Source: Trichocoleus desertorum ATA4-8-CV12
GTDB lineage: Bacteria > Cyanobacteriota > Cyanobacteriia > FACHB-46
Assembly: GCA_019358975.1 (NCBI GenBank)
Contig: JAHHIL010000001.1
Coordinates: 1 to 64,000, forward strand
Direction: 5' to 3'
DNA length: 64,000 bases
Both the position numbers and the translations under genes were made by a program. Of this stretch, positions 1-64,000 are shown piece after piece; position 1 is the stretch's first letter; every line of letters begins with the position of its first letter. Under the pieces are notes generated by a model. That model saw nothing but the letters and a program-made list of their open reading frames with translations. It was not told the origin of the DNA and made no database searches.

Positions 1-2
1 CA

Positions 3-233
3 ATCAACATCAAGTATTTGGCGGTAGGGCATTCCGTCAATAAAGCTCAGGCTACGCCCGATGCAATAGCAGGGGTCACTGAGAAGCCTACGCTGTATGC
101 GTCAGTATCAGCGTAGGAGTATGTCACCGTTGCTAAAACTACCCGTGACTCCTATGAAGCGAGAAAACTAGCCTATAAGCTGGATGAAGCGAGGGCAGAA
201 AAGTTGCTGAAGGAACACCATCCGTTGGTCTAA
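3..233 (+). pseudogene. Possible tail of an open frame entering the window
   Basis: One frame is open from the window edge to a TAG at 114-116 and then continues in the same frame to a TAA at 231-233. The second part ends in a charged, helical-looking stretch (EARKLAYKLDEARAEKLL). It could be the 3' end of a gene broken by one stop codon, or chance. I do not recognise a family and cannot see the upstream part. Confidence 0.2.
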
Positions 234-273
234 GCTGATGCACCCGAACAGTAAATTATAGCTAAGAAGAAAT

Positions 274-313
274 AAGCAAGGGTGAATCAGATTCCCTTGC
301 TTGTTAGGTTTTT
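274..313 (+). terminator. Hairpin terminator
   Basis: A perfect 9-bp inverted repeat (AAGCAAGGG at 274-282, CCCTTGCTT at 294-302) is followed by a short T-run at 309-313. It lies between the rightward frame entering the window and the 3' end of the leftward ferredoxin gene, so it may end transcription from both sides. Confidence 0.6.
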
Positions 314-345
314 AGCTCTTTAAGCGATCGGTCGGTAGAACCCAT

Positions 346-825
346 CTACTTACGGCGAATCCGCAGCTTTTGACGCCGACGATTGGTTGCAATCACAGCA
401 CGGTCAACTGGAAAACCGGGAAGTGGTATAACCTGGTACTTCCGTTCTTCTTCTAGCTGCCTTAGCTCTGTGTAATCTACCCAGTGGATGCAATCTACTG
501 GACAAGTGTCAATTGCTTCTTGGACGATGTCTTCTGCATCACCATCTTGCCGAATTACCCGCGATCGCCCGTAGTCTGGCTCAATGTAAAAGGTATTTCG
601 AGCCACATGAGCACAATGTTTGCAGCCGATGCAAGTAATCTCATCGACATAGACCCCCTTCTGCCTGAAGCTGCCCCCTAGTTCTGGTTCTAAGCCAGAG
701 CGTTGTGACGCATCGCGCCAATGCCCCCCTAGTTCTGGTTCTAGACCAGTCCGCAACTCTGCTTGGCCTTCACCCGGCAGATGTGCGCTGTTAGGGTCAG
801 CAAAAGGTGAAGTAAAGTCAGACAT
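346..825 (-). CDS. 4Fe-4S ferredoxin of the DUF1257-linked type
   Basis: Small iron-sulfur electron carrier of 159 residues. Four cysteines can ligate one 4Fe-4S cluster: a CIGCKHC group followed about 40 residues later by CPVDC. A basic tail (RRRQKLRIRRK) closes the protein. The ATG at 825 overlaps the TAA of the upstream DUF1257 gene (TAATG) and has a GGAG six to seven bases before it, so I prefer it to the in-frame TTG at 837. The N-terminal half carries the motif GLEPELGG twice, 17 residues apart, from an in-frame 51-bp duplication; cyanobacterial relatives, as I remember them, have one copy. Its partner proteins and electron donor are unknown. The family call is confident, the role is not. 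Confidence 0.9.
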   Translation of the reverse strand: MSDFTSPFADPNSAHLPGEGQAELRTGLEPELGGHWRDASQRSGLEPELGGSFRQKGVYVDEITCIGCKHCAHVARNTFYIEPDYGRSRVIRQDGDAEDIVQEAIDTCPVDCIHWVDYTELRQLEEERKYQVIPLPGFPVDRAVIATNRRRQKLRIRRK

Positions 826-1211
826 TAGGCACTCCAACGCTGTAGCACTAAGCGAACTGAGCCATCCTCATTTTTTTGCTGTTCTGCAACTTGAAAGCCT
901 GATTGAGCGCCTTCGTTGACAATGGTGTGGTAAGCGTAACGCTGGGTCACCTTGTTCAGGAAGCGATCGACAGACCAATTTTGTTGCCAGAATTGCAGAT
1001 CTGCTACCAGCTCGTAGGCGCTACCATTCCAGCTAAAGCCAATGTCGTAGCCGTTCTTTTGTTCAATGGTGACGTCAGCAGTTGTGGTCTGCCCACGATA
1101 CCCTCTGACTGCCTGAGGCCCAGACTTCCATTCCAGCCCTAGGTCGTTCAAGGCTGCTTCTAGAGATTTAAGGTTGCGGATTTGAGTTTTAATTTGGCTA
1201 AAGTGTGACAT
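825..1211 (-). CDS. ycf35: DUF1257 protein, Ycf35-like
   Basis: A 128-residue protein starting MSHFSQIKTQIRNL, characteristic of the DUF1257 family found in cyanobacteria and as Ycf35 in some algal plastids. No catalytic motif is evident; the centre (residues 50-85) is rich in Trp, Tyr and Phe. Function is unknown. It sits between a DUF2997 gene 46 bp upstream and a 4Fe-4S ferredoxin whose start codon overlaps its stop, so the three are almost certainly co-transcribed and the last two translationally coupled. The conserved association suggests an electron-transfer or iron-sulfur-dependent role, which is inference. Confidence 0.9.
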   Translation of the reverse strand: MSHFSQIKTQIRNLKSLEAALNDLGLEWKSGPQAVRGYRGQTTTADVTIEQKNGYDIGFSWNGSAYELVADLQFWQQNWSVDRFLNKVTQRYAYHTIVNEGAQSGFQVAEQQKNEDGSVRLVLQRWSA

Positions 1212-1257
1212 AGTTTTTTTGTCAAAAAATCAAATAGAACAGAACTGGACAAACAAC

Positions 1258-1467
1258 TTACCACTCACTAAAAGTAGCTTGAGTTGAGACTGTTGCCGAC
1301 TGTTGCACAGTTGCAGCAAAAAACTCTGAGGTTGGCTCGTGGCTGAGCACCTGTCCCAGCTGAGCTTCGATGGCTGCGGTAACTTCAGCACAAGAGTTAC
1401 CTACAATCCCGGTTACTTTTTCCAGGACCCGACCATCTGGGTAAATAACAAACTCCAATGTTTCCAT
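1258..1467 (-). CDS. DUF2997 family protein
   Basis: Small protein (69 residues from the chosen ATG) opening METLEFVIYPDGRVLEKVTG, typical of DUF2997, a family that accompanies DUF1257 in cyanobacteria. The start at 1467 fits the usual family N-terminus; an in-frame ATG at 1509 would add 14 unlike residues, and neither has a clear ribosome binding site. The tail after about residue 50 is Thr/Ser/Gln-rich. It is the first gene of the leftward trio with ycf35 and the ferredoxin. No function is known. Confidence 0.8.
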   Translation of the reverse strand: METLEFVIYPDGRVLEKVTGIVGNSCAEVTAAIEAQLGQVLSHEPTSEFFAATVQQSATVSTQATFSEW

Positions 1468-1509
1468 GCTTTGGCTGAGGGCTGTAGGGTGATTCAGGCA
1501 GGATGACAT

Positions 1510-1829
1510 TCAGCAGTTGCTAAGATGCCGCATTGTTAAATGTTTTTTTTGAGCAGAGGACTCAGCTAACAACTAAGCTGAATTTTTAGTAACCGAGATA
1601 TAAAGAGTCAAAGCTTAACGAAACTTGTTAATTGAGGTGATCTTTACATCAGTAATTGTCAGTTTCGCTTAACTCTTCGAAGCAGTCAAGGGAAAGTGGG
1701 AACGTGAATTTTAAGGTTCACAAAAATATATAATCATTTTTATTATTGAGTCTCTTCCGCCTATAGATTGATCTAACGCTGAAATAACCCAGGATAATGA
1801 GAGTCTAAATTTGATTCGTGTAACGGGTA
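1510..1829. other. Divergent intergenic region, DUF2997 / bioU
   Basis: About 320 bp, AT-rich towards bioU, between two divergent transcription units. It must hold both promoters. I see no RNA gene, convincing open frame or strong inverted repeat. Confidence 0.5.
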
Positions 1830-2873
1830 ATGAGCGAAGCGCAAGCGACAAATTCAAACTATTCTCTATCCAGTTTTTCGTCTGTAAAAGCACCTATTCG
1901 AGTAGGAATCCTTGGTTTTGGCGGATTGGGTCAGGCAGCGGCTAGGGTGCTGGCTCCAAAACAAGAAATGCTCTGGGTCGCAGTGGCTGACCAAAAAGGA
2001 TTTGCTTATGCCTCTGAAGGCTTATCTCCACAGCAGTGTGTTGCGGCATACCAAGCTCAAGGCTCTACTGGGTATTTAGAGGCTGGGGGTGTTCTCAGCA
2101 ATAACAGCATTGCGGATCTGCTCCAGCAGGCGGGCAATGTTGATGGTTATTTTCTGGCTTTACCCAACTTGCCTAACACCTTTATGGCTTCGGTGGCGCG
2201 GCAGTTTGTTGAGGCGGGTTGGCAAGGCGTGTTGGTCGATGCGATCAAGCGGACCAGCGCTGTAGAACAGCTAATAGGGATGCAAGCGGAGTTACAGGCC
2301 GCAGGTATTACTTATATGACGGGTTGTGGTGCTACCCCTGGTTTATTAACGGCTGGTGCGGCTTTAGCAGCCCAAAGCTATGCTGAAATTCATAGTGTCA
2401 AGATTACTTTTGGGGTTGGGATTGCCAACTGGGAAGCTTATCGAGCTACGGTGCGCGAGGACATTGCCCATTTACCTGGGTACAACGTCGAAAAAGCGAG
2501 AGCTATGACTGACGACGAAATTGAAGCGCTTCTAGACCAAACCAATGGTTTGATTACGCTAGAAAATATGGAGCACGCGGATGATGTGATGCTGGAACTG
2601 GCAGGTATCTGCTCTCGCGATCGCGTCACTGTAGGAGGTGTGGTTGACACCCGTAACCCCAAAAAGCCCTTAAGTACCAATGTCCAGGTTACAGGCAGAA
2701 CCTTTGAGGGCAAAATCTCAACTCATACCTTTACCTTAGGCGATGAAACGAGCATGGCGGCTAACGTCTGCGGGCCAGCTTTCGGTTACCTCAAAGCTGG
2801 ATTTAACCTCCGTCAGCGCGGCATCTATGGATTATTGAGTGCTGCGGAAGTGATGCCACAATTTGTGCGCTAA
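1830..2873 (+). CDS. bioU: BioU-type (S)-8-amino-7-oxononanoate synthase (biotin synthesis)
   Basis: Rossmann-fold protein of 347 residues, formerly annotated as saccharopine dehydrogenase-like. The nucleotide-binding loop is [10 protein letters not shown] at about 27-36. In cyanobacteria BioU replaces BioA: it is a single-turnover suicide enzyme that consumes its own active-site lysine to aminate 8-amino-7-oxononanoate, later yielding 7,8-diaminononanoate. Here the motif DAIKRTS puts the candidate lysine at 140, which becomes about 124 once the roughly 16-residue low-complexity N-terminal extension is discounted; that agrees with the reported catalytic position in Synechocystis BioU as I recall it. 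A strong hairpin follows the gene. No other biotin genes are in the window. Confidence 0.75.
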
Positions 2874-2910
2874 CAACGTCGGGTGAATGCTTCAGTTCCT
2901 CAATCATTAC

Positions 2911-2961
2911 AATAGGAAGATTGGCGTTTTTATAAAATCAATCTTCCTATTTCTTCGTTTT
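2911..2961 (+). terminator. Strong hairpin terminator after bioU
   Basis: A perfect 13-bp inverted repeat (AATAGGAAGATTG at 2911-2923, CAATCTTCCTATT at 2939-2951) with a 15-nt AT-rich loop is followed by a T-rich stretch. It starts 38 bp after the bioU stop. Confidence 0.75.
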
Positions 2962-3122
2962 AGTACGGTTTAGTAATTGATCAGCTTCCTCTAGGGCTAA
3001 AGCCTTGAGGGGTCTAATACCGTGGTAGTTAAAGCCTGAATACGTAAGAATCATATACCTCGGTGAGGACACGACAGTTCTCGCCGAATTTGGAATGGTT
3101 TGGCAAAAAACTACAGATAGCA

Positions 3123-5054
3123 ATGACGCCCTCAATTCCTTTGGGAACGCTGTTACGCCAACGGTATACAATTCAACAAATTTTAGGTCAAGGTGGGTTT
3201 AGCCGCACCTACTTAGCCCTTGATTTGGAACGTTTTGATGAGCCTTGTGTGCTGAAGGAGCTGGCCGTACCACAGCACGATGGGGCTTTGTTGGCCAAAG
3301 CTCAGGCCCTCTTTCAGCGGGAAGCTAGCGTTCTCTATCAAATTCAACATCCTCAAATTCCTCGGTTTTTAGCCGCTTTTGAGGATAGCCAGCGCTTATT
3401 TTCTGTCCAGGAGTTTGTCGATGGACAGACGTACCGTAGTCTCCTTCAAGAGCGAAAAAAGCAAGGCCAAACCTTCTCGGAGCCAGAAGTTTTGCAGTTT
3501 CTCAACCACTTGCTCCCAGTTTTGACCTACATTCACGATCGCAACATTATTCACCGGGATATTTCTCTGGAGAATGTTATGCTGCGGTTGCGAAATAGTC
3601 AGGCTGGGGAGGCAGTAACCAACTCTACGTTAGGATTGCCAGTTCTGATCGATTTTGGTGCCGTTAAATCGGTGGCTAACTATCTATATACTGCTTCTCC
3701 AGATTTTTCTAGCTCCTCACATCCCTCAGAAATTACTTGTGTGGGTAAGGCTGGCTATGCTCCCCCAGAGCAGTTGCAAACAGGTAAGGTATATCCCCAT
3801 AGCGACTTGTATGCCTTGGCTGCAACTAGCCTAGTTTTACTAACTGGTAAAGAACCGAAAACTCTGCTAGATAGCCGTACGCTCAATTGGCAGTTGCGAC
3901 CTTACGCTCAGATTAGCGATCGCTTTGAAGCTATCTTACAGAAGATGTTGTCTTTACGTCCGGGCGATCGCTACCCGTCTGCTCAAGCAGTGCTCAATGA
4001 GCTGCAACCCTTACTAGAAGCGTCTTTGCCAACAACAAAACTCGACGCTGGTAGCAATACTAGCAATACCTCAGGCGCAATTTCCTCGACAAGTGCAAGT
4101 TCACCCATCATTTTCTCCAGAGTTAGAGATTCCAGAGTTGGAGAAGTTGAGAGGGGCAACCGTTCCTCAGCTCATTTAGACTCTACCCAAACGCATAAAA
4201 CCACCACGGGTGCCAGAAAGCGGTGGAAACGCTGGGTCGGAATTAGCATCGGCCTAGGAATGGTGATCCTGCTAGGGCTGACAGTACCCGTGTTATGGCG
4301 TTTAACGGTAACTGGAAGCCAGCAACGTAACGAAGTTTGGGTCTCGGGGGCACGGGTACCTCAATCGGAAGCCTCACAAATTATCGGTTCGGATCAGCAA
4401 AACAATGCAACTCCATCCAGAATGAACCAATCTGAACCAATTCAGTTTGATTCAGGTGCTATTTCCAGCACATTGGAAGGCGATCTGCAAAACCGCCAAC
4501 TGAAATCTTACGTGCTTCGGGCATCGCAAGGTCAGATTATGACCGTTGCCCTCACTGGGTCTGATGTGACTATGAATGTGCTGGGATCTGACCAGAAAGG
4601 CATTGATGCTGCTGCTTATCAAACTCAAAACTGGACGGGGCAATTACCCAAAAATGATGACTACTTCATCCAAATCCTTGGTTCTGGCACCTACAAGTTA
4701 GAAGTCGCAATTACGCCATTAAGTCAGACTACTCAGGTCACGGCACCCATCCCAGCGATCGCGCGCATTACGATTGCGCCTGGAGCGATGGGAGCCAAGG
4801 TCGCTGGGAGTGTGGTTCCAGGACAGCCTCAACGGTATGTATTAGCCGCTGATAAGGGCCAAACAGGAGTGATTCAAATTATTCAAGGTTCAGTTCGCAT
4901 CCAGGCGATCGCACCTAATGGCAGGCCTGTGGGTACGACTATGCCACAACAACCGCAAACGTGGCGAGGCAAATTTCCGGTAACAGGAGACTATACGTTC
5001 GAAATTACAGCCCTCAAACCTGAGAAATTTACAATTTCGCTGCAAGTTCGTTGA
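3123..5054 (+). CDS. Membrane-anchored Ser/Thr protein kinase with PPC-like C-terminal domains
   Basis: Hanks-type kinase of 643 residues. From the ATG: glycine loop GQGGF near 22-26, ATP lysine in VLKEL near 45, catalytic HRDISLEN near 144-151 (Ser instead of the usual Lys after HRDI, common in cyanobacterial kinases), DFG near 177. A Ser/Thr-rich linker leads to one membrane helix near 370-391. The C-terminal part, probably outside the cytoplasm, contains two beta-rich repeats resembling pre-peptidase C-terminal domains (RQLKSYVLRASQGQ and PQRYVLAADKGQ). The GTG at 3063 would add 20 residues; the ATG starts closer to the kinase fold. Substrates are unknown, and the gene appears monocistronic. 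Confidence 0.88.
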   Translation: MTPSIPLGTLLRQRYTIQQILGQGGFSRTYLALDLERFDEPCVLKELAVPQHDGALLAKAQALFQREASVLYQIQHPQIPRFLAAFEDSQRLFSVQEFVDGQTYRSLLQERKKQGQTFSEPEVLQFLNHLLPVLTYIHDRNIIHRDISLENVMLRLRNSQAGEAVTNSTLGLPVLIDFGAVKSVANYLYTASPDFSSSSHPSEITCVGKAGYAPPEQLQTGKVYPHSDLYALAATSLVLLTGKEPKTLLDSRTLNWQLRPYAQISDRFEAILQKMLSLRPGDRYPSAQAVLNELQPLLEASLPTTKLDAGSNTSNTSGAISSTSASSPIIFSRVRDSRVGEVERGNRSSAHLDSTQTHKTTTGARKRWKRWVGISIGLGMVILLGLTVPVLWRLTVTGSQQRNEVWVSGARVPQSEASQIIGSDQQNNATPSRMNQSEPIQFDSGAISSTLEGDLQNRQLKSYVLRASQGQIMTVALTGSDVTMNVLGSDQKGIDAAAYQTQNWTGQLPKNDDYFIQILGSGTYKLEVAITPLSQTTQVTAPIPAIARITIAPGAMGAKVAGSVVPGQPQRYVLAADKGQTGVIQIIQGSVRIQAIAPNGRPVGTTMPQQPQTWRGKFPVTGDYTFEITALKPEKFTISLQVR

Positions 5055-5072
5055 TAGCTATGCGTAAGCATC

Positions 5073-5678
5073 TCAATCCTCTGTTGTCAGGCTACTAGAA
5101 GTTTCCGGTTCTCCTCTCTCTTCTTCAGGCATCTCTAAGGATTGGGTGACAAAGGGGAGTCCAGCCCCCTTGAGGCCACGCTTGATTCTGTCTGGGGTTT
5201 CGCTGAAGGTCACAAATAAGGGATGGACTGCTTCCGCTCCTTCATTCAAAATATGCTCGTACCGTGTTGGCATCAGCCATTCATACCCACGGTCAAGCCA
5301 TATTTGTGTCTGTCGCCAGCGACTCAATAAATCAGAGAAGTCCTCTTGTGGACGATGAATAAAGACTAAAATTTCAACTCCAGTTTTAATCTTCCATTCT
5401 GGATCACACATCATAATTGCCACTTCACACGGCAACCGCACTAATTCCTTCAGCCTCGGACGAGTCTGACCATAATCAACCGCGTTATGCTCCTGGCGTT
5501 GCTCAACTTGGTTGACTCTAACGAGGGGCAAAGGAATGGTAATGATGCTCTCTTCAGAACGGCGCATGCTGGGCACCATTTCTAGGTAAGGCCGATACTG
5601 TTTTAATAGAGCGATCGCTGCTAACTGGTCACTGTATTCAGCCAGCAATTCTTCGTAATGGGATGGTTTAATAGCCAT
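5073..5678 (-). CDS. Conserved hypothetical protein
   Basis: A 201-residue soluble protein with no signal peptide or membrane helix. The N-terminus is helical (residues 1-30), the centre has beta-strand character (ITIPLPLVRVNQV; CEVAIMMCDPEWKI), and the tail is acidic and Ser/Thr-rich. I do not recognise the family. It is convergent with the kinase gene (18 bp between stops) and follows the pilC unit on the same strand at 227 bp, with a hairpin between. Function unknown. Confidence 0.7.
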   Translation of the reverse strand: MAIKPSHYEELLAEYSDQLAAIALLKQYRPYLEMVPSMRRSEESIITIPLPLVRVNQVEQRQEHNAVDYGQTRPRLKELVRLPCEVAIMMCDPEWKIKTGVEILVFIHRPQEDFSDLLSRWRQTQIWLDRGYEWLMPTRYEHILNEGAEAVHPLFVTFSETPDRIKRGLKGAGLPFVTQSLEMPEEERGEPETSSSLTTED

Positions 5679-5846
5679 AGCTCAATTAAACATTTGCAGT
5701 AATCAACGAGCCTTTTCTGTATTGTACTCAGGTCTAAAACTTCGGAGTCTAATGTCTTGCAAGCAACCGTGTGGGAAGCAATGGCAATGAAAGTTCCGTG
5801 TGAGCTGAACCAGCCTTAAATCAGCCAAAATCTCTTGAGCATAAAG

Positions 5847-5874
5847 AAACCCTCGACTCTTTAGTGGAGGGTTT
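5847..5874 (-). terminator. Hairpin after pilC
   Basis: AAACCCTC at 5847-5854 pairs with GAGGGTTT at 5867-5874 around a 12-nt loop. Reading leftward it is followed by a weak T-rich CTTTAT. It lies 32 bp beyond the pilC stop. Confidence 0.55.
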
Positions 5875-5905
5875 GGAGAGACTAAAAGTTAAAACCTTTT
5901 AATTT

Positions 5906-7135
5906 TTAGCCAATGCTTTCGAAAACCTTGAACATGGGCAGATACATGGATAGCAGAATTGAACCGACCATGCCCCCTAAGAACATGATCATAATCGGTT
6001 CCATAATGCTGGTTAGTGCTTTCACCGCCTGCTCAACTTCATCCTCATAGAAATCAGCAACTTTCATCAGCATTTTGTCAACTTCTCCAGTTTCTTCCCC
6101 AATACTGATCATTTGGATTGCCATGATCGGAAAGACTTGTTCTCTCTGGAGAGCAATGCTAATCATGCCGCCTGTTTGAATTTCCCTCCGAGCCTCATCA
6201 ATTGCATTAGAAACAACTTGATTGCCCGCCGTGTCTCTTACAATTTCTAAGGCTGTCAGGATGGGCACGCCAGAGCGAGTTAAGGCACCAAAGGTACGGC
6301 AAAAACGAGCCGTTGCAGTCTTCTGAATCAAGTCACCAAACAAAGGCGCTTTGAGGGACAGCCGATCAATGGTCTCGCGGCCTGCGCGGGTTTTGTAATA
6401 CTGCTTGTAGGCAAAACTCAGTCCAAAAAGAATAAGAATTAGCCCCACAACATATTCAGGGGTTCTGAGAAATTTACTGATAGCGAGCATAGCCTGGGTA
6501 AAAGCAGGTAGCTCTGTTCCTAACTCCTCGAAGATGGAGGCAAAGGTTGGGAGGAGGAAAACAGTCATACCAATAAAAATAACCGTTGCCAAAACACCAA
6601 CGGTTACAGGGTAAGCCATTGCTGACTTGATCTGGTTTTGCAACCGCGCAATATCTTCTAGAAGTTTGGCGAGACGATTCAATACTTCGTCGAGTACACC
6701 ACCTACCTCACCTGCTTGCACCATGCTGACGTACAGCATGTCAAAGCACTGAGGATGCTTGCGCATTGCATCCGATAGGTTCGTACCTTGCTGTACATCT
6801 GAGTTGATTTCCAGAAGAGATGCTTTGAGTTTAGGGTTGGTGCATTGCTCAGATAGCACGCCCAAACTGCGAACCATTGCCACCCCAGCATTCACAAGTG
6901 CGGCGAACTGCCGAGAGAAAACAGCTTTATCTTTGACGGAGACACTTGTAAATGCAAGCTGAAACTTCTGGAGATCAATCTTGCTGAGATCGAGGCTCTT
7001 GTCCTCTTTAAGGTCTTGAACCACAAAACCTTGTTCTCTTAATGTAGAACGAGCTTCACCGGGAGAATTTGCGGTAACTTTTTGTTTTTTGGCATTTCCT
7101 CTGGCATCCCGTGCACTGGCGATGTAAGTAGGCAT
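5906..7135 (-). CDS. pilC: Type IV pilus inner-membrane platform protein PilC
   Basis: A 409-residue member of the GspF/PilC family, the inner-membrane platform that couples the PilB and PilT motors to pilin assembly. Two T2SSF repeats span about 70-193 and 273-395. Membrane segments are visible near 176-197, 228-243 and 375-400. The N-terminus MPTYIASARDARGN is typical for the family. It is the third gene of pilB-pilT-pilC, 251 bp behind pilT, with a large hairpin in the gap that could change its expression relative to the ATPases. Confidence 0.97.
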   Translation of the reverse strand: MPTYIASARDARGNAKKQKVTANSPGEARSTLREQGFVVQDLKEDKSLDLSKIDLQKFQLAFTSVSVKDKAVFSRQFAALVNAGVAMVRSLGVLSEQCTNPKLKASLLEINSDVQQGTNLSDAMRKHPQCFDMLYVSMVQAGEVGGVLDEVLNRLAKLLEDIARLQNQIKSAMAYPVTVGVLATVIFIGMTVFLLPTFASIFEELGTELPAFTQAMLAISKFLRTPEYVVGLILILFGLSFAYKQYYKTRAGRETIDRLSLKAPLFGDLIQKTATARFCRTFGALTRSGVPILTALEIVRDTAGNQVVSNAIDEARREIQTGGMISIALQREQVFPIMAIQMISIGEETGEVDKMLMKVADFYEDEVEQAVKALTSIMEPIMIMFLGGMVGSILLSMYLPMFKVFESIG

Positions 7136-7301
7136 AGTGCAAATCTGGCTGAAAGTGTTTAAATTAGCTCAAAATTGGTTTAAGGAAGAGACAAGTCTGC
7201 CTTAGCATTAACTGCTGGAATATAGCAAGTTCTACTACTTCTCCAGCTATGAATTAACTTATTTTGACAAGGGGAAGTTATTCATGACATTGCTAAATAG
7301 T

Positions 7302-7376
7302 AACAATCTCTGGTCTCTAGCTAGAGTTGTTCGATCAGTTCAACAATAGATATCTAGCCAGAAACTAGAGATTGTT
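7302..7376. promoter_or_regulatory. 75-nt extended hairpin between pilT and pilC
   Basis: AACAATCTCT (7302-7311) matches AGAGATTGTT (7367-7376), and pairing extends inward to about 7325/7353 with three imperfect positions. The loop holds a further short pair (TTGTT/AACAA, 7327-7331 and 7342-7346). No T-run follows leftward, so it resembles an RNA-processing or stability element more than a classical terminator. Confidence 0.5.
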
Positions 7377-7386
7377 GACAAGGTAA

Positions 7387-8499
7387 TTAGTGTCTAGCTC
7401 CAGTACCCGCTTGAGCAGCAACCGGGGCTCCACCAATCATCCGTTGCATCTCATCAGGCCGTGAGGTCTTGGAGATGGCTGCCTCGAAGGAAATACTTCC
7501 AGCTTTATAGAGGTCAGACAAAACTTTTTCCAAGGTTTGCATCCCTAACTTACCGCCTGTCTGAATCGCGGAATAGATTTGAGATGTTTTTCCTTCCCGA
7601 ATCAGGTTGGCAATTGCAGGGGTGACCACCATAATTTCCTGAGCCATGATTCGACCATATTCGCCCGGTTTAACGTTCTTTTTAGGAACTAGAGTTTGGC
7701 TAAAGACAGCGACTAAAGAGTTAGACAACTGAACTCGCACTTGCATTTGCTGCTCAGGGGGAAACACGTCTACCATTCGGTCAACGGTCTGAGAGGCAGA
7801 GCTGGTGTGCAATGTACCAAACACTAAGTGACCTGTCTCGGCGGCTGAGATGGCAAGCTGAATCGTTTCCAAGTCCCGCATCTCACCCACTAGGATGACA
7901 TCAGGGTCTTCCCGCAGCGCTGCTCTTAGGGCGTTAGCGAAACTCTTGGTATCTTCACCCACCTGGCGCTGGTGAATGACGCTCTTGACTGATTCGTAGA
8001 CGAATTCAATCGGGTCCTCAACCGTCAGAATATGCTCTGCACGAGTCATATTGATGTTGTTGATCATGGAAGCCAATGTGGTTGACTTACCCGATCCGGT
8101 CGGTCCTGTTACAAGGACGAGCCCTCTAGGCTTTTCTGACATTTCTCGGACAATGTCTGGCAAGCCTAACAGGTCCATGCTAGGAATTTTGGAACTCAAA
8201 GCTCTTAAGCAGGCAGCATAGGTGCCTCTGTCCTTATAGACGTTGACCCGGAAACGAGCCAATCCCTTGACGCCGTAGGAGCAATCTAGCTCCCAGTTTT
8301 GCTCCAAATTTTTTCGCTGGGTGTTGTTCAGCATGCTGAAGATGAGCCTCTGGCAGCTCTCAGAGGACAAGACTTCGTGCTCTGTGGGGGTTAAGTGACC
8401 ACTGATGCGGATGTAGGGAGGTAGACCAGCAGATAGGTGTAGGTCTGAACCACCTCTCTCGATCACTTCTTCCATCAGGTCTTCAATCATTAATTCCAT
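7387..8499 (-). CDS. pilT: Type IV pilus retraction ATPase PilT
   Basis: A hexameric ATPase of the secretion superfamily that powers pilus retraction and twitching or phototactic motility. Visible motifs: Walker A GPTGSGKST near 132-140, Asp box and Walker B (DPDVILVGEMRD), His box (GHLVFGTLHT), and the retraction-specific AIRAGE-type motif as AIANLIREG. The ATG at 8499 (MELMIEDL) is preferred over the TTG at 8514, and GAGAG lies just upstream. At 370 residues it matches usual PilT length. It lies 95 bp behind pilB, in the same unit as pilC. Confidence 0.97.
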   Translation of the reverse strand: MELMIEDLMEEVIERGGSDLHLSAGLPPYIRISGHLTPTEHEVLSSESCQRLIFSMLNNTQRKNLEQNWELDCSYGVKGLARFRVNVYKDRGTYAACLRALSSKIPSMDLLGLPDIVREMSEKPRGLVLVTGPTGSGKSTTLASMINNINMTRAEHILTVEDPIEFVYESVKSVIHQRQVGEDTKSFANALRAALREDPDVILVGEMRDLETIQLAISAAETGHLVFGTLHTSSASQTVDRMVDVFPPEQQMQVRVQLSNSLVAVFSQTLVPKKNVKPGEYGRIMAQEIMVVTPAIANLIREGKTSQIYSAIQTGGKLGMQTLEKVLSDLYKAGSISFEAAISKTSRPDEMQRMIGGAPVAAQAGTGARH

Positions 8500-8594
8500 A
8501 GATTTCTCTCGCAAACTTCAAGGTAGATGGGCAAAATTTGTGGGTAAATGTCTAGCGATCGCAAAGTTAACTCAGTTTCCATTAATCCTGGAAA

Positions 8595-10595
8595 CTAATC
8601 TTGGAAACGAGGGGTGGTGCAGTAGGGACAGTCTAGCCATTCTGGTTTAGCCTCAGCTGTACAAACTCGGCAAGTTAGAGAACTCTTGCGCTTAGCTTTG
8701 AGTTCAGCTTCTAAACCTGTGTCAGTAAAGGTTACCCGTTCCACTTCCTCTAATGTCGTAGCGCCTCGACGTACCAAGTTGATACTGTAGGCGAGTAAGG
8801 TTTGCATGCCTTCTTCAACGGCAACTTCTTTGATCCGCTCAGTGGGGGCACCTTCAGCAATTAGAACTTGTAGGCGCTCAGTAATTCGCATCACTTCATA
8901 AACACCACTCCGACCTTTGTAGCCCACCCCATTGCAAACAGAGCAGAGTTGATTTTGTGCTTTGGCTTCCTGAATTTGGTCTGGCTGTAAGGTGTTTGCC
9001 TTATAGAATGTGACTTCAGCGTCATGAGTACTAGACAGACCAAACTTGGCTAGTTCGTTGGCGTCAGGGTTATAAGGAATCCGACATTCGGGGCATACCC
9101 GTCGCATGAGACGTTGAGCCACCACGCCAAGCAGGGCTCCAGAAACCATGAATGGTTCTACGCCCATTTCATCTAGACGGGCGATCGCGCCAGCAGCGTC
9201 ATTGGTATGAAGGGTGGTTAATACCAAGTGCCCAGTCAAGGCTGCCTCGATCGCCGTTTTCGCTGTTTCCTTGTCCCGGGTTTCACCCACCAGAATCACA
9301 TCTGGGTCTTGCCGAAGGAACGCCCGCAGAATGGCCGCAAAGTCCATACCCTTTTCACGAATGACCTGGACTTGATTGATACCTGGTAAAGAGTACTCAA
9401 TCGGGTCTTCTGCCGTACTGATGTTGACACCTGGGTCGTTCCGTTCTGCCAAAGCCGAATACAGAGTCGTGGTCTTACCAGAACCGGTCGGCCCCGTCAC
9501 CAGAATTAGACCAAAGGGACGTTTAACCATCTCTTGCACAATCTGCAAGGAATCGGGATCGGAGATCAACTTATCCAAGCCCAATTGAGTCGCAGAGTTG
9601 TCGAGGATTCGTAAAACTACCTTCTCGCCGTAGCGGCTAGGCAGGGTGTTAACCCGGAAGTCAATTTTACGGTCCTGAAAAACCCGTCGAATCCGACCAT
9701 CTTGGGGGGCTCTGCGCTCAGCAATATCTAGTTCAGAAATAATTTTGAAGCGGGCTGTGACGGCTGGAATGATTTTCTTGGGCAGAGGGTCAAAGGCTTG
9801 ACGTAATACACCATCCTTGCGGAAACGAATCCGCAGATATTCTTCCTGGGGTTCAATGTGGATGTCAGAGACTCCGTCTTGCAACGCTTTGATGAGGATT
9901 TTGTTGACCAAGCTAATGACTGGAGCGTCGGATGCTCCTTTGGCTACGTCATCTAGATTGGCTTCCATATCTTCAGGGGCATCCTGAAGATCCAAGTTTT
10001 CTAAGCCTTCTAAGTCAGATTGAACATCAACAGACTTTTGAATTTCTATTTGCTTAGTTTTCTCAACCTGCTCATCTAAGTATTTAGAGATCAGTTGGTT
10101 ATAGTCTTCTAGCGTAATCACCATTCGCTGCAAGGCTAACCCTTGAGCCCGCAGAATGCGATTCAGGTCATCCTGAGCATCTAAGTTGTCAGGATCGACC
10201 ATTGCGACCAAGACACCGGGGGGCGATTCATGCCTAGAGAGCGGTGCCAATCGGTAGCGGCGGCAAATATCAAGGGGAATCAGGGTGTCAATTAAATGCC
10301 CCACCTGACTTGCAGTGATGTCACTAATTTCGGGATCGAGGGATTCAACCCCGTACAGAATCTTTAGTTCAAACAGCTGCTGCTTCTTGTATTGCCGCAG
10401 CAAATCTGGGGTGAGTTGACGGCCTGTAAGAGACTCTAGAACTTCTGTGATCGGTCTGCCAGATTTACGACTCTCAATCAGAGCCTGCTGCATCTGTTCG
10501 TGGTTGACATACCCAGATTGAATGAGCTTGTTCCCAAAGGGAGAGAAGTCATTCTTGACGATGAGGGCGCGCCGCTGTGATGAAGAGTTAGTCAT
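8595..10595 (-). CDS. pilB: Type IV pilus extension ATPase PilB
   Basis: GspE/PilB-type assembly ATPase, 666 residues from the ATG at 10595; a TTG at 10634 would add 13. An N-terminal T2SSE_N (MshEN-like) region covers about 15-170, then an acidic linker, then the ATPase core with Walker A GPTGSGKTT near 368-376, Asp box (DPDVILVGETRD) and His box (GHLVLTTLHT). A zinc-binding CPEC...CSVC pair follows the core, as in other PilB proteins. The last 25 residues carry another CRVC...CPYC pair, a probable second zinc ribbon. First gene of pilB-pilT-pilC, divergent from grpE. Confidence 0.97.
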   Translation of the reverse strand: MTNSSSQRRALIVKNDFSPFGNKLIQSGYVNHEQMQQALIESRKSGRPITEVLESLTGRQLTPDLLRQYKKQQLFELKILYGVESLDPEISDITASQVGHLIDTLIPLDICRRYRLAPLSRHESPPGVLVAMVDPDNLDAQDDLNRILRAQGLALQRMVITLEDYNQLISKYLDEQVEKTKQIEIQKSVDVQSDLEGLENLDLQDAPEDMEANLDDVAKGASDAPVISLVNKILIKALQDGVSDIHIEPQEEYLRIRFRKDGVLRQAFDPLPKKIIPAVTARFKIISELDIAERRAPQDGRIRRVFQDRKIDFRVNTLPSRYGEKVVLRILDNSATQLGLDKLISDPDSLQIVQEMVKRPFGLILVTGPTGSGKTTTLYSALAERNDPGVNISTAEDPIEYSLPGINQVQVIREKGMDFAAILRAFLRQDPDVILVGETRDKETAKTAIEAALTGHLVLTTLHTNDAAGAIARLDEMGVEPFMVSGALLGVVAQRLMRRVCPECRIPYNPDANELAKFGLSSTHDAEVTFYKANTLQPDQIQEAKAQNQLCSVCNGVGYKGRSGVYEVMRITERLQVLIAEGAPTERIKEVAVEEGMQTLLAYSINLVRRGATTLEEVERVTFTDTGLEAELKAKRKSSLTCRVCTAEAKPEWLDCPYCTTPRFQD

Positions 10596-11323
10596 AGCTG
10601 ATGAAGAAGATCTCCTTGTTAAGTGTTCCCACAAGCCCTGGGCAGAATTACGAGTAGCAATAGAATGTTTGTAAAATCTTTAATTCCAGCCCTTGCACTT
10701 CTGAGGGATTGGAGACCTCCATCACCGAGAAGTTTTGGGGCTTTAAGCGCCCGTCTAGAGACTGATTGGTCATCTCAGTCTCTTAGCTTCGAGTCGCTAT
10801 GGCAGAAGGTTACAAGCTGGTCAGGCAAAAAAGCGCTATTCGTAGGTATTTTTGCTGTAAATTTGGTTGGCAGCTGTCAGAAGCTAGGTAATCCATCCTT
10901 GGTTTGATGTCTAGACTATAACGAAGTTCTCAGAATCATAGCTTTTGAACAAAAATTAGTAGGATTTTGCAACACGCTTCAGTGACATTCACTGGCCAGT
11001 ATTGATCAGTAATTTGTCTGGGTAATTTATCGTCTAAGTTTGTCGGTTTGCTGGCTGAGCCGATTTCTGGTATGTAAGTCTCTCAGTTTACTAATGAATC
11101 AATTTTAAGAATGCGATCGCAATCACCCCTTAAGTTAAGGCACTTCAGAACCTAATCGTTACAATTACTAGTGATAGTTGTGGAAATCTACGACTACTAG
11201 ACCCGTGACTGAGCAATCAGGATATATTCAACTCTTGGCTACAAAGTTCTTTTAGGGCATTCTAAGGGATGTAAAGTGCGCGGTTGTCAAGGTAGCATTC
11301 TCTTAATGTAGGATTAGTGACTA
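10596..11323. other. Long divergent intergenic region, pilB / grpE
   Basis: About 730 bp separate the pilus operon from the chaperone operon. One rightward open frame (10623-10907) has no recognisable product and I do not believe it. I saw no CIRCE heat-shock operator (TTAGCACTC/GAGTGCTAA), tRNA or strong hairpin. The two promoters must lie here. Confidence 0.5.
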
Positions 11324-12055
11324 ATGATGGGTGAAGAAAATCAGCTAGAGAACATTCAAGATCTGACAGTTGATGACTCCGGAGCCTCGGAAGCAGCAGT
11401 CAACCAAACCATGTCAACAGAAGCGGATTCAAACTCAGAAGCATTTAACTTGGATTTTGAAGCCAGTGAAGATAGTCCTACGGCTTCAGGCTCAGACAGT
11501 GGAACAGGTCTAGAGTCAGAGAACGCTGCTGGTGGGTCTGAGTATCAAGCAGCCCTAGAAGATCTCACTCAAGAAGTGCAGTCTCTGAAGACTCAAGTAG
11601 AGGAGCGCACCAATCAATACGTCAGGATTGCCGCCGATTTTGATAATTTCCGCAGACGGGCTCAGAAAGAGAAAGAAGAACTAGAAGACAAGATTAAGTG
11701 CTCTACCATTACCGAGTTGTTGCCTGTAGTAGACAACTTTGAGCGGGCTCGTTCCCAAATCAAACCGCAAACTGACGGTGAGATGAGTATTCATAAGAGC
11801 TATCAAAGTGTTTATAAGCAACTGGTAGACTGCTTGAAGCGGGTGGGAGTCTCACCGATGCGCTCTGAGGGCAAAGAGTTTGACCCAAATCTGCACGAAG
11901 CAGTGATGCGAGAAGCGACAGACGAGCATCCAGAGGGCACAGTGATTGAGGAATTAGTTCGAGGTTATGTCCTTGGCGATCGCGTTTTGCGCCATGCCAT
12001 GGTGAAAGTTGCTGCGGCTCCAGACCCCGTGGTAACCTCTGAGGAGGGTGAGTGA
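11324..12055 (+). CDS. grpE: Nucleotide exchange factor GrpE
   Basis: Co-chaperone that releases ADP from DnaK. The first about 85 residues are acidic, Ser-rich and probably disordered. A long coiled coil follows (about 85-140, with [15 protein letters not shown]), then the C-terminal beta domain ending near [17 protein letters not shown]. At 243 residues it is longer than enterobacterial GrpE because of the N-terminal extension, as in other cyanobacteria. Two adjacent ATG codons open the frame (11324 and 11327). First gene of grpE-dnaK-dnaJ. Confidence 0.96.
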
Positions 12056-12256
12056 GGTCATGGAGACAGCTGATAGGCTTTGATTTGACAGGAATTCTTG
12101 TACACTGCAGAGGCAATTACGGGTAGTCTAGCTTCTGAGTAATTAAGGATTGGTTCATCACGGAATCTCTAGGCGTAGCCGTTTACTGCCAACTGGGGTT
12201 CCACGTACGCTCAAGCTCTGTCCACTTCTGTTGTCCTACATTAACCGCCGCTAGCT

Positions 12257-14218
12257 ATGGGAAAGGTCATTGGTATCGACTTAGGCACGACAAATAGTTG
12301 TGTTGCTGTCTTGGAAGGCGGGCAACCAATTGTGATCCCCAACTCGGAGGGTGGGCGGACAACTCCCAGTATTGTGGGATTTGGTAAAGCTGGCGATCGC
12401 TTAGTTGGACAACTAGCTAAGCGTCAAGGCGTTACTAATGCTGAGAACACAATTTTTAGCATCAAGCGATTTATTGGTCGCCGCTGGGACGATACTGAGT
12501 CTGAGCGAGGTCGGGTTCCCTACGGCTGTATCAAAGGCCGAGACGAAACCGTTGATGTGCAAGTGCGTGGACGAACTTATACGCCCCAAGAGATTTCGGC
12601 CATGATCCTGCAAAAGCTCAAGCAGGATGCTGAAAACTATCTAGGTGAGCCTGTTACTCAAGCTGTCATTACAGTTCCAGCCTACTTTACCGATGCTCAA
12701 CGGCAAGCAACAAAGGACGCAGGGACGATCGCTGGCTTGGAAGTGTTACGCATCATCAATGAGCCTACTGCTGCGGCCCTTTCCTACGGCCTAGACAAAC
12801 AAGATCAAGACCAACGAGTTTTGGTATTTGACTTAGGCGGCGGCACCTTTGATGTTTCCGTCTTACAGCTAGGCGACGGTGTATTTGAGGTCAAAGCTAC
12901 TGCAGGCAATAATCACCTTGGTGGAGATGACTTTGACAACTGCATCGTCCGCTGGATGATCGATTGCTTCCGAGATCAAGAAGGCATTGATCTTTCAATG
13001 GATAAGATGGCGTTGCAGCGTCTGCGAGAAGCAGCCGAAAAAGCCAAGATTGAACTTTCAAGTACAGTCACCACCTCCATCAATCTACCTTTCATCACGG
13101 CAGATGAGACAGGCCCTAAACACCTAGAAATGGATCTGACTCGTGCCCAATTTGAAGAACTGGTAGGTCATTTGGTTCAGGGAACAATCGATCCCGTAAC
13201 CCAAGCCCTGAAAGATGGGGATCTTAAAACGGATGACATCGATCGCATCATTTTAGTGGGTGGTTCGACTCGGATTCCAGCGGTACAAGAAGCAATCCGA
13301 AAATTTTTGGGGGGTAAAGCTCCCGATCGCTCGGTCAACCCTGATGAAGCAGTTGCCTTAGGAGCCGCGATTCAAGGGGGAGTGTTGGGTGGAGAGGTCA
13401 AAGATTTGCTGCTCTTGGATGTGACCCCCCTATCTCTAGGGATTGAGACCTTAGGGGAAGTGTTTACCAAGGTGATTGAGCGGAATACCACCATTCCGAC
13501 TAGCAGAACTCAAGTCTTTTCTACGGCGACAGATGGTCAAACCTCGGTAGAGATTCACGCTCTCCAAGGCGAACGAGCTATGGCTAGAGACAACAAGAGC
13601 TTAGGCAAGTTCCAACTCACGGGTATTCCCCCAGCCCCTCGTGGTGTCCCTCAAATCGAAGTAGCTTTTGATATTGATGCCAACGGCATTCTAAAAATCT
13701 CAGCTCGTGATAAAGGCACAGGACGAGAACAAAGTATTCAAATCACGAATACAGGTGGCTTGAGTGAGAGCGAAATTGAGCGCATGCGGCAAGAAGCATC
13801 GATCTTCGCGGATGAAGACGTTAGACGCAAGCAAGTTGTAGAGCTGAAGAACCAGGCAGACAGCTTGTTCTATAGTTACGAGTCTACAATTAGAGACAAT
13901 GGTGCTTTGATCAGTGATGACGTCAAGACTCAAGCTAAAGAAAGAGCGGTAGAGTTGCAAGCAGCTCTTGCCGATCGCTCCATTAGTGTTGAGGAGATGA
14001 AGCAACGGCTTGATACTTTCCAGCAAACCTTGTTTGCGATCGGAGCAGCCGTTTATGAGCAAGCGGCTAGTTCTGATGACACCCGGGATTACTCCTTTAC
14101 GGAAGGTGACTCCACCTCCGATGGCAGTGGTAAGGTCCAATCTGCTCAAGATGAAGATGAAGGCTTCAACTTCGAGGATGATGATACAGTAGCTGCTGAC
14201 TACGAAGCCATTGACTAG
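12257..14218 (+). CDS. dnaK: Molecular chaperone DnaK (Hsp70)
   Basis: ATP-driven chaperone of 653 residues. The N-terminal ATPase domain starts [22 protein letters not shown], with a second signature [13 protein letters not shown] near 193-205 and a third, [13 protein letters not shown], near 334-346. The substrate-binding domain follows from about 390 and the helical lid from about 505. The tail is very acidic and ends DYEAID. Cyanobacteria carry several DnaK paralogues; linkage to grpE and dnaJ suggests the main stress-responsive copy, but I did not assign the paralogue number. Gaps are 201 bp from grpE and 95 bp to dnaJ. Confidence 0.97.
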
Positions 14219-14313
14219 CTCAGGTAATAGAGTCTTGCTCCACTCTATTTGACGATTTATTTCTTGACTTCCTACCCTTTTCGTATCCTCAATTAACCCC
14301 AGAACAGCATTCT

Positions 14314-15441
14314 ATGGCCCGCGATTACTATGAAATACTTGGTGTCTCTAGAGACACAGACAAGGAGGAAATTAAGCGTGCCTACCGTCGCTTAGCACGG
14401 AAGTACCATCCTGACGTGAATAAAGAGGATGGAGCTGAGGAACGCTTTAAAGAAATTAACCGGGCTTACGAAGTGCTTTCTGAGCCAGAGACTCGCGCTC
14501 GTTACGATCGCTTTGGTGAAGCAGGAGTCGGTTCCGCTGCGGGAGCGGGCTACCAAGACTTCAGCGATATGAGCGGTTTTGCAGACATCTTTGAGAGCTT
14601 CTTCAGTGGCTTTTCTGGAGGTGCAGGCTCGACAGGCCGTAGACGCGGTGGCCCAGCGAGAGGGGATGACCTGCGACTCGATTTAAAACTAGACTTCCGG
14701 GACGCAGTTTTTGGGGGCGAAAAGGAAATTCGCATTAGTCACTTAGAAACTTGTGCCACTTGCAGCGGTTCAGGGGCTAAGCCAGGGACTAGACCGCGCA
14801 CCTGTTCTACCTGTACGGGTTCTGGACAAGTGCGTCGCGCTACTCGAACCCCGTTTGGTAGTTTTACTCAAGTCTCGGTTTGCCCTACCTGCAATGGTTC
14901 TGGGCAAGTGATTGAAGACAAGTGTGAAGTTTGTAGCGGCAATGGCCAAAAGCAGGAAACGAAGAAGCTAAAGATTACGATTCCTGCGGGGGTAGATAAT
15001 GGGACTCGGTTGCGAGTTTCGAGTGAAGGCGATGCGGGTCAACGCGGTGGCCCTCCAGGCGACCTTTATGTTTACCTCTTTATTAACGAAGATCCTGAGT
15101 TTCAACGAGATGGCATCAATGTCCTTTCGGAGATCAAAATCAGCTATCTTCAAGCAATCTTAGGGTGTCGCTTGGAAATAAGTACAGTGGATGGCCCCAC
15201 TGAACTGCTGATTCCACCTGGAACCCAGCCCAGTACCGTGCTGACCTTGGAAAATAGAGGTGTGCCGCGCCTGGGAAATCCAGTCAGTCGAGGAGATCAT
15301 CTGATTACCATTTTGATTGACATTCCTAATCGGATCACGACGGAAGAACGAGAGCTACTAGAAAAACTCGCTAAAATTAAAGGCGATCGCACTGGGAAAG
15401 GCGGTCTAGAAGGATTTCTCGGAGGACTATTTCGCGGATGA
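14314..15441 (+). CDS. dnaJ: Chaperone protein DnaJ (Hsp40)
   Basis: Type I J-protein of 375 residues that stimulates DnaK ATPase and delivers clients. J-domain at 1-70 with the HPD motif in KYHPDVNK; Gly/Phe-rich linker at about 75-115; four CxxCxGxG zinc repeats ([32 protein letters not shown]) at about 147-215; then the C-terminal beta domains. Its stop overlaps the ATG of the following TusA-like gene by four bases, so translation of the two is probably coupled. Confidence 0.97.
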
Positions 15442-15719
15442 GTAACGCCGAATCACTGAAGAACTCTGGCAAGAACTCTGCTAGCCCAGATGCTCAAATT
15501 GATCTGCGTGGAACTCCCTGCCCGCTAAACTTTGTCCGCACTAAGTTGCGCCTAGAGCAAATGGCTCCTGGTTCGCTGCTTGAGGTCTGGCTTGATCCGG
15601 GAGAACCGATTGAGCAGGTACCTGACAGTTTGGCAATGGAAGGCTACAGCATTGAGCAAGTAGAAGACCGAGCTGAATTCTTTGCCTTAAGAGTGCGACG
15701 ACCTACCGTTTCTGCATGA
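15438..15719 (+). CDS. TusA/SirA family sulfurtransferase-like protein
   Basis: A 93-residue protein with the TusA fold signature: [20 protein letters not shown] contains the conserved CP dipeptide (Cys near 31) on the first helix. Family members carry a persulfide on this cysteine and relay sulfur for tRNA thiolation or cofactor synthesis. A roughly 20-residue Ser/Asn-rich extension precedes the fold. It overlaps dnaJ upstream and rsgA downstream by four bases each (ATGA). The acceptor is unknown. Placement between a chaperone gene and a ribosome-assembly GTPase gives no clear hint. Confidence 0.88.
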
Positions 15720-16837
15720 ACGTTGCTGGCGTAGAACTCAATGCTGCGGAAGCTGCGCCTCAGCTGCTAGGAACGGTTGTGGCTGTCCAAGCCAACTACT
15801 ACCAAGTGCGATTAGACGCTGCTCACTTATTACCTGCTGAGCCGGAGGCACTGGAAGTGACGCAGTTGTTGTGTACCCGCCGCGCTCGGCTGAAGAAAAT
15901 TGGTCAGCAGGTGATGGTAGGCGATCGCGTCTTGGTCGAAGAACCCGACTGGGCAGGGGGACGAGCGGCGATCGCCCAAGTCTTGGCCCGCACCTCGGAG
16001 CTGAGCCGTCCGCCCATTTCTAATGTGGATCAAATTTTGTTGGTGTTTGCCTTGGCTGAACCGACGCTAGACCCGCATCAGCTGAGTCGATTTTTAGTTA
16101 AAGCTGAATCGACTGGGATAGATGTGGTGCTGTGTTTGAACAAGCGAGATTTGCTCACACCAGCCGAACAACAGCAATGGTGCGATCGCCTGAATCAATG
16201 GGGTTATGAACCCATTCTGATTAGTGTCTATCAAGAAGATGGCTTGGCAGTCCTACAGCAGCGCCTGAGCCAAAAAATCACAGTGGTAGCTGGGCCTTCG
16301 GGAGTGGGTAAATCCAGCTTAATTAACCATATGGTTCCCACGTTGGACTTACGAGTCGGTCAGGTTTCTGGCAAGTTGGGACGGGGACGGCATACCACTC
16401 GGCATGTGGAACTATTTGAGTTACCCGCCGGGGGGTTGCTGGCTGATACGCCTGGGTTTAACCAGCCCGAATTAGATAGTGCGCCAGAAGAGTTAGCCAA
16501 CTATTTTCCAGAAGCACGACGACGTTTGGCAGATATCTCTTGCCAGTTCAATGACTGCTTACACCGCGATGAGCCTAATTGTGCGGTTCGGGGGGATTGG
16601 GAGCGGTACGAAGGCTACCTCAATTTACTGGAGAAAACGATCGCTCGCCAAGCTGCGATCGCCCGACTCAAAGACGCAGAATCGACTACTAAAGCCAAAA
16701 CTAAAGAAGAAGGGCAAGTCCAGCAAGAACCCAAGCTGGAAAGCAAAAAGTATCGGCGTGTATCCCGACGGGTGCAACAACAAAACCTGAAGGAACTTTA
16801 CAAAGACATTGAAAGCGGTTTAGTTGAGCCTGACTGA
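15716..16837 (+). CDS. rsgA: Small ribosomal subunit biogenesis GTPase RsgA
   Basis: Circularly permuted GTPase that helps mature the 30S subunit. An N-terminal OB fold covers about 15-85. The G motifs come in permuted order: NKRD (G4), then GPSGVGKSSLIN (G1), then DTPGF (G3). A zinc-binding C-terminal domain follows (DISCQFNDCLHRDEPNCAV, ligands Cys, Cys, His, Cys). The last about 50 residues are Lys/Arg/Gln-rich and could contact rRNA. 373 residues, normal for cyanobacteria. The ATG overlaps the stop of the TusA-like gene. Confidence 0.96.
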   Translation: MNVAGVELNAAEAAPQLLGTVVAVQANYYQVRLDAAHLLPAEPEALEVTQLLCTRRARLKKIGQQVMVGDRVLVEEPDWAGGRAAIAQVLARTSELSRPPISNVDQILLVFALAEPTLDPHQLSRFLVKAESTGIDVVLCLNKRDLLTPAEQQQWCDRLNQWGYEPILISVYQEDGLAVLQQRLSQKITVVAGPSGVGKSSLINHMVPTLDLRVGQVSGKLGRGRHTTRHVELFELPAGGLLADTPGFNQPELDSAPEELANYFPEARRRLADISCQFNDCLHRDEPNCAVRGDWERYEGYLNLLEKTIARQAAIARLKDAESTTKAKTKEEGQVQQEPKLESKKYRRVSRRVQQQNLKELYKDIESGLVEPD

Positions 16838-16858
16838 CCGTGATTGAATGCCCCTAGG

Positions 16859-18088
16859 TCAACGCAGCAAAAACGAGATGCTCTGGAAAGAGCCAATGAC
16901 GAAGCCAAGAATGCCGCCTAAATTCACGATCGCTTGTAGCTCGCTACGGACAATCCCTTGAATGGCCATCTCCAAATCAGCCGACGAAGTGGCTTTGACG
17001 CGATCGATAATCACTTGATCGATGTCTAAAATTGGAATTGCTTGAGCCACAATAGATTCTAAATCTCGTTCTAGGTACCGTTCTAGCACTAAAGCCAATT
17101 CCTGACTCACTGTCCCTAACGACGCATTGACTACAGCAGAATTGCGGAGGCGGCTGAGAACTACCGTGGCAAGGTTTTCCCAGTCAATCGATTTGCTCAA
17201 ACCTTGTAAAACATCCGAGCCCCGGTTTTGGATATATAGCCGGACGCTGTCGCGCATAGTTTTGCGGAGCTGCCGCACGGTAGAAACAGGTAAATTCTGT
17301 AAAGAGAGATTTTGTAGCCACTCTCTCAAGCGCTGTCTCACTGCCAAGGACAAAGTCAGTTCGGCGATGCGAGCGTTGCTAGCCTCCCGTTCATCGAGGC
17401 AGAAAGTGCGGAGGCGAGTCAAGGAGTTCCGTAGCCCAAACAGGTTGGCAACGACCCAGTAAGTACCGCTGGCTTTTTCGCGGAAACCTTCATCAATAAT
17501 TTGAATGTTGCGATCGGTCAAAAAATCGACCAAAGCTTGACGAATTGCATCTGGCGGTAACACGACTTGTAACAGCCATTCTGATAGCTTATTTGCTTGG
17601 TCTTCTGTCAGTTGAAACTCCAACAGAACTTGATCAAAAATTTGATTCAGTTGGGTTTCGAGAAAATCTTCTCGTCGCGCTAGCACTTTCAGGAGCCGAG
17701 GCATTGATTGGCCTAACAGATCCCGCAGAATGCCACCTAAGATTTTGGCAGTTTTTTGTTCTTTATCCGCTTGAACTTGATCCAGACCTAATTGCAGCAA
17801 CCAGAGAATTGCTGCTTGGACTCGCTCTGTCTTGAGCAGACGACGAGCTAAATTTTGTAATTCCTCCGGAGTCAACAAAGACCCCATAATCGTGTCAGCA
17901 ATGCGTTTCGCTAACCGTTCCTGGTTTTTAGGAATCAAGCCAGGAGTAAACGGCAGTTGCTTCTTGCCTAGGTAGTAAGGCCGATAGGGGCGAAACAGCA
18001 TTTTGATGGCAATATCATTGGTGAAATAGCCAATGATGCCACCGACAACAGGAGGACCAGCGAAAAGCCAGAGGTTAGACAACTCCAA
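16859..18088 (-). CDS. DUF445 family membrane protein
   Basis: A 409-residue protein of the DUF445 (YheB-like) family. The first 30 residues form a membrane segment ([19 protein letters not shown]) followed by the family motif [14 protein letters not shown] and [16 protein letters not shown]. The middle is long and helical, and a second hydrophobic segment closes the protein ([12 protein letters not shown]). Such proteins are thought to be anchored at both ends. Function is unknown. It is convergent with rsgA (21 bp between stops) and starts 5 bp after the menG stop on the same strand, so the two are probably co-transcribed. Confidence 0.9.
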
Positions 18089-18093
18089 GGTAC

Positions 18094-18876
18094 TTAGTCA
18101 GATCCTTTTGTCACAACTAGTACTCCCATCGTACCCCCGGCGATCGGGTAGTGTGTGGCTTCCGTAAAGCCAGCTTGATAAGCTAGATGCACTTGCTCGG
18201 AGCCAATCGGGAACTTTTCGAGGCTGGGACTGAGGTAGGCATACTCTTCGCGCAGATTAAATTGTTCGGCTAGAGGCACCACAATGTTGTTGAGATACCA
18301 GGCTTGAAAGGCTTGAAATTCCTGGTTGGCGGGACGATGAAAGTCTAGGATTGCTGCTTTGGCCTTTGGCTTGAGCACCCGGTGTAATTCCTCTAGGCTG
18401 CGCCGAATGTCGGTGACGTTACGCAGGCCATAGCCCATTGTGGCAGCGTCAAACTGCGCTTCTGAAAACGGCAGATTTAATGCGTCCGCCTGAACCCAAT
18501 TGATGATGGGAGGGCAAGAACTGGCTTCTAGCCGCTGCTGAGCGATCGCCAACTGCGCTTTTGAGAAATCCGCCCCAAAAACTTGACCCGTAGAGCCGAC
18601 TTGCCGCGCTAGTCGTTGAGCTAAATCACCGCTGCCGCAGCATAAGTCTAGGCAGGTGTCTCCGGGTTGAGCATCGCTCCATTTGACTGCCATTTGCTTC
18701 CAAATCCGGTGCTGCCCCAAACTCAACCAGTCATTGAGTTGGTCATAGATCGGAGCAATCCGGTCAAAAAGAGCTTGGATCGGAGCGGCTTGATCCGCGT
18801 TTTGTAACTCTACAGTTTTAGAGGAACTGAGGAGATCTTCTGGGAGAGGGGGGGTGCGATCGCAATTGGGTGTCAT
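18094..18876 (-). CDS. menG: UbiE/MenG methyltransferase (2-phytyl-1,4-naphthoquinone methylation)
   Basis: SAM-dependent methyltransferase of the UbiE/COQ5 family; in cyanobacteria it performs the last methylation of phylloquinone or menaquinone synthesis. Visible motifs: [20 protein letters not shown], the SAM loop [11 protein letters not shown] near 78-88, GYGLRNVTD, and [12 protein letters not shown] at the C-terminus. The first about 30 residues are variable. An ATG at 18876 is chosen over the TTG at 18882. The gene is followed within 5 bp by the DUF445 gene. Confidence 0.92.
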
Positions 18877-19079
18877 TGCCAAACTTTTGAAACCGAATCA
18901 AAAATAGGTCGGTTACACTAGCCTACTACTCTAGCTGGGTAAGAGAGGCAAGCTGGCTAACTAAACACCACACAGCATACTCCATTATTTTGGAGTGTAA
19001 TTATTTCCAGAGTGTAGCCAGGGGCGATCGCGCTTTACACCTCAAAACATAAAAGTACATTTTTAGAACAACCTGAAGC

Positions 19080-20051
19080 CTAAACCACGGGTCGGTAATA
19101 GCGAGTGCAGGTTAAGGCCAAGGCAACTTGTTGAGCGGATAGGTGAATTAGGGTCAACTCATCTTCGCGCAACTTGCAAGGCTTTTTCCATTGCAGCGAC
19201 AGTACGGCTAAGATTTCACCACGGTAGGTAATGGGGACGATGAGATGTGCTTGAACTCCAGATGCTTGATAGTGCCCCACACTCGCCAAGGAGTCGTCGG
19301 TAGGGATATTGACCGCCACTTGCATTTGCTGACTGGCGATCGCTTCCTTCGCTAACGGATCTTGATCCAGCCAATTTTCTAGACCGCCAGTAGCACTATA
19401 AATACCTTGAGTAGCCACTAAAGCATTACCTTCCACCAGTTGGAGAATACAGCCGTGGGCGGAAAAGTTTTTGCCAAAGGCGATCGCGATCGGTTCCAGA
19501 CAAGCTTCTAAACTGGCAGAACTTTGAGCCACTTGGACAATCGCCGAAAGCAGATTGGTTTGGGCTTGAGCCCGCCGTAGCTCCTCAGTGCGTTGCTTTA
19601 GCAACTCATAGGTCTCTGCGGCGCGTTGCACTACGGCCTTCAGTTCATTTGGGTCCCAAGGCTTGGTGATGTACTTGTACACCTGTCCAGAGTTGATGGC
19701 TTCTACCAAGTCCTCAACATCTGTAAAGCCTGTAAGGATGATCCGCATGGTATTGGGAAACTGCGGCACGGTTTTGCTGAGAAACTCAGTGCCCTTCATC
19801 TCTGGCATCCGTTGGTCAGAGATGATCACCGCTACTTCACCTTCAGTGGCAAGTACGTCTAACGCTAGGACACCACTCTCAGCTCGCAGTACTTGAAAAT
19901 CACGCCGAAAGGTGCGGTAGAGCAAATCCAGGTTATCTGGCTCATCATCTACCACGAGCATTTTAGGTTTTTGAGGTTTTTCTAGGCTCATTAACTGACG
20001 ACTAATACTATCAAGTTCGGGGATGGCAAGTTCAGGGATGGCGTTGTCCAT
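19080..20051 (-). CDS. Response regulator with receiver and GAF domains
   Basis: A 323-residue signalling protein. An N-terminal receiver domain (about 30-150) begins MLVVDDEPDN, has the phospho-acceptor Asp in ISDQRMPEMKG, the conserved Thr in ILTGFTD, and Lys in YITKPWDPNEL. A coiled linker (ETYELLKQRTEELRRAQAQ) leads to a GAF domain (about 165-315). There is no DNA-binding or catalytic output domain, so it probably acts through partners. The ATG at 20051 is chosen; a TTG at 20075 would add eight residues. No cognate kinase is nearby. Confidence 0.9.
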   Translation of the reverse strand: MDNAIPELAIPELDSISRQLMSLEKPQKPKMLVVDDEPDNLDLLYRTFRRDFQVLRAESGVLALDVLATEGEVAVIISDQRMPEMKGTEFLSKTVPQFPNTMRIILTGFTDVEDLVEAINSGQVYKYITKPWDPNELKAVVQRAAETYELLKQRTEELRRAQAQTNLLSAIVQVAQSSASLEACLEPIAIAFGKNFSAHGCILQLVEGNALVATQGIYSATGGLENWLDQDPLAKEAIASQQMQVAVNIPTDDSLASVGHYQASGVQAHLIVPITYRGEILAVLSLQWKKPCKLREDELTLIHLSAQQVALALTCTRYYRPVV

Positions 20052-20476
20052 ACGGGTGTTAATAGACTCCTGCAAAAAATCTGGGTGAGCAACTCATCCA
20101 CTTTATCCAAAGTTCCCAAAGATACCCGGTAAGCCTGCAAATAAAGTAGTGAATATTAAACGTTAAATTCTTCCAACGTCAAATTGAGCATTGCCACAAC
20201 GCCAGTTTCGGTGGCAATGCCAAGATTGAATAGATTGAACCCTGTATGAAACCAGATGGCTAGAGATGAAAGTGCAGCCTTAAGACACTCGGTTTAATTC
20301 TCTTAGTTTCGGCTCTAGCTCTATGTTTCTAACCCTGTTAGGAAAGGTTAAGTAAGTTTGTATAATTTTGACGTTAAGTTTCAGTTCTTATCCAGTTCTA
20401 AGCTTCATCGTTCTAGCAAAAACTGTTAGGACTTAATGACTTATTAGAAATATTTGCTTCGCGCGATTTTGCTAAT
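20052..20476. other. Intergenic region upstream of the response regulator
   Basis: About 425 bp without a gene. Its one clear element is the perfect stem-loop at 20188-20220. Otherwise AT-rich, with no convincing open frame. Confidence 0.5.
20188..20220. promoter_or_regulatory. Stem-loop, 10-bp perfect arms
   Basis: GCATTGCCAC (20188-20197) and GTGGCAATGC (20211-20220) form a perfect stem around a 13-nt loop. No T-run follows in either direction. It may be a leader structure for the response regulator, whose gene begins 137 bp downstream. Confidence 0.45.
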
Positions 20477-20824
20477 TTAGGGTTTTACAGTTGCGAAAGT
20501 TTTGGGAGCACGCTTCGGTAAAGGTTCCCGGTGAAAAGAAGCTGTAAACTGGGCTGCTTCTTCAGCTTGGATTTCCCAAACTGGCAACTCAGAAAAAGTA
20601 TGGGTTACATAGGTGCGTTGGGTGAGTTGGCTCACATAGCCCATGTAGTCGCTCATCATGAAGCAAACTCCCATGATTGCCGCTGCTGCGGTCGCCACCA
20701 AGCACCCAGCCAGCATCAAAGAAAATTCTTGCTGCTCAATGGCTTTTTGCATCAAGCGCAAAGCCCAGACCACCAGAGCAGTAACAATCACAAAAATAGC
20801 TAAAACAATGAGAGAAGTAAACAT
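20477..20824 (-). CDS. Small two-helix membrane protein, hypothetical
   Basis: A 115-residue protein with two predicted membrane helices: residues 4-24 (LIVLAIFVIVTALVVWALRL) and about 36-58 (SLMLAGCLVATAAAAIMGVC). A soluble C-terminal tail of about 55 residues ends in basic residues (KRAPKTFATVKP). I do not recognise the family. It stands alone on the minus strand between hisF and the response regulator. Confidence 0.65.
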   Translation of the reverse strand: MFTSLIVLAIFVIVTALVVWALRLMQKAIEQQEFSLMLAGCLVATAAAAIMGVCFMMSDYMGYVSQLTQRTYVTHTFSELPVWEIQAEEAAQFTASFHREPLPKRAPKTFATVKP

Positions 20825-20974
20825 TAGTTGTTTACGAAACGCAATCTTTACGGATTGTAACAGATATTAAGATATCTCTGCCTCTGGAGGAAGGCAGGAG
20901 TCTAACCTTAACCTTTGTTTCAATCTAGGAGTTGCATTTTGTCCCTATTAAAGGCTGGAATTCAGATCAGTAAG

Positions 20975-21745
20975 TTAGAGCAGCCGCACTGGGACTTGAT
21001 GTTCGGCTAAGTGATGTTTAATTTGGCTGACTGTTAATTGCCCATAGTGGAGTAGAGAGGCCAGCAAAGCCGCTTCTGCCCTACCTTCGGTCAAGACTGT
21101 GTGGATATGCTCACAGTTACCCGCTCCGCCTGAGGCAATCACTGGAATTTGTACCTGCTCAGCAATGGTACGAGTTAGCTCCACGTCATAGCCTGCTTGA
21201 GTACCATCGGCATCCATACTCGTGATTAGGAGTTCGCCTGCTCCGCGTTGCTCTACTTCTTTGGCCCAAGCGATCGCGTCTAGCCCGGTGTTTTCTCGTC
21301 CCCCCCGTACAAACACATCCCACCCTGGGTTGGCAGGATCTTGTCGCCGCCGAGCGTCAATGGCAATTACGATGCACTGTCTACCGAAGCGATCGCTGGC
21401 TCGATTAATTAGATCGGGGTCGCGCACCGCTGCTGAATTTAGGCTGATTTTGTCAGCTCCCGCTCTTAACAGATTTTTAATGGTTTCTAAGTTTTGGATG
21501 CCTCCACCTACAGTCAAAGGGATAAACACCTGTTCTGCGGTGCGGTGAACTACATCGAAAATAATCCCTCGGTCTTCGTGGGTCGCGGTAATGTCTAGAA
21601 AGACTAGCTCATCTGCCCCCGCTTCGTTATAGGCTTGCGCTAACTCCACTGGATCGCCAGCGTCACGCAAATCTACAAAGTTTACGCCTTTAACGACTCG
21701 GCCTGCTTTGACATCTAAACAGGGCAAAATCCGCTTTGCTAACAT
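20975..21745 (-). CDS. hisF: Imidazole glycerol phosphate synthase subunit HisF
   Basis: The (beta/alpha)8 cyclase subunit that uses ammonia from HisH to form imidazole glycerol phosphate and AICAR in histidine synthesis. The first catalytic Asp is in [14 protein letters not shown] near 9, the second in VIAIDARR; phosphate-binding loops include TVGGGIQ, and VIASGGAG lies near the C-terminus. The second ATG (21745) is chosen because AAGGGA sits seven bases before it, while the ATG at 21751 would abut that site. 256 residues, normal length. HisH is not in the window. Confidence 0.96.
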
Positions 21746-21851
21746 TGCCATTCCCTTGTAACTAATCGAGATGGATTGCTGAATTCTGGCTCCTGAATTC
21801 TGGCTTTTTGTATTCTCTCATTAAGGCTGCTGGAGAAAGGCTCAAAAAATT

Positions 21852-23177
21852 CTAAACCTCTGACCTATCTGAGGCCGCGATCGCAGGCTCTACATCTTGG
21901 GTACAGCGAAAGCCAGCGAGAATTTGTCGGGTGCCAGGGTCATACCAATTACGAAAGGCAGAGCGCAATCCCCAAGGCCGAGTTACCCAACTGCCGCCCC
22001 GCAACACGCGATGCTGCCCATCAAAATACACTTGAGAGTAGCCACGATAGGGGTAGAATTCAAACCCATCGTAGCCATCAAACCAAGAAGCAGTCCATTC
22101 CCAGACATTGCCCAGCATGTCGTAGCAACCATAGGCGCTTTGCCCGGATGGGTAAACATCAACGGCTGTTGTTTGACCTTGCAAATGGTCGTGGTTACAT
22201 CGCTCAGCACTCGGAAAGGCTTCGCCCCAAGGGTAGGTTTGGCGCTGTTGAGTTTGGGGATGCCAACTTGCTGCTTTTTCCCACTCGGCTTCTGTGGGTA
22301 GGCGTTTTCCAACGAAGCGAGCATAAGCTTCCGCCTCATAACAACTCACTCCACAAACGGGATGGTCTGCCCAATCAGGTTCATCTCGCCAGTAGAGGGG
22401 TTGAGTAATGGCGTTTGTCTGTCGCCACTGCCAACCTGCTGCTGACCAATATTCTGAATGGTCGTAGCCTCCAGCCGTAATAAATTGGCGGTATTGGCCA
22501 TTGGTAACGGGGTAGCGATCGATCCAGTAAGTTTCGAGATGAACTGGGTGTACTGGGCGTTCGTTATCGATCGCGTCTAGGGAGTCATTGCCCTGCTCAA
22601 AACTTCCGGCAGGAATGCAGATCATTTCGCCCCAAGTGCGAGAAACTGCTTGGGTTTGAGAGGGATGTAGCTTCGGTTGTAGCTCTGCACCAGAAGTCCA
22701 ACGGTGTAATTGCAGGAGAAAGCTAATGGTTTCACTGTGTTGGCTTTCGTGTTGTAACAGCCAGTGCCAAAGCCTTTCTTGCTCGTTGAGGGGCGCTATT
22801 TGCAAGTATTGAAGTACTTGGGCTCGGACTGCTTCTAGATACTCACAAATCTCCTCAAAATTAGGTAGGTTGCAGCGCTCTGCTTTGGGTAGGCCATCGG
22901 CAGCAAACAAACGGCGGTATTGGGGGAGTAGGGGTGGTTGACCTGCACAATGTTCCAGAATCCATAGCCCTTCACTGAAGGCAATGTGTCCCAAATGCCA
23001 ACCAATGGGGCTAAATTCGGGATGAATTTGTTGGCGAAATGTCTCAGCATCAACGCTTTGAAATAAAGCGAGGGTGCCCACGCGGCAGTCTTGCAACCAT
23101 TGCTGCATTTGCTGCCGTTGTAACTCTAGCTGGCTGAGCCGTGGGTCAGATGGAGCGAATCTGGATGTCGAGGTCAT
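21852..23177 (-). CDS. egtB: Ergothioneine biosynthesis protein EgtB
   Basis: Non-haem iron sulfoxide synthase that joins hercynine to gamma-glutamylcysteine or cysteine. An N-terminal DinB-like four-helix domain (about 15-160) supplies the iron ligands: a His in GWHLGHIAF and two in LLQHESQHSET, matching the EgtB three-His facial triad. The C-terminal half (about 185-430) is the formylglycine-generating-enzyme-like fold (IPAGSFEQGN, RLPTEAEWEKAA, MLGNVWEWTASW, RGGSW...FR). The start overlaps the end of egtC by 32 bp. Relatives such as OvoA and SenA share the fold; the egtC neighbour favours EgtB. EgtD is not in the window. Confidence 0.88.
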   Translation of the reverse strand: MTSTSRFAPSDPRLSQLELQRQQMQQWLQDCRVGTLALFQSVDAETFRQQIHPEFSPIGWHLGHIAFSEGLWILEHCAGQPPLLPQYRRLFAADGLPKAERCNLPNFEEICEYLEAVRAQVLQYLQIAPLNEQERLWHWLLQHESQHSETISFLLQLHRWTSGAELQPKLHPSQTQAVSRTWGEMICIPAGSFEQGNDSLDAIDNERPVHPVHLETYWIDRYPVTNGQYRQFITAGGYDHSEYWSAAGWQWRQTNAITQPLYWRDEPDWADHPVCGVSCYEAEAYARFVGKRLPTEAEWEKAASWHPQTQQRQTYPWGEAFPSAERCNHDHLQGQTTAVDVYPSGQSAYGCYDMLGNVWEWTASWFDGYDGFEFYPYRGYSQVYFDGQHRVLRGGSWVTRPWGLRSAFRNWYDPGTRQILAGFRCTQDVEPAIAASDRSEV

Positions 23178-23934
23178 CTTCTACTGTCAGAATGCTACGT
23201 TCTGGGCAAGTGATCCAATCTCCGGCGAACAAAGGCTCAGAGGCCACGACTACGGCATTGGGAAGCGTGGGGTCGTCGCGCAGCCAGTGCAGGGAGGGGG
23301 TAGAGGTCTGACTGGCAAAGCGAGACGCAATCAACCGTTTGCCATCGCTGATCAGGATATTGGCCGAAAACTCTAACTGCTGTCTCTCGGTGAGATCAGA
23401 GAGGGTGATGAGAGTTTGGTGCAGAGCATCTTCTAGAGGTTTTTCTGGAGCTTGGTTCCAGTAATGGAGTAATAGCGCGAAGATGTACTCTGAGTCGGTT
23501 GTTCCCTGAATAATTTGATGAGATTTCTCATCCAGGCGATCGCAAATGGCTTTCCTCAATGTGTGCCGGAAATTTTTGATGAGGCCATTATGCATGAACA
23601 AGACGGAATCTTGCTGAAAAGGCTGGCAATTACTCAAATCAACACCAAGGCCTGCCGTAGCACTGCGGACGTTGGCTAGGATGCAGCCTGATTCGATGTA
23701 GCGGCTGAGGCTGGAGAGGTTGGGGTCGTTCCAGATGGGTAGGGTGTTTTTGTAAGTAAAGGGGTTTGTTGCTTGCTGGGGGTGGTACCAACCAATGCCA
23801 AAACCATCGGCGTTGAGTATGCCAGAGGTCATTTCACGGGGCTGGTAGCTTTGGACGATGAGTGAGTGCTCAGGCTTGTTGAGCAGGCGATCGAGCGGAA
23901 TGGATGGCCCTAAGTAGCCTAGTAAACGGCACAT
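23146..23934 (-). CDS. egtC: Ergothioneine biosynthesis protein EgtC, class II amidohydrolase
   Basis: An N-terminal-nucleophile glutamine-amidotransferase-type protein of 262 residues. Cys2 after the initiator Met (MCRLLGYLG) is the expected nucleophile. Other family landmarks are NADGFGIGWY, ANVRSATAG and LFMHNGLI. EgtC removes glutamate from gamma-glutamyl-hercynylcysteine sulfoxide. It is upstream of and overlaps egtB, so the two form one leftward unit. Downstream-acting EgtE and the EgtD methyltransferase are not present here. Confidence 0.88.
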   Translation of the reverse strand: MCRLLGYLGPSIPLDRLLNKPEHSLIVQSYQPREMTSGILNADGFGIGWYHPQQATNPFTYKNTLPIWNDPNLSSLSRYIESGCILANVRSATAGLGVDLSNCQPFQQDSVLFMHNGLIKNFRHTLRKAICDRLDEKSHQIIQGTTDSEYIFALLLHYWNQAPEKPLEDALHQTLITLSDLTERQQLEFSANILISDGKRLIASRFASQTSTPSLHWLRDDPTLPNAVVVASEPLFAGDWITCPERSILTVEDDLDIQIRSI

Positions 23935-24049
23935 GCTAGGGGAGTAGCTCCTGGGTGAGTAAGGAAATGTGAAGGGTTGCGGTCTTTTCTGAGTCTACTG
24001 AGGATTTTTGGAAATGGTTGAGGTGGGTGATTGTTTGGCTCTTTTGGGG

Positions 24050-24176
24050 AAGAGCCGAACCTTTGAGGGCACCTGCCCCCAAACCCCCGCTGAGGGACGG
24101 TTGCGTCCCCCAGACCCCCTCCAAACGAAGTTGAGTGTCAGCGTTTCGATACCTGGAATTGTTAGTTCTTCTTTCC
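24050..24176 (-). repeat. Dispersed intergenic repeat, copy A
   Basis: This block shares with 54365-54457 (opposite orientation) the segments GCCCCCAAACCCCC, CTCCAAACGAAG and GTTTCGATACCTGG in the same order. Copy A has about 36 extra bases in the middle, including a small hairpin GGGAC/GTCCC. Both copies are continued by short CT/GA-rich tandem repeats. Confidence 0.65.
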
Positions 24177-24306
24177 TCACTCCTCTCCCCTTACTCCTTA
24201 CTCTCTGGCTTCTGAGTCCAGACTTCTCACCCTTTTCATCCCTCCTCCCTCATCCTTGCTCCTTCATCCCTCATCCTTGCTCCTTCATCCCTCATCCTTG
24301 CTCCCC
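24177..24306. repeat. STRR-like CT-rich tandem repeats
   Basis: A 21-bp unit, CCCTCATCCTTGCTCCTTCAT, occurs about two and a half times near 24246-24302, preceded by looser CTCCTCACTC-type heptamers. This is the short tandemly repeated repetitive DNA style of filamentous cyanobacteria. The same motif family recurs near 54.3 and 55.2 kb. It accounts for most of the egtC-to-hydroxylase gap. Confidence 0.75.
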
Positions 24307-24374
24307 TCGCCTGTTCGCGTAACAATTAAGAAAAATCACGATTTCTCAGGCTGTTTTATTAAAGACGGTTAAGC

Positions 24375-25586
24375 ATGGTTGCTTTTGACTATGATTTGGC
24401 GATCGCGGGTGGCGGCATTGCAGGGACGCTGCTGGCTTGTGCGTTGCGGAATTCGGAGTTGCGGGTGGCGCTGATTGAGGCGCGACCTCGGACGGCGGGG
24501 CTGAGCAGACGGCAGGCTTACGCGGTGACGTTACTGTCGGGCAAAATTTTTGAAGGTTTGGGGTTGTGGCAGGAAATTTTGCCGAAGGTGACGACGTTTT
24601 GCCAGATTCGGCTCTCGGATGCGGATCATCCAAATGTAGTGCGATTTCTGCCGGAGGATTTGGGCACGGAGGCGCTGGGCTATGTGGCGGAGCACCATGT
24701 CATCATGCGATCGCTGTATGACTGTTTGGACAAAAGCCCGAATATTACGGAGTTGTGTCCGGCGGAGGTCGTGCAGGCGCATTATCAACCGGATGGGGTT
24801 GAGCTGAAGGTGGCAGTTGAGGGAGAAATGCGCACGATTCGCACGCGGTTGCTGGTGGCGGCGGATGGATCGCGATCGCCACTTCGGCAACAAGCAGGGA
24901 TTCGCACCCGTGGCTGGAAGTATTGGCAGTCTTGCATTACTTGTGTAATTCAGCCGGAAAAGAACCACGGCAGTATTGCCTATGAGCGGTTCTGGCCCAG
25001 TGGCCCGTTTGCGATTTTGCCGCTCCCTGAAAATCGTTGCCAAATTGTCTGGACGGCTCCTCATGCGGAAGCGAAGGCGATGGCTGATCTAGATGATGAA
25101 TCTTTCTTGGCAGAACTCTCTCGGCGCTATGGCGACCAAATGGGCAAGTTATCTCTGGCAAGCGATCGCTATGTGTTTCAGGTGCAGTTGATGCAGAGCG
25201 ATCGCTACACGTTACCGCGTTTGGCGTTGGTAGGAGATGCGGCCCATTGTTGCCATCCGGTGGGTGGTCAAGGCTTGAATATGGGAATTCGGGATGCCGC
25301 TGCTTTAGCGCAGGTGCTATTGCAAGCCCACCAAAAAGGAGAAGACATTGGTGACTTGAAAGTGCTACGACGCTATGAACGCTGGCGCAAATCGGAAAAC
25401 CTAACGATCCTCGGCTTTACGGATCTCCTCGATCGCTGTTTTTCTAGCAATTGGCTACCCTTAGTGGTCATCCGCCGTTTGGGTCTCTGGCTGATGCGAA
25501 CTCTGCGACCTTTGAAGTATCTAGCTCTACGATTGATGACGGGTCAAACAGGGCGATCGCCACAACTGGCAAGACATGAGCAGTGA
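24375..25586 (+). CDS. FAD-dependent hydroxylase, UbiH/UbiF family
   Basis: Flavoprotein monooxygenase of 403 residues. The dinucleotide-binding motif is LAIAGGGIAGTLLACAL near 8-24, the mid-protein DG motif is VAADGSRSPLRQQAG, and the second FAD motif is LVGDAAHCCHPVGGQGLNMG. This is the architecture of ubiquinone-ring hydroxylases; cyanobacteria make plastoquinone, so the substrate here is not certain. The C-terminus is basic with hydrophobic stretches that may touch the membrane. The gene lies alone, downstream of the STRR region. Confidence 0.88.
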   Translation: MVAFDYDLAIAGGGIAGTLLACALRNSELRVALIEARPRTAGLSRRQAYAVTLLSGKIFEGLGLWQEILPKVTTFCQIRLSDADHPNVVRFLPEDLGTEALGYVAEHHVIMRSLYDCLDKSPNITELCPAEVVQAHYQPDGVELKVAVEGEMRTIRTRLLVAADGSRSPLRQQAGIRTRGWKYWQSCITCVIQPEKNHGSIAYERFWPSGPFAILPLPENRCQIVWTAPHAEAKAMADLDDESFLAELSRRYGDQMGKLSLASDRYVFQVQLMQSDRYTLPRLALVGDAAHCCHPVGGQGLNMGIRDAAALAQVLLQAHQKGEDIGDLKVLRRYERWRKSENLTILGFTDLLDRCFSSNWLPLVVIRRLGLWLMRTLRPLKYLALRLMTGQTGRSPQLARHEQ

Positions 25587-25676
25587 TCACATGGATAGCA
25601 GCAATGAGGTGGGTTACCTTTGAGCACAATACTTCACCTAGAGATGAATCTTGAGAAAATGCTGGGAACGGTATGA

Positions 25677-26051
25677 ATGTTGAGTCCTGCTATTTCATTA
25701 ATAGTTCTGAGAACTGCAAATCTGGAAGCTTGCTTGACGTTCTACCGCAGATTAGGACTGGAGCTAGTCGCAGAGAAGCATGAGCGAGGGCCTGTTCACT
25801 ACTCTTGCGCTCTAGGGAGTTTAGTGCTTGAAATTTATCCGGGCTCTGTTGGTATTGCACCTGAACCTAAAGTAGGTGGAGCGACGATGATTGGCTTTTG
25901 CGTCAGTTCATTACATGACACCCTAACTGCATTGCAGGATTTGTCTGTCAAAGTTTTGTCTTCACCTACAACGTCAGCTTGGGGATTGCGAGCCGTAGTT
26001 CTCGATCCAGATGGTCGTGCGATTGAACTAGTAGAACAAGGTAGCGAATGA
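25677..26051 (+). CDS. VOC (glyoxalase/bleomycin-resistance) family protein
   Basis: A 124-residue protein with two beta-alpha-beta-beta-beta halves of the vicinal oxygen chelate fold. It starts SLIVLRTANLEACLTFYRRL and ends VVLDPDGRAIELVEQ, both typical; the Glu of AIELVEQ and the early strand are usual metal-ligand positions. The second half aligns by pattern at MIGFCVSSLHDTLTAL. The substrate cannot be told. It starts 90 bp after the hydroxylase and could be in the same unit. Confidence 0.85.
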   Translation: MLSPAISLIVLRTANLEACLTFYRRLGLELVAEKHERGPVHYSCALGSLVLEIYPGSVGIAPEPKVGGATMIGFCVSSLHDTLTALQDLSVKVLSSPTTSAWGLRAVVLDPDGRAIELVEQGSE

Positions 26052-26106
26052 TGATGCAAGTGGATGATAAGAGTGGAAGTTGGTCTGCACGCATAAAATA
26101 ATTATG

Positions 26107-26175
26107 GCTTCTTCAAGTCGTGGGCTACGTTACAGAATAGGTTCATGCTGTTGACGGTGTTATAACGTTCTGCGC
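26107..26175 (-). pseudogene. Fossil of the 3' end of the gene at 33856-34302
   Basis: Read leftward, about 22 codons give AERYNTVNSMNLFCNVAHDLKK and then a stop two codons on, matching the C-terminus AARRSTDTSMDLFRNMARDLKKR of the protein at 33.9 kb. The nucleotide match is roughly 70% by eye and an in-frame stop lies directly upstream. It looks like the decayed remnant of a second copy. Confidence 0.6.
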
Positions 26176-26192
26176 ACAGTCAAACCAGTAGA

Positions 26193-26216
26193 ATGGGTTA
26201 CGCTACGCTAACCCAT
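26193..26216. repeat. Short palindromic repeat (ATGGGTTA...TAACCCAT)
   Basis: ATGGGTTA at 26193-26200 and TAACCCAT at 26209-26216 flank CGCTACGC. This palindrome is a widespread interspersed repeat in cyanobacterial genomes. It sits next to the gene fossil and upstream of the GGDEF gene. Confidence 0.7.
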
Positions 26217-26280
26217 ATGGTCATTTGGTGGTACTTATTTCCAATCAAGATTTCTCTAATCTGGAAATATTTTAGGTATT

Positions 26281-26811
26281 GTGATTTACCCCTCTCACAA
26301 ATATCAGAGCATCCAATCTGAGTTTTTCTCTCAATTGATTGAACAGGGAATTCCTCAGATAGGAATTGTCTTGATAGATGTTGATCAGCTCATTCTCTTT
26401 AATGATAAGTATGGTCATCATAAAGGAGATGAGGCATTAGAAGAAATTGTTCATATTATTGCTCACGAAGTTCCACCGAGTTGTGAAGCCAACCGTGTTG
26501 GTGGGGAAGAATTTCTGATTCTCTTGCCAGAACTCGACTTGACAGAAGTTGTTTCAGTGGCCGAGGCAATTCGTAAAAGAGTAGAAACTTCGTTCTTGGA
26601 CTTACCTAAGCGGAGTCGGCTCTGTTCATTCGATTTTTCTGTTTGTACTAGAATAGAAACCTCACTAACTATTACATGTGCGATCGCGTTTTATCCACAG
26701 CATGGCAAAATGCTGAGCGAGATCCTAGAAGTAGCCGATAAGGCCATGTATGAGGGAGCAAAACAACTGGGTGGAAATAAAACAGCGTTAGCTGGTAATG
26801 TAGAAATTTAA
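26281..26811 (+). CDS. Stand-alone GGDEF protein, probable diguanylate cyclase
   Basis: A 176-residue protein made of little more than one GGDEF domain. The metal-binding Asp is in IVLIDVDQL near 33, and the active-site loop is an intact GGEEF at 74-78. There is no sensory, receiver or membrane domain. It begins with GTG at 26281, the only plausible start since an in-frame stop lies at 26257. About 20 unusual residues (KRSRLCSFDFSVCTRI) interrupt the second half of the fold. It directly precedes the mntA-hepT pair, possibly by chance. Confidence 0.8.
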   Translation: MIYPSHKYQSIQSEFFSQLIEQGIPQIGIVLIDVDQLILFNDKYGHHKGDEALEEIVHIIAHEVPPSCEANRVGGEEFLILLPELDLTEVVSVAEAIRKRVETSFLDLPKRSRLCSFDFSVCTRIETSLTITCAIAFYPQHGKMLSEILEVADKAMYEGAKQLGGNKTALAGNVEI

Positions 26812-26857
26812 GGTGATGAAACGGCGCATTTTACTTTGTTCTAAAAGTGTTGCTGGC

Positions 26858-27151
26858 ATGAAGACACTAGAAGAAATTAGACAAGGGTTAGTACAACATA
26901 AGACTGTATTACAGGAACGATATAAGGTTAGTGAACTAGGAATCTTTGGCTCTTATGTGCGGCAGGAGCAGACAGAAACTAGTGATGTGGATGTGCTGGT
27001 GGAGTTTTCCGAAATACCAAGCTTGTTGAAGTTTATTAATTTAGAAAATTATCTCAGTGATAATCTAGGGGTCAAAGTCGATTTGGTGCATAAGTCTGGC
27101 TTGAAGCCTCGATTGGGAGAAAGGATTTTAGCAGAGGTGGTCTACCTTTGA
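26858..27151 (+). CDS. mntA: MntA-type nucleotidyltransferase antitoxin
   Basis: Minimal nucleotidyltransferase of 97 residues. The signature GS-x10-DxD is exact: G31, S32, then D43 and D45 ([15 protein letters not shown]). MntA antitoxins neutralise HepT by oligo-AMPylating it. The ATG at 26858 (MKTLEEIR) is chosen because it matches the usual family start; a GTG/ATG pair at 26813-26818 would add 14-15 residues. The TGA stop overlaps the hepT start by four bases. Confidence 0.85.
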
Positions 27152-27495
27152 CTAAACGGCAACTGGAAGACTATTTACAGGACATTTTGGATGCGATCGC
27201 CGCTATTGAGCAGTTCACAAGAGGCATTGAGTTTGAAGATTTCTCGCAAAATTTAGAAAAAGTGTTTGCAGTTTCAAGAGCGATCGAAATTATTGGTGAG
27301 GCTGTGAAGCGAATTCCTGATCCTGTGAGAAGCCAGTATCCTACTATTCCTTGGAGAGATATTGCAGGAATGCGGGATAAGCTGATTCATGATTACTTCA
27401 ATACAGATGTAGAAATCCTCTGGAGAGCGGTTCAGGAAGACGTTCCAGCGCTAAGAATCATGATCTCTAGCGTTCTAGAAGATTTGCGAAAATAA
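27148..27495 (+). CDS. hepT: HepT-like ribonuclease toxin (DUF86)
   Basis: A 115-residue all-helical HEPN toxin. The catalytic RX4HXY motif is intact: R76, H81, Y83 ([10 protein letters not shown]), the Tyr being the expected AMPylation site. The start is TTG at 27148, overlapping the antitoxin stop (TTGA), so translation is coupled. With mntA it forms a complete and apparently functional type VII toxin-antitoxin locus, linked to phage defence or plasmid stability in other bacteria. Confidence 0.87.
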
Positions 27496-27604
27496 TCTCC
27501 TACTGACAAATTCAAAAACTCTTGCGATCGCCCCTCCCAGCGGTTGTCTTGTAAGCAAGAATACAATTTTCGGCTAGACTACTGGAATCATTGGGTAGTT
27601 TGCG

Positions 27605-30022
27605 ATGAAAGACCAAGCCTGGGACGAGTTTTTGAGTGAACTGCCCCTGATATTAGCAGGGCCAATTCTGCAACATACAGACTCGGAATCAGTCACAGTC
27701 TGGTTAGCCTTGAGACAGCCGTGTCAAGTAGAACTCAAGATCTACGAAACAACAGATAATGGTGAAGTCTTGGGCAATAGCCTATCCACAGGAAGCCGCT
27801 CCACTATAGCGCTAGGCAAGTTTTTGCATGTGGTTGCGGTGACCGCTCATGCTACCAAGCAGCAGATCAACAGCGATCGCATCTACGCCTATGATCTCCA
27901 GTTTCTCATGGAGGATACGAAGCTTCAGCAGACACTCCAGCAAGCTCTCTGTTCTAGCCAATTTCCGACAGTCAGTATTAGCTACTTTGCTCACCAAAAA
28001 CCCACTTTTGTTCTATCTCCCACTCAACTACAAGATCTACGCATGGTGCAGGGTTCTTGCCGCAAATCCCACGGTAATGGATTTGATGCCCTACCCATTC
28101 TCGATTGCTTGATAGAGGAAACAGCGTCGCAACCTCGATGTCGTCCTCACCAGTTGTTCCTCACCGGAGATCAAATTTACGGAGATGATGTGGCAGACCC
28201 TTTGTTATGGGTCGCTACCAATCTGGGTGATGCTCTCTTAGGTTGGGAAGAGAAGCTTCCGGTTGGGCGAAGAGAGCCAAATAATGTGGTGTATCGCATG
28301 CCCAAAGATTTACCTGCTGGGCAACGAGCCGAGATAGCAACCACGCAGGCAGGTTTCACTGCAGGATTACACCAGCAACGAACCAAGGCCAACAGTCATC
28401 TCCTGAGCCTGGGTGAGTATTATGCCTCTTATCTATTAGCTTGGTCTCCGGTCTGCTGGCCCACACCGCTCCCGACTGGAAAGGAGATGACTGGCGATCG
28501 CTCAGCCAGGAAATGTTGGGATCGCGAAGCTAGGGATATGCGGCAGTTTATCTATACTTTGTGGAAAGTGCGGCGTGCCCTTGCCAATATCCCGGTATAC
28601 ACGATCTTTGATGATCATGATGTTAGTGATGACTGGAACCTAAACCAAGCTTGGTGTCTCCGAGTATTGGGCCGCCCTCTAGGACGGCGAGCGGTGCAAA
28701 ACGCCTTGTTAGCTTATGGGGTGTTTCAAGCATGGGGGAATACGCCAGAGCAATTTATATCGGGAACATTCGGTGCAAGACTTTTGGCTGCTGCCCAAGC
28801 CTGGTCTGACTCTGAGGGAACAGATACGACTGCTTATGAGGCGATCGCTCGTTATGTTGGCATGCCCAGCCGTGACCCCCTCACAGGCTTACCTACTTTT
28901 GTCTCCGATGGACCTGTGCTGATACTAGAACGGCATCCAGAAGCGATCACCTGGCACTATACAGTCCGAAGTGCTTGCCATGAAGTATTGGTGCTAGATA
29001 CACGCACTTGGCGGGGTTATCCAGCAGACCAAAAAGCGATCGCTCCACCCATGCTGCTTTCTCCTCAAGCCTTTGAGCGACAACTCACTATTCCGCTCCG
29101 AGCCACAGCTCAGCAAGAAGAGAATTACTCACAGATCCAGGCTACGTTCATCATTGCTCCAACCAATGTGTTTGGGATGAAAGTGATTGATCAGATTCAT
29201 CAATGGCAGTTAAGCAAGAATAAGGTATTTGCTACAGATGTAGGCGATGCTTGGAACATCCACACTGAAGCTCTGGCGCAACTTCTCACTACTTTGTTTG
29301 CTCAACGCCAACAGGTGATCGTGATGTCTGGGGATATCCATTACAGCTCTGTGGTGCGTCTCTCTCGTCAAAGCCATTTACCCTCTGCTGACCCCGCCTC
29401 TGTCTTGGTGCAATTGACCTGTAGTGCACTAAAGAATGAAGAACCCCTGACTCGGCTGATTCACACGCGGTTGAAGGGTTGGCTGCTGCCAGAAAAGGCT
29501 CGTTATTGGATAGGGTGGAGCAAGTCACCTGATATGGTAGAACTCTCAGCCAAACAGTTGCCCCATCTTCGCCGTGGAACTTTCTCTCTCTCTAAGAAAG
29601 GTTCTGGAAAAGCGATCGCATCTCTCCAAGCAGATAACTTCCCCTCTACGCAACCTGATTGGAGTTGTGCTTTGGAATGGATGCCCCGAGATCAAACACG
29701 GGTTTCTCCTTTTGGGGTTGAGGTGTCGTGGTTGCTACCTCCTTGGAGACGAGCTAGAAACGCCAAACACCGATGGCTGCAACCTTTCCTGATTTGGAGA
29801 TCTCGCTGGTTCCAAGATGGACGAGAAGTGGTGGGACTAAACAATTTGGCGCTGATCCGGTTTGAAGCAACCAGTGGCAGTGAACCTAATGTGATCGCGC
29901 AGTATGTCTATTGGTTCTCGCCTTGGTCCCCCACCCAACTTGTTTACAGCCGCTTTGTTAGCTCCCTTACCCCAAATCAAGCATTGTTGGCAAAGATGCA
30001 GCCTAAACACCATCCTAAATAG
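27605..30022 (+). CDS. PhoD-like metallophosphatase, large cyanobacterial form
   Basis: An 805-residue protein with PhoD-type metal-binding motifs in order: GDQIYGDDVADPL near 187-199, IFDDHDVSDDWN near 335-346, and MSGDIHYSS near 575-583. A beta-sandwich-like N-terminal domain (about 15-140) precedes the phosphatase core. No signal peptide is evident: the N-terminus MKDQAWDEFLSELP is polar, unlike secreted Tat-type PhoD. Probably a cytoplasmic or otherwise exported phosphodiesterase or phosphatase. The C-terminal about 170 residues are variable and Trp-rich. Confidence 0.82.
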   Translation: MKDQAWDEFLSELPLILAGPILQHTDSESVTVWLALRQPCQVELKIYETTDNGEVLGNSLSTGSRSTIALGKFLHVVAVTAHATKQQINSDRIYAYDLQFLMEDTKLQQTLQQALCSSQFPTVSISYFAHQKPTFVLSPTQLQDLRMVQGSCRKSHGNGFDALPILDCLIEETASQPRCRPHQLFLTGDQIYGDDVADPLLWVATNLGDALLGWEEKLPVGRREPNNVVYRMPKDLPAGQRAEIATTQAGFTAGLHQQRTKANSHLLSLGEYYASYLLAWSPVCWPTPLPTGKEMTGDRSARKCWDREARDMRQFIYTLWKVRRALANIPVYTIFDDHDVSDDWNLNQAWCLRVLGRPLGRRAVQNALLAYGVFQAWGNTPEQFISGTFGARLLAAAQAWSDSEGTDTTAYEAIARYVGMPSRDPLTGLPTFVSDGPVLILERHPEAITWHYTVRSACHEVLVLDTRTWRGYPADQKAIAPPMLLSPQAFERQLTIPLRATAQQEENYSQIQATFIIAPTNVFGMKVIDQIHQWQLSKNKVFATDVGDAWNIHTEALAQLLTTLFAQRQQVIVMSGDIHYSSVVRLSRQSHLPSADPASVLVQLTCSALKNEEPLTRLIHTRLKGWLLPEKARYWIGWSKSPDMVELSAKQLPHLRRGTFSLSKKGSGKAIASLQADNFPSTQPDWSCALEWMPRDQTRVSPFGVEVSWLLPPWRRARNAKHRWLQPFLIWRSRWFQDGREVVGLNNLALIRFEATSGSEPNVIAQYVYWFSPWSPTQLVYSRFVSSLTPNQALLAKMQPKHHPK

Positions 30023-30095
30023 CGCAAGGAGTTATCAATCGCTCAACTGCCTACTGATGCTAGGCTAGCTCTCAGCGTTAGTTCTTCCAAGCAAT

Positions 30096-30665
30096 GTGAA
30101 CAACATCTACTATCGTTTGGTGAGTCGAGTTGTAAAACCAGCCAATGGTTTTGCTGCTGCAATAGAGCAAGAGATGCTTGTCTATGGAGCCCGTCGTCCT
30201 GGATTTCCCTTGCCCTCGGTTCCCCGGATCTTTGTAGATGAATGGCTGACTTTTATGCTCACTCAAGAGATTCGACGCGTTGTCTGTCTATTGCCCCAGC
30301 ATCAACTATCTTCCTATAACCAGCTCTTAGACTTTTATCACCAGGCCTTTGGTGTTGATAAAGTTTGCTGGGCACCAATTAAAGACTTTCATTTTGCGGA
30401 TGCCCTAACTTTAACCGACTTGGTCTTACCCTTCCTAGCAGAAGCTGAACGCATGCAGGAAAAAACGGTAGTCCATTGCTCTGGTGGCATTGGGCGAACT
30501 GGGCATGTATTAGCAGCTTGGTTAGTCAGCTTTCGGGGCCTGTCCAATGTTGAAGCGATTGCTGCAGTTAAACGAAGCGGGCGCAACGCCCAAGAAGCGG
30601 GTAATCAAGGTTTAGATGAACTACTAAATATTTGTCGAAATAAGTTTGCTCAAGAGTCTATCTAG
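30096..30665 (+). CDS. Dual-specificity-type protein tyrosine phosphatase
   Basis: A 189-residue protein with the cysteine phosphatase signature CX5R as VVHCSGGIGRTGHVLAAWL near 145-163, plus an upstream conserved Asp within the IKDFHFAD region that may act as general acid. The start is GTG at 30096; an ATG two bases earlier is out of frame. It follows the PhoD-like gene at 73 bp on the same strand. Substrate unknown, though the Ser/Thr kinase at 3.1 kb shows that protein phosphorylation is used in this organism. Confidence 0.82.
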   Translation: MNNIYYRLVSRVVKPANGFAAAIEQEMLVYGARRPGFPLPSVPRIFVDEWLTFMLTQEIRRVVCLLPQHQLSSYNQLLDFYHQAFGVDKVCWAPIKDFHFADALTLTDLVLPFLAEAERMQEKTVVHCSGGIGRTGHVLAAWLVSFRGLSNVEAIAAVKRSGRNAQEAGNQGLDELLNICRNKFAQESI

Positions 30666-30848
30666 TCTCAAATACTGCTTTACCACATGCAGGTTTAGTC
30701 ACTAAAGGCGAGCTTGTGAGCCGTCATGCAATATGACAGGTATGGTGCCTACCAACAGGGAGAAGACAGCGCTGGGAGTTAAGTGTTAGAACGCTACAAG
30801 CATTCATCGCTCAAAAGGCGACCATAACTCTGTATCAAGGTTCTCCCG

Positions 30849-32495
30849 GTGCTAGTGACGCTGAATCGGTATTTAACTGCTCTCTCTCGGTCACTTAGAA
30901 CGGTTGGAGTGGCGATCGCGTTAATCTGCCTACTGGTGCTGAGCCCAACTTTAGCTCAGGCGCAATCTGCGGACAAAGCGCCTGTCGTTCTAGATGGTCG
31001 CACCATCTTTCGCGTTAGTGCTTCGGGAGACTTTAGCGCTAATGACCGAGCCGATTTGATTAACTTGCAACTGCGGGAAGTGGTTCAGAACCCAGAGCCA
31101 GCCCTGGTCAAGGTAGAAGAGCGAAATCAATTACCGACCATTGTGGTGAACGATCGCTATCTGTTGACGGTGACTAGCCGAGATACAGTTTTGGCTCATA
31201 CCCCAATGGACCAAGCCCTAATTTGGGCAGAACAAATTCAAGCATTAGTGCAGGAGTCACAAACCGAACGCGGCAGCCAGTTTGTTCGGAAGGCAATGTT
31301 GATGGCAGCTAGTGTTTTGCTCACTGCCTTTGCCATCCATCTGTTGCTAGGGCGTTTCTGGCATTACTCCCTGCGTCCAGGATTCCAGCGCTGGTTTCCC
31401 GCGACTACTGCCCATGAAGGACAGCCTCATTTGCTCGATCTGTTTCTGTATCTAAGTTTGGCGATCGCGCGGGCAGTTCTGTGGATCGGGTCAGCATTTT
31501 ATGTCATGAACCTGTTTCCAGTGTCTCGGCAGTGGAGCTACGGCGCACTCAATACCTTGCTAACGAGTTTTACGGCTCCCATCATCACTTTGGGCAGGCA
31601 AGCCTACTCGATTATTGATTTGCTGGTTCTCGCAGGTTTGCTATTAGGGTTGATAGGTCTTGCTGGAGCGCTGACCAATGTTTTGCGATCGCGGATTCTC
31701 AGTGTATCTGGCATCAATCGCAGTGCTCAAGAAGCAGTTGCGATCATCACCAAATACACGCTGATTTTCATTGGCTCTATTGTGCTGCTGCAAATTTGGG
31801 GTTTGGACATCACCTCATTGGCGATCGTGGCTAGCGCCCTAGGGGTAGGGATTGGCTTTGGCTTTCAGGATATTGCTAAGAACTTTGGTAGTGGTGTGGT
31901 GTTGCTGTTTGAGCGACCTGTACAAGTCGGTGACTTTATAGAAGTAGGAGAATATGAGGGCACGATTGAACGGATTGGAGCCCGCAGCACCATTATCCGT
32001 ACACTTGACCAAACTTCTATTATTGTCCCGAACTCTCGGCTGTTAGAAGGAGAAGTCAAGAACTGGACCTACCATAGCTCCGTCGCGCGTTTGCATTTGC
32101 CTGTGCATGTGGCTTACCAGTCTGACCCAAATGTGGTGCGTTCTGTGTTGCTAGAAGCAGCGAAGGCTCATCGGGATGTCTTAAATGTGCCAGCGCCTCA
32201 GGTTTGGTTTAAAGGGTTTGGTGAATCTGCGCTGAATTTTGAGTTGCTAGTTTGGACGGCGGAGCCTAGCAAACAGTATTTTTTGAAGAGTGAGCTTTAC
32301 TTCCGGATGGAAGCTTCATTAAAGCAACGCCAGATTGAGATTCCCGTGCCGCAACGCGATTTACATATCCGTTCTGGAGCACTAGAACTTTCTCCCCAAC
32401 TCCAAAAAGCGATTCTCCAGCTGTCCGCTAAGTTACAAGTAGAGGCTCTCAACGAACCTGATTCTGCAAAGAAGTCAATGAATAGAGAACAATAA
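30849..32495 (+). CDS. MscS-family mechanosensitive channel with signal peptide
   Basis: A 548-residue membrane protein starting with GTG. A signal peptide (about 1-38, cleavage near AQAQS) is followed by a periplasmic region of about 110 residues, then several membrane helices (about 150-325). The pore helix and beta domain carry the MscS landmarks ALGVGIGFGFQDIAKNFGSG and ERPVQVGDFIEVGEYEGTIERIG. Channels of this class release ions on osmotic downshock. It is distinct from the two shorter MscS-like genes at 61.5-63.7 kb. A small secreted-protein gene follows at about 20 bp. Confidence 0.88.
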   Translation: MLVTLNRYLTALSRSLRTVGVAIALICLLVLSPTLAQAQSADKAPVVLDGRTIFRVSASGDFSANDRADLINLQLREVVQNPEPALVKVEERNQLPTIVVNDRYLLTVTSRDTVLAHTPMDQALIWAEQIQALVQESQTERGSQFVRKAMLMAASVLLTAFAIHLLLGRFWHYSLRPGFQRWFPATTAHEGQPHLLDLFLYLSLAIARAVLWIGSAFYVMNLFPVSRQWSYGALNTLLTSFTAPIITLGRQAYSIIDLLVLAGLLLGLIGLAGALTNVLRSRILSVSGINRSAQEAVAIITKYTLIFIGSIVLLQIWGLDITSLAIVASALGVGIGFGFQDIAKNFGSGVVLLFERPVQVGDFIEVGEYEGTIERIGARSTIIRTLDQTSIIVPNSRLLEGEVKNWTYHSSVARLHLPVHVAYQSDPNVVRSVLLEAAKAHRDVLNVPAPQVWFKGFGESALNFELLVWTAEPSKQYFLKSELYFRMEASLKQRQIEIPVPQRDLHIRSGALELSPQLQKAILQLSAKLQVEALNEPDSAKKSMNREQ

Positions 32496-32515
32496 CCCTA
32501 TTAGAAGGATCAGTG

Positions 32516-32983
32516 ATGTGTTTCTCTCCAATTCAGCGGATATTGGTTCGCATTATCGCAACGTTGGGTCTCCTTGTTGCTCTAGTGTTGGCTCAACCCA
32601 CTGTGGTTAGCGCTGCAACGGTTAGCGCTGCAACTAACCCGCTCTACATCAATGCGATCTTGACTGAACCCTCGACTCGCTTAGGCCAGCAGCCCAAGGT
32701 GGTTCAGACCTATGGCAACCGGGGACCCAATCCCCTAGCTAATGTCAATGCGTTCTGCGAATATTCCCCACTCAGCGCTGCCTGGGCGATCGCCCTCAAC
32801 TTTGATGTGATTGACCGTCCTCAACAGATAATTCCGGGCCAAAATACCAACCGTGAGTCGGCAATCCGTACGGTTACACCTGGCCAGGTGCGAGTTGTGT
32901 GCCAAGTGAGTGGCCGAGATGCAGTGACAAATGAAGAGTTTACCGCTTTCAGCCGACCCTTGGTTCTCACAGTCAACCCATAG
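32516..32983 (+). CDS. Secreted hypothetical protein
   Basis: A 155-residue protein with a clear signal peptide (IIATLGLLVALVLAQPTVVSAA, cleavage near residue 34). An exact 15-bp tandem duplication encodes VSAATVSAAT at the cleavage region. The mature part looks beta-rich, with two cysteines in FCEYS and VVCQVSG that could form a disulfide. I do not recognise a family. The ATG at 32516 is chosen because AAGGA lies six bases upstream; a GTG at 32513 is adjacent. It probably shares a transcript with the MscS gene. Confidence 0.7.
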   Translation: MCFSPIQRILVRIIATLGLLVALVLAQPTVVSAATVSAATNPLYINAILTEPSTRLGQQPKVVQTYGNRGPNPLANVNAFCEYSPLSAAWAIALNFDVIDRPQQIIPGQNTNRESAIRTVTPGQVRVVCQVSGRDAVTNEEFTAFSRPLVLTVNP

Positions 32984-33042
32984 TTAGAACTTGGGCGATC
33001 GCTTAAGCTGGTAGCATCGCAAGCTGCAAAAGTGGGCTAGCA

Positions 33043-33671
33043 ATGGTTCAAACAATTCCTATCTCTGAAAACATTACGACTCTAAACCAGGTACAGGCCA
33101 GATTAATCTTAGGCGCACTGAAAATGAGCAGTTTTTTACAGAGTGGTTCGCGGATTCACCTCCCCTGACTGACCAAGAGAAAGAACTGCTCGATCGCATT
33201 AAGCGTAAGTATGTTTATCAGAGAGCCGATGGTTTCTTGACAGAAGAGACGATCAAATTGGTTTTGCTGTCTCCGTTGCTAGATCTAGCGGGCTTCTATG
33301 AGGCTCCCTTTCGGTTTCAAGCAGAAACTCCAATCGAAATTGCGATCGCTGACCAGGATGAAGTTTTGCGAGGGCGAATTGATGCATTGGCCGTACAAAA
33401 CCAATTTTGGGTTTTAGTGATTGAGTCTAAACGCACCACGTTTGATCTAGAGATTGCTATCCCTCAAGCTCTCGCTTACATGATGGCTAACCCCCATCCA
33501 GAAAAGCCTCTATTTGGCTTAGTCACAAATGGTGGCAGCTTCGCCTTCGTTGAGTTGGCTCAAGGGGAATATGATCTCTCGGATGTCTTCTCGCTCCTAC
33601 CACGTCAGAACAAACTCTATGAGGTTTTCAGCATTCTGAAGCGAATTGGTACGTTGATCTCTCAAGTGTGA
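33043..33671 (+). pseudogene. Frameshifted HSDR_N-type restriction-endonuclease-like gene
   Basis: The 5' part reads MVQTIPISENITTLNQVQAR from an ATG at 33043, then goes out of frame. From about 33105 another frame continues NLRRTENEQFFTEWFADSPP and runs to the stop at 33671. Adding one T in GATTAATCTT restores one continuous protein of about 209 residues. The product resembles stand-alone N-terminal domains of type I restriction subunit R, with PD-(D/E)xK-like residues in GRIDALAVQNQFWVLVIESK. Either a real disruption or a homopolymer sequencing error (TTT read as TT). Confidence 0.7.
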
Positions 33672-33815
33672 CAAGCGATCGCCCTTATTGCAGTCATACT
33701 GCTCAACATACGGTTACATCCGCTCTGCTTCAAAGTGCTGATCCACAAGTTCAAGCTGTCGGTGTGGCTATGCAACAGAATCTGGAAGGCAATCAGTAAT
33801 CACAGACGTTGGTTG

Positions 33816-33844
33816 AGGTGTAGAACAGAAGTTGCTCTACACCT
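33816..33844 (-). terminator. Hairpin after the 33.9-kb hypothetical gene
   Basis: AGGTGTAGA (33816-33824) pairs perfectly with TCTACACCT (33836-33844) around an 11-nt loop, 11 bp beyond the leftward stop at 33856. No T-run follows, so termination is inferred from position. Confidence 0.45.
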
Positions 33845-33855
33845 AGAAAGAGACG

Positions 33856-34302
33856 TTAGCGCTTCTTCAGGTCGCGGGCCATGTTGCGGAACAGATCCAT
33901 GCTGGTGTCGGTGCTGCGGCGTGCTGCGATCGCATCATTGTTGAGAATGGCTGACTCCGGTTGAGCCGCCGGAGCAGGGTTGGCAATCTCTATTTGAGCT
34001 TGAGACAGTTGTAGCTTGTTCTCTAAAGAGGAGATTTCAGACACGATCTCCCTAACATTACCCCCTGCAGTTTTAGGGAAAGTACGGCGAACTTTCATCG
34101 CCTTCCGCATGTACTCGACATTACCCCAGCTCTTAGCTTCGTCATCATTGAGGAAGAAGGCTTTAGATGTGGGTGCAGGCTGGCTAGCTGTGCTCTTGAT
34201 AGCAGCACCAGCATCATTATTGCTTGCACCATTAGTGGACTCTAGGGTGGAATCTTCAGCCTTTGCTTTAGCACCAAAGAAACCGCGAATAAATCCAGTC
34301 AT
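33856..34302 (-). CDS. Conserved cyanobacterial hypothetical protein
   Basis: A 148-residue protein starting MTGFIRGFFGAKAKAED. The ATG at 34302 is chosen because the 62 codons upstream look unlike the rest and AAGAAGG precedes it closely. Notable stretches are SWGNVEYMRKAMKVRRTFPKT (central, basic) and a helical SEISSLENKLQLSQAQIE. The C-terminus STDTSMDLFRNMARDLKKR is also found as a decayed copy at 26.1 kb. No membrane segment or catalytic motif. The conserved block suggests a small regulator or scaffold, which is inference. Confidence 0.72.
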   Translation of the reverse strand: MTGFIRGFFGAKAKAEDSTLESTNGASNNDAGAAIKSTASQPAPTSKAFFLNDDEAKSWGNVEYMRKAMKVRRTFPKTAGGNVREIVSEISSLENKLQLSQAQIEIANPAPAAQPESAILNNDAIAARRSTDTSMDLFRNMARDLKKR

Positions 34303-34811
34303 TGCCTTCTTGTACCCTTTTTGCCTAAATATTACAGCACGTAACACATTATCAAAATTCTTATAGTTCTGCTGAGATCCCAGAAAAAAACTGTTAGCCG
34401 AAAGCTGGCCTGGAGGTTGGGGCTCAGGCGATCGCACGACTTTCTGCAAAACTTCAAGCGATTCCTTGGGGCTAAGCGTTCGGAGCAAAGACCAATTGGT
34501 GTAGAAAGCTACTGCCTACCGTTGGCAGGAAGGATCATACGGTTACTCAAGATACAAAGTGTGGCTCAGTATTAAATGAAATGTCAATTTTTTTGCAATA
34601 CTGTCAGAATGACAGCTCTTTGTAGGTAGAGTTGCTCAGTTTCGGGCGGCAACTTTAATTTTTCTAACGTTTTACGCTTTTGGGGTAATTGCTCTTGAAA
34701 TTATGGGCTAAGCGCATAAGAAACAAGACCCAACCTATTGAGTGACGTGAAAAGAACCTAACTAAAACTCCATAGGCTCAAAGTTCAAAATACTAATTCA
34801 ATAACCCCAAA
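34303..34811. other. Divergent intergenic region
   Basis: About 500 bp between the hypothetical gene (leftward) and the LuxR-type regulator (rightward). A leftward frame continues to 34488 but I think it is upstream non-coding. No RNA gene or strong hairpin seen. Confidence 0.45.
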
Positions 34812-35420
34812 ATGAACAGTTTAATCAATGCCCCTGAAAGAACTGATCGATCCCTTCAAGTTTTAGACCGCCGACTTACCTCAGGATTAAAACCCGCTTT
34901 ATTACAAGAAGCCATTGAATGCTTTATGGATGGCATTTTGCTCTTGACACCTACTGGTGATTGGGTGCATGGCAATTATTATGCCCGCCAAGTTTGTGGT
35001 CAGCTAACCCAGAGCTTGGCTCAACTTCAGCGTGTCCCCCAGCAAATTTGGCGGGTTTGCGAAGTTTTAGTGAAAAATCAACAGCGAAGCAGCTCAAACT
35101 CGGTCGTAGAGTCAGAAATTACGACACCTAATTTCAATACCATTCGAGTGCGAGCTAGCTGGCTATCAGCTGAGAACAGTGAATCCCCATTTCTATTAGT
35201 CACCCTCGAAGATCGACATCAATCGATGCATAATAAAGCGATCGCCGAGGTGCAACAATATCGTCTGACCCCACGAGAAGCAGAAGTTTGGTTACTGTAT
35301 CAAGACAACTATTCCTATAAGAAAATTGCCACAAAGCTATACATCACAGTCAACACTGTGAAGCGACATATGAAAAGTATTCATGCAAAAAGGAAAGGGG
35401 TGTTGGAAATAGAATCCTAG
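34812..35420 (+). CDS. LuxR/GerE-type transcriptional regulator with PAS-like N-terminus
   Basis: A 202-residue regulator. The C-terminal helix-turn-helix (about 150-195) follows the LuxR pattern: LTPREAEVWLLYQDNYSYKK, then IATKLYITVNTVKRHMKSIH. The N-terminal 120 residues have PAS-like features (AIECFMDGILLLTPTGDWVH) but no receiver domain. It therefore probably senses a small molecule or a partner rather than phosphorylation. It is convergent with ccmO, with 28 bp between the stops, so physical linkage to the carboxysome operon does not by itself imply control of it. Confidence 0.82.
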   Translation: MNSLINAPERTDRSLQVLDRRLTSGLKPALLQEAIECFMDGILLLTPTGDWVHGNYYARQVCGQLTQSLAQLQRVPQQIWRVCEVLVKNQQRSSSNSVVESEITTPNFNTIRVRASWLSAENSESPFLLVTLEDRHQSMHNKAIAEVQQYRLTPREAEVWLLYQDNYSYKKIATKLYITVNTVKRHMKSIHAKRKGVLEIES

Positions 35421-35448
35421 CGGGCGATCGCTCTCAAAAATAAGTCAG

Positions 35449-36288
35449 CTAGAGTTCTTCTAACCGCTTCGGTAATTTTTGCAGATCTGGGAGTTCTAAC
35501 AACTCTGGTTCAGCTACTTGGGCTGGGAGGGCTAGAGGTTGGACAGTTGATCGCTCTAGCTCAACCAGTTCCTTCTCTTCTTCCTGGACTGGAATTGAGA
35601 TCAAGATTGGTAAAGGATCGGGTTTTTTCTCAATCCAACAGGCTGCTGTCGGTAGGGTCGCTTCTAGGTCATCTAAGGGTCGAGGAATCACCATAACGGC
35701 GTGCAATTCTCCGATCCGTTCGGCTTCTTGCATACCAATCTCAACTGCAATCACCACGTCTGCCACAGAGCCGCGAATAATGGCAGTACAAAGGCCAGCT
35801 CCCGTTTTCTCATAGGCAGCCAACTGCACATCCGCCGACTTCAGCATGGCATCTGCTGCACCGACCATCGCCGGAAACCCTCTTGTTTCCAGCAGACCCA
35901 CTGCTAAGTTACTCAGACGGCTTTGAGAATTTTCGAGAGCTAACTCGGCTAATCGAGTGCCAATGGGCAATACGGCCTCTAGGTTGGGAAGGGGACGAGG
36001 AATGATCACGGCAGATACTAGTTCCCCAAACTTCTCCGCCGTTTCTGCCCCCATCTCTACCGCAAGACGCACGTCTGCAATTCTGCCCCGCACGACCGCA
36101 GTACAGTAGCCCCCACCCGTTTTCTCATAACCAATTAATGTGACACCCGCAGACTTGAGCATCATATCGGCGGTGCCAACAATGGCTGGAAAACTCCGGG
36201 TGGAAACGAGGCCAAGTGCGCTTTCTTTGAGGCTTTGGATGCGACGGAGCCGTTCAGAGGTAGGAGAATTGTTCGGAGGTGTCATCAT
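35449..36288 (-). CDS. ccmO: Carboxysome shell protein CcmO, tandem BMC domains
   Basis: A 279-residue shell protein with two bacterial-microcompartment domains (about 25-105 and 127-210). Both contain the BMC signature (GVTLIGYEKTGGGYCTAVVRG and VQLAAYEKTGAGLCTAIIRG). CcmO forms pseudo-hexameric trimers needed for beta-carboxysome shell formation. The last about 60 residues are Glu/Leu/Pro-rich. Two adjacent ATG codons open the frame. Last gene of the leftward ccmK2-K1-L-M-N-O order, 100 bp behind ccmN. Confidence 0.95.
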   Translation of the reverse strand: MMTPPNNSPTSERLRRIQSLKESALGLVSTRSFPAIVGTADMMLKSAGVTLIGYEKTGGGYCTAVVRGRIADVRLAVEMGAETAEKFGELVSAVIIPRPLPNLEAVLPIGTRLAELALENSQSRLSNLAVGLLETRGFPAMVGAADAMLKSADVQLAAYEKTGAGLCTAIIRGSVADVVIAVEIGMQEAERIGELHAVMVIPRPLDDLEATLPTAACWIEKKPDPLPILISIPVQEEEKELVELERSTVQPLALPAQVAEPELLELPDLQKLPKRLEEL

Positions 36289-36388
36289 CTAAAACCTTAA
36301 TCAGAACCTGTGGAAGCAGAAGATTCGGGCAATGATTCTTCCTTAAATTGTAGAAGTCGTTAGCCGAATTCTTCGCCCTCCTTAGGCA

Positions 36389-37057
36389 TCATTCGCTTAA
36401 ATCATCATTATTAATCGGTTGATTTAGCGCTTGTCGATGGGGTAAGAGCGTTCCCAACAATCGATTGAGATAAGCCTGCCCATAAACTTGGGTTGGCGCT
36501 GCCTCCGGAGATTTTGTTGCTAAGGCTGACTGATCTGAGGTTGGCTTTGGCGTTGCCTCTGAGGTTGCCTCTGAGGTTACTTGTGATGGTGTCGTTGTTT
36601 GAGCTGGGGTCGATGTAGCCGCTGGAGTAGCGACAGGCTGAGAGTTAGCCGTAGGTTCAGAAGTTGTTTTAGCATTGGCTTCTAAACCATTTTCCAAGGC
36701 TACTTGACGGCTCGAATCTCCATACAAAGAGCCAGAGGGTATCAACTGCCCTGCCTCAATCTCACAATTGAAGAGGGTAGCGGAGGAACCGATGCAAGCA
36801 TTCGCGCCAATGGTCACTTCACCAATGACTAGAACACCTGCACCTAAGTTCACTCCTTCGCGCAGCTCTAAAGTTCCTTCGTAAGCATGCAGGACGCTGC
36901 CCATCCCAATGCATACGCCTGCATTAATGATGATCCGGCTGTTGGGTTCTGCTTGAATGAGCACGCCCGGTGCGATCGCAACACCTGAATGAATTGTCAC
37001 GTCACCCCGTACATAAGTTTCAGGATTCGCAGGGGGGTGAAGTGGTGGCAAAGACAT
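36389..37057 (-). CDS. ccmN: Carboxysome assembly protein CcmN
   Basis: An adaptor that bridges the CcmM-Rubisco core and the shell. Residues about 10-125 form a left-handed beta-helix of hexapeptide repeats (GVAIAPGVLIQAEPNSRIII, VIGEVTIGANACIGS). A Thr/Ser/Pro/Ala-rich linker follows, then a C-terminal amphipathic encapsulation peptide (VYGQAYLNRLLGTLLPHR) that docks to CcmK shell proteins. The ATG at 37057 (MSLPPLHPPANPETY) is chosen, with GAGG upstream; a TTG at 37081 would add eight residues. Confidence 0.95.
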   Translation of the reverse strand: MSLPPLHPPANPETYVRGDVTIHSGVAIAPGVLIQAEPNSRIIINAGVCIGMGSVLHAYEGTLELREGVNLGAGVLVIGEVTIGANACIGSSATLFNCEIEAGQLIPSGSLYGDSSRQVALENGLEANAKTTSEPTANSQPVATPAATSTPAQTTTPSQVTSEATSEATPKPTSDQSALATKSPEAAPTQVYGQAYLNRLLGTLLPHRQALNQPINNDDLSE

Positions 37058-37142
37058 GAGCGTGGGCACCTCTAGAGTCAAACAAGAATCGGCTGTACTA
37101 GGTGACCTTGACAGATCAGAACCTCCACCAGAATTTACATCA

Positions 37143-39221
37143 TTAACGCTGAGCGATCGCCTTAGGCTGCTGAATCAGAAGTTCCGACACCCGACGCTTA
37201 GCTTTGGGGTCAACTCCAATCAGTCGCACATACTCCCCTTCATGCTCGGCCACAATTGCTTTCAGAGAAGCGAATGCTTCCGATTCACTATTGCTTTGAA
37301 TGGAGGGGCCGCTCTTCCACGAGCTAGTGCGATAACGGCGCTCATCTGCATACTCAGTGCCAATCCGGCAGCCTTGGTTTAACAGTTGGCGTACTTGTTG
37401 CTGCACTTCCGCAGACAAGCCACTGCTACTAGCGCTGGAACCACTGGAATGGTTTCTGAAGCTGCTAGAACCGTTACTCGAATTACCGTTGGTGTGGGAA
37501 ACGGGAACACTAGCCCCCTGAGGTTTACCGCTGGGAGTTTGAATCAAGGTTTCAGAAGCTCGACGCTTAGCTTGGGGGTCAATGCCAATCAACCGCACAT
37601 ATTCGCCTTCGTGCTCAGCCAAGAAGCTGGTTAAGTTGCCCAACACTTCTGATTCATGCTTGGCTTGGAACGAAGGACCGCTCTTCCAAGAACTAGTGCG
37701 GTAGCGGCGTTCATCGGCGTATTCAGTGCCAATTCGGTAGCCTTGGCTCAAGAGCTGACGCACTTGCTGTTGCAGATCGCCGCTTGCAGAACCACCACTA
37801 GAGCCAGCACCTTGAGACGAAGTTTGACCACCACCTACGTGACCCGTGCTCCGGGAAGCAGCAGTGCTGGATACGTTGGCCTTGTCACCAGGGCGCTGAA
37901 TAATCGTTTCTAATACCCGTTGTTTAGCTTTGGAGTCAATCCCAATCAGTCGCACATACTCGCCTTGGTGCTCAGCTAGACAAGAATTCAGTTCTGCCAA
38001 AACCTGAGCTTCGCTCGTTGCTTGAATGGGGCTGCAGCTGTTCCAGGAGTTGGTACGGAAGCGACGCTCATCCACGTGCTCAGTCCCAATGCGGTAGCCT
38101 TGGCTCAAGAGTTGACGCACTTGCTGCTGAACTTCTGCGGTCACACCACTACCACTCGAAGAACTACTTCTAGCAGTCGTAGAAGCACTGCTTTGACCAC
38201 TGCCATTGCTCCAGCTGCGGCCAGTAGAAGCACCGCTAGAGGCGGTCACGGCTGGATCGCCAGGACGCTGAACGATCAGTTCTGAAACTCGCTGCTTGCC
38301 TTTGGTGTCAATCCCAAACAAACGAACGTATTCACCCTGGTGCTCGGCGAGACAAGCTTCTAACGCCGCGATCGTTTGAGATTCGCTGTTGCCTTGAACG
38401 GGGGCACAGCTCTGCCAAGAATTGGTGCGGAAGCGACGCTGATCCACGTGCTCGATGCCAATCCGGTAACCCCCAGCCAGGAGTTGGCGCACTTGTTGCA
38501 GTACTTCTGAACTTAATTGCATAGTTGACTCTTGATGGTTGCGACTGCCAGAACCTTGACCTTCCCCAAAGGTATCAGGCTCCGTTAACTTATTACGAAT
38601 GGGTATGAGACAAGCAATATCTTCAGCATGGAGATTATCAGCAGGTAGGGCATTGTTGTTGCTTACCATGTGCCTGACAAACTCAATGTCCGAGTCTTCC
38701 ACATCGGGTAGGCGATCGGCCTGCTGTTGACTGGTAATGACTGCACCGGACGGCACATACCGACCTGGTGGAATTTCCACATCTTGGATCAAAGCATGCA
38801 TCATTACAATGCAGCCTTTGCCCACACGAGCGTTAAATACTGTGGAGCGGAAACCAATAAAGCAGTCATTGCCGACGTAGGCTGGACCGTGAATCAAAGC
38901 CTTGTGGGTAATCGAAGCATTGCTGCCGATCCAGACAGAGTATTGATTCTGGTCATCCCCAATCACTCGGCCCTTTTCTAGACCATGAATCATCACTCCG
39001 TCTTGAATATTGGTGCCAGTGCCGATGTAGAAGGGGTTGTCTTTATCCGCTTGGATATAGGTTCCCGCTGCAATCAGAACATTGTCACCAACTCGCACGT
39101 CCCCGATCAGATTGGCGAAAGCGTGGACATAAGCCGTCTCTTTGATCTGCGGCTTGATCTGCGGCTGGGCCGTGCTACTAGACCACGGAGCTGGGGGGGC
39201 CGCAGAACTGCGGACTACCAT
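37143..39221 (-). CDS. ccmM: Carboxysome scaffold CcmM, gamma-carbonic anhydrase domain plus four Rubisco-small-subunit-like modules
   Basis: A 692-residue organiser of the beta-carboxysome core. The N-terminal left-handed beta-helix (about 28-160) is a gamma-carbonic anhydrase fold with candidate zinc His at 79, 106 and 111. Four SSUL modules follow at about 237-320, 362-445, 482-565 and 604-688, each with QQVRQLL, a GTE-type motif, RRxRTxSW and [11 protein letters not shown], joined by Ser/Gly linkers; these bind and condense Rubisco. Modules 1 and 2 each have a Cys pair 18 residues apart (272/290 and 396/414); modules 3 and 4 have Gly/Ser instead. An internal ATG at 38522, just before module 1, could start a short M35-like form. 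Confidence 0.96.
38520..38522 (-). promoter_or_regulatory. Candidate internal start codon for a short CcmM form
   Basis: Codon 234 of ccmM is ATG, placed at the boundary between the carbonic-anhydrase part and the first SSUL module ([15 protein letters not shown]). AAGAG lies about ten bases upstream. Short CcmM forms made from an internal start are known in Synechococcus elongatus; a product from here would hold four SSUL modules. Position fits; initiation is not proven. Confidence 0.5.
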
Positions 39222-39381
39222 AACTGAATCTCCTAACTGAAATAGCCATGCTGGCCTTCAGCAATAATGTTGGGTAGGGCAGGCGATAGACCCACCCTCA
39301 CGAGAACTGCTGGCTCAAGTTTGCAAGAACAGCCAACAATTCATTACCCCGTTGGCTGCTAAAGCAACTGTTAGTGGGCGA

Positions 39382-39684
39382 CTAACGATAGACCTCGTTC
39401 TTGCTATAAAGCCGGGAATTGTCAACCGTAACCGTGTCAATAATTGCCACCACAAGCGCATCAATCGGACGCTTTTCTTGGCTAGAAGGCTGACGAGCTG
39501 CGCTTCCTCGGCTGATCAGTACCCATTCATCTAGCCCTGCCCCGACACAATCAGCTGCCACCTCATACTCTGGTAGAAGGTTGCCATTTTCATCGATCAG
39601 TTGCAATAAGAGGAATTTACTACCCTGTAGACCAGGGTCTTTTTGTGTACTGACAACCGTGCCGCGAACTTTAGCAATTAGCAT
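39382..39684 (-). CDS. ccmL: Carboxysome vertex protein CcmL
   Basis: A 100-residue EutN/CcmL-family pentamer that caps the icosahedral vertices. The family start MLIAKVRGTVVSTQKDP and the core LLLQLIDENGNLLPEYEVAAD followed by DEWVLISRGSAAR are clear. It lies 6 bp after ccmK1 and 160 bp before ccmM, in the leftward ccm operon. Confidence 0.96.
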   Translation of the reverse strand: MLIAKVRGTVVSTQKDPGLQGSKFLLLQLIDENGNLLPEYEVAADCVGAGLDEWVLISRGSAARQPSSQEKRPIDALVVAIIDTVTVDNSRLYSKNEVYR

Positions 39685-39690
39685 TCAAGC

Positions 39691-40038
39691 CTAGGGTCTG
39701 GTGTAGGGGAGAGAGCGAGGACCATTTACGCTCTCACGGAACTGTTCGACTGCCTCAGTGTAACGGATGGGTAGCACATACTCCAGGTTTTCGTGAGGAC
39801 GAGCAATCTGGTGGGTAGACAGCACTTGTCCCCCGTTGACTCGCTTCACAGATTCAATACCTGCTGCTATAGAAGCTTGGACTTCAGAAATGTCGCCTCG
39901 CACGATGACGGTGACACGTCCACTACCGATTTTCTCGTAGCCAACTAGGGTGACGCGAGCTGCTTTGACCATTGCGTCCGCGGCTTCCACGATCGCCGGG
40001 AAGCCCAAGGTCTCGATCATGCCCACTGCAATTGCCAT
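39691..40038 (-). CDS. ccmK1: Carboxysome shell hexamer protein CcmK (CcmK1-like)
   Basis: A single BMC-domain protein of 115 residues: [20 protein letters not shown], then [20 protein letters not shown], then the pore-region block [13 protein letters not shown]. It is nearly identical to the upstream paralogue over about 98 residues but has a 13-residue C-terminal extension ([13 protein letters not shown]) typical of CcmK1. It lies 75 bp behind ccmK2 and 6 bp before ccmL. Confidence 0.95.
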
Positions 40039-40113
40039 GAGGTCTAACTCCTTTTTCTCTTTGAGCGCTGACTAAAAATACTGAACCAAAGCGGTAAAGC
40101 TTTGGCCGCCCGA

Positions 40114-40422
40114 TCAGGTCCGGAACTGTTCTACTGCTTCGGTGTAGCTCATTGGCAACACGTACTCCAGGTTTTCATGGGGACGAGCGATAATGTGGGT
40201 CGATAGTACTTCGCCACCGTTGACTCGCTTCACAGATTCCACGCCAGCCGATACAGAAGCTTGAACTTCAGATACGTCGCCCCGCACGATGACAGTGACA
40301 CGACCGCTGCCGATTTTCTCGTAGCCAACTAGGGTGACGCGAGCTGCTTTAACCATTGCGTCTGCCGCTTCCACGATCGCTGGGAAGCCTCTGGTTTCAA
40401 TCATGCCTACTGCAATTGGCAT
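40114..40422 (-). CDS. ccmK2: Carboxysome shell hexamer protein CcmK (CcmK2-like)
   Basis: A 102-residue BMC-domain protein, the major facet component of the shell: [52 protein letters not shown]. First gene of the ccm operon, with an 836-bp upstream region shared with the divergent ndhF4-ndhD4-cupB operon. It lacks the C-terminal extension of its neighbour and is therefore called CcmK2. Confidence 0.95.
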
Positions 40423-40573
40423 TGCTTATCTCCTGGGTTAAATAAAAATGTTGGAATGGACGGCGCTGAAAAAATGGACGAGAAGACCCATTGTTTCAAC
40501 TTCAACGGATCTTTTAACATCCTGTGTTAAAGAATAGAGGACGCTCTATATCATTGGCAATATAAGACAAAAT

Positions 40574-40589
40574 GATATTATCTAATATC
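40574..40589. promoter_or_regulatory. Perfect dyad, candidate operator for the ccm operon
   Basis: GATATTA and TAATATC are exact inverted copies separated by two bases, 152 bp upstream of the ccmK2 start in a very AT-rich stretch. Spacing and composition suit a LysR-type regulator such as CcmR/NdhR or CmpR, which control carbon genes in cyanobacteria, but the sequence is not a published consensus that I can confirm. Confidence 0.4.
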
Positions 40590-40827
40590 GCTTATTATTA
40601 AATTTAATTAATTCTTCTTGAAGTGCAGGCTCCATTGAGTATCAGGTTTTTTAAAGCTAATTATTTAAAGGCCTATTTTGTGCATATGAATTTTTTGCGC
40701 AAGAAAGCTTCTTTTCTGATACTCTTTTTAGGCTTTTTATTGCAAAGATTATCCTGCAAATTGCACCTTTAGCTGCTTGCTCCGCAGGCACCAAAGACTG
40801 AAATTGCAATCTGTCTTGGGCTAGGAG

Positions 40828-40853
40828 CTTGAGCTAACTACTTGAGCTAACTA
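40828..40853. repeat. Exact 13-bp tandem duplication
   Basis: CTTGAGCTAACTA is repeated twice without spacer in the ccm/ndhF4 control region. It could be replication slippage or a duplicated binding site. Confidence 0.6.
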
Positions 40854-41258
40854 AAAATTAGGCAGACAAATTTGATCAGGAGCTAGAGAGAAATGCGGCA
40901 AGGTTATAGATACCCTTAGGAGATGATAAATTAGATGAGGGATTTAGATCTCTGCTGCCATGAAAGGGGCGACGTAAAACTCGAATCACCCTTGACAATG
41001 GCGGCTGATACGTTTGCGATCGCGTTATTAAAAGGCAAAGTTATGCTTACTTGTATAAGAAAAAGTTAGGGCTCCCGTTGATGATTTTTTAGCTGGTAAG
41101 CCCTAGATTTATCGGGGTTGAGGCGTTAAGCTGGATATTAATAAAGATTTAATTCACTGATTAATAGACCACTTTTAACTGAGCTCTCTGGGGTTGGTTC
41201 GCTGACTCTGGGGAGTTTCTAAGCAGCACTAGATGGTGAAGTTTCAAGGGCGATTTCA

Positions 41259-43130
41259 ATGAACCAGTTTCTCCTCCAGTCCAGCTGGTGGGTTCCCTTT
41301 TATGGGTTGCTGGGTGCGATCATAACTCTGCCGTGGTCAACCGGCATTGTGCGCCGCACTGGGCCCCGACCAGCCGCTTACTTCAATATTTTGATGACGG
41401 TTGTTGCCTTGGTTCATGGCACGTTGCTTTTTCGAGCGACTTGGAACCAAGCGCCACAGCAGTACATTATTCATTGGCTGAGCGTAGCTGATTTAGACTT
41501 ATCCTTTGCCCTCGACATCTCTCCGGTTAGCGTTGGGGCGATGGAACTAATCACAATTCTGAGCTTCCTGGCGCAGCTCTTTGCTTTGGGGTACATGGAG
41601 AAGGACTGGGCCTTAGCTCGCTTCTTTGCCTTGATGGGATTTTTTGAAGCAGCGATGAGTGGCTTGGCGCTGAGTGACTCGCTATTTCTCAGCTATGCCC
41701 TTTTGGAGCTTTTGACGCTGTCTACCTATTTATTGGTGGGTTTTTGGTACGCTCAGCCTTTGGTTGTCACTGCGGCTCGCGATGCCTTTCTGACCAAGCG
41801 AGTAGGGGATTTGCTGCTGCTGATGGGAGTTGTGGCTCTCTCTAGCATGGCAGGCAGCTTAAATTTTTCTGATTTGTACGCCTGGGCTGAAACAGCGAAC
41901 TTATCGCCTTTGACGGCAACCTTGCTTGGCTTGTCTTTGATTGCAGGGCCTGCGGGCAAGTGTGCTCAGTTCCCGTTTCACCTCTGGTTGGATGAAGCGA
42001 TGGAAGGCCCGAATCCCGCTTCAGTGCTGCGAAACTCTCTAGTGGTGGGTTGTGGCGCTTATATCTTGATCAAGTTGCAGCCGATTTTAGGTTTGTCTCC
42101 TGTGGTGTTGGCCACGCTGGTAGTGTTAGGGGCAGTGACAGCGATTGGGGCTGCTTTGGTGGCGATCGCCCAAATAGACATTAAGCGGGCTTTGTCCCAT
42201 TCCACCAGTGCTTACTTGGGCTTAGTGTTCATTGCAGTAGGTATGCAGTGGAGTGGGTTTGCCCTCTTGGTGCTCTTGACCCACGGCATCGCGAAAGCTC
42301 TACTGTTTATGAGCAGCGGCTCGGTCATCATCACCACCAACAGCCAAGATCTGACAGAAATGGGTGGCTTGTGGTCTCGAATGCCAGCGACCACGATCGC
42401 TTTCTTAGTGGGAATTGCGGGTCTAGTTGGTTTATTCCCCCTAGGAGGCTTTTGGGCGCTAGAGCGGGGTGTGGACGTTTTTTGGACTGAGCACCCGTGG
42501 ATTGTAGCAATTCTGTTGATTGCCAATGCCTTAAGTGCCATTAATGTGACGCGGGTATTTCGCCTGGTGTTTTTAGGCACTCCACAGGCTAAAACTCGAC
42601 GAGCTCCAGAAGTGCCTTGGCAGATGGCAGTACCGATGGTGAGCTTGACCATTCTGACACTGCTCGTCCCCTTAATGATGCAAAAGCTGTTGTTGTTACC
42701 TGACTGGAGTTACTTGAACCTAGGAGCGGTCTTCCTCCTAGTCCTTTCAGGTGCGATCGGTTGTGGGATAGGAGCAACGATTGGCTTGACCAGAACTTTG
42801 TCCAGACCAATTTTGATTCCATTGAGATTTGTGCAAGACTTGCTGGCCTACGATTTCTATGTCGATCGCTTGTACCGTGTCAGTGTAGTGCTGAGTGTGA
42901 ATGTACTGTCTCAGCTCACCTCTTGGTTCGATCGCTATGTCGTCGATGGGTTTGTCAACTTCGTCGGTATCGCCTCCATTTTTAGTGGCGAGACCCTCAA
43001 GTACAGTGCTTCGGGCCAAAGCCAGTTTTATGCTCTGATTGTTTTTCTGAGCATTACCCTCTTGGGCTTGTTTATGAACAGGTCTCTTGTGAATGGCATC
43101 ATCAATTTCCTGATGGGTTCATCAGCGTAG
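41259..43130 (+). CDS. ndhF4: NDH-1 subunit NdhF4, CO2-uptake type
   Basis: A 623-residue polytopic membrane subunit related to Nqo12/ND5, part of a proton-pumping antiporter-like module of thylakoid NDH-1. Characteristic segments are FHLWLDEAMEGPNPASVLRN, IAQIDIKRALSHSTSAYLGL and LLTHGIAKALLFMSSGSV. It heads ndhF-ndhD-cupB. The paralogue (F4 rather than F3) is inferred from the neighbouring 380-residue CupB-length protein, the lack of cupS, and the same ccm/ndhF4 arrangement I recall in Anabaena. The complex with D4 and CupB drives constitutive CO2 hydration. Confidence 0.85.
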   Translation: MNQFLLQSSWWVPFYGLLGAIITLPWSTGIVRRTGPRPAAYFNILMTVVALVHGTLLFRATWNQAPQQYIIHWLSVADLDLSFALDISPVSVGAMELITILSFLAQLFALGYMEKDWALARFFALMGFFEAAMSGLALSDSLFLSYALLELLTLSTYLLVGFWYAQPLVVTAARDAFLTKRVGDLLLLMGVVALSSMAGSLNFSDLYAWAETANLSPLTATLLGLSLIAGPAGKCAQFPFHLWLDEAMEGPNPASVLRNSLVVGCGAYILIKLQPILGLSPVVLATLVVLGAVTAIGAALVAIAQIDIKRALSHSTSAYLGLVFIAVGMQWSGFALLVLLTHGIAKALLFMSSGSVIITTNSQDLTEMGGLWSRMPATTIAFLVGIAGLVGLFPLGGFWALERGVDVFWTEHPWIVAILLIANALSAINVTRVFRLVFLGTPQAKTRRAPEVPWQMAVPMVSLTILTLLVPLMMQKLLLLPDWSYLNLGAVFLLVLSGAIGCGIGATIGLTRTLSRPILIPLRFVQDLLAYDFYVDRLYRVSVVLSVNVLSQLTSWFDRYVVDGFVNFVGIASIFSGETLKYSASGQSQFYALIVFLSITLLGLFMNRSLVNGIINFLMGSSA

Positions 43131-43142
43131 GGAGGAGGAGTT

Positions 43143-44711
43143 ATGCTCAGCGGCTTAATCTGGATACCTGTTTTGGGAGCAATTTTGGTGGCATTTTGGC
43201 CTCAAACTTTGGCCTCCCATCGTTATCGAACCCTGGCTTTGATATTTGCCGTTATCACCTTAGGTCTATCGGTGGTATTGTCCAGTCAGTTTATTCAGCT
43301 CGAACCAGGACAACAGTTTCAAGAAGCGCTACCCTGGCTAGATAACTTGGGGCTGACCTATCGCCTGGGAGTCGATGGTCTGTCATTGCCTCTGGTCTTG
43401 ATGAACTGTCTCCTCACAGGCGTTGCCATTTACAGCTCCGACGAGGAAATCCGGCGGCCTCGACTTTACTATGGCTTGCTTCTGTTGCTCAGTGCTGCTG
43501 TGACTGGAGCGTTTTTAGCTCAGAATCTGCTCCTGTTCTTCCTGTTCTATGAGGTAGAACTGATTCCGCTCTACCTGCTCATTGCCATTTGGGGCGGAGC
43601 TCGTCGGGGTTACGCGGCTACCAAATTCTTGATTTACACCGCCATTTCGGGGGTGTTAGTTCTGGCTTCCTACTTTGGGCTAGCTTGGCTGAGCGGCTCC
43701 TTCAACTTCGACTACGAAACTGTCATTGCCCATACGCTACCGATGGGACAACAGGTAGTGCTACTAAGCCTGTTATTGGTAGGGTTTGGGATTAAAGTTC
43801 CTCTCTTTCCTTTCCATACTTGGTTGCCTGATGCTCACGTAGAAGCTTCTACTCCCATGTCAGTGATGCTGGCAGGTGTGTTGCTCAAGCTGGGTACTTA
43901 CGGCTTGCTCCGTTTCGGATATGGTTTGTTTCCCGATGCTTGGCAAGTGATTGCACCCTGGTTGGCAAGTTGGGCAGTCGTGAGTGTGCTCTATGGAGCA
44001 TTAGCGGCGATCGCTCAAACCGATATGAAGAAAATGGTGGCTTACAGCTCCATTGCTCACATGGGTTATGTGCTTCTGGCAATGGCAGCAGCAACCCCTT
44101 TGAGCTTGGTCGGAACTTTAATGCAAATGATCAGCCACGGTTTAATTTCCGCCATGCTGTTCTTGCTGGTGGGTGTGGTTTACTCCAAGGCGGGTTCCCG
44201 AGACTTGAATGTGGTCCGAGGTTTGCTGAATCCTGAGCGCGGCTTACCCCTAATTGGCACCTTGATGATTGTGGGTGTGATGGCGAGTGCTGGCATTCCT
44301 GGTATGGTCGGATTTATCGCTGAGTTCGTGGTTTTTCGGGGCAGCTTTCCCGTGTTTCCGGTACAGACGCTGCTCTGCATGGTGGGAACTGGCTTAACAG
44401 CGGTGTACTTTCTCCTGTTAATGAACCGAGCTTTCTTTGGGCGGCTCTCAGAAGCAGTAGAAAACCTGCCTCCCGTTACCTGGCGCGATCGCGCTCCCGC
44501 CATCTTTCTAGCAGTTCTGATTGTGGTTCTGGGGATTCAACCCAATTGGTTGACTACTTGGGGCGAGACGACCATTACAGCGCTGGCCCCGGTATCCACA
44601 ACTGTGGTAGTCAAAGCTACGCCTATTCCTGAAGTGGTTGACCCCACTGAAAAGCTGCTGAAGGAATCTCTCTTAACTAGTTCCGCTGCGATCGCTCTGG
44701 AGGAGAACTAA
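43143..44711 (+). CDS. ndhD4: NDH-1 subunit NdhD4, CO2-uptake type
   Basis: A 522-residue ND4/Nqo13-like proton-channel subunit with about 14 membrane helices. Clear family blocks are FFLFYEVELIPLYLLIAIWG, KVPLFPFHTWLPDAHVEAST and AIAQTDMKKMVAYSSIAHMG; the conserved channel Glu and Lys are present. It starts 12 bp after ndhF4 with a very strong GGAGGAG ribosome site and ends 4 bp before cupB. Assignment to D4 follows from operon context as for ndhF4. Confidence 0.86.
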   Translation: MLSGLIWIPVLGAILVAFWPQTLASHRYRTLALIFAVITLGLSVVLSSQFIQLEPGQQFQEALPWLDNLGLTYRLGVDGLSLPLVLMNCLLTGVAIYSSDEEIRRPRLYYGLLLLLSAAVTGAFLAQNLLLFFLFYEVELIPLYLLIAIWGGARRGYAATKFLIYTAISGVLVLASYFGLAWLSGSFNFDYETVIAHTLPMGQQVVLLSLLLVGFGIKVPLFPFHTWLPDAHVEASTPMSVMLAGVLLKLGTYGLLRFGYGLFPDAWQVIAPWLASWAVVSVLYGALAAIAQTDMKKMVAYSSIAHMGYVLLAMAAATPLSLVGTLMQMISHGLISAMLFLLVGVVYSKAGSRDLNVVRGLLNPERGLPLIGTLMIVGVMASAGIPGMVGFIAEFVVFRGSFPVFPVQTLLCMVGTGLTAVYFLLLMNRAFFGRLSEAVENLPPVTWRDRAPAIFLAVLIVVLGIQPNWLTTWGETTITALAPVSTTVVVKATPIPEVVDPTEKLLKESLLTSSAAIALEEN

Positions 44712-44715
44712 GCCA

Positions 44716-45858
44716 ATGGTCAGTACTATCCAGCAACCCTCTAATCATCCCTTAGCGGAGTACGTGCATCGGCTAGAAGCGGGAGAAGCACTGCTCGCCA
44801 ATAACCAGATCAATGTTTTAGAAGTCGTGGGTATCCTCAAAAGCTATGGCATTGTGCTGGATGCGTACTCCAAAAACTTGATCTATATTGCTGATCATCA
44901 GTTTTTGGAACTCTTTCCTTTCTTTAAATATTTCAATGGGGAAGTTTCGCTAGGGAAACTGCTGCGCTTCTGGAATCACGATCGCATCAATTACGAGTAT
45001 GCCGAGTACGTGATGAAAACCATGATGTGGCATGGTGGCGGCGATCTCGACACTTATCTAGACTCACCGGAATTTCTTGAACGAGCCCAACGGGTGATGC
45101 AGGCCAAAACCAAAAATAACTGGTTGGTCAGTAGTTTGCAGCGATTTTTTCCAGACTTTTTGCCAGAGCAGATTCGGCAACTTGCCTATTACAAGGTGTT
45201 GGGTCAGTTCTGGCGGGTGATGAGCGATATGTTCATCGACCTCTCGGATCGCTTCGATCGCAAGGAAATTCAGTCGATCGCAGAGGTGGTGCAGCATGTG
45301 CAAGATGCTTTGGTCGCTGCTGCCAGTCAACCCCTGGTTTACGCCGTCGAAGTGAAAGGTCAGGTGTATGACATTATTCCTGAATCAGCAGGGCTGACGT
45401 TCTTGATGGATGCAGCAGTCCCTTATGTAGATACTATTTTCTTCCGAGGTACCCCTTTCCTAGGTACGGTGTCTTACAACGCTCAAGCCCAACAAATTCC
45501 TGTCTTTCAGGACCAGTTCACCTATGGGGCGCTATATGCCGACCCGTTGCCGATTGGTGGAGCTGGCATTCCTCCCACGCTACTGATGCAGGATATGCGG
45601 CACTTCCTGCCAGATTACTTGCATGAAATTTATCAGCGGGGACTTCGGGGCGAAGATGATCTGCGGGTGAAAATTTGCGAGAGCTTCCAGAAGTCAATGT
45701 TTTGTGTGACTACAGCAGCGATCCGGGGGTTGATGCCTCATCCGCTCGACACGGAAGATCCCAAACAACGTCAAGCCAATCGAGTCTATCTAGAAAAGTG
45801 GATGGATCGCTTTATGACCTCTCGTTTGCAGATCGTGAATGTTCCGGATAGGTATTAG
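44716..45858 (+). CDS. cupB: CO2 hydration protein CupB (ChpX)
   Basis: A 380-residue soluble protein of the CO2 hydration (ChpX/ChpY) family, which docks on NDH-1 with NdhD/NdhF and converts CO2 to bicarbonate. Family hallmarks are VGILKSYGIVLDAYSKNLIY, LRFWNHDRINYEYAEYVMK and RGTPFLGTVSYN; several His residues (WHGGGD, FLPDYLHEIY) could bind zinc. Its length fits CupB better than the longer CupA, and no cupS follows. Last gene of the operon. Its 3' end overlaps an opposing small gene by 47 bp. Confidence 0.87.
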   Translation: MVSTIQQPSNHPLAEYVHRLEAGEALLANNQINVLEVVGILKSYGIVLDAYSKNLIYIADHQFLELFPFFKYFNGEVSLGKLLRFWNHDRINYEYAEYVMKTMMWHGGGDLDTYLDSPEFLERAQRVMQAKTKNNWLVSSLQRFFPDFLPEQIRQLAYYKVLGQFWRVMSDMFIDLSDRFDRKEIQSIAEVVQHVQDALVAAASQPLVYAVEVKGQVYDIIPESAGLTFLMDAAVPYVDTIFFRGTPFLGTVSYNAQAQQIPVFQDQFTYGALYADPLPIGGAGIPPTLLMQDMRHFLPDYLHEIYQRGLRGEDDLRVKICESFQKSMFCVTTAAIRGLMPHPLDTEDPKQRQANRVYLEKWMDRFMTSRLQIVNVPDRY

Positions 45859-46009
45859 CCAGAGATCGATGCATCAAGGGTTTGACTGGTAACTTGAAGA
45901 CCTCCCAAGCGGTGTAGCGCTGAGAAATGTCAATTCCCAAGGCTGTCTTAATGAGATACAGCCCATAAAGACAGATTAGAATCAGCAGCCCTTGCCGGAA
46001 GCGTCTCAT
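45812..46009 (-). CDS. Small single-helix membrane protein, hypothetical
   Basis: A 65-residue frame with a basic N-terminus, one membrane helix (GLLILICLYGLYLIKTALGI) and a polar tail. The organised N-terminus (MRRFRQG then a clean helix) and an ATG start look like a real cyanobacterial small protein, but it overlaps the 3' end of cupB in antisense by 47 bp. No family recognised. Confidence 0.4.
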   Translation of the reverse strand: MRRFRQGLLILICLYGLYLIKTALGIDISQRYTAWEVFKLPVKPLMHRSLANTYPEHSRSANERS

Positions 46010-46129
46010 AGCAGTTTTAGAATGTCAGTTGCAACTGTATGTTAGCCAATCGCTTTGGATGATGTATGAACTTGGCATCACAAATTGATGTCGCTTGAGT
46101 CAGCCACCGCCCGCACTCTATGCAATAAA

Positions 46130-46166
46130 CCGCGATCGCTCTGAAGAAAGGTGGTAGCGATCGCGG
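46130..46166. promoter_or_regulatory. Hairpin built from two HIP1 octamers
   Basis: CCGCGATCGCT (46130-46140) and AGCGATCGCGG (46156-46166) form a perfect 11-bp stem with a 15-nt loop, between cupB and the HLIP gene. There is no T-run. It could still end cupB transcription, or simply reflect HIP1 abundance. Confidence 0.4.
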
Positions 46167-46303
46167 CTGGTTGGATGGGTTTTGAGAAGTTTCTCGCCAC
46201 CTCTACTCTTTGACAGGTGTCATAGATACCTCTAATGACAGACCCCAGGAGTACAACTCAGCCATAGCATAGAAGCATCCCTTTAACATTAAGGAATGTA
46301 AAC

Positions 46304-46504
46304 ATGCAGACCAACAAAACCACTGACTTGGCCTCTGTAGCCCCCGCATACAATGGCATTGAGCGCAACGCATTTCTTTTCGGTTGGAATCCTCAAGCAG
46401 AACTGTGGAATGGCCGTCTCGCGATGATTGGTTTCGCGGCCTATTTGATCTGGGATCTAGCTGGTTTCAGCGTTGTCCGCGATGTTCTTAACCTGATTCA
46501 CTAA
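46304..46504 (+). CDS. High-light-inducible protein (HLIP, one-helix Lhc-like)
   Basis: A 66-residue thylakoid protein with the chlorophyll-binding helix AELWNGRLAMIGFAAYLIW: the ExxNxR...AMxGF signature of Hli/Scp proteins. The upstream FLFGWNPQ is also typical. HLIPs bind chlorophyll and carotenoid and protect newly made photosystem components under high light. AAGGA is eight bases before the ATG and a strong terminator follows, so it is monocistronic. Confidence 0.95.
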   Translation: MQTNKTTDLASVAPAYNGIERNAFLFGWNPQAELWNGRLAMIGFAAYLIWDLAGFSVVRDVLNLIH

Positions 46505-46580
46505 TCAATACTGTTTTCTTTGCTTGAGATTCAGAAAATAAATTTAATTCTCGTTTGAAGAAGTTGGTAGCTAGACACAA

Positions 46581-46620
46581 AAACTTCACACTTTCTGAGG
46601 AGAGATGTGAAGTTTTTTTT
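46581..46620 (+). terminator. Rho-independent terminator after the HLIP gene
   Basis: AAACTTCACA (46581-46590) pairs with TGTGAAGTTT (46606-46615) and runs into eight T's (46613-46620). A textbook terminator, 77 bp past the stop. Confidence 0.9.
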
Positions 46621-46692
46621 GTTCCGATTTTGTATTTAGGCTTTAATAACTTTTGGCGATCGCTCTTATAAGTTACTGTTGCCAAATTACTC

Positions 46693-46863
46693 TTACCAAA
46701 AGTGATCGATCACTAGGGCGACTGCAACGGCGAAGACCAGGATAACAAAGGCAACGAGCGGATCACGTCCTTGGAAAACGGAGAAAGTTGCTGCAAGACT
46801 TGCTCCAACGGTTGCAGTAGCACCCGCACTCACCCAGTCTTTCTTGGAATTCTTATCGTACAT
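46693..46863 (-). CDS. Small membrane protein, hypothetical
   Basis: A 56-residue protein: polar MYDKNSKKDWVSAG, a small-residue stretch TATVGASLAAT, then a membrane helix VAFVILVFAVAVALVIDHFW. The ATG at 46863 has AGGA about five bases before it; the frame extends to 46911 but without a better start. Convergent with the HLIP gene. Possibly thylakoid or plasma membrane; no family recognised. Confidence 0.6.
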   Translation of the reverse strand: MYDKNSKKDWVSAGATATVGASLAATFSVFQGRDPLVAFVILVFAVAVALVIDHFW

Positions 46864-47322
46864 ATGTCCTAGCTGATAGGTTGATGGCGAAAACCTGCTA
46901 ATTCCAATCAATCTACCATTCAGGACTGACCCGCTTATTCTGCTGGGGGGATCTTGTAATCAAGGTTGATGATCGTTCAGCTTTCTTAATGTCGTAGGTT
47001 GGGGAGTAACGCGATCGCCTAAAGGCAGGATGGGGCGTATTAGGGAGCTACAGAAAGTCTTGTCAGGTTACTCCCAAACGATGCCCTCAAGAGTTGCTGG
47101 TTAACGTTGAAACTCTGTGAAGTCAAGATGATATAGCTAAAGGGGGGCGTTGAGCAAGGCATCTCTGCATTAGCCTTAGGCATGCCCGCAAGCTCTGTTG
47201 ATTTTGTCCCTGGATTCTCTGGTAGATCAGTTTGCCAGGGTTCGCTTAATTGATTGTGGGTCGGGGTGATGTGGTTCACGCTGGCTACTTTCGGGTTAAA
47301 ACTCAAATTTAGGAGATTATCT
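46864..47322. other. Intergenic region
   Basis: About 460 bp. A leftward frame (47040-47417) crosses most of it but overlaps the well-supported small gene at 47323 and has no recognisable product. Nothing else seen. Confidence 0.4.
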
Positions 47323-47568
47323 ATGTTTCTGAAGCAAAAAAATGATGACGCTTTGATTGAAGTTGTGTCAATTGAAGATCTCGCTAATCCCATGCACGAC
47401 CAGGTGAAGGGTCGCATTCAAGATGGTCAAGAGGAACAAGATCCCAAATCTTTTGCTAAGACGGAGTTGATTTTTCCGTCGGGTGAATCTCTGCCACGCT
47501 GCTGGCTGGATAGTAACTATCAGGAGAATACTTCTCCTGCGGCAATGGCTTCTCAACACGGATCTTAG
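47323..47568 (+). CDS. Small conserved cyanobacterial protein
   Basis: An 81-residue protein starting MFLKQKNDDALIEVVSIEDL, with a second half AKTELIFPSGESLPRCWLDS. It belongs to a small cyanobacterial family of unknown function that I recognise by the FPSGE-LP-CW motif. An ideal ribosome site AGGAG lies seven bases before the ATG, which settles the start against the frame opening at 47254. No membrane segment. The conserved Cys-Trp pair is its most distinctive feature. Confidence 0.75.
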   Translation: MFLKQKNDDALIEVVSIEDLANPMHDQVKGRIQDGQEEQDPKSFAKTELIFPSGESLPRCWLDSNYQENTSPAAMASQHGS

Positions 47569-47645
47569 GCTCTCCCTAGGATCTGTATAAAAATAGATCT
47601 TAAATGTTTAAGAGCTTTTGAACGTTTATTGAACTTCAAACTTCT

Positions 47646-47661
47646 GGGGGCACTCGCCCCC
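47646..47661 (+). terminator. GC-rich hairpin, possible terminator
   Basis: GGGGGC (47646-47651) and GCCCCC (47656-47661) with a four-base loop, followed by a CTCTTTT stretch, 78 bp past the small gene. The rest of the gap to 47966 contains nothing I can identify. Confidence 0.35.
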
Positions 47662-47966
47662 TCAGCTCTTTTAGCCTCCTTTTCTTCTCTTTTTTATCCT
47701 TGCACGCCAAAAGGTAGAAGCTGCTTTGTGCGCTGAGTCCTTCTGGGGACGGACGGAGAGTTTGCGTGGCTTCGTTACCTTGGAGACAGTAGACCTCTGG
47801 CATGGTTTGGTTTTTGTCTAACGTTTTTTGTTTGATGAAAACCAAGTGTCTAAGCTTCCTTTGGTACCACTTTTGGCACCTGCTTTGATGGGAGCACCCT
47901 GAGGTTTGGTAGCGGAGAGCTTTTGAGCGATCGCGATTAGCTGTTTTCAACACAAAGGAAGATTTC

Positions 47967-49115
47967 ATGCAGAGCAGTACGATGATGCTCCAGAACCCGA
48001 ACGCTGGAGCCAGCGCTGTATCCGAAGCTCAAGCAAGCCCCAACTACTTGGAGGCAGAGCAACAGTTTGTTCGGTTACTTGAGCTAGAAGATCTGGATCA
48101 AAGGGTTCAATCCGAACCAGGATTGGTTCAGGATTTTGAGCGAGTGTTAGCGATCGCTTTAGATGCGGCGTATGTGAGCGCTGAATCTGGTGGTGAACCT
48201 GGGAATGAATCTGGGACAGAAGCGGCTCATCGCTTTGTGCAGCGGGTGCTGTATCGGATTAATCGCCTCAAGTTTTTCTGGTATGACGATCTACGCCACT
48301 ATATCAATGAGCGATCGTTTTATCTACAACAAATTCGCAACCGTATTGAGTCAGTTTGGCAAGTTTGGGAAAGCCAGCAGTTAGATGTAGCGGCGTTGCA
48401 GCAGTTGGATCTGGCGGCGGTGAAGCAGGCGCTGATTGAGCGCTCTGATGCTGACCTTGATCCACCTCTGAATGCCAATAGCCGTTATCTCCGGGAAGAG
48501 GCGACTTTGGCGGGGTATCGGCGTTTGCTGGCGATCGCGTCTTTTGATGGCTTGGTGGAAGCGAGTCGTTTGGTGCGGATTTTAGGCGGTGCTAGCAATG
48601 AGGTGCACTGTACATTGGTGCGGGTGCTGCTAGAGGAATATGGCAATGGACGGCTTAATCGCAAGCACTCGACTTTCTTCGCCAATATGATGGCAGAGTT
48701 GGGCTTGAGCACAGAGCCAGAAGCGTATTTTGATTTAGTGCCTTGGGAAGTGTTGGCGAGCATCAACCACAACTTCTTGTTGACGGAGTGCAAACAGCAC
48801 TATCTGCGCTACAACGGCGGCTTAGCGTATTTTGAAATTGCTGGCCCTTGGATTTACCGTAACTACTTAACAGCGGCACAACGATTGAACCTATCGGATA
48901 CCGCCTCTGGGTATTGGGAACTGCATATCCGCGAGGATGAGCGCCACGGTCGCTGGATGATTGATGATGTGGCATTGCCTTTGACGGAGCGGTATCCCAA
49001 CGAGGCTTGGCAGATTGTATTGGGATATGACCAAGAGAAGTTAATTGGCGATCGCGCGGGAGATGCAATGGCGCGATCGGTGCGAGAAGCAGATACAGCC
49101 GCTACTTTAGATTGA
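47967..49115 (+). CDS. Iron-containing redox enzyme, haem-oxygenase-like diiron fold
   Basis: A 382-residue helical protein. Its C-terminal two thirds fit the haem-oxygenase-like diiron oxidase superfamily: EEYGNGRLNRKH (Glu224, His234), Glu290 in YFEIAGP, and HIREDERH (His320, Asp324, His327), the last an exact HxxxDxxH. Superfamily members include UndA, CADD and SznF, which oxidise small molecules with O2. An N-terminal helical region of about 160 residues precedes this. AAGGAA lies upstream of the ATG. It stands alone, so the substrate cannot be guessed. Confidence 0.75.
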   Translation: MQSSTMMLQNPNAGASAVSEAQASPNYLEAEQQFVRLLELEDLDQRVQSEPGLVQDFERVLAIALDAAYVSAESGGEPGNESGTEAAHRFVQRVLYRINRLKFFWYDDLRHYINERSFYLQQIRNRIESVWQVWESQQLDVAALQQLDLAAVKQALIERSDADLDPPLNANSRYLREEATLAGYRRLLAIASFDGLVEASRLVRILGGASNEVHCTLVRVLLEEYGNGRLNRKHSTFFANMMAELGLSTEPEAYFDLVPWEVLASINHNFLLTECKQHYLRYNGGLAYFEIAGPWIYRNYLTAAQRLNLSDTASGYWELHIREDERHGRWMIDDVALPLTERYPNEAWQIVLGYDQEKLIGDRAGDAMARSVREADTAATLD

Positions 49116-49120
49116 GAGAT

Positions 49121-49244
49121 TAGAACCTAACCCCCAACCCCTTCCCTGTAGGGAAGGGGAGCTAGAAAAACATAAACAAAAGACATATTAAAAGCCCCTC
49201 TCCTTGTATCTTTTTAAGAGAAGGGTTTTGGGGTTAGATTCTAG
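49121..49244. repeat. Palindromic intergenic repeat, about 124 bp
   Basis: The outer arms TAGAACCTAACCCC (from 49121) and GGGGTTAGATTCTA (to 49243) are near-inverted copies, and an inner perfect hairpin CCCCTTCCCT/AGGGAAGGGG sits at 49138-49159. It resembles the small dispersed palindromic repeats of cyanobacteria, and may end transcription of both convergent neighbours. Confidence 0.6.
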
Positions 49245-49257
49245 ATGGCGTAAGCTT

Positions 49258-49977
49258 TTACAGCGCTGTCATTAACTGCATAAGCTCCGGGGAGACATCC
49301 TCGGTATCTGCGGTTTCTTGTTTAGTGAATAGCACCCCTGCTAGGAGATATAGGTTATCGGAGTAGAAGGCTCGATTCTCTCGACGTAATTCGGCAATTC
49401 TACTTTGTACTTTAGGGTCAGAGCTATAGTAGCCGAAGGATAATGGTGAAATGATGAAGTCGGAAACAAAGTAGTTTTTCTCTCTGGCGTAGTCTACCAG
49501 TCCTTGCGGGTCGGAATAGCTGGCAGCCATGACTAAGACATTTTTGTGATTGCAAGAGAGTAGCTTCTTGCTGATAGTAATTCCGTCTATACCACCATGT
49601 AGTAAAGGCTGATAAAGCTTGTTGTCTACGGCAGGTAAGTAAGGAGGATTGGAGATTAAGTAATCTGCCTGAAACTTGAGTGAATCAAAGAAGGACTTGG
49701 AGTGGACTTGGTAGCGATCGCTTAAGCCTTGTTCGCTGATTTTCTCTTGGGCGACATTACACGCTAGAGGATTGATTTCAAAGCCGTGAACGGTGCCTTC
49801 AAATTCAGTTCTGAGTAAAGCCTGGATCACGGGGCTACCGTCACCTGAGCCAAATTCAATAATAGATTCTGAACCGACGCAATGCTTGAGAACTAGATTT
49901 TCTATACAGTTTGAATAAAAGTTTGACTCTTCAGGACAGAAGAATATATCTTTTAGCGGTCTAGATGAGAGAAGCAT
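49258..49977 (-). CDS. Class I SAM-dependent methyltransferase with NPPY motif
   Basis: A 239-residue methyltransferase: SAM loop IIEFGSGDGSPVIQAL near 39-54, acidic GFEINPLA, and the catalytic motif SNPPYLP near 111-117. NPPY marks methylation of an amide or exocyclic amino nitrogen (PrmC-like glutamine or N6-adenine). There is no PrmC N-terminal helical domain. Target unknown. Two candidate contexts, DNA or RNA modification and protein glutamine methylation, cannot be separated here. Confidence 0.8.
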   Translation of the reverse strand: MLLSSRPLKDIFFCPEESNFYSNCIENLVLKHCVGSESIIEFGSGDGSPVIQALLRTEFEGTVHGFEINPLACNVAQEKISEQGLSDRYQVHSKSFFDSLKFQADYLISNPPYLPAVDNKLYQPLLHGGIDGITISKKLLSCNHKNVLVMAASYSDPQGLVDYAREKNYFVSDFIISPLSFGYYSSDPKVQSRIAELRRENRAFYSDNLYLLAGVLFTKQETADTEDVSPELMQLMTAL

Positions 49978-50236
49978 GAAGTATTTTAACTAAACACCTA
50001 TCCAAAAGATAGTTGCTAAGTATTTCTGTAACCTCTGCCACCAGTTCTATATCTAAAGGTTTGATTTGTTTGCTTGTGATTGGGATCATTGTTTCTTAAA
50101 GTAAAGAAGGTGATAATCTCTAGCTTCAAGAAGCGATGCTCATAACATGTTGTGGGCAAAAAGTTTGCTATTTATTTCACAGCTTCAATAAGCGAAGTAG
50201 TTTAATTTGGGCAATAGATGTGATGGCTCATTGGCG

Positions 50237-50500
50237 ATGAAGGGAATCAAAGGCTATCTGGCTATCTTGTTCGACAAAGAGTTTATTCCCACTGGCCTGA
50301 AAACAGCTTTGTTTGTTGGCTCTCTCTTGTTTGCGATCAATCACGGTTCTGCGACGCTCCGAGGCAACATGACCCGCGATCGCTGGATCTCCGGAGCCTT
50401 GACTTATCTCATGCCCTATCTAGTCAATGTCTACGGGCAGCACGCCAGTCGCTCTAGAACCCAACCGCAACCACTAGTCAGAGAAGCCCAAGAAGTCTAG
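50237..50500 (+). CDS. nrtS: NrtS-like small nitrate/nitrite transporter
   Basis: An 87-residue protein with two membrane helices in LKTALFVGSLLFAINHGSAT and WISGALTYLMPYLVNVYGQ, matching the NrtS family described as a bispecific nitrate/nitrite transporter in cyanobacteria. The motif INHGSATLRG is conserved. The start ATG at 50237 (MKGIKGYLAILF) is preferred over a TTG at 50207. It is monocistronic here; no nitrate assimilation genes are next to it. Confidence 0.75.
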   Translation: MKGIKGYLAILFDKEFIPTGLKTALFVGSLLFAINHGSATLRGNMTRDRWISGALTYLMPYLVNVYGQHASRSRTQPQPLVREAQEV

Positions 50501-50556
50501 CGCTACACTACCAAATCGCGTAAGAAGTAAAAGCGATCGCTGCTTAGTTAATTGAT

Positions 50557-50725
50557 ATGCCCCCCTAGCCCCCAATACATAGTCCTGACGGACATTCTAG
50601 AAAGGGGGGGCTGGACCTGTCTGTCTTGTTCCCTCCAAATTTGGGGGGCTAGGGGGGCCTGGTTCGGAACGCTTTCGTTGTATAAAACAGCCCTGCCAGA
50701 ATTGGGGGGCTAGGGGGGCCAATCA
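50557..50725. repeat. G/C-rich repeat cluster left of the DUF559 gene
   Basis: Two near-identical units GGGGGGCTAGGGGGGCC (near 50643-50660 and 50704-50721) and an inverted CCCCCCTAGCCCCC (near 50561-50574). The same family lies on the right side of the DUF559 gene. Confidence 0.7.
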
Positions 50726-50760
50726 GGGAACTCTAAGTTCAAGCGATCACAAGCATCACA

Positions 50761-51135
50761 TTGAAGAAAGCAACACTCCGAATTCGTGGCACTACTCCCG
50801 AAATTGAACTCGCTGCCAAGAAGCTACGCCACAATCTCACTCCCGCTGAACAACTACTTTGGCAAGCCTTAAAAGGTAAGCAATTGCATGGCTTAAAGTT
50901 CCGTTGTCAGCACCCAGTTGGCCCCTTCATTGCAGACTTTCTTTGTGCGAAACATAAGCTGATTATTGAGTTGGATGGCGCAGCCCACGATCAGCAAACT
51001 GACTATGACAATGCAAGAACTGAGCAGTTCAAGACTTATGGGTATCAAGTTGTACGCTTTCGTAACCAAGAAGTCTTTGCTAACTTAGATGCAGTTTTAG
51101 AGCGTATTTTAGAAGCAGTTTCTGCACTTTCCTGA
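50761..51135 (+). CDS. DUF559 family endonuclease-like protein
   Basis: A 124-residue protein of the DUF559 (Vsr-like) nuclease family: ARKLR-type motif as AAKKLRHNLTPAEQLLWQAL, then FRCQHPVGPFIADFLC, IIELDGAAHDQQ and YGYQVVRFRNQEV. The Asp and Glu of IADFLC and IIELDG fit a PD-(D/E)xK-type centre. The only in-frame start is TTG at 50761. It lies inside a nest of G-rich repeats, a common setting for DUF559 genes in cyanobacteria. It may be mobile or repeat-linked; biological role unknown. Confidence 0.8.
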   Translation: MKKATLRIRGTTPEIELAAKKLRHNLTPAEQLLWQALKGKQLHGLKFRCQHPVGPFIADFLCAKHKLIIELDGAAHDQQTDYDNARTEQFKTYGYQVVRFRNQEVFANLDAVLERILEAVSALS

Positions 51136-51206
51136 GATTTAAGACTCCCTAATCTCTCAAATTTGGCTACCGTATACACACGATTTAATTGCTTAGTTCA
51201 GCCTCT

Positions 51207-51345
51207 AGCCCCCCTAACCCCCCAATACTGGGGGGAACTAGAGGGATTTTCTTGCTTCCCCCAGTATTGGGGGACTGAGGGGGCCAATGCAGAGAGCTTC
51301 AATCAGGCTAGGACTTGCTTATACAAAAAATTTGGGGATTCAGGG
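51207..51345. repeat. G/C-rich repeat cluster right of the DUF559 gene
   Basis: Contains CCCCCAATACTGGGGG (51219-51234) and its exact inverse CCCCCAGTATTGGGGG (51258-51273), then more G-runs (GGGGATTCAGGGGG). Together with the left cluster it brackets the DUF559 gene. Confidence 0.7.
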
Positions 51346-51388
51346 GGCAGTGCAAGGAGCCAAATGGTTTTCTAAGTGAGTCAAGACA

Positions 51389-52150
51389 ATGACAACAAAC
51401 CAGTGGAACGCTGACCTCTACGATCGCAAGCATAGCTTTGTCGCTGAATATGGAGCAGCACTGCTGGATCTACTTGACCCTCACCCAGGCGAACACATCC
51501 TTGATTTAGGCTGTGGCACTGGACCACTCACACAGCAGATTGCCGATCGCGGAGCCGATGTTCTGGGTATTGATAGCGCTGCTAGCATGGTTGCCCAAGC
51601 GCAGCAAAATTATCCCAACTTACGCTTTGAAGTCGCTGATGCCACCAACCTATCGTTTGTAGAACAGTTTGATGCCATCTTCTCTAATGCCGTGTTGCAC
51701 TGGGTTAAGCCACCGGAAGCTGCGATCGCGAGCATGTGGAAAGCCCTGAAACCAGGAGGTCGCTTGGTAGTCGAGTTTGGGGGGAAAGAAAATGTGCAGG
51801 CAATCGCGACAACATTAGAACAAAGCCTGAGAGAAATCGGCTATCCAAACCCTGAAACTCTCAATCCCTGGTACTTTCCCAGCATTAGCGAATATTCAAC
51901 TCTACTCGAACAACAAGGCTTTGAAGTTCAGTTTGCGGCATTGTTCGATCGCCCTACACCCCTCACTGATGCAGATGGCATTCAAAACTGGATCAAGATG
52001 TTTGCTCAATCTTTTCTGCAAGCCGTCCCAGTAGGGCAACAAGACACCTTGCTCATCCACATAGCCGAACGCATTCGCCCCCAACTTTATCGAGATGGGG
52101 CTTGGTTTGCTGACTACCGTCGGATTCGCGCAATCGCCCTCAAGCCTTAA
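51389..52150 (+). CDS. Class I SAM-dependent methyltransferase, trans-aconitate-type
   Basis: A 253-residue methyltransferase similar in layout to trans-aconitate 2-methyltransferase and BioC-like enzymes: QWNADLYDRKHSFVAEYG at the start, SAM loop ILDLGCGTGPLTQQI near 37-51, GIDSAASMVAQA, and FSNAVLHWVKPPEA near 93-106. The acceptor is unknown. It stands just right of the repeat cluster and is convergent with the zinc-ribbon gene (17 bp between stops). Confidence 0.83.
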   Translation: MTTNQWNADLYDRKHSFVAEYGAALLDLLDPHPGEHILDLGCGTGPLTQQIADRGADVLGIDSAASMVAQAQQNYPNLRFEVADATNLSFVEQFDAIFSNAVLHWVKPPEAAIASMWKALKPGGRLVVEFGGKENVQAIATTLEQSLREIGYPNPETLNPWYFPSISEYSTLLEQQGFEVQFAALFDRPTPLTDADGIQNWIKMFAQSFLQAVPVGQQDTLLIHIAERIRPQLYRDGAWFADYRRIRAIALKP

Positions 52151-52167
52151 AACCGAAGCTCCTATTC

Positions 52168-52374
52168 TTAACCCAGCAGCAGGAGCGCAATTAAAAGGGC
52201 AGACGCGATCGCTAGAAACACAGTGCCTGCTCCACTGTCAGACTCTTTGGCCTTGGTGAGATCATGACTGTAATCACAATAGACGCACTGAAACAAATCA
52301 TCCTCACTGTGTAAACACCGCACCAAGCCTTTCTTGCCACACTTGGGACAGTCCAATACTTCCGGTTCTGCCAT
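52168..52374 (-). CDS. Small zinc-ribbon membrane protein
   Basis: A 68-residue protein with a four-cysteine zinc ribbon (CPKCGKKGLVRC ... CVYC, strictly CxxC at 9-12 and 30-33) and a C-terminal membrane helix (GTVFLAIASALLIALLLLG). The ATG at 52374 (MAEPEVLDCPKC) is chosen. Such proteins are probably membrane-anchored adaptor domains. Function unknown. Confidence 0.7.
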   Translation of the reverse strand: MAEPEVLDCPKCGKKGLVRCLHSEDDLFQCVYCDYSHDLTKAKESDSGAGTVFLAIASALLIALLLLG

Positions 52375-52506
52375 GGGTTTTGCTCCCGATCGCAACGCTC
52401 GGGTACGATCTATTCCAGCTCTGCCTATGTTGCGATCGCAGAGCTTACCTTCAAGCTAGATCACTTTTAAGCCACTAGCCCAAATTGCAACGCTTCCTCA
52501 CAAGAG

Positions 52507-54231
52507 TTAGTGCCGTGCCAGCAGCGGAGCAGCACCCAACAAAGTTTGTGTATAAGGATGCTTCGGCTTAGTAAAAATTTCCTTAGTCGAGCCGATCTCT
52601 ACAATCTTGCCACCATTCATTACCGCAATGCGATCGCAGAAGAAACGCGCCACCCAGAGATCATGAGTGATGAATAAATAGGTGAGTTCAAACTCCTGTT
52701 TTAGCTCCCGCATCAGCTCCAATACTTGCGTCTGCACCGTTGCATCCAGCATGCTCACAGGTTCATCGCAGATCAGCAGCTTGGGGCGAGTAATCAGGGC
52801 ACGGGCAATCGCTACCCGTTGTTGTTGGCCTCCAGAAAGATCTGCTGGGTAGCGCTGGTAAAATTCTTCGGCAGGCGTGAGTCCTACCCGCTTCAGCATG
52901 TAGAATACCTGTTGCTTCACCTCAGCCGCGTTGGCCAACTGATGAATCACCAACGGGTCACCAATGCTCTGGCCCACCGTCATCAGCGGGTTTAGGCAAG
53001 CGCGTGGGTCTTGGAACACCATTTGCATTTGTCGCCGTTGTTGCCGCATCGCTTCTTTAGAGAGGCGAGTCAAGTCTTGACCGAGAAACTCCACCTTGCC
53101 CCCCGTGGGCCGAATCAACTGCAAAATCGTGCGCGACAACGTACTCTTGCCACAGCCCGACTCCCCCACCAAGCCTAGCGTCTCACCCGCATACAGCTCC
53201 AGATTGATCCCATCCACCGCCTTGATGGTCTGGTCTGCTTTGGTAAACAGACGCGCAATGAAATTTTGCTCCAGCGTGTAGTACTGCTTCAAATCTTCCA
53301 CCCGCAGCAGCGCTTCTGGTGAGGCCCAAGGATCGGGGATCGCTCCTGAGTCAAAGGTTTCGTCGCTAGTAGACTCGGTTACAGACAAATCTGGCAACGG
53401 AATCGGGGCATCCGCCGGAACCGCTTGGATATGCAGCGCTGACTCCAATAAAGCCTTGGTATAAGGATGCTGAGGTTTCTCCAGCACCGCAGCAGTCGGC
53501 CCCGTTTCCACCATCTTGCCGTCATACATTACTGCAATGCGATCGCAGTACTCCCCCACCATCGCCAAATCGTGCGAAATTAGCAGCAGCGCCATCTCCC
53601 GCTCCTGGCACAACCGCACTAGCTCCTGCAAAATCTGCGCCGAAACCGTCACATCCAAACTCGTCGTCGGCTCATCCGCCACAATCAGCTTCGGGTCCAG
53701 CAACAACGCCAACGCGATCGCCACCCGTTGCCGCATCCCCCCACTAAACTCATGCGGGTACTGTGCCCACCGACTTGCTGGAATCTTCACCGCCTCCAAC
53801 GTCGCGATCGCCCGTTCCTTTGCTTCCCGCCGCGACAGTTGCGGTTGATGAGCTTGCAGTGTCTCTAAGCAGTGCTCCCCAATTGTCATCAACGGATCAA
53901 GCCGAGTCATCGGATCTTGGAAGATCAGCGCCACCGCCTCACCCCGAAACCGCCGCAACTCCCCCGGCGACAAATCAAACACCGACTGCCCCCGAAACGT
54001 CACCCGCCCCTCAACCTGACTCGCAGGAGGTAGCAACCGCATCGCCGCCCGCCCCAACGTAGACTTACCACAACCCGACTCCCCCACTAATCCCAAGCGA
54101 TCGCCCGGTTGCAGCGTAAATGACACATCATCCACCGCCCAATAGATTCCCCCATCAGCCGTCCGACCCCGACTTGAAGCAGGATAGGCAACTCGGAGAT
54201 TTTCCACAGAGAACAGAGCGTCAGAAGGCAT
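52507..54231 (-). CDS. ABC transporter ATP-binding protein, fused DppD-DppF type
   Basis: A 574-residue protein containing two complete ABC ATPase domains of the oligopeptide/nickel family. Domain 1 (about 5-265): Walker [10 protein letters not shown] near 54-62, signature [12 protein letters not shown], Walker [13 protein letters not shown]. Domain 2 (about 310-570): [33 protein letters not shown]. It would energise import or export of a peptide or similar solute. No permease or binding-protein gene is adjacent, so partners are encoded elsewhere. Confidence 0.92.
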
Positions 54232-54362
54232 AAGAGGAAGGATGAAGGAGGAGGATGAATGAAGGAGGAGGGATGAAGGATGAAAGGGGAGAGTAAGGAG
54301 TGAGGGGTGAGGAGTGAGGGGCGAGGAGTGAGGAGTCAGAAAGTGAGGGGTGAGGAGCTAGA
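54232..54362. repeat. STRR-like GA-rich tandem repeats
   Basis: Many GGATGAAGGA and GTGAGGAGTGAGG units continue straight from the start of the ABC gene. This is the inverse strand of the CT-rich block at 24.2 kb and belongs to the same repeat family. Confidence 0.75.
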
Positions 54363-54364
54363 AG

Positions 54365-54457
54365 TGCAGAAGTAACAAGCCCAGGTATCGAAACACTTAC
54401 AAATAGCTTCGTTTGGAGGGGGTTTGGGGGCAAGCGCCCCCAAGGGTTCGGTTCTAG
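54365..54457 (+). repeat. Dispersed intergenic repeat, copy B
   Basis: Inverted relative to copy A at 24.1 kb: CCAGGTATCGAAACAC, CTTCGTTTGGAGGGGGTTTG and GGGGGCAAGCGCCCCCAAGG. An 8-bp hairpin (TTGGGGGC/GCCCCCAA, 54424-54443) lies 18 bp past the stop of the zinc-ribbon gene and may end its transcript. Confidence 0.65.
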
Positions 54458-54460
54458 AAA

Positions 54461-55054
54461 CTAAGGCCCCTGACTCATAGAAGTCTTCTTCAACGGTTCC
54501 GGCTTATCAAACCGCCGCATCAAATAAGCCACCCCAAAATCCCCATTTGGGTGAGCCTGTAAATACTCCGCCAACTCAAACACCCTTGCCGCTAACTCTG
54601 GCCCCAACTTATCAATTGTCGCCTGTTGCTCCGCGATCGCGTACTCCTTCTCTCGGATGCGGGTTTGCCACTCACTAGAGAAAAGCTGCTGAATCGCCGT
54701 ATGCAACCCCATCTGGACCAAAACATCCCATTCCCCGTGGTCGCACCAGATACCGCCACAATCCAGGCAGCGCTCCACATAAAAAGGAATTCTCACCCCC
54801 ACCTTTGCCCGCGATAGGTAGCGACCACACTCCGGGCACAGCGCCGCCTTCGTATCAAACGGGGACTGGACAAATTCCACATCCAACACCTTTGGCAGCG
54901 CCTCAACCGTTGGCTGAGGTTGATGAGCTTGCCAAGATTCGTACTCCGTCGCTGGAATCCAAGTACCTTGACAATCAGGGCAGCACTTCGCCGCCAATGC
55001 AGGAGCCAGCGTAGTATCAACCAGCTCTACTCGTCGATCTTTGGGACATTGCAC
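54461..55054 (-). CDS. TFIIB-type zinc-ribbon protein
   Basis: A 197-residue protein with two zf-TFIIB-like ribbons: MQCPKDRRVELV with CCPDCQGTW (about 1-31), and LCPECGRYLSRAK with CLDCGGIWCDHGEW (about 72-110). The second half is helical and has a coiled segment IREKEYAIAEQQATID. Such proteins are common in cyanobacteria but their role is unknown. The name comes from the zinc ribbon only, not from transcription-factor function. Confidence 0.85.
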   Translation of the reverse strand: MQCPKDRRVELVDTTLAPALAAKCCPDCQGTWIPATEYESWQAHQPQPTVEALPKVLDVEFVQSPFDTKAALCPECGRYLSRAKVGVRIPFYVERCLDCGGIWCDHGEWDVLVQMGLHTAIQQLFSSEWQTRIREKEYAIAEQQATIDKLGPELAARVFELAEYLQAHPNGDFGVAYLMRRFDKPEPLKKTSMSQGP

Positions 55055-55112
55055 AGGCTAGCCTCTCCCTCCAGTAGAACTTGCCAATTTAACGATTAGG
55101 GTATCAGGTTGG

Positions 55113-55265
55113 GGGGGAAAGATGAAGGATGAGGGATGAGGGATGAAAAGTAAGAACAAGCAACGGACTGATTGCTGCTTGAAAGCTGTCCCTCGCCTTC
55201 TGGCTCCTGACTCCTGACTCCTGGCTCCTCACCCCCTTTCATCCTTCATCCCTCATCCTTCCTCC
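55113..55265. repeat. STRR-like repeats between zinc-ribbon gene and patD
   Basis: GATGAAGGATGAGGGATGAG at 55121-55140 and its inverse CATCCTTCATCCCTCATCCTT at 55239-55259 form a loose long inverted repeat, with CTCCTGACTCCTGACTCC tandem copies between. The right end overlaps the last codons of patD. Confidence 0.7.
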
Positions 55266-55627
55266 TTGTCTTGCAGCAGCACATTACAGTACCCAATCAG
55301 CAAATTGAGGCGATCGCTAATCTGCACCTGCCGCTGCTGAGCTGTACTGGATTGGCGGGCTGCTTGCAAAAACATTACGTCCGTGCCCATCAACTTGAGC
55401 TGCTTATTCATTTCAATTTGATAAGACTGTACGCGCTGTTCCACCATCGCATCAGGATGATTTTCCCAACTGAGCGTTAGAATTTGGCGCTGAAAAAACT
55501 GCTGAATCTCTTGAAAGGCCACGATTAAAGCAGCGGGATCAGGCTTCGCTTGAGTTGCCCTCACTTGAAGCTGCTCTAGCGATCGCAGAAATTCTTGATA
55601 GATTTGACGATGAGCCTCTGGCAACAT
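55253..55627 (-). CDS. patD: PatD homologue (heterocyst frequency control family)
   Basis: A 124-residue helical protein matching the cyanobacterial PatD family: LYQEF-type start (QIYQEFLRSLEQL), then VQSYQIEMNKQLKLMGTDVM and ARQSSTAQQRQVQISDRLNL. In Anabaena PatD affects how many cells become heterocysts. The family also occurs in filamentous species without heterocysts, so the function here may be broader. Its last codons run into the STRR block (KEEG-stop), which suggests the repeat has replaced the original 3' end. Confidence 0.8.
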   Translation of the reverse strand: MLPEAHRQIYQEFLRSLEQLQVRATQAKPDPAALIVAFQEIQQFFQRQILTLSWENHPDAMVEQRVQSYQIEMNKQLKLMGTDVMFLQAARQSSTAQQRQVQISDRLNLLIGYCNVLLQDKEEG

Positions 55628-56009
55628 TCGGCGCGTCTTTGGTTAAAATCAGAATAAGAGTTTGCCCCTACTATTAAACCTAAGGTTCCATGCAACTTTA
55701 AGGCATCAACCTTAAGCTTTAAAGGCGGGCTGCTAGTTTTAATTGAATCACCCTTATATTCACTAATATTTTTTGACTCAATAGCATCGTGATTTGGCTT
55801 TACTAGGCGGGGATCACGGTTTTTCGATTTTTTACCAGTGGATTTGCGCCGCAAGTCCCCTCTATCGCAATACCTATCACACCTCTACCAACCTCTGTCA
55901 CATCTAGCTAATTGCCTTTTGGCTGGGCATTCTTGTATATCTAAACACATTTAGATGCAGTAGAATCAGCCATACTCTCGGCCCTTTATTCTTCCCTCAG
56001 CTCTACGGC
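55628..56009. other. Intergenic region patD / rsh
   Basis: About 380 bp between divergent genes. A leftward frame (to 55854) opens only with TTG and overlaps patD; I do not accept it. No RNA or hairpin seen. Confidence 0.45.
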
Positions 56010-58259
56010 ATGAACCTAACGGCGACAGTTCCCACCAACCCTTTTGTCGTTCCTGACTGGCTTCAGGAATGCTTGCTCATCCAGCAAAAAGGTTCTGAGG
56101 CCAACGCGACTGGCAATTTTGAAGAGACAGACCTCATTTGTCGAGCCTTCGAGTTTGCCTATCAGTTGCACGAAGGGCAATACCGAGCCTCTGGAGAACC
56201 CTACATCGCTCACCCAGTCGCCGTTTCGGGGTTGCTGCGCGACTTGGGAGGCAGTAGTGCCATGATTGCTGCGGGCTTCCTCCACGATGTGGTAGAAGAT
56301 ACCGAGGTGACAGCCGAAGAGATTGAAGAACGCTTTGGCCCAGAGGTGAGACGGTTGGTGGAGGGGGTCACCAAACTATCGAAGTTTAATTTCTCCAGCA
56401 AACGGGAACGCCAAGCCGAAAACTTCCGCCGCATGTTCTTGGCTATGGCTCAAGACATCCGGGTGATTGTGGTAAAGCTGGCCGATCGCCTACACAATAT
56501 GCGAACTCTAGAGCATCTGCCGGATGCCAAGCGCCGCAGCATCGCCCAGGAAACGCGAGAAATCTTTGCACCGCTTGCCAACCGTTTGGGGATCGGACGG
56601 TTTAAGTGGGAACTGGAAGATTTGTCGTTTAAGTATTTAGAGCCAGAAGCCTACCGCGACATGCAGCAGTTGGTGTCCGAAAAGCGCACCGATCGCGAAG
56701 AGCGGCTCAACAAGGTAGCAGCAATACTGCGCGATCGCCTCCAGCAAATTGGGGTGCAGCATTCAGAAATTAGTGGTCGTCCTAAGCATCTTTACGGCAT
56801 TTATCAAAAGATGCAGCGGCAGCAAAAAGAATTCCACGAGATTTACGATGTGGCTGCGGTGCGAGTGATTATGCAAAACAACGATGAGTGCTACCGCGCC
56901 TTAGCCGTGGTTCACGACTCGTTCCGCCCGATCCCCGGTCGCTTCAAAGATTACATCGGCCTGCCCAAGTCCAACCGCTATCAGTCTCTGCATACCAGCG
57001 TCATCGGTCTGAATGGCCGCCCCTTAGAAGTGCAGATTCGGACCGTAGAAATGCACCACGTGGCGGAATACGGGATCGCGGCCCACTGGAAATATAAGGA
57101 AACAGGGGGTAGCAGTGCCCTGCTGACTGCCTCAGACGAGAAATTTACCTGGCTGCGACAGTTACTAGAGTGGCAAAGCGACCTCAAAGATGCCCAAGAA
57201 TATTTAGAGAGCGTCAAAGACAACTTGTTCGACGGCGATGTCTACGCCTTTACGCCCAAGGGCGATGTGGTGCCTCTCTGTCCAGGCGCGACCTCGGTTG
57301 ACTTTGCCTACCGCATCCATACGGAAGTGGGCAATCATTGTTCAGGCGCTAAGGTGAATGGTCGTATCGTCACGCTAGATACGCCATTGCAAAACGGCGA
57401 TATTGTCGAGATCCTGACGCAGAAGAACTCACACCCCAGCCTTGACTGGTTGAACTTTGTGGTCACTAGTGGGGCCAGAAACCGCATTCGGCAGTGGTAC
57501 AAGCGATCGCACCGAGATGAGAATCTGTTGCGCGGTCGGGAACTCTTAGAGAAAGAATTAGGCAAGAGTGGCTTTGATGCCCTGCTCAAGTCTCAACCTA
57601 TGCAAGTGGTGTCCGAGCGCTGCAACTACCACAGCGTGGAAGATTTGTTGGCGGCTTTGGGCTATGGCGAAGTTACGCTCAGCCTAGTCGTTAACCGTTT
57701 ACGGGAAACTGTCAAGGCGCAACAACCTGTTGCTCCCGCGCCGGAAGTGTTGCCATTGCATACTAGCACTCGCCCTGTGCCCGTGGTGCCTACGACTAAG
57801 TCCCCGATCGCGGGAGTCGAAGGGTTGCTGTATCACCTGGCGGGTTGTTGTAACCCCGTCCCTGGGGAACGCATTCTTGGCGTCGTAACCCGTGGTAGTC
57901 ATGGCATTTCGATTCACCGCCAAGGTTGCCACAATTGCGACCAAATCCCCGGCGCTCGCCTCGTTCCTGTGAGTTGGAACCCGATTGACGAGGAGCGGGC
58001 CAGACCTCAGAACTATCCGGTGGATATTCAAATTGATGTGATCGATCGCGTCGGGGTATTGAAGGATATTCTGTCTCGCCTGACCGACAACAACATCAAC
58101 GTCCGTAATGCCCAGGTCAAGACCTTCCCCGACCAAACCGCAACGATCAACCTAGGGATAGATATTCGGGACCATGCTCAGCTAGAGCGCACCTTCAGCC
58201 AAGTCAAGAAGCTCAGTGACGTGTTGAATATTCGCCGTCTAAACCAAGTAGAGGATTAA
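56010..58259 (+). CDS. Bifunctional (p)ppGpp synthetase/hydrolase, RelA/SpoT family
   Basis: A 749-residue long Rsh enzyme of the stringent response. Domains in order: HD hydrolase (about 45-200) with the His-Asp pair in FLHDVVEDT and KLADRLHNMRT; synthetase (about 240-370) with YDVAAVRVIM, GRFKDYIGLPKSNRYQSLHT; TGS (about 400-460, VYAFTPKGDVVPL); a Cys/His-containing region (HLAGCCNPVPGERI); and ACT (about 670-749, QIDVIDRVGVLKDIL). Both catalytic halves look intact, so it can make and remove the alarmone. Confidence 0.95.
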   Translation: MNLTATVPTNPFVVPDWLQECLLIQQKGSEANATGNFEETDLICRAFEFAYQLHEGQYRASGEPYIAHPVAVSGLLRDLGGSSAMIAAGFLHDVVEDTEVTAEEIEERFGPEVRRLVEGVTKLSKFNFSSKRERQAENFRRMFLAMAQDIRVIVVKLADRLHNMRTLEHLPDAKRRSIAQETREIFAPLANRLGIGRFKWELEDLSFKYLEPEAYRDMQQLVSEKRTDREERLNKVAAILRDRLQQIGVQHSEISGRPKHLYGIYQKMQRQQKEFHEIYDVAAVRVIMQNNDECYRALAVVHDSFRPIPGRFKDYIGLPKSNRYQSLHTSVIGLNGRPLEVQIRTVEMHHVAEYGIAAHWKYKETGGSSALLTASDEKFTWLRQLLEWQSDLKDAQEYLESVKDNLFDGDVYAFTPKGDVVPLCPGATSVDFAYRIHTEVGNHCSGAKVNGRIVTLDTPLQNGDIVEILTQKNSHPSLDWLNFVVTSGARNRIRQWYKRSHRDENLLRGRELLEKELGKSGFDALLKSQPMQVVSERCNYHSVEDLLAALGYGEVTLSLVVNRLRETVKAQQPVAPAPEVLPLHTSTRPVPVVPTTKSPIAGVEGLLYHLAGCCNPVPGERILGVVTRGSHGISIHRQGCHNCDQIPGARLVPVSWNPIDEERARPQNYPVDIQIDVIDRVGVLKDILSRLTDNNINVRNAQVKTFPDQTATINLGIDIRDHAQLERTFSQVKKLSDVLNIRRLNQVED

Positions 58260-58351
58260 AAGATCGAGGCGATCGCACTCCCAAAGCAGCACGCAAGCCA
58301 GGTAGATTAGTGGCACGATGAAGGAGTCCGGACGCCTACCTGTAATCTTGC

Positions 58352-59788
58352 ATGACCCCCGCTGCTCGTACCAATTCCTTCCTAGCCCTCAAATACGAAC
58401 CTGCCTTTGAATCTCTCGGAGAAGACTACTCTGATGTAGTCGCTGCTGCTGCCTTTCCTGCCCAGATTTTGCGGTGGCGCAACGACGACCTCCTACCCAA
58501 AATTGGCCTTGACCCACAAGCGGTAACCGATGAAGACTTCATTGAGGCATTTGGTCGATTTGAGGGTCGCCAACCACTACTGGCGATGCGCTACCACGGC
58601 TATCAGTTTGGCGAATATAACGCCTTCTTAGGGGATGGTCGGGGTTTCCTTTACGGCCAAGTGCGCGGCACCGATGGCGAACTCTACGACTTCGGCACCA
58701 AAGGCTCTGGCACCACTCCCTATTCTCGTGGTGGCGACGGCAGACTGACGCTAAAAGGGGGAGTCCGGGAAGTTTTGGCGGCAGAAGCCCTGAACTATTT
58801 AGGCGTGCGGACTTCGCGTTGCTTGAGCATGATTGAGACGGGAGAAAACTTGTGGCGCGGCGATGAACCCTCCCCCACTCGCTCCTCTGTCATGGTGCGC
58901 TTCAACCGATCGCATATCCGCTTCGGCACCTTTGAGCGTCTGCACTATCTGAAACGTAAGGATCTAATTCAAAAGCTGCTGGACCATGTGATCGATTACT
59001 ACTATCCTCACCTGAAAGGAGAGAGCGATCGCTATGCCCTGTTCTATGCCGAGTTAGTGCAAAGAGTCGCAGAACTAACGGCGCAGTGGATGTCGGTGGG
59101 GTTCTGTCATGCAGTGCTGAACACAGACAACATGTCGATCACGGGGGAAAGTTTCGATTATGGCCCCTATGCTTTTATGGATCGCTACGATCTGCGGTTT
59201 ACAGCCGCATATTTTGACTATTCTGGGCGCTACTGCTACGGCAACCAACCTGGAATCTGCCAACTGAACCTAGAGATGTTGCAAAGTCCATTGTCGGGAG
59301 TGATTGAGCTGGCAGATATGGAAGCGGGCTTAGCCAAGTTTGGCGACTATTACTATGCTGCTTATCGCCAACGCATGTTGAACAAACTCGGGTTCGCTGA
59401 CCTGCCAGAAGCTGAAACAGATGAGTTGATCAAGCTGACGCTGCAATCATTGCATCTGTGTGAAGTGGGATATCACGCTTTCTTTCGAGAACTAAAACAA
59501 CAGTTCAATCAAAGTTGGCGAGAGGATGGTGGAATCTTCAGCAACGCTGACTTCGCCACCACCGATGAGCAAAAAGCCTGTTTAGAGCGTTGGCGACAGC
59601 ATTATCACGCTCTTTTAATCAGTCAGCCCATTGAGGAGATGGGGAACATAGCGCAAAGACTCCAGCGACATAACCCCACCACCCCTCTGCTCCGCCCTGA
59701 AATTGAAGCGATTTGGGAACCGATCACCGAACAAGATAACTGGCAACCCTTCTACGATTTGCTCGCGAAGATTCGCACGGGGAATTAA
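58352..59788 (+). CDS. selO: Protein adenylyltransferase SelO (YdiU family)
   Basis: A 478-residue pseudokinase-fold enzyme that transfers AMP to protein hydroxyl groups. Family landmarks are [20 protein letters not shown], the flipped-ATP pocket [38 protein letters not shown], and the metal-site blocks [20 protein letters not shown]. Full family length; no C-terminal selenocysteine motif, as in other bacterial forms. Monocistronic. Confidence 0.94.
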
Positions 59789-59902
59789 GAACTTGAAAAG
59801 GGCGATCGCTCTTGCCATTAGTAAAGAGGGGTACTGATGACTGCTGAATTTGCAGGTTCTACAATAGAAATGTACTAGTAAAGCAGTCTATCCAGAGTAG
59901 TC

Positions 59903-60460
59903 ATGTCAATTCGGTTTCGGTTTCATCCAGAAAAAGCTGTTGAAGCCGCAGCAGTGCTCTTAAAGCTGCATGGTAAGCCTATGAAGTATCTAGGCTTACT
60001 TAAAATGCTTTACATAGCTGATCGTGTTGCATTACAACGCATGGAGCAACCAATTACTGGTGATCATTATGTGTCAATGAATTATGGTCCCGTTCTCAGT
60101 GGTGTTTATGACCTGATCAAAGGACAAGCCGTTGATGATGCCTTACCCCTTTGGTCTAAGTTCATTGCTCCTCGTAATACAACTCAGGTCTCTCTACTAG
60201 CTGATCCAGGGAATGAAGACCTTTGTGAGGAGGAGGAAGAAATCATTCAGCAGGTTTATCAAACCTTTGGGCATCTTGATCCCTTTGATGTTGCTGAATG
60301 GACTCATGATCTTCCAGAGTGGCAAAATCCTCATGGCTCTGCTATTCCAATTTCGGTAGAAGATATTCTCAAAAACGTAGGTAAAAGTGACGAGGAAATA
60401 GAGGAGATTCAGCAAGAAGCTATTCGGGAAGCTTATTTAGATGAGGCTCTGCATGGCTAG
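59903..60460 (+). CDS. Panacea-domain protein (DUF4065, SocA-like), putative antitoxin
   Basis: A 185-residue protein: KAVEAAAVLLKLHGKPMKYL, LLKMLYIADRVALQRMEQPI, YVSMNYGPVLSGVYDLI and EIIQQVYQTFGHLDPFDVAE form the helical Panacea/DUF4065 fold. Panacea proteins act as antitoxins or adaptors that neutralise many unrelated toxins encoded next door. The stop overlaps the start of the following gene by eight bases, so the two form one coupled unit. Confidence 0.85.
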   Translation: MSIRFRFHPEKAVEAAAVLLKLHGKPMKYLGLLKMLYIADRVALQRMEQPITGDHYVSMNYGPVLSGVYDLIKGQAVDDALPLWSKFIAPRNTTQVSLLADPGNEDLCEEEEEIIQQVYQTFGHLDPFDVAEWTHDLPEWQNPHGSAIPISVEDILKNVGKSDEEIEEIQQEAIREAYLDEALHG

Positions 60461-60845
60461 CATCACCATTAATTTGGGAGATGCATTTTTAATAGATACA
60501 CCTCCGAATGGCGAACATCTCTATATCGCAATAGCAGAAACTACTGACAGCAATTATTTATTTGTCAATGTGACAACTCGAAGAGCTAGCTCTGAAGCTA
60601 CTTGCATTCTTTTGCCAGGTCCCGATGTGCCGAGCTTTATAGTCCATGAGTCTGTTGTAGCCTATCAGTTTGCTCGCGAAATGGATGCTGTTGAACTTGC
60701 TAGGCTAATTACTGTTAGTAGCCCTATTCCTAAAGGGATTTGCTCAACAAATATTCTTGCACAGATTCAGCAGGGCGGTTTAGTCTCCAAGCGGCTGAGA
60801 AATAAGTATAAAACTGCTCTTAAAGATTTCTTAGAAGGATACTAA
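60453..60845 (+). CDS. Unknown partner of the Panacea gene, putative toxin
   Basis: A 130-residue protein starting with the ATG at 60453, inside the last codons of the Panacea gene. The first 70 residues look like an all-beta barrel (INLGDAFLIDTPPNGEHLYI, NYLFVNVTTRR), in style close to PemK/MazF-type SH3 folds, and a helical half follows with a basic C-terminus (KRLRNKYKTALKDFLEGY). I cannot assign a family or confirm a catalytic motif. The overlapping position behind a Panacea antitoxin is the main evidence that it is a toxin. Confidence 0.7.
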   Translation: MASITINLGDAFLIDTPPNGEHLYIAIAETTDSNYLFVNVTTRRASSEATCILLPGPDVPSFIVHESVVAYQFAREMDAVELARLITVSSPIPKGICSTNILAQIQQGGLVSKRLRNKYKTALKDFLEGY

Positions 60846-61144
60846 GATGTTGCAGATGTAGTTACACAAAAAAGCATATGGTTATTGACGAAAAATAAGC
60901 TCTGACGAGCCTATAACTCTAGCCTGATGAAAGCTCTATGTGGCTTGCAATGGCAAATTGGCAGACCGAATAGAACTTTACAGTCAATAAAGTCCTACGC
61001 ATAAGCAGCATAAGAGTAGAGGGTGAGCGCCTTTCCATATTGCCCCACCCTTCAAATTTCCTGAGCAGTCAGACGGGTGAGCTAGTGGAGTAGCTCCTAT
61101 CTCATAAATCTCTCTCATCAAAGAAACTCCCCAACCTAACCCTC
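60846..61144. other. Intergenic region
   Basis: Nearly 300 bp holding nothing I can identify. Confidence 0.4.
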
Positions 61145-61408
61145 ATGTTCAAGACCATCGAAGGAATATACCAAAACGGCAAAGTTGAACTCAGCGAGCA
61201 TCCTTAAGCCGTGGGCGATCGCGTCCTAGTGCTTGTCACGTTGCTTGATCCCAGTACCACTGACCCAGTTAAACTCCGCCAACTGATTGACCAATTAGAA
61301 ACCATCGCTGGACTTCAGCAAGGCTTTGAGGAACTAAACGTAGGCCAAACTTGCCCGATCTCACAATTCGCCCAAGAAATGCAACAGAAGTATGGCATTT
61401 CAGGTTGA
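61145..61408 (+). pseudogene. Antitoxin gene interrupted by an in-frame stop
   Basis: The frame opens MFKTIEGIYQNGKVELSEHP, a DUF104/AF2212-like antitoxin start, and hits TAA at codon 21 (61205-61207). It then continues in the same frame AVGDRVLVLVTLLDPS to the stop at 61408. One base (CAA or GAA to TAA) would explain it. The distal part could be restarted from the GTG at 61211. The C-terminus overlaps the ParE-like gene. Confidence 0.65.
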
Positions 61409-61547
61409 AATCACTCCAATTGCCGAAGCTCAGATCGAGCAAGCGTATAAGTGGTATCGAGAGCAGAACTCCGAATTTGCTGATCGTTGGTTTCGTAGCT
61501 TGATGAATGCGATCGCCTCTAAATTGCCCTTAAATTGTAATTGGTGA
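61392..61547 (+). pseudogene. Truncated ParE/RelE-type toxin gene
   Basis: Starts at ATG 61392, inside the end of the antitoxin frame: MAFQVEITPIAEAQIEQAYK, then WYREQNSEFADRWFRSLMNA, typical of cyanobacterial ParE-like toxins of about 95 residues. After about codon 43 the sequence is unrelated and a stop follows at codon 52, within the 3' end of the opposing MscS gene. The toxin therefore lacks its C-terminal catalytic half and should be inactive. Confidence 0.7.
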
Positions 61548-62636
61548 CTCAATATAAATTGTTGGCTCCTGTAGCACAAATTCAATACCAAAGTTTCTGA
61601 GCTGCTGGGAAATTTTGGTATTGGCAACTTCCAGCAATCGCTTTCTTAATTGCAGCGAGTTTTCACTAGAACCCAAAATAAAAAATGTGACTCTCGCTTG
61701 TGTCACTTGAGGGGGTGCTTGTTGGGTAAAGGTAATATTCGTGCTGCCTGGATCAATTCCAAAGACTGAATTTGTGCTTTCAGTAATTACTTGTTGTACT
61801 AAAGCTTGCTCCCGGTCTTGCAGGTTATTAAGAAAATCCAGATAGAGCAAAACCATAATTTTCTTGCCTCTGGTAATATTCTCAATTTCTAAATTAGCCA
61901 GAGTTGAATTTGGTACAATAAACAGCGTACTTTTAGCGGCAGTCCGGATTTTAGTCGATCGCAAACCAATCGATTCGACGCGACCAAATAACCCGCTTGG
62001 TAAGCGAATGTAATCACCCGGTTCAAAGGGACGGTCTAAATACAAGACAACTGTACTGAGTAATTGCTCTAGGGTTTTCTGGGCTGCAAAAGCGATCGCC
62101 AATCCACCTAAACCTAAGCTTGCCATCAAACCAATTAAGTTAAATTGCTGGCTTTGAGCGAAAGCAAAAACGGCAATAAACCCAATTAAAACATTGGCTA
62201 ATGTCTCTACCACCAGCAGCAATTCATCCACTTCTCGGCCCACTTTCCGCACTAAATCAATGCCATAAGTGCGAACAAATTGCCGAAACAGCCTAGAAGC
62301 GAGCCAAGCCAAACTTAAAACCACTGCCAGATCGACAAATGGCTTAATAAAGTTGTGAACCGCAGGATAAGCTTGAATCCAAGCCAGAGACCAAGAAATT
62401 AAGACAAAAGTGCCAGCAACCTTAAAAACAGGTTTAATCGGTTCAACTAAATGGTCATATATTTCCGCTACTTGCTCTGGTGAAAAACGCTGAATCGCCA
62501 GCTTAACGATCTCTGGCGTATAGCGACCAACCAGTAACGAGAGCAAGACAAATAATAAGAAAACAGTTGCTCTTTGCAATACCGCTCTGGCAACATCAAA
62601 TTGAAGTAAGCTCGGAACCGAGTTAGCAATATTCAT
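61530..62636 (-). CDS. Small MscS-family membrane channel
   Basis: A 368-residue MscS-like protein with four or five N-terminal helices (about 20-180) and the conserved pore and beta blocks ASLGLGGLAIAFAAQKTLEQ, DRPFEPGDYIRLPSGLFGRV, GLRSTKIRTAAKS and LFIVPNSTL. About half identical by eye to the protein encoded just upstream, from which it is separated by 6 bp, so the two arose by tandem duplication. The 3' end abuts a toxin fossil. Confidence 0.88.
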   Translation of the reverse strand: MNIANSVPSLLQFDVARAVLQRATVFLLFVLLSLLVGRYTPEIVKLAIQRFSPEQVAEIYDHLVEPIKPVFKVAGTFVLISWSLAWIQAYPAVHNFIKPFVDLAVVLSLAWLASRLFRQFVRTYGIDLVRKVGREVDELLLVVETLANVLIGFIAVFAFAQSQQFNLIGLMASLGLGGLAIAFAAQKTLEQLLSTVVLYLDRPFEPGDYIRLPSGLFGRVESIGLRSTKIRTAAKSTLFIVPNSTLANLEIENITRGKKIMVLLYLDFLNNLQDREQALVQQVITESTNSVFGIDPGSTNITFTQQAPPQVTQARVTFFILGSSENSLQLRKRLLEVANTKISQQLRNFGIEFVLQEPTIYIESPITI

Positions 62637-62642
62637 CTAGGT

Positions 62643-63728
62643 TTAGATGGTAATAGGAGCATCCACATAAATCGTGGGCTCGTCAATATCAAATGTAATT
62701 CCGTAGGTTTTGAGCTTTTCCGTAATGGTTTGATTGGCAATATCTAAAAGTTGCCGACGCAGCGTCATCGAAACTTCTTCCGAACCCAAAATAAAGAAAG
62801 TAACTTGCGATTGCGATCGCGCCTGACCTAAAGCATCGGTAAAATCCTTAAACGTGACAATTGTGTTTTGAGTGTCAATGCCAAAAATATCATCGGTGCT
62901 GTCGATAATGATCTGTTGCACTAAAGCTCGGTCAGCGATCGCAATGACTTGATAAAAATTCAAGTACACCAGGGCCATCACTTTCTTGGCACCTGTAAAG
63001 TTCTCAATGGTTACCTGCGTCAGGGAGCTATTCGGCACAATTACCAGCGTTCCTTTGCCAGAAGTACGAATTTTAGTCGATCGCAACCCAATCGATTCTA
63101 CCCGTCCAAACACACCATCGGGTAAACCAATATAGTCATCCACGACAAAAGGGCGATCGAGATATAAAACAATTCCGCCTAATAGTTGTTCCAAGGTTTT
63201 TTGAGCGGCGAAAGCAACGGCTAAACCGCCAATTCCTAAGCTGGCAATTAAACCAACAATGTTAATGCGGTGGGTTTGGGCAAAGAGCACGATCGCCACG
63301 ATCACAACGCCAATATTTACCAGCAATTGCATCAGAATCAGGAATTCACTATTCGATTTCCGCGCACTTTTAATAACCGCTTCTAAAACATAAAACTCAA
63401 AAAATTGTTTGAATAAACGAGAGGCAAACCAACTTGCGGTAATCGTTAAACCCAGGCTGACGGGCACTTCTACAAATGCCTGCCCTCGTTTTTCAGGAAT
63501 CAGCACCGCTAAGAGTTCCACCAATCCCACAACGGCGACCACCCAACCAAGTTCCTGGTGTGGCTCCACGACCTTTTGGTAAAACTCTTTGACAGGCGGC
63601 GAGGCAAAACGATCGAGCAGTGAGTTGACCGACACAGAAATCCAGCGACCGCCAAATACTAGCAGCAGCCCTACCAATGCAAGCAAACTCAATTCAATGC
63701 CTGTGCCAGCGCTTAACACATCTAACAT
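62643..63728 (-). CDS. Small MscS-family membrane channel
   Basis: A 361-residue paralogue of the preceding entry: LLALVGLLLVFGGRWISVSV at the N-terminus, then ASLGIGGLAVAFAAQKTLEQ, DRPFVVDDYIGLPDGVFGRV, GLRSTKIRTSGKGTLVIVPN. The ATG at 63728 has an AGAGGAA ribosome site upstream and is chosen over a GTG at 63782. First gene of a two-gene leftward unit, divergent from the DUF2281 gene. Confidence 0.88.
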   Translation of the reverse strand: MLDVLSAGTGIELSLLALVGLLLVFGGRWISVSVNSLLDRFASPPVKEFYQKVVEPHQELGWVVAVVGLVELLAVLIPEKRGQAFVEVPVSLGLTITASWFASRLFKQFFEFYVLEAVIKSARKSNSEFLILMQLLVNIGVVIVAIVLFAQTHRINIVGLIASLGIGGLAVAFAAQKTLEQLLGGIVLYLDRPFVVDDYIGLPDGVFGRVESIGLRSTKIRTSGKGTLVIVPNSSLTQVTIENFTGAKKVMALVYLNFYQVIAIADRALVQQIIIDSTDDIFGIDTQNTIVTFKDFTDALGQARSQSQVTFFILGSEEVSMTLRRQLLDIANQTITEKLKTYGITFDIDEPTIYVDAPITI

Positions 63729-63833
63729 TGGGCGATTCCTCTTGGCGTTTCCATCCCAGACCCTATTATGAAGGGTAGGCACATAATTAAGGCCATTGGT
63801 GCCAAGTCTAAAGTTTTGGCGGAGGTGATTCTA

Positions 63834-63983
63834 ATGACAATTCGAGAAATTGCGATCGCCAAGTTGCAGCAACTTCCAGAACCGCTCCTGCAAGAAGTTA
63901 GTGATTTCATCGACTTCATGATTCATCAACACCAACCTAAAACAGCCAATCTTGAACCTGAATTCAGTCTTGCTGAAGCTTGA
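63834..63983 (+). pseudogene. DUF2281-family antitoxin-like gene, interrupted at the window edge
   Basis: MTIREIAIAKLQQLPEPLLQEVSDFIDFM is the typical start of cyanobacterial DUF2281 antitoxin-like proteins (quoted in overlapping parts MTIREIAIAKLQQLPEPLL and QEVSDFIDFM). A TGA at 63981 falls where the family has Trp in the AW-x-QWFE motif; the frame goes on T-Q-W-F-E-T after the stop. TGG to TGA would explain it. The window ends 17 bp later, so a toxin partner could not be seen. Confidence 0.6.
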
Positions 63984-64000
63984 ACTCAATGGTTTGAAAC

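Follow-up and report, generated by a model that had tools for sequence, protein, structure and literature searches.

The closest described system to the locus analysed here is 'cluster g' of Synechocystis, formed by duf2997, ycf35 and fed7 (PMC4284462). The passages of that paper on the cluster assign Fed7 to a Fed1-FTRc-Fed7-glutaredoxin 2 pathway and describe its interaction with the DnaJ-like protein Sll1384; they also report that it matters under iron limitation and under oxidative, metal and salt stress, and that its deletion leaves photoautotrophic growth intact. The same passages do not discuss Ycf46 and give no role to Ycf35 or DUF2997, and the words 'repeat' and 'N-terminal' are absent from the cluster g text, so the tag described below is not mentioned there. 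According to a passage of PMC8875361, SigD is required for the ycf35, ssl1263 and fed7 transcripts in standard conditions.

In green algae and plants, the DnaJ-Fer proteins resemble the arrangement proposed here in coupling a Fed7-like ferredoxin domain to Hsp70/GrpE, but the coupling is made by fusion to a J domain; those of green algae interact with Hsp70B and Cge1 (PMC3564930, passages on DnaJ-Fer). They are reported as undetected in red algae, which retain plastid ycf35 (PMC3564930, PMC5940233), and the presence of plastid ycf35 and ycf46 differs significantly between marine and freshwater red algae in the relevant passage of PMC5940233. This plastid counterpart of Ycf35 had been pointed out in a first-pass annotation of the DNA, which also took Ycf35 to be free of a published role. 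Indeed, neither a role for Ycf35 or DUF2997 nor a mention of an 'EPELGG' tag was found in the literature searched, largely limited to non-subscription papers; earlier work on Ycf35 and Ycf46, or on the tag, may be found in other papers. The trio itself is in print as cluster g, and what is new here is its membership in a module, the sharing of a tag and the match between clades.

The trio in the window and across oxygenic cyanobacteria

The window, a stretch of 64,000 nucleotides from Trichocoleus desertorum ATA4-8-CV12 (GCA_019358975.1, positions 1 to 64,000 of contig JAHHIL010000001.1), contains the same three families as cluster g in the order duf2997, ycf35, fed7, by which the cluster is defined in PMC4284462 (passages on the cluster; Table 1).

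Table 1. Position of the trio genes and of the ferredoxin motifs in the window
Feature	Position	Strand	Basis
DUF2997 gene	1258-1467	-	PF11211, 76.1 bits (cut-off 24.1); 69 aa from Met at 1467
DUF1257/Ycf35 gene	825-1211	-	PF06868, 159.1 bits (cut-off 22.2); 128 aa
Fed7-type single-[4Fe-4S] ferredoxin gene	346-825	-	Fer4_13 (PF13370), 68 bits (cut-off 24.5)
Tandem tag, ferredoxin N-terminus	673-747	-	GLEPELGG at 747-724 and again at 696-673; alignment of relatives
Ferredoxin cluster-binding region	490-633	-	CxxCxxC codons 633-613; CPVDC codons 504-490

Three minus-strand ORFs and their Pfam matches (Fer4_13, PF06868, PF11211) bear out the first-pass description of 346-1467 as a one-strand unit encoding a single-cluster ferredoxin and two uncharacterised proteins. 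The stop/start overlap it had noticed belongs to the Ycf35/ferredoxin pair, which shares one base (TAATG), and the same overlap is present in 22 of the 30 trio loci examined. The DUF2997 ORF opens at 1509, and its relatives start at Met 1467 in the alignment. The first codon of the ferredoxin ORF is a TTG at 837, and translation probably starts at the ATG at 825. This protein has a single [4Fe-4S] domain with the pattern CxxCxxC...CPxxC and adjoins ycf35, and is assigned to the Fed7 type by family, context and cysteine pattern rather than by alignment to Synechocystis Fed7; by position, the last cysteine of CPVDC matches the extra cysteine C100 of Synechocystis Fed7, as numbered in a passage of PMC4284462.

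From 117 genomes sampled in the phylum, 49 belong to the class of the window and were taken as oxygenic cyanobacteria. A Fed7-like gene is present in all of these, and in 49/49 DUF2997, DUF1257 and Fed7 are colinear on one contig. The gap between DUF1257 and Fed7 does not exceed 410 bp, and that between DUF1257 and DUF2997 does not exceed 319 bp, except in one genome with 1,934 bp (G109). The linkage is far beyond chance, although these counts, like all tag counts below, are uncorrected for kinship. The first-pass proposal had been made to depend on linkage persisting outside close relatives; it is kept throughout the class, but the link to the ferredoxin is lost beyond it.

Next to the trio, BioU, (S)-8-amino-7-oxononanoate synthase, is encoded divergently at 1830-2873 on the plus strand (NF047886, 636 bits, cut-off 600). 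About 10 kb from the trio, also on the plus strand, are grpE, dnaK and dnaJ-like genes (11324-15441), and pilB/T/C-like genes sit in between. Trio and grpE are 20 kb apart or less in only 7/49 genomes of the class, and their closeness was dropped as evidence.

DUF1257 and DUF2997 in AAA+ modules

A genome scan yielded 19 loci whose records lack the label of an ordinary cyanobacterium; they include Obscuribacterales, Sericytochromatia and a doubtful 'Chloroflexaceae' bin (L130). By simple ORF calls, as in all counts given here, a Ycf46-like AAA+ gene is present at 15/19 of these loci, DUF2997 at 15/19 and an Hsp70-like gene at 9/19, the host bins including Nitrospirae, Chloroflexota, Planctomycetota, Armatimonadota, Asgard and methanogens. 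DUF1257 and DUF2997 thus belong to a bacterial and archaeal module with a Ycf46-like AAA+, often with Hsp70- and GrpE-like genes, a membership that is new here. In two cyanobacterial modules, the GrpE-like genes scored 26.1 and 28.1 bits, just over the Pfam cut-off of 25.8. Outside oxygenic cyanobacteria, the ferredoxin is absent from the DUF1257/DUF2997 linkage and AAA+ genes are linked instead. In the trio cluster of the window, no Ycf46-like AAA+ gene was found, a candidate (Ycf46-2) being on another contig, and the operon has no Hsp70- or GrpE-like gene, the ordinary grpE-dnaK-dnaJ genes being those 10 kb away.

These results bear on the dedicated, undescribed electron-transfer step that the first-pass annotation had suggested, in which Fed7 would be the carrier, Ycf35 and DUF2997 would accept electrons from it or dock it, the tag would serve only for this docking, and no AAA+ or chaperone would take part. 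Fed7 is part of the FTR-Fed7-glutaredoxin pathway in the cluster g passages of PMC4284462, the linkage of the trio is strict, and Cys26 of DUF2997 (codon 1392-1390) is invariant in 22/22 aligned relatives from bacteria and archaea, all of which would suit such a step. However, outside cyanobacteria the pair and the tag are found with HEAT, receiver and FGE-like proteins and with AAA+/Hsp70/GrpE, without a ferredoxin, and in cyanophages the pair occurs with no Fed7 gene. Electron transfer alone fails for the family because DUF1257 and DUF2997 are linked to AAA+, and often to Hsp70/GrpE, outside oxygenic cyanobacteria, and we consider it an unlikely explanation of the trio. What stands of the first-pass reading is the conserved, operon-like unit with a one-cluster ferredoxin, and that Ycf35 and DUF2997 lack a role in the literature searched; the unit itself is in print, and Fed7 has published partners (PMC4284462, passages on cluster g).

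The genome of the window contains three DUF1257 genes. One adjoins a Ycf46-like AAA+ gene (Ycf46-1, contig C47), a pairing present in 20/20 loci fetched for that type. The AAA+ and DUF1257 families of this pair are the same as those of the module, but its members fall in other clades than the AAA+ and DUF1257 on the trio side, and the loci seen have neither DUF2997 nor the tag. Another DUF1257 (L003, C5:207579-207851) is of the Ycf46-1-partner type without an adjoining AAA+ gene.

Some minor features of the modules were also observed. Those of the untagged type often include a small radical-SAM-like activase gene: the copy at L096 14360-14959 matches Fer4_12/Radical_SAM, and others were recognised by sequence likeness in L104, L127, L132, L148, L152, L196 and L197. 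The 892-aa Ycf46-like AAA+ of G101 (L075 1035-3713) carries a long insert in the P-loop region that looks intein-like, and a 557-aa ORF of G097 (L072 2702-4375) has a DUF1257 domain behind a NACHT-like/HEAT-like region.

A tandem N-terminal tag shared with Anaerolineae modules

In the alignment of relatives, the one constant element of an otherwise variable Fed7 N-terminus is a tandem (S/T)G(L/F/Y)EPELGG repeat, which the first-pass annotation had not mentioned in the window (747-673). Two strict copies are present in 35/41 Fed7 ORFs and one copy in 6/41 (some genomes are counted twice), and picocyanobacterial Fed7 has a single copy only. The same tag opens three genes that follow an Anaerolineae module (L141) composed of AAA+, DUF1257, DUF2997, GrpE-like and Hsp70 genes. 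We then searched 400 genomes of the phylum of L141, 5 of them with DUF1257, and 121 genomes of its order, 8 of them with DUF1257 (three known before). Strict tandem tags were found at 6 of the 7 testable Ycf35-type Anaerolineae modules (11/307 ORFs), while the other-type Chloroflexota loci had none (0/7 loci, 0/304 ORFs) and all other loci had them only on ferredoxins (35/3,815 ORFs). The idea of the tag arose at two of these seven modules (L124 and L141), the remaining five having been drawn afterwards. The seventh module (L215) shows strict single copies plus variants, and an eighth (L116/L204), whose contig ends after DUF2997, was excluded.

The tagged Anaerolineae proteins are mostly HEAT or receiver proteins, with no ferredoxin among them. 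In several genomes, tagged genes are also found on contigs other than that of the module, where the tag is again N-terminal and precedes HEAT repeats, receiver domains or FGE-like domains. Among the non-cyanobacterial modules outside Cyanobacteriota and Anaerolineae, the tag was not found, with the exception of L130, which has a tagged Fed7. This is probably a contamination or a transfer, since the Ycf35 of this bin falls inside cyanobacteria in a DUF1257 tree of 157 rows.

We scanned 80 whole genomes with a DNA pattern representing the tandem tag and, for control, with the reversed pattern, which had matches in 0/80. In cyanobacteria, the tag pattern was found at the Fed7 gene in 41/49 genomes; it matches solely the ferredoxin site in the genome of the window, and one genome (G039) has an extra match that is not N-terminal. 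In the Anaerolineae order, the tag was found in 7/8 genomes with the module, the exception being G532, which lacks the strict tandem pattern, versus 1/19 genomes without detected DUF1257 (Fisher p 7e-5, uncorrected for kinship). Genomes with other-type modules had it in 0/4. The single tagged genome without detected DUF1257 (G543), where the tag looks genuine, and the shortness of the tag would fit a chance likeness or a general motif that has nothing to do with DUF1257. Nevertheless, we hold a coincidence to be very improbable considering the difference between 7/8 and 1/19, the silence of the reversed pattern, and the position of tagged genes inside modules, which in L214 flank DUF1257 on both sides.

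A second tag was observed in cyanobacteria, in modules that we call the third type. Their neighbouring genes encode proteins starting with DAVLGG...VLGG and bearing HEAT, WD40, LRV, pentapeptide or FGE-like domains; by eye, such neighbours are present at 19/34 third-type loci versus 0/24 Ycf46-1/DUF1257 loci. Strong matches to the DAVLGG N-terminal domain (>90 bits) were found in 10/117 genomes, all ten with third-type DUF1257. The eleventh third-type genome (G111) has only weak matches, and the contig with its module breaks off at 3 kb. G085 is assigned to the third type by module content, its DUF1257 being a long branch. We suggest that the two tags are homologous, because they share position, tandem form and HEAT/FGE architecture.

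The third-type modules are patchy in occurrence. Effector-deploying NTPase systems exist, and the modules could be conflict or sensory systems of this kind, the trio being a domesticated remnant with the ferredoxin as effector or sensor. This would agree with the patchiness and with the variable, multi-copy tagged proteins carrying repeat and FGE-like domains. On the other hand, the trio is universal in the class rather than patchy, and no specific defence family was matched: anti-phage defence models gave 0 matches for the three window proteins, and the sole matches were those of the AAA+, to IetA models and weakly to mad8, and of a WD40 protein, to HEAT-ARM_XIII. Such an origin therefore has little probability in our assessment.

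Ycf46-2 as a candidate AAA+ partner and the proposed adaptor

An orphan Ycf46-like AAA+, Ycf46-2, is encoded in the genome of the window on another contig (C3:45102-46622) and is present in 48/49 genomes of the class, being missing in G105. The AAA+ tree has 41 rows, which remained of a 57-row tree once 12 near-copies and 4 rows that were long or odd (including the picocyanobacterial L223) had been removed; the 57 rows had been drawn from 110 AAA+ ORFs, with the Ycf46-1 and third-type groups sampled to 8 each. In this tree, Ycf46-2 groups with the AAA+s of the Anaerolineae modules (bootstrap 99 / SH-aLRT 94), both are joined by the third-type AAA+s (100/100), and the whole is apart from Ycf46-1 and from the untagged modules. 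The DUF1257 tree (49 chosen rows, leaving aside long branches and both picocyanobacteria) shows the same arrangement, with Ycf35 and Anaerolineae grouped at 95/84 and the third type joining them at 89/85, under the threshold of 95. It replaced a first tree of 157 rows, which was poorly resolved and whose careful search was incomplete. In these trees, the DUF1257s of the tag-associated groups form one clade and the AAA+s of the same groups form another, so that the trio's DUF1257 and its candidate AAA+, Ycf46-2, share clades with the tagged modules, the one DUF1257 branch at 89/85 included.

No DUF1257 or DUF2997 gene was found near Ycf46-2 in 14 loci. Three genomes (G095, G107 and G114) have Ycf46-2 together with the trio's DUF1257 as their only DUF1257. 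We suggest that Ycf46-2 is the natural AAA+ partner of the trio, because the trees match and it is present in 48/49 genomes, including those where the DUF1257 of the trio is alone.

We propose that the trio is a derived branch of the widespread Ycf46-like AAA+/DUF1257/DUF2997 module, often accompanied by a divergent Hsp70 and a GrpE-like factor, a reading that we judge to have about as much for it as against it. Its observed basis is the linkage, the sharing of the tag and the grouping of the tag-associated DUF1257s and of their AAA+s. The Ycf35 and DUF2997 pair would recognise client proteins by a tandem tag at their N-terminus, (S/T)GxEPxLGG, a reader role suggested by what the trio shares with the Anaerolineae modules, namely DUF1257, DUF2997 and a tagged protein. 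The cyanobacterial client would be Fed7, whose tag precedes the [4Fe-4S] domain. The pair would connect tagged Fed7 to Ycf46-2 and to the Hsp70 system of the cell, in an action that may be called chaperone-like solely by the company of the genes. The Fed7 cluster, published as oxidant- and iron-responsive, might then gate or report on the protein-remodelling activity, and the invariant Cys26 of DUF2997 may add a redox switch. A coupling to Ycf46-2 and Hsp70 fits the interaction of Fed7 with DnaJ (PMC4284462, passages on cluster g) and that of DnaJ-Fer with Hsp70B and Cge1 (PMC3564930, passages on DnaJ-Fer).

Several observations speak against an adaptor of this kind. The trio operon lacks AAA+, Hsp70 and GrpE genes, and the Ycf46-2 loci lack DUF1257 and DUF2997; there are single exceptions among genomes (G532 without the strict tag, G543 tagged without detected DUF1257, G105 without Ycf46-2). 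Moreover, the picocyanobacterial tag is single, no ferredoxin is found among the Anaerolineae clients, one branch has 89/85, DUF1257 has no informative fold relative, and the fed7 deletion keeps photoautotrophic growth in the cluster g passages of PMC4284462.

The AlphaFold2 model of DUF1257 has a pLDDT of 92.2, and its comparison with the PDB gave no clear relative (best E 0.048). Structure comparison values did not exceed Z 6.1, with KA1-like and appendage-like domains among the rows. A likeness to Bcs1-type AAA+ chaperones was discarded as not significant (Z 4.4 for 6sh3 and E about 0.05 for viral chaperones). For DUF2997, the model was of poor quality (pLDDT 58.9). When solved structures were searched by sequence, DUF1257 had none at E 10, DUF2997 stayed at chance level and Fed7 found ferredoxins.

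SspB and ClpS are tag-reading AAA+ adaptors. They are similar to the proposed reader in their logic, in which a small adaptor recognises a short tag at a terminus and hands its bearer over to an AAA+, but no relation in sequence, and no clear one in fold, was found, and degradation is not implied here. If the adaptor exists, cyanobacteria and Anaerolineae would have a recruitment code in common. With a tag in common and an orphan AAA+ to match, these three conserved unknowns become a machine that can be tested, which raises the questions of which protein reads the tag, what becomes of Fed7 and why this ferredoxin is linked to iron and oxidative stress. In a broader and more doubtful version, a tandem N-terminal (E/D)-(P/A)-x-L-G-G code, read by DUF1257-DUF2997, could bring proteins with no other relationship (the ferredoxin, response regulators, and proteins of the HEAT, WD40, pentapeptide and FGE-like kinds) to an AAA+/Hsp70/GrpE machine that has gone unrecognised. 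Plastid Ycf35 would then be the last relic of this reader, and in green plastids DnaJ-Fer, a J-domain fusion, would have taken over the task of linking ferredoxin and Hsp70.

Ycf35-like matches were also found in 15 phage and virus records, with genes in the Prochlorococcus phages P-SSM2, P-SSM5 and P-SSM7 and in nine marine virus records, and the phage collection yielded no Fed7-like match. The DUF1257 fold has a good match to one entry of a viral library (A0A7S5REL3, E 2e-9). The Ycf35-like genes of P-SSM2 and P-SSM7 each overlap a DUF2997 gene, and since this pair has no Fed7, DUF1257 and DUF2997 can travel without the ferredoxin. An adaptor function would give a reason for cyanophages to carry a two-gene reader. 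Both overlapping pairs are annotated as hypothetical (L255 3802-4381 in P-SSM2 and L256 3832-4384 in P-SSM7).
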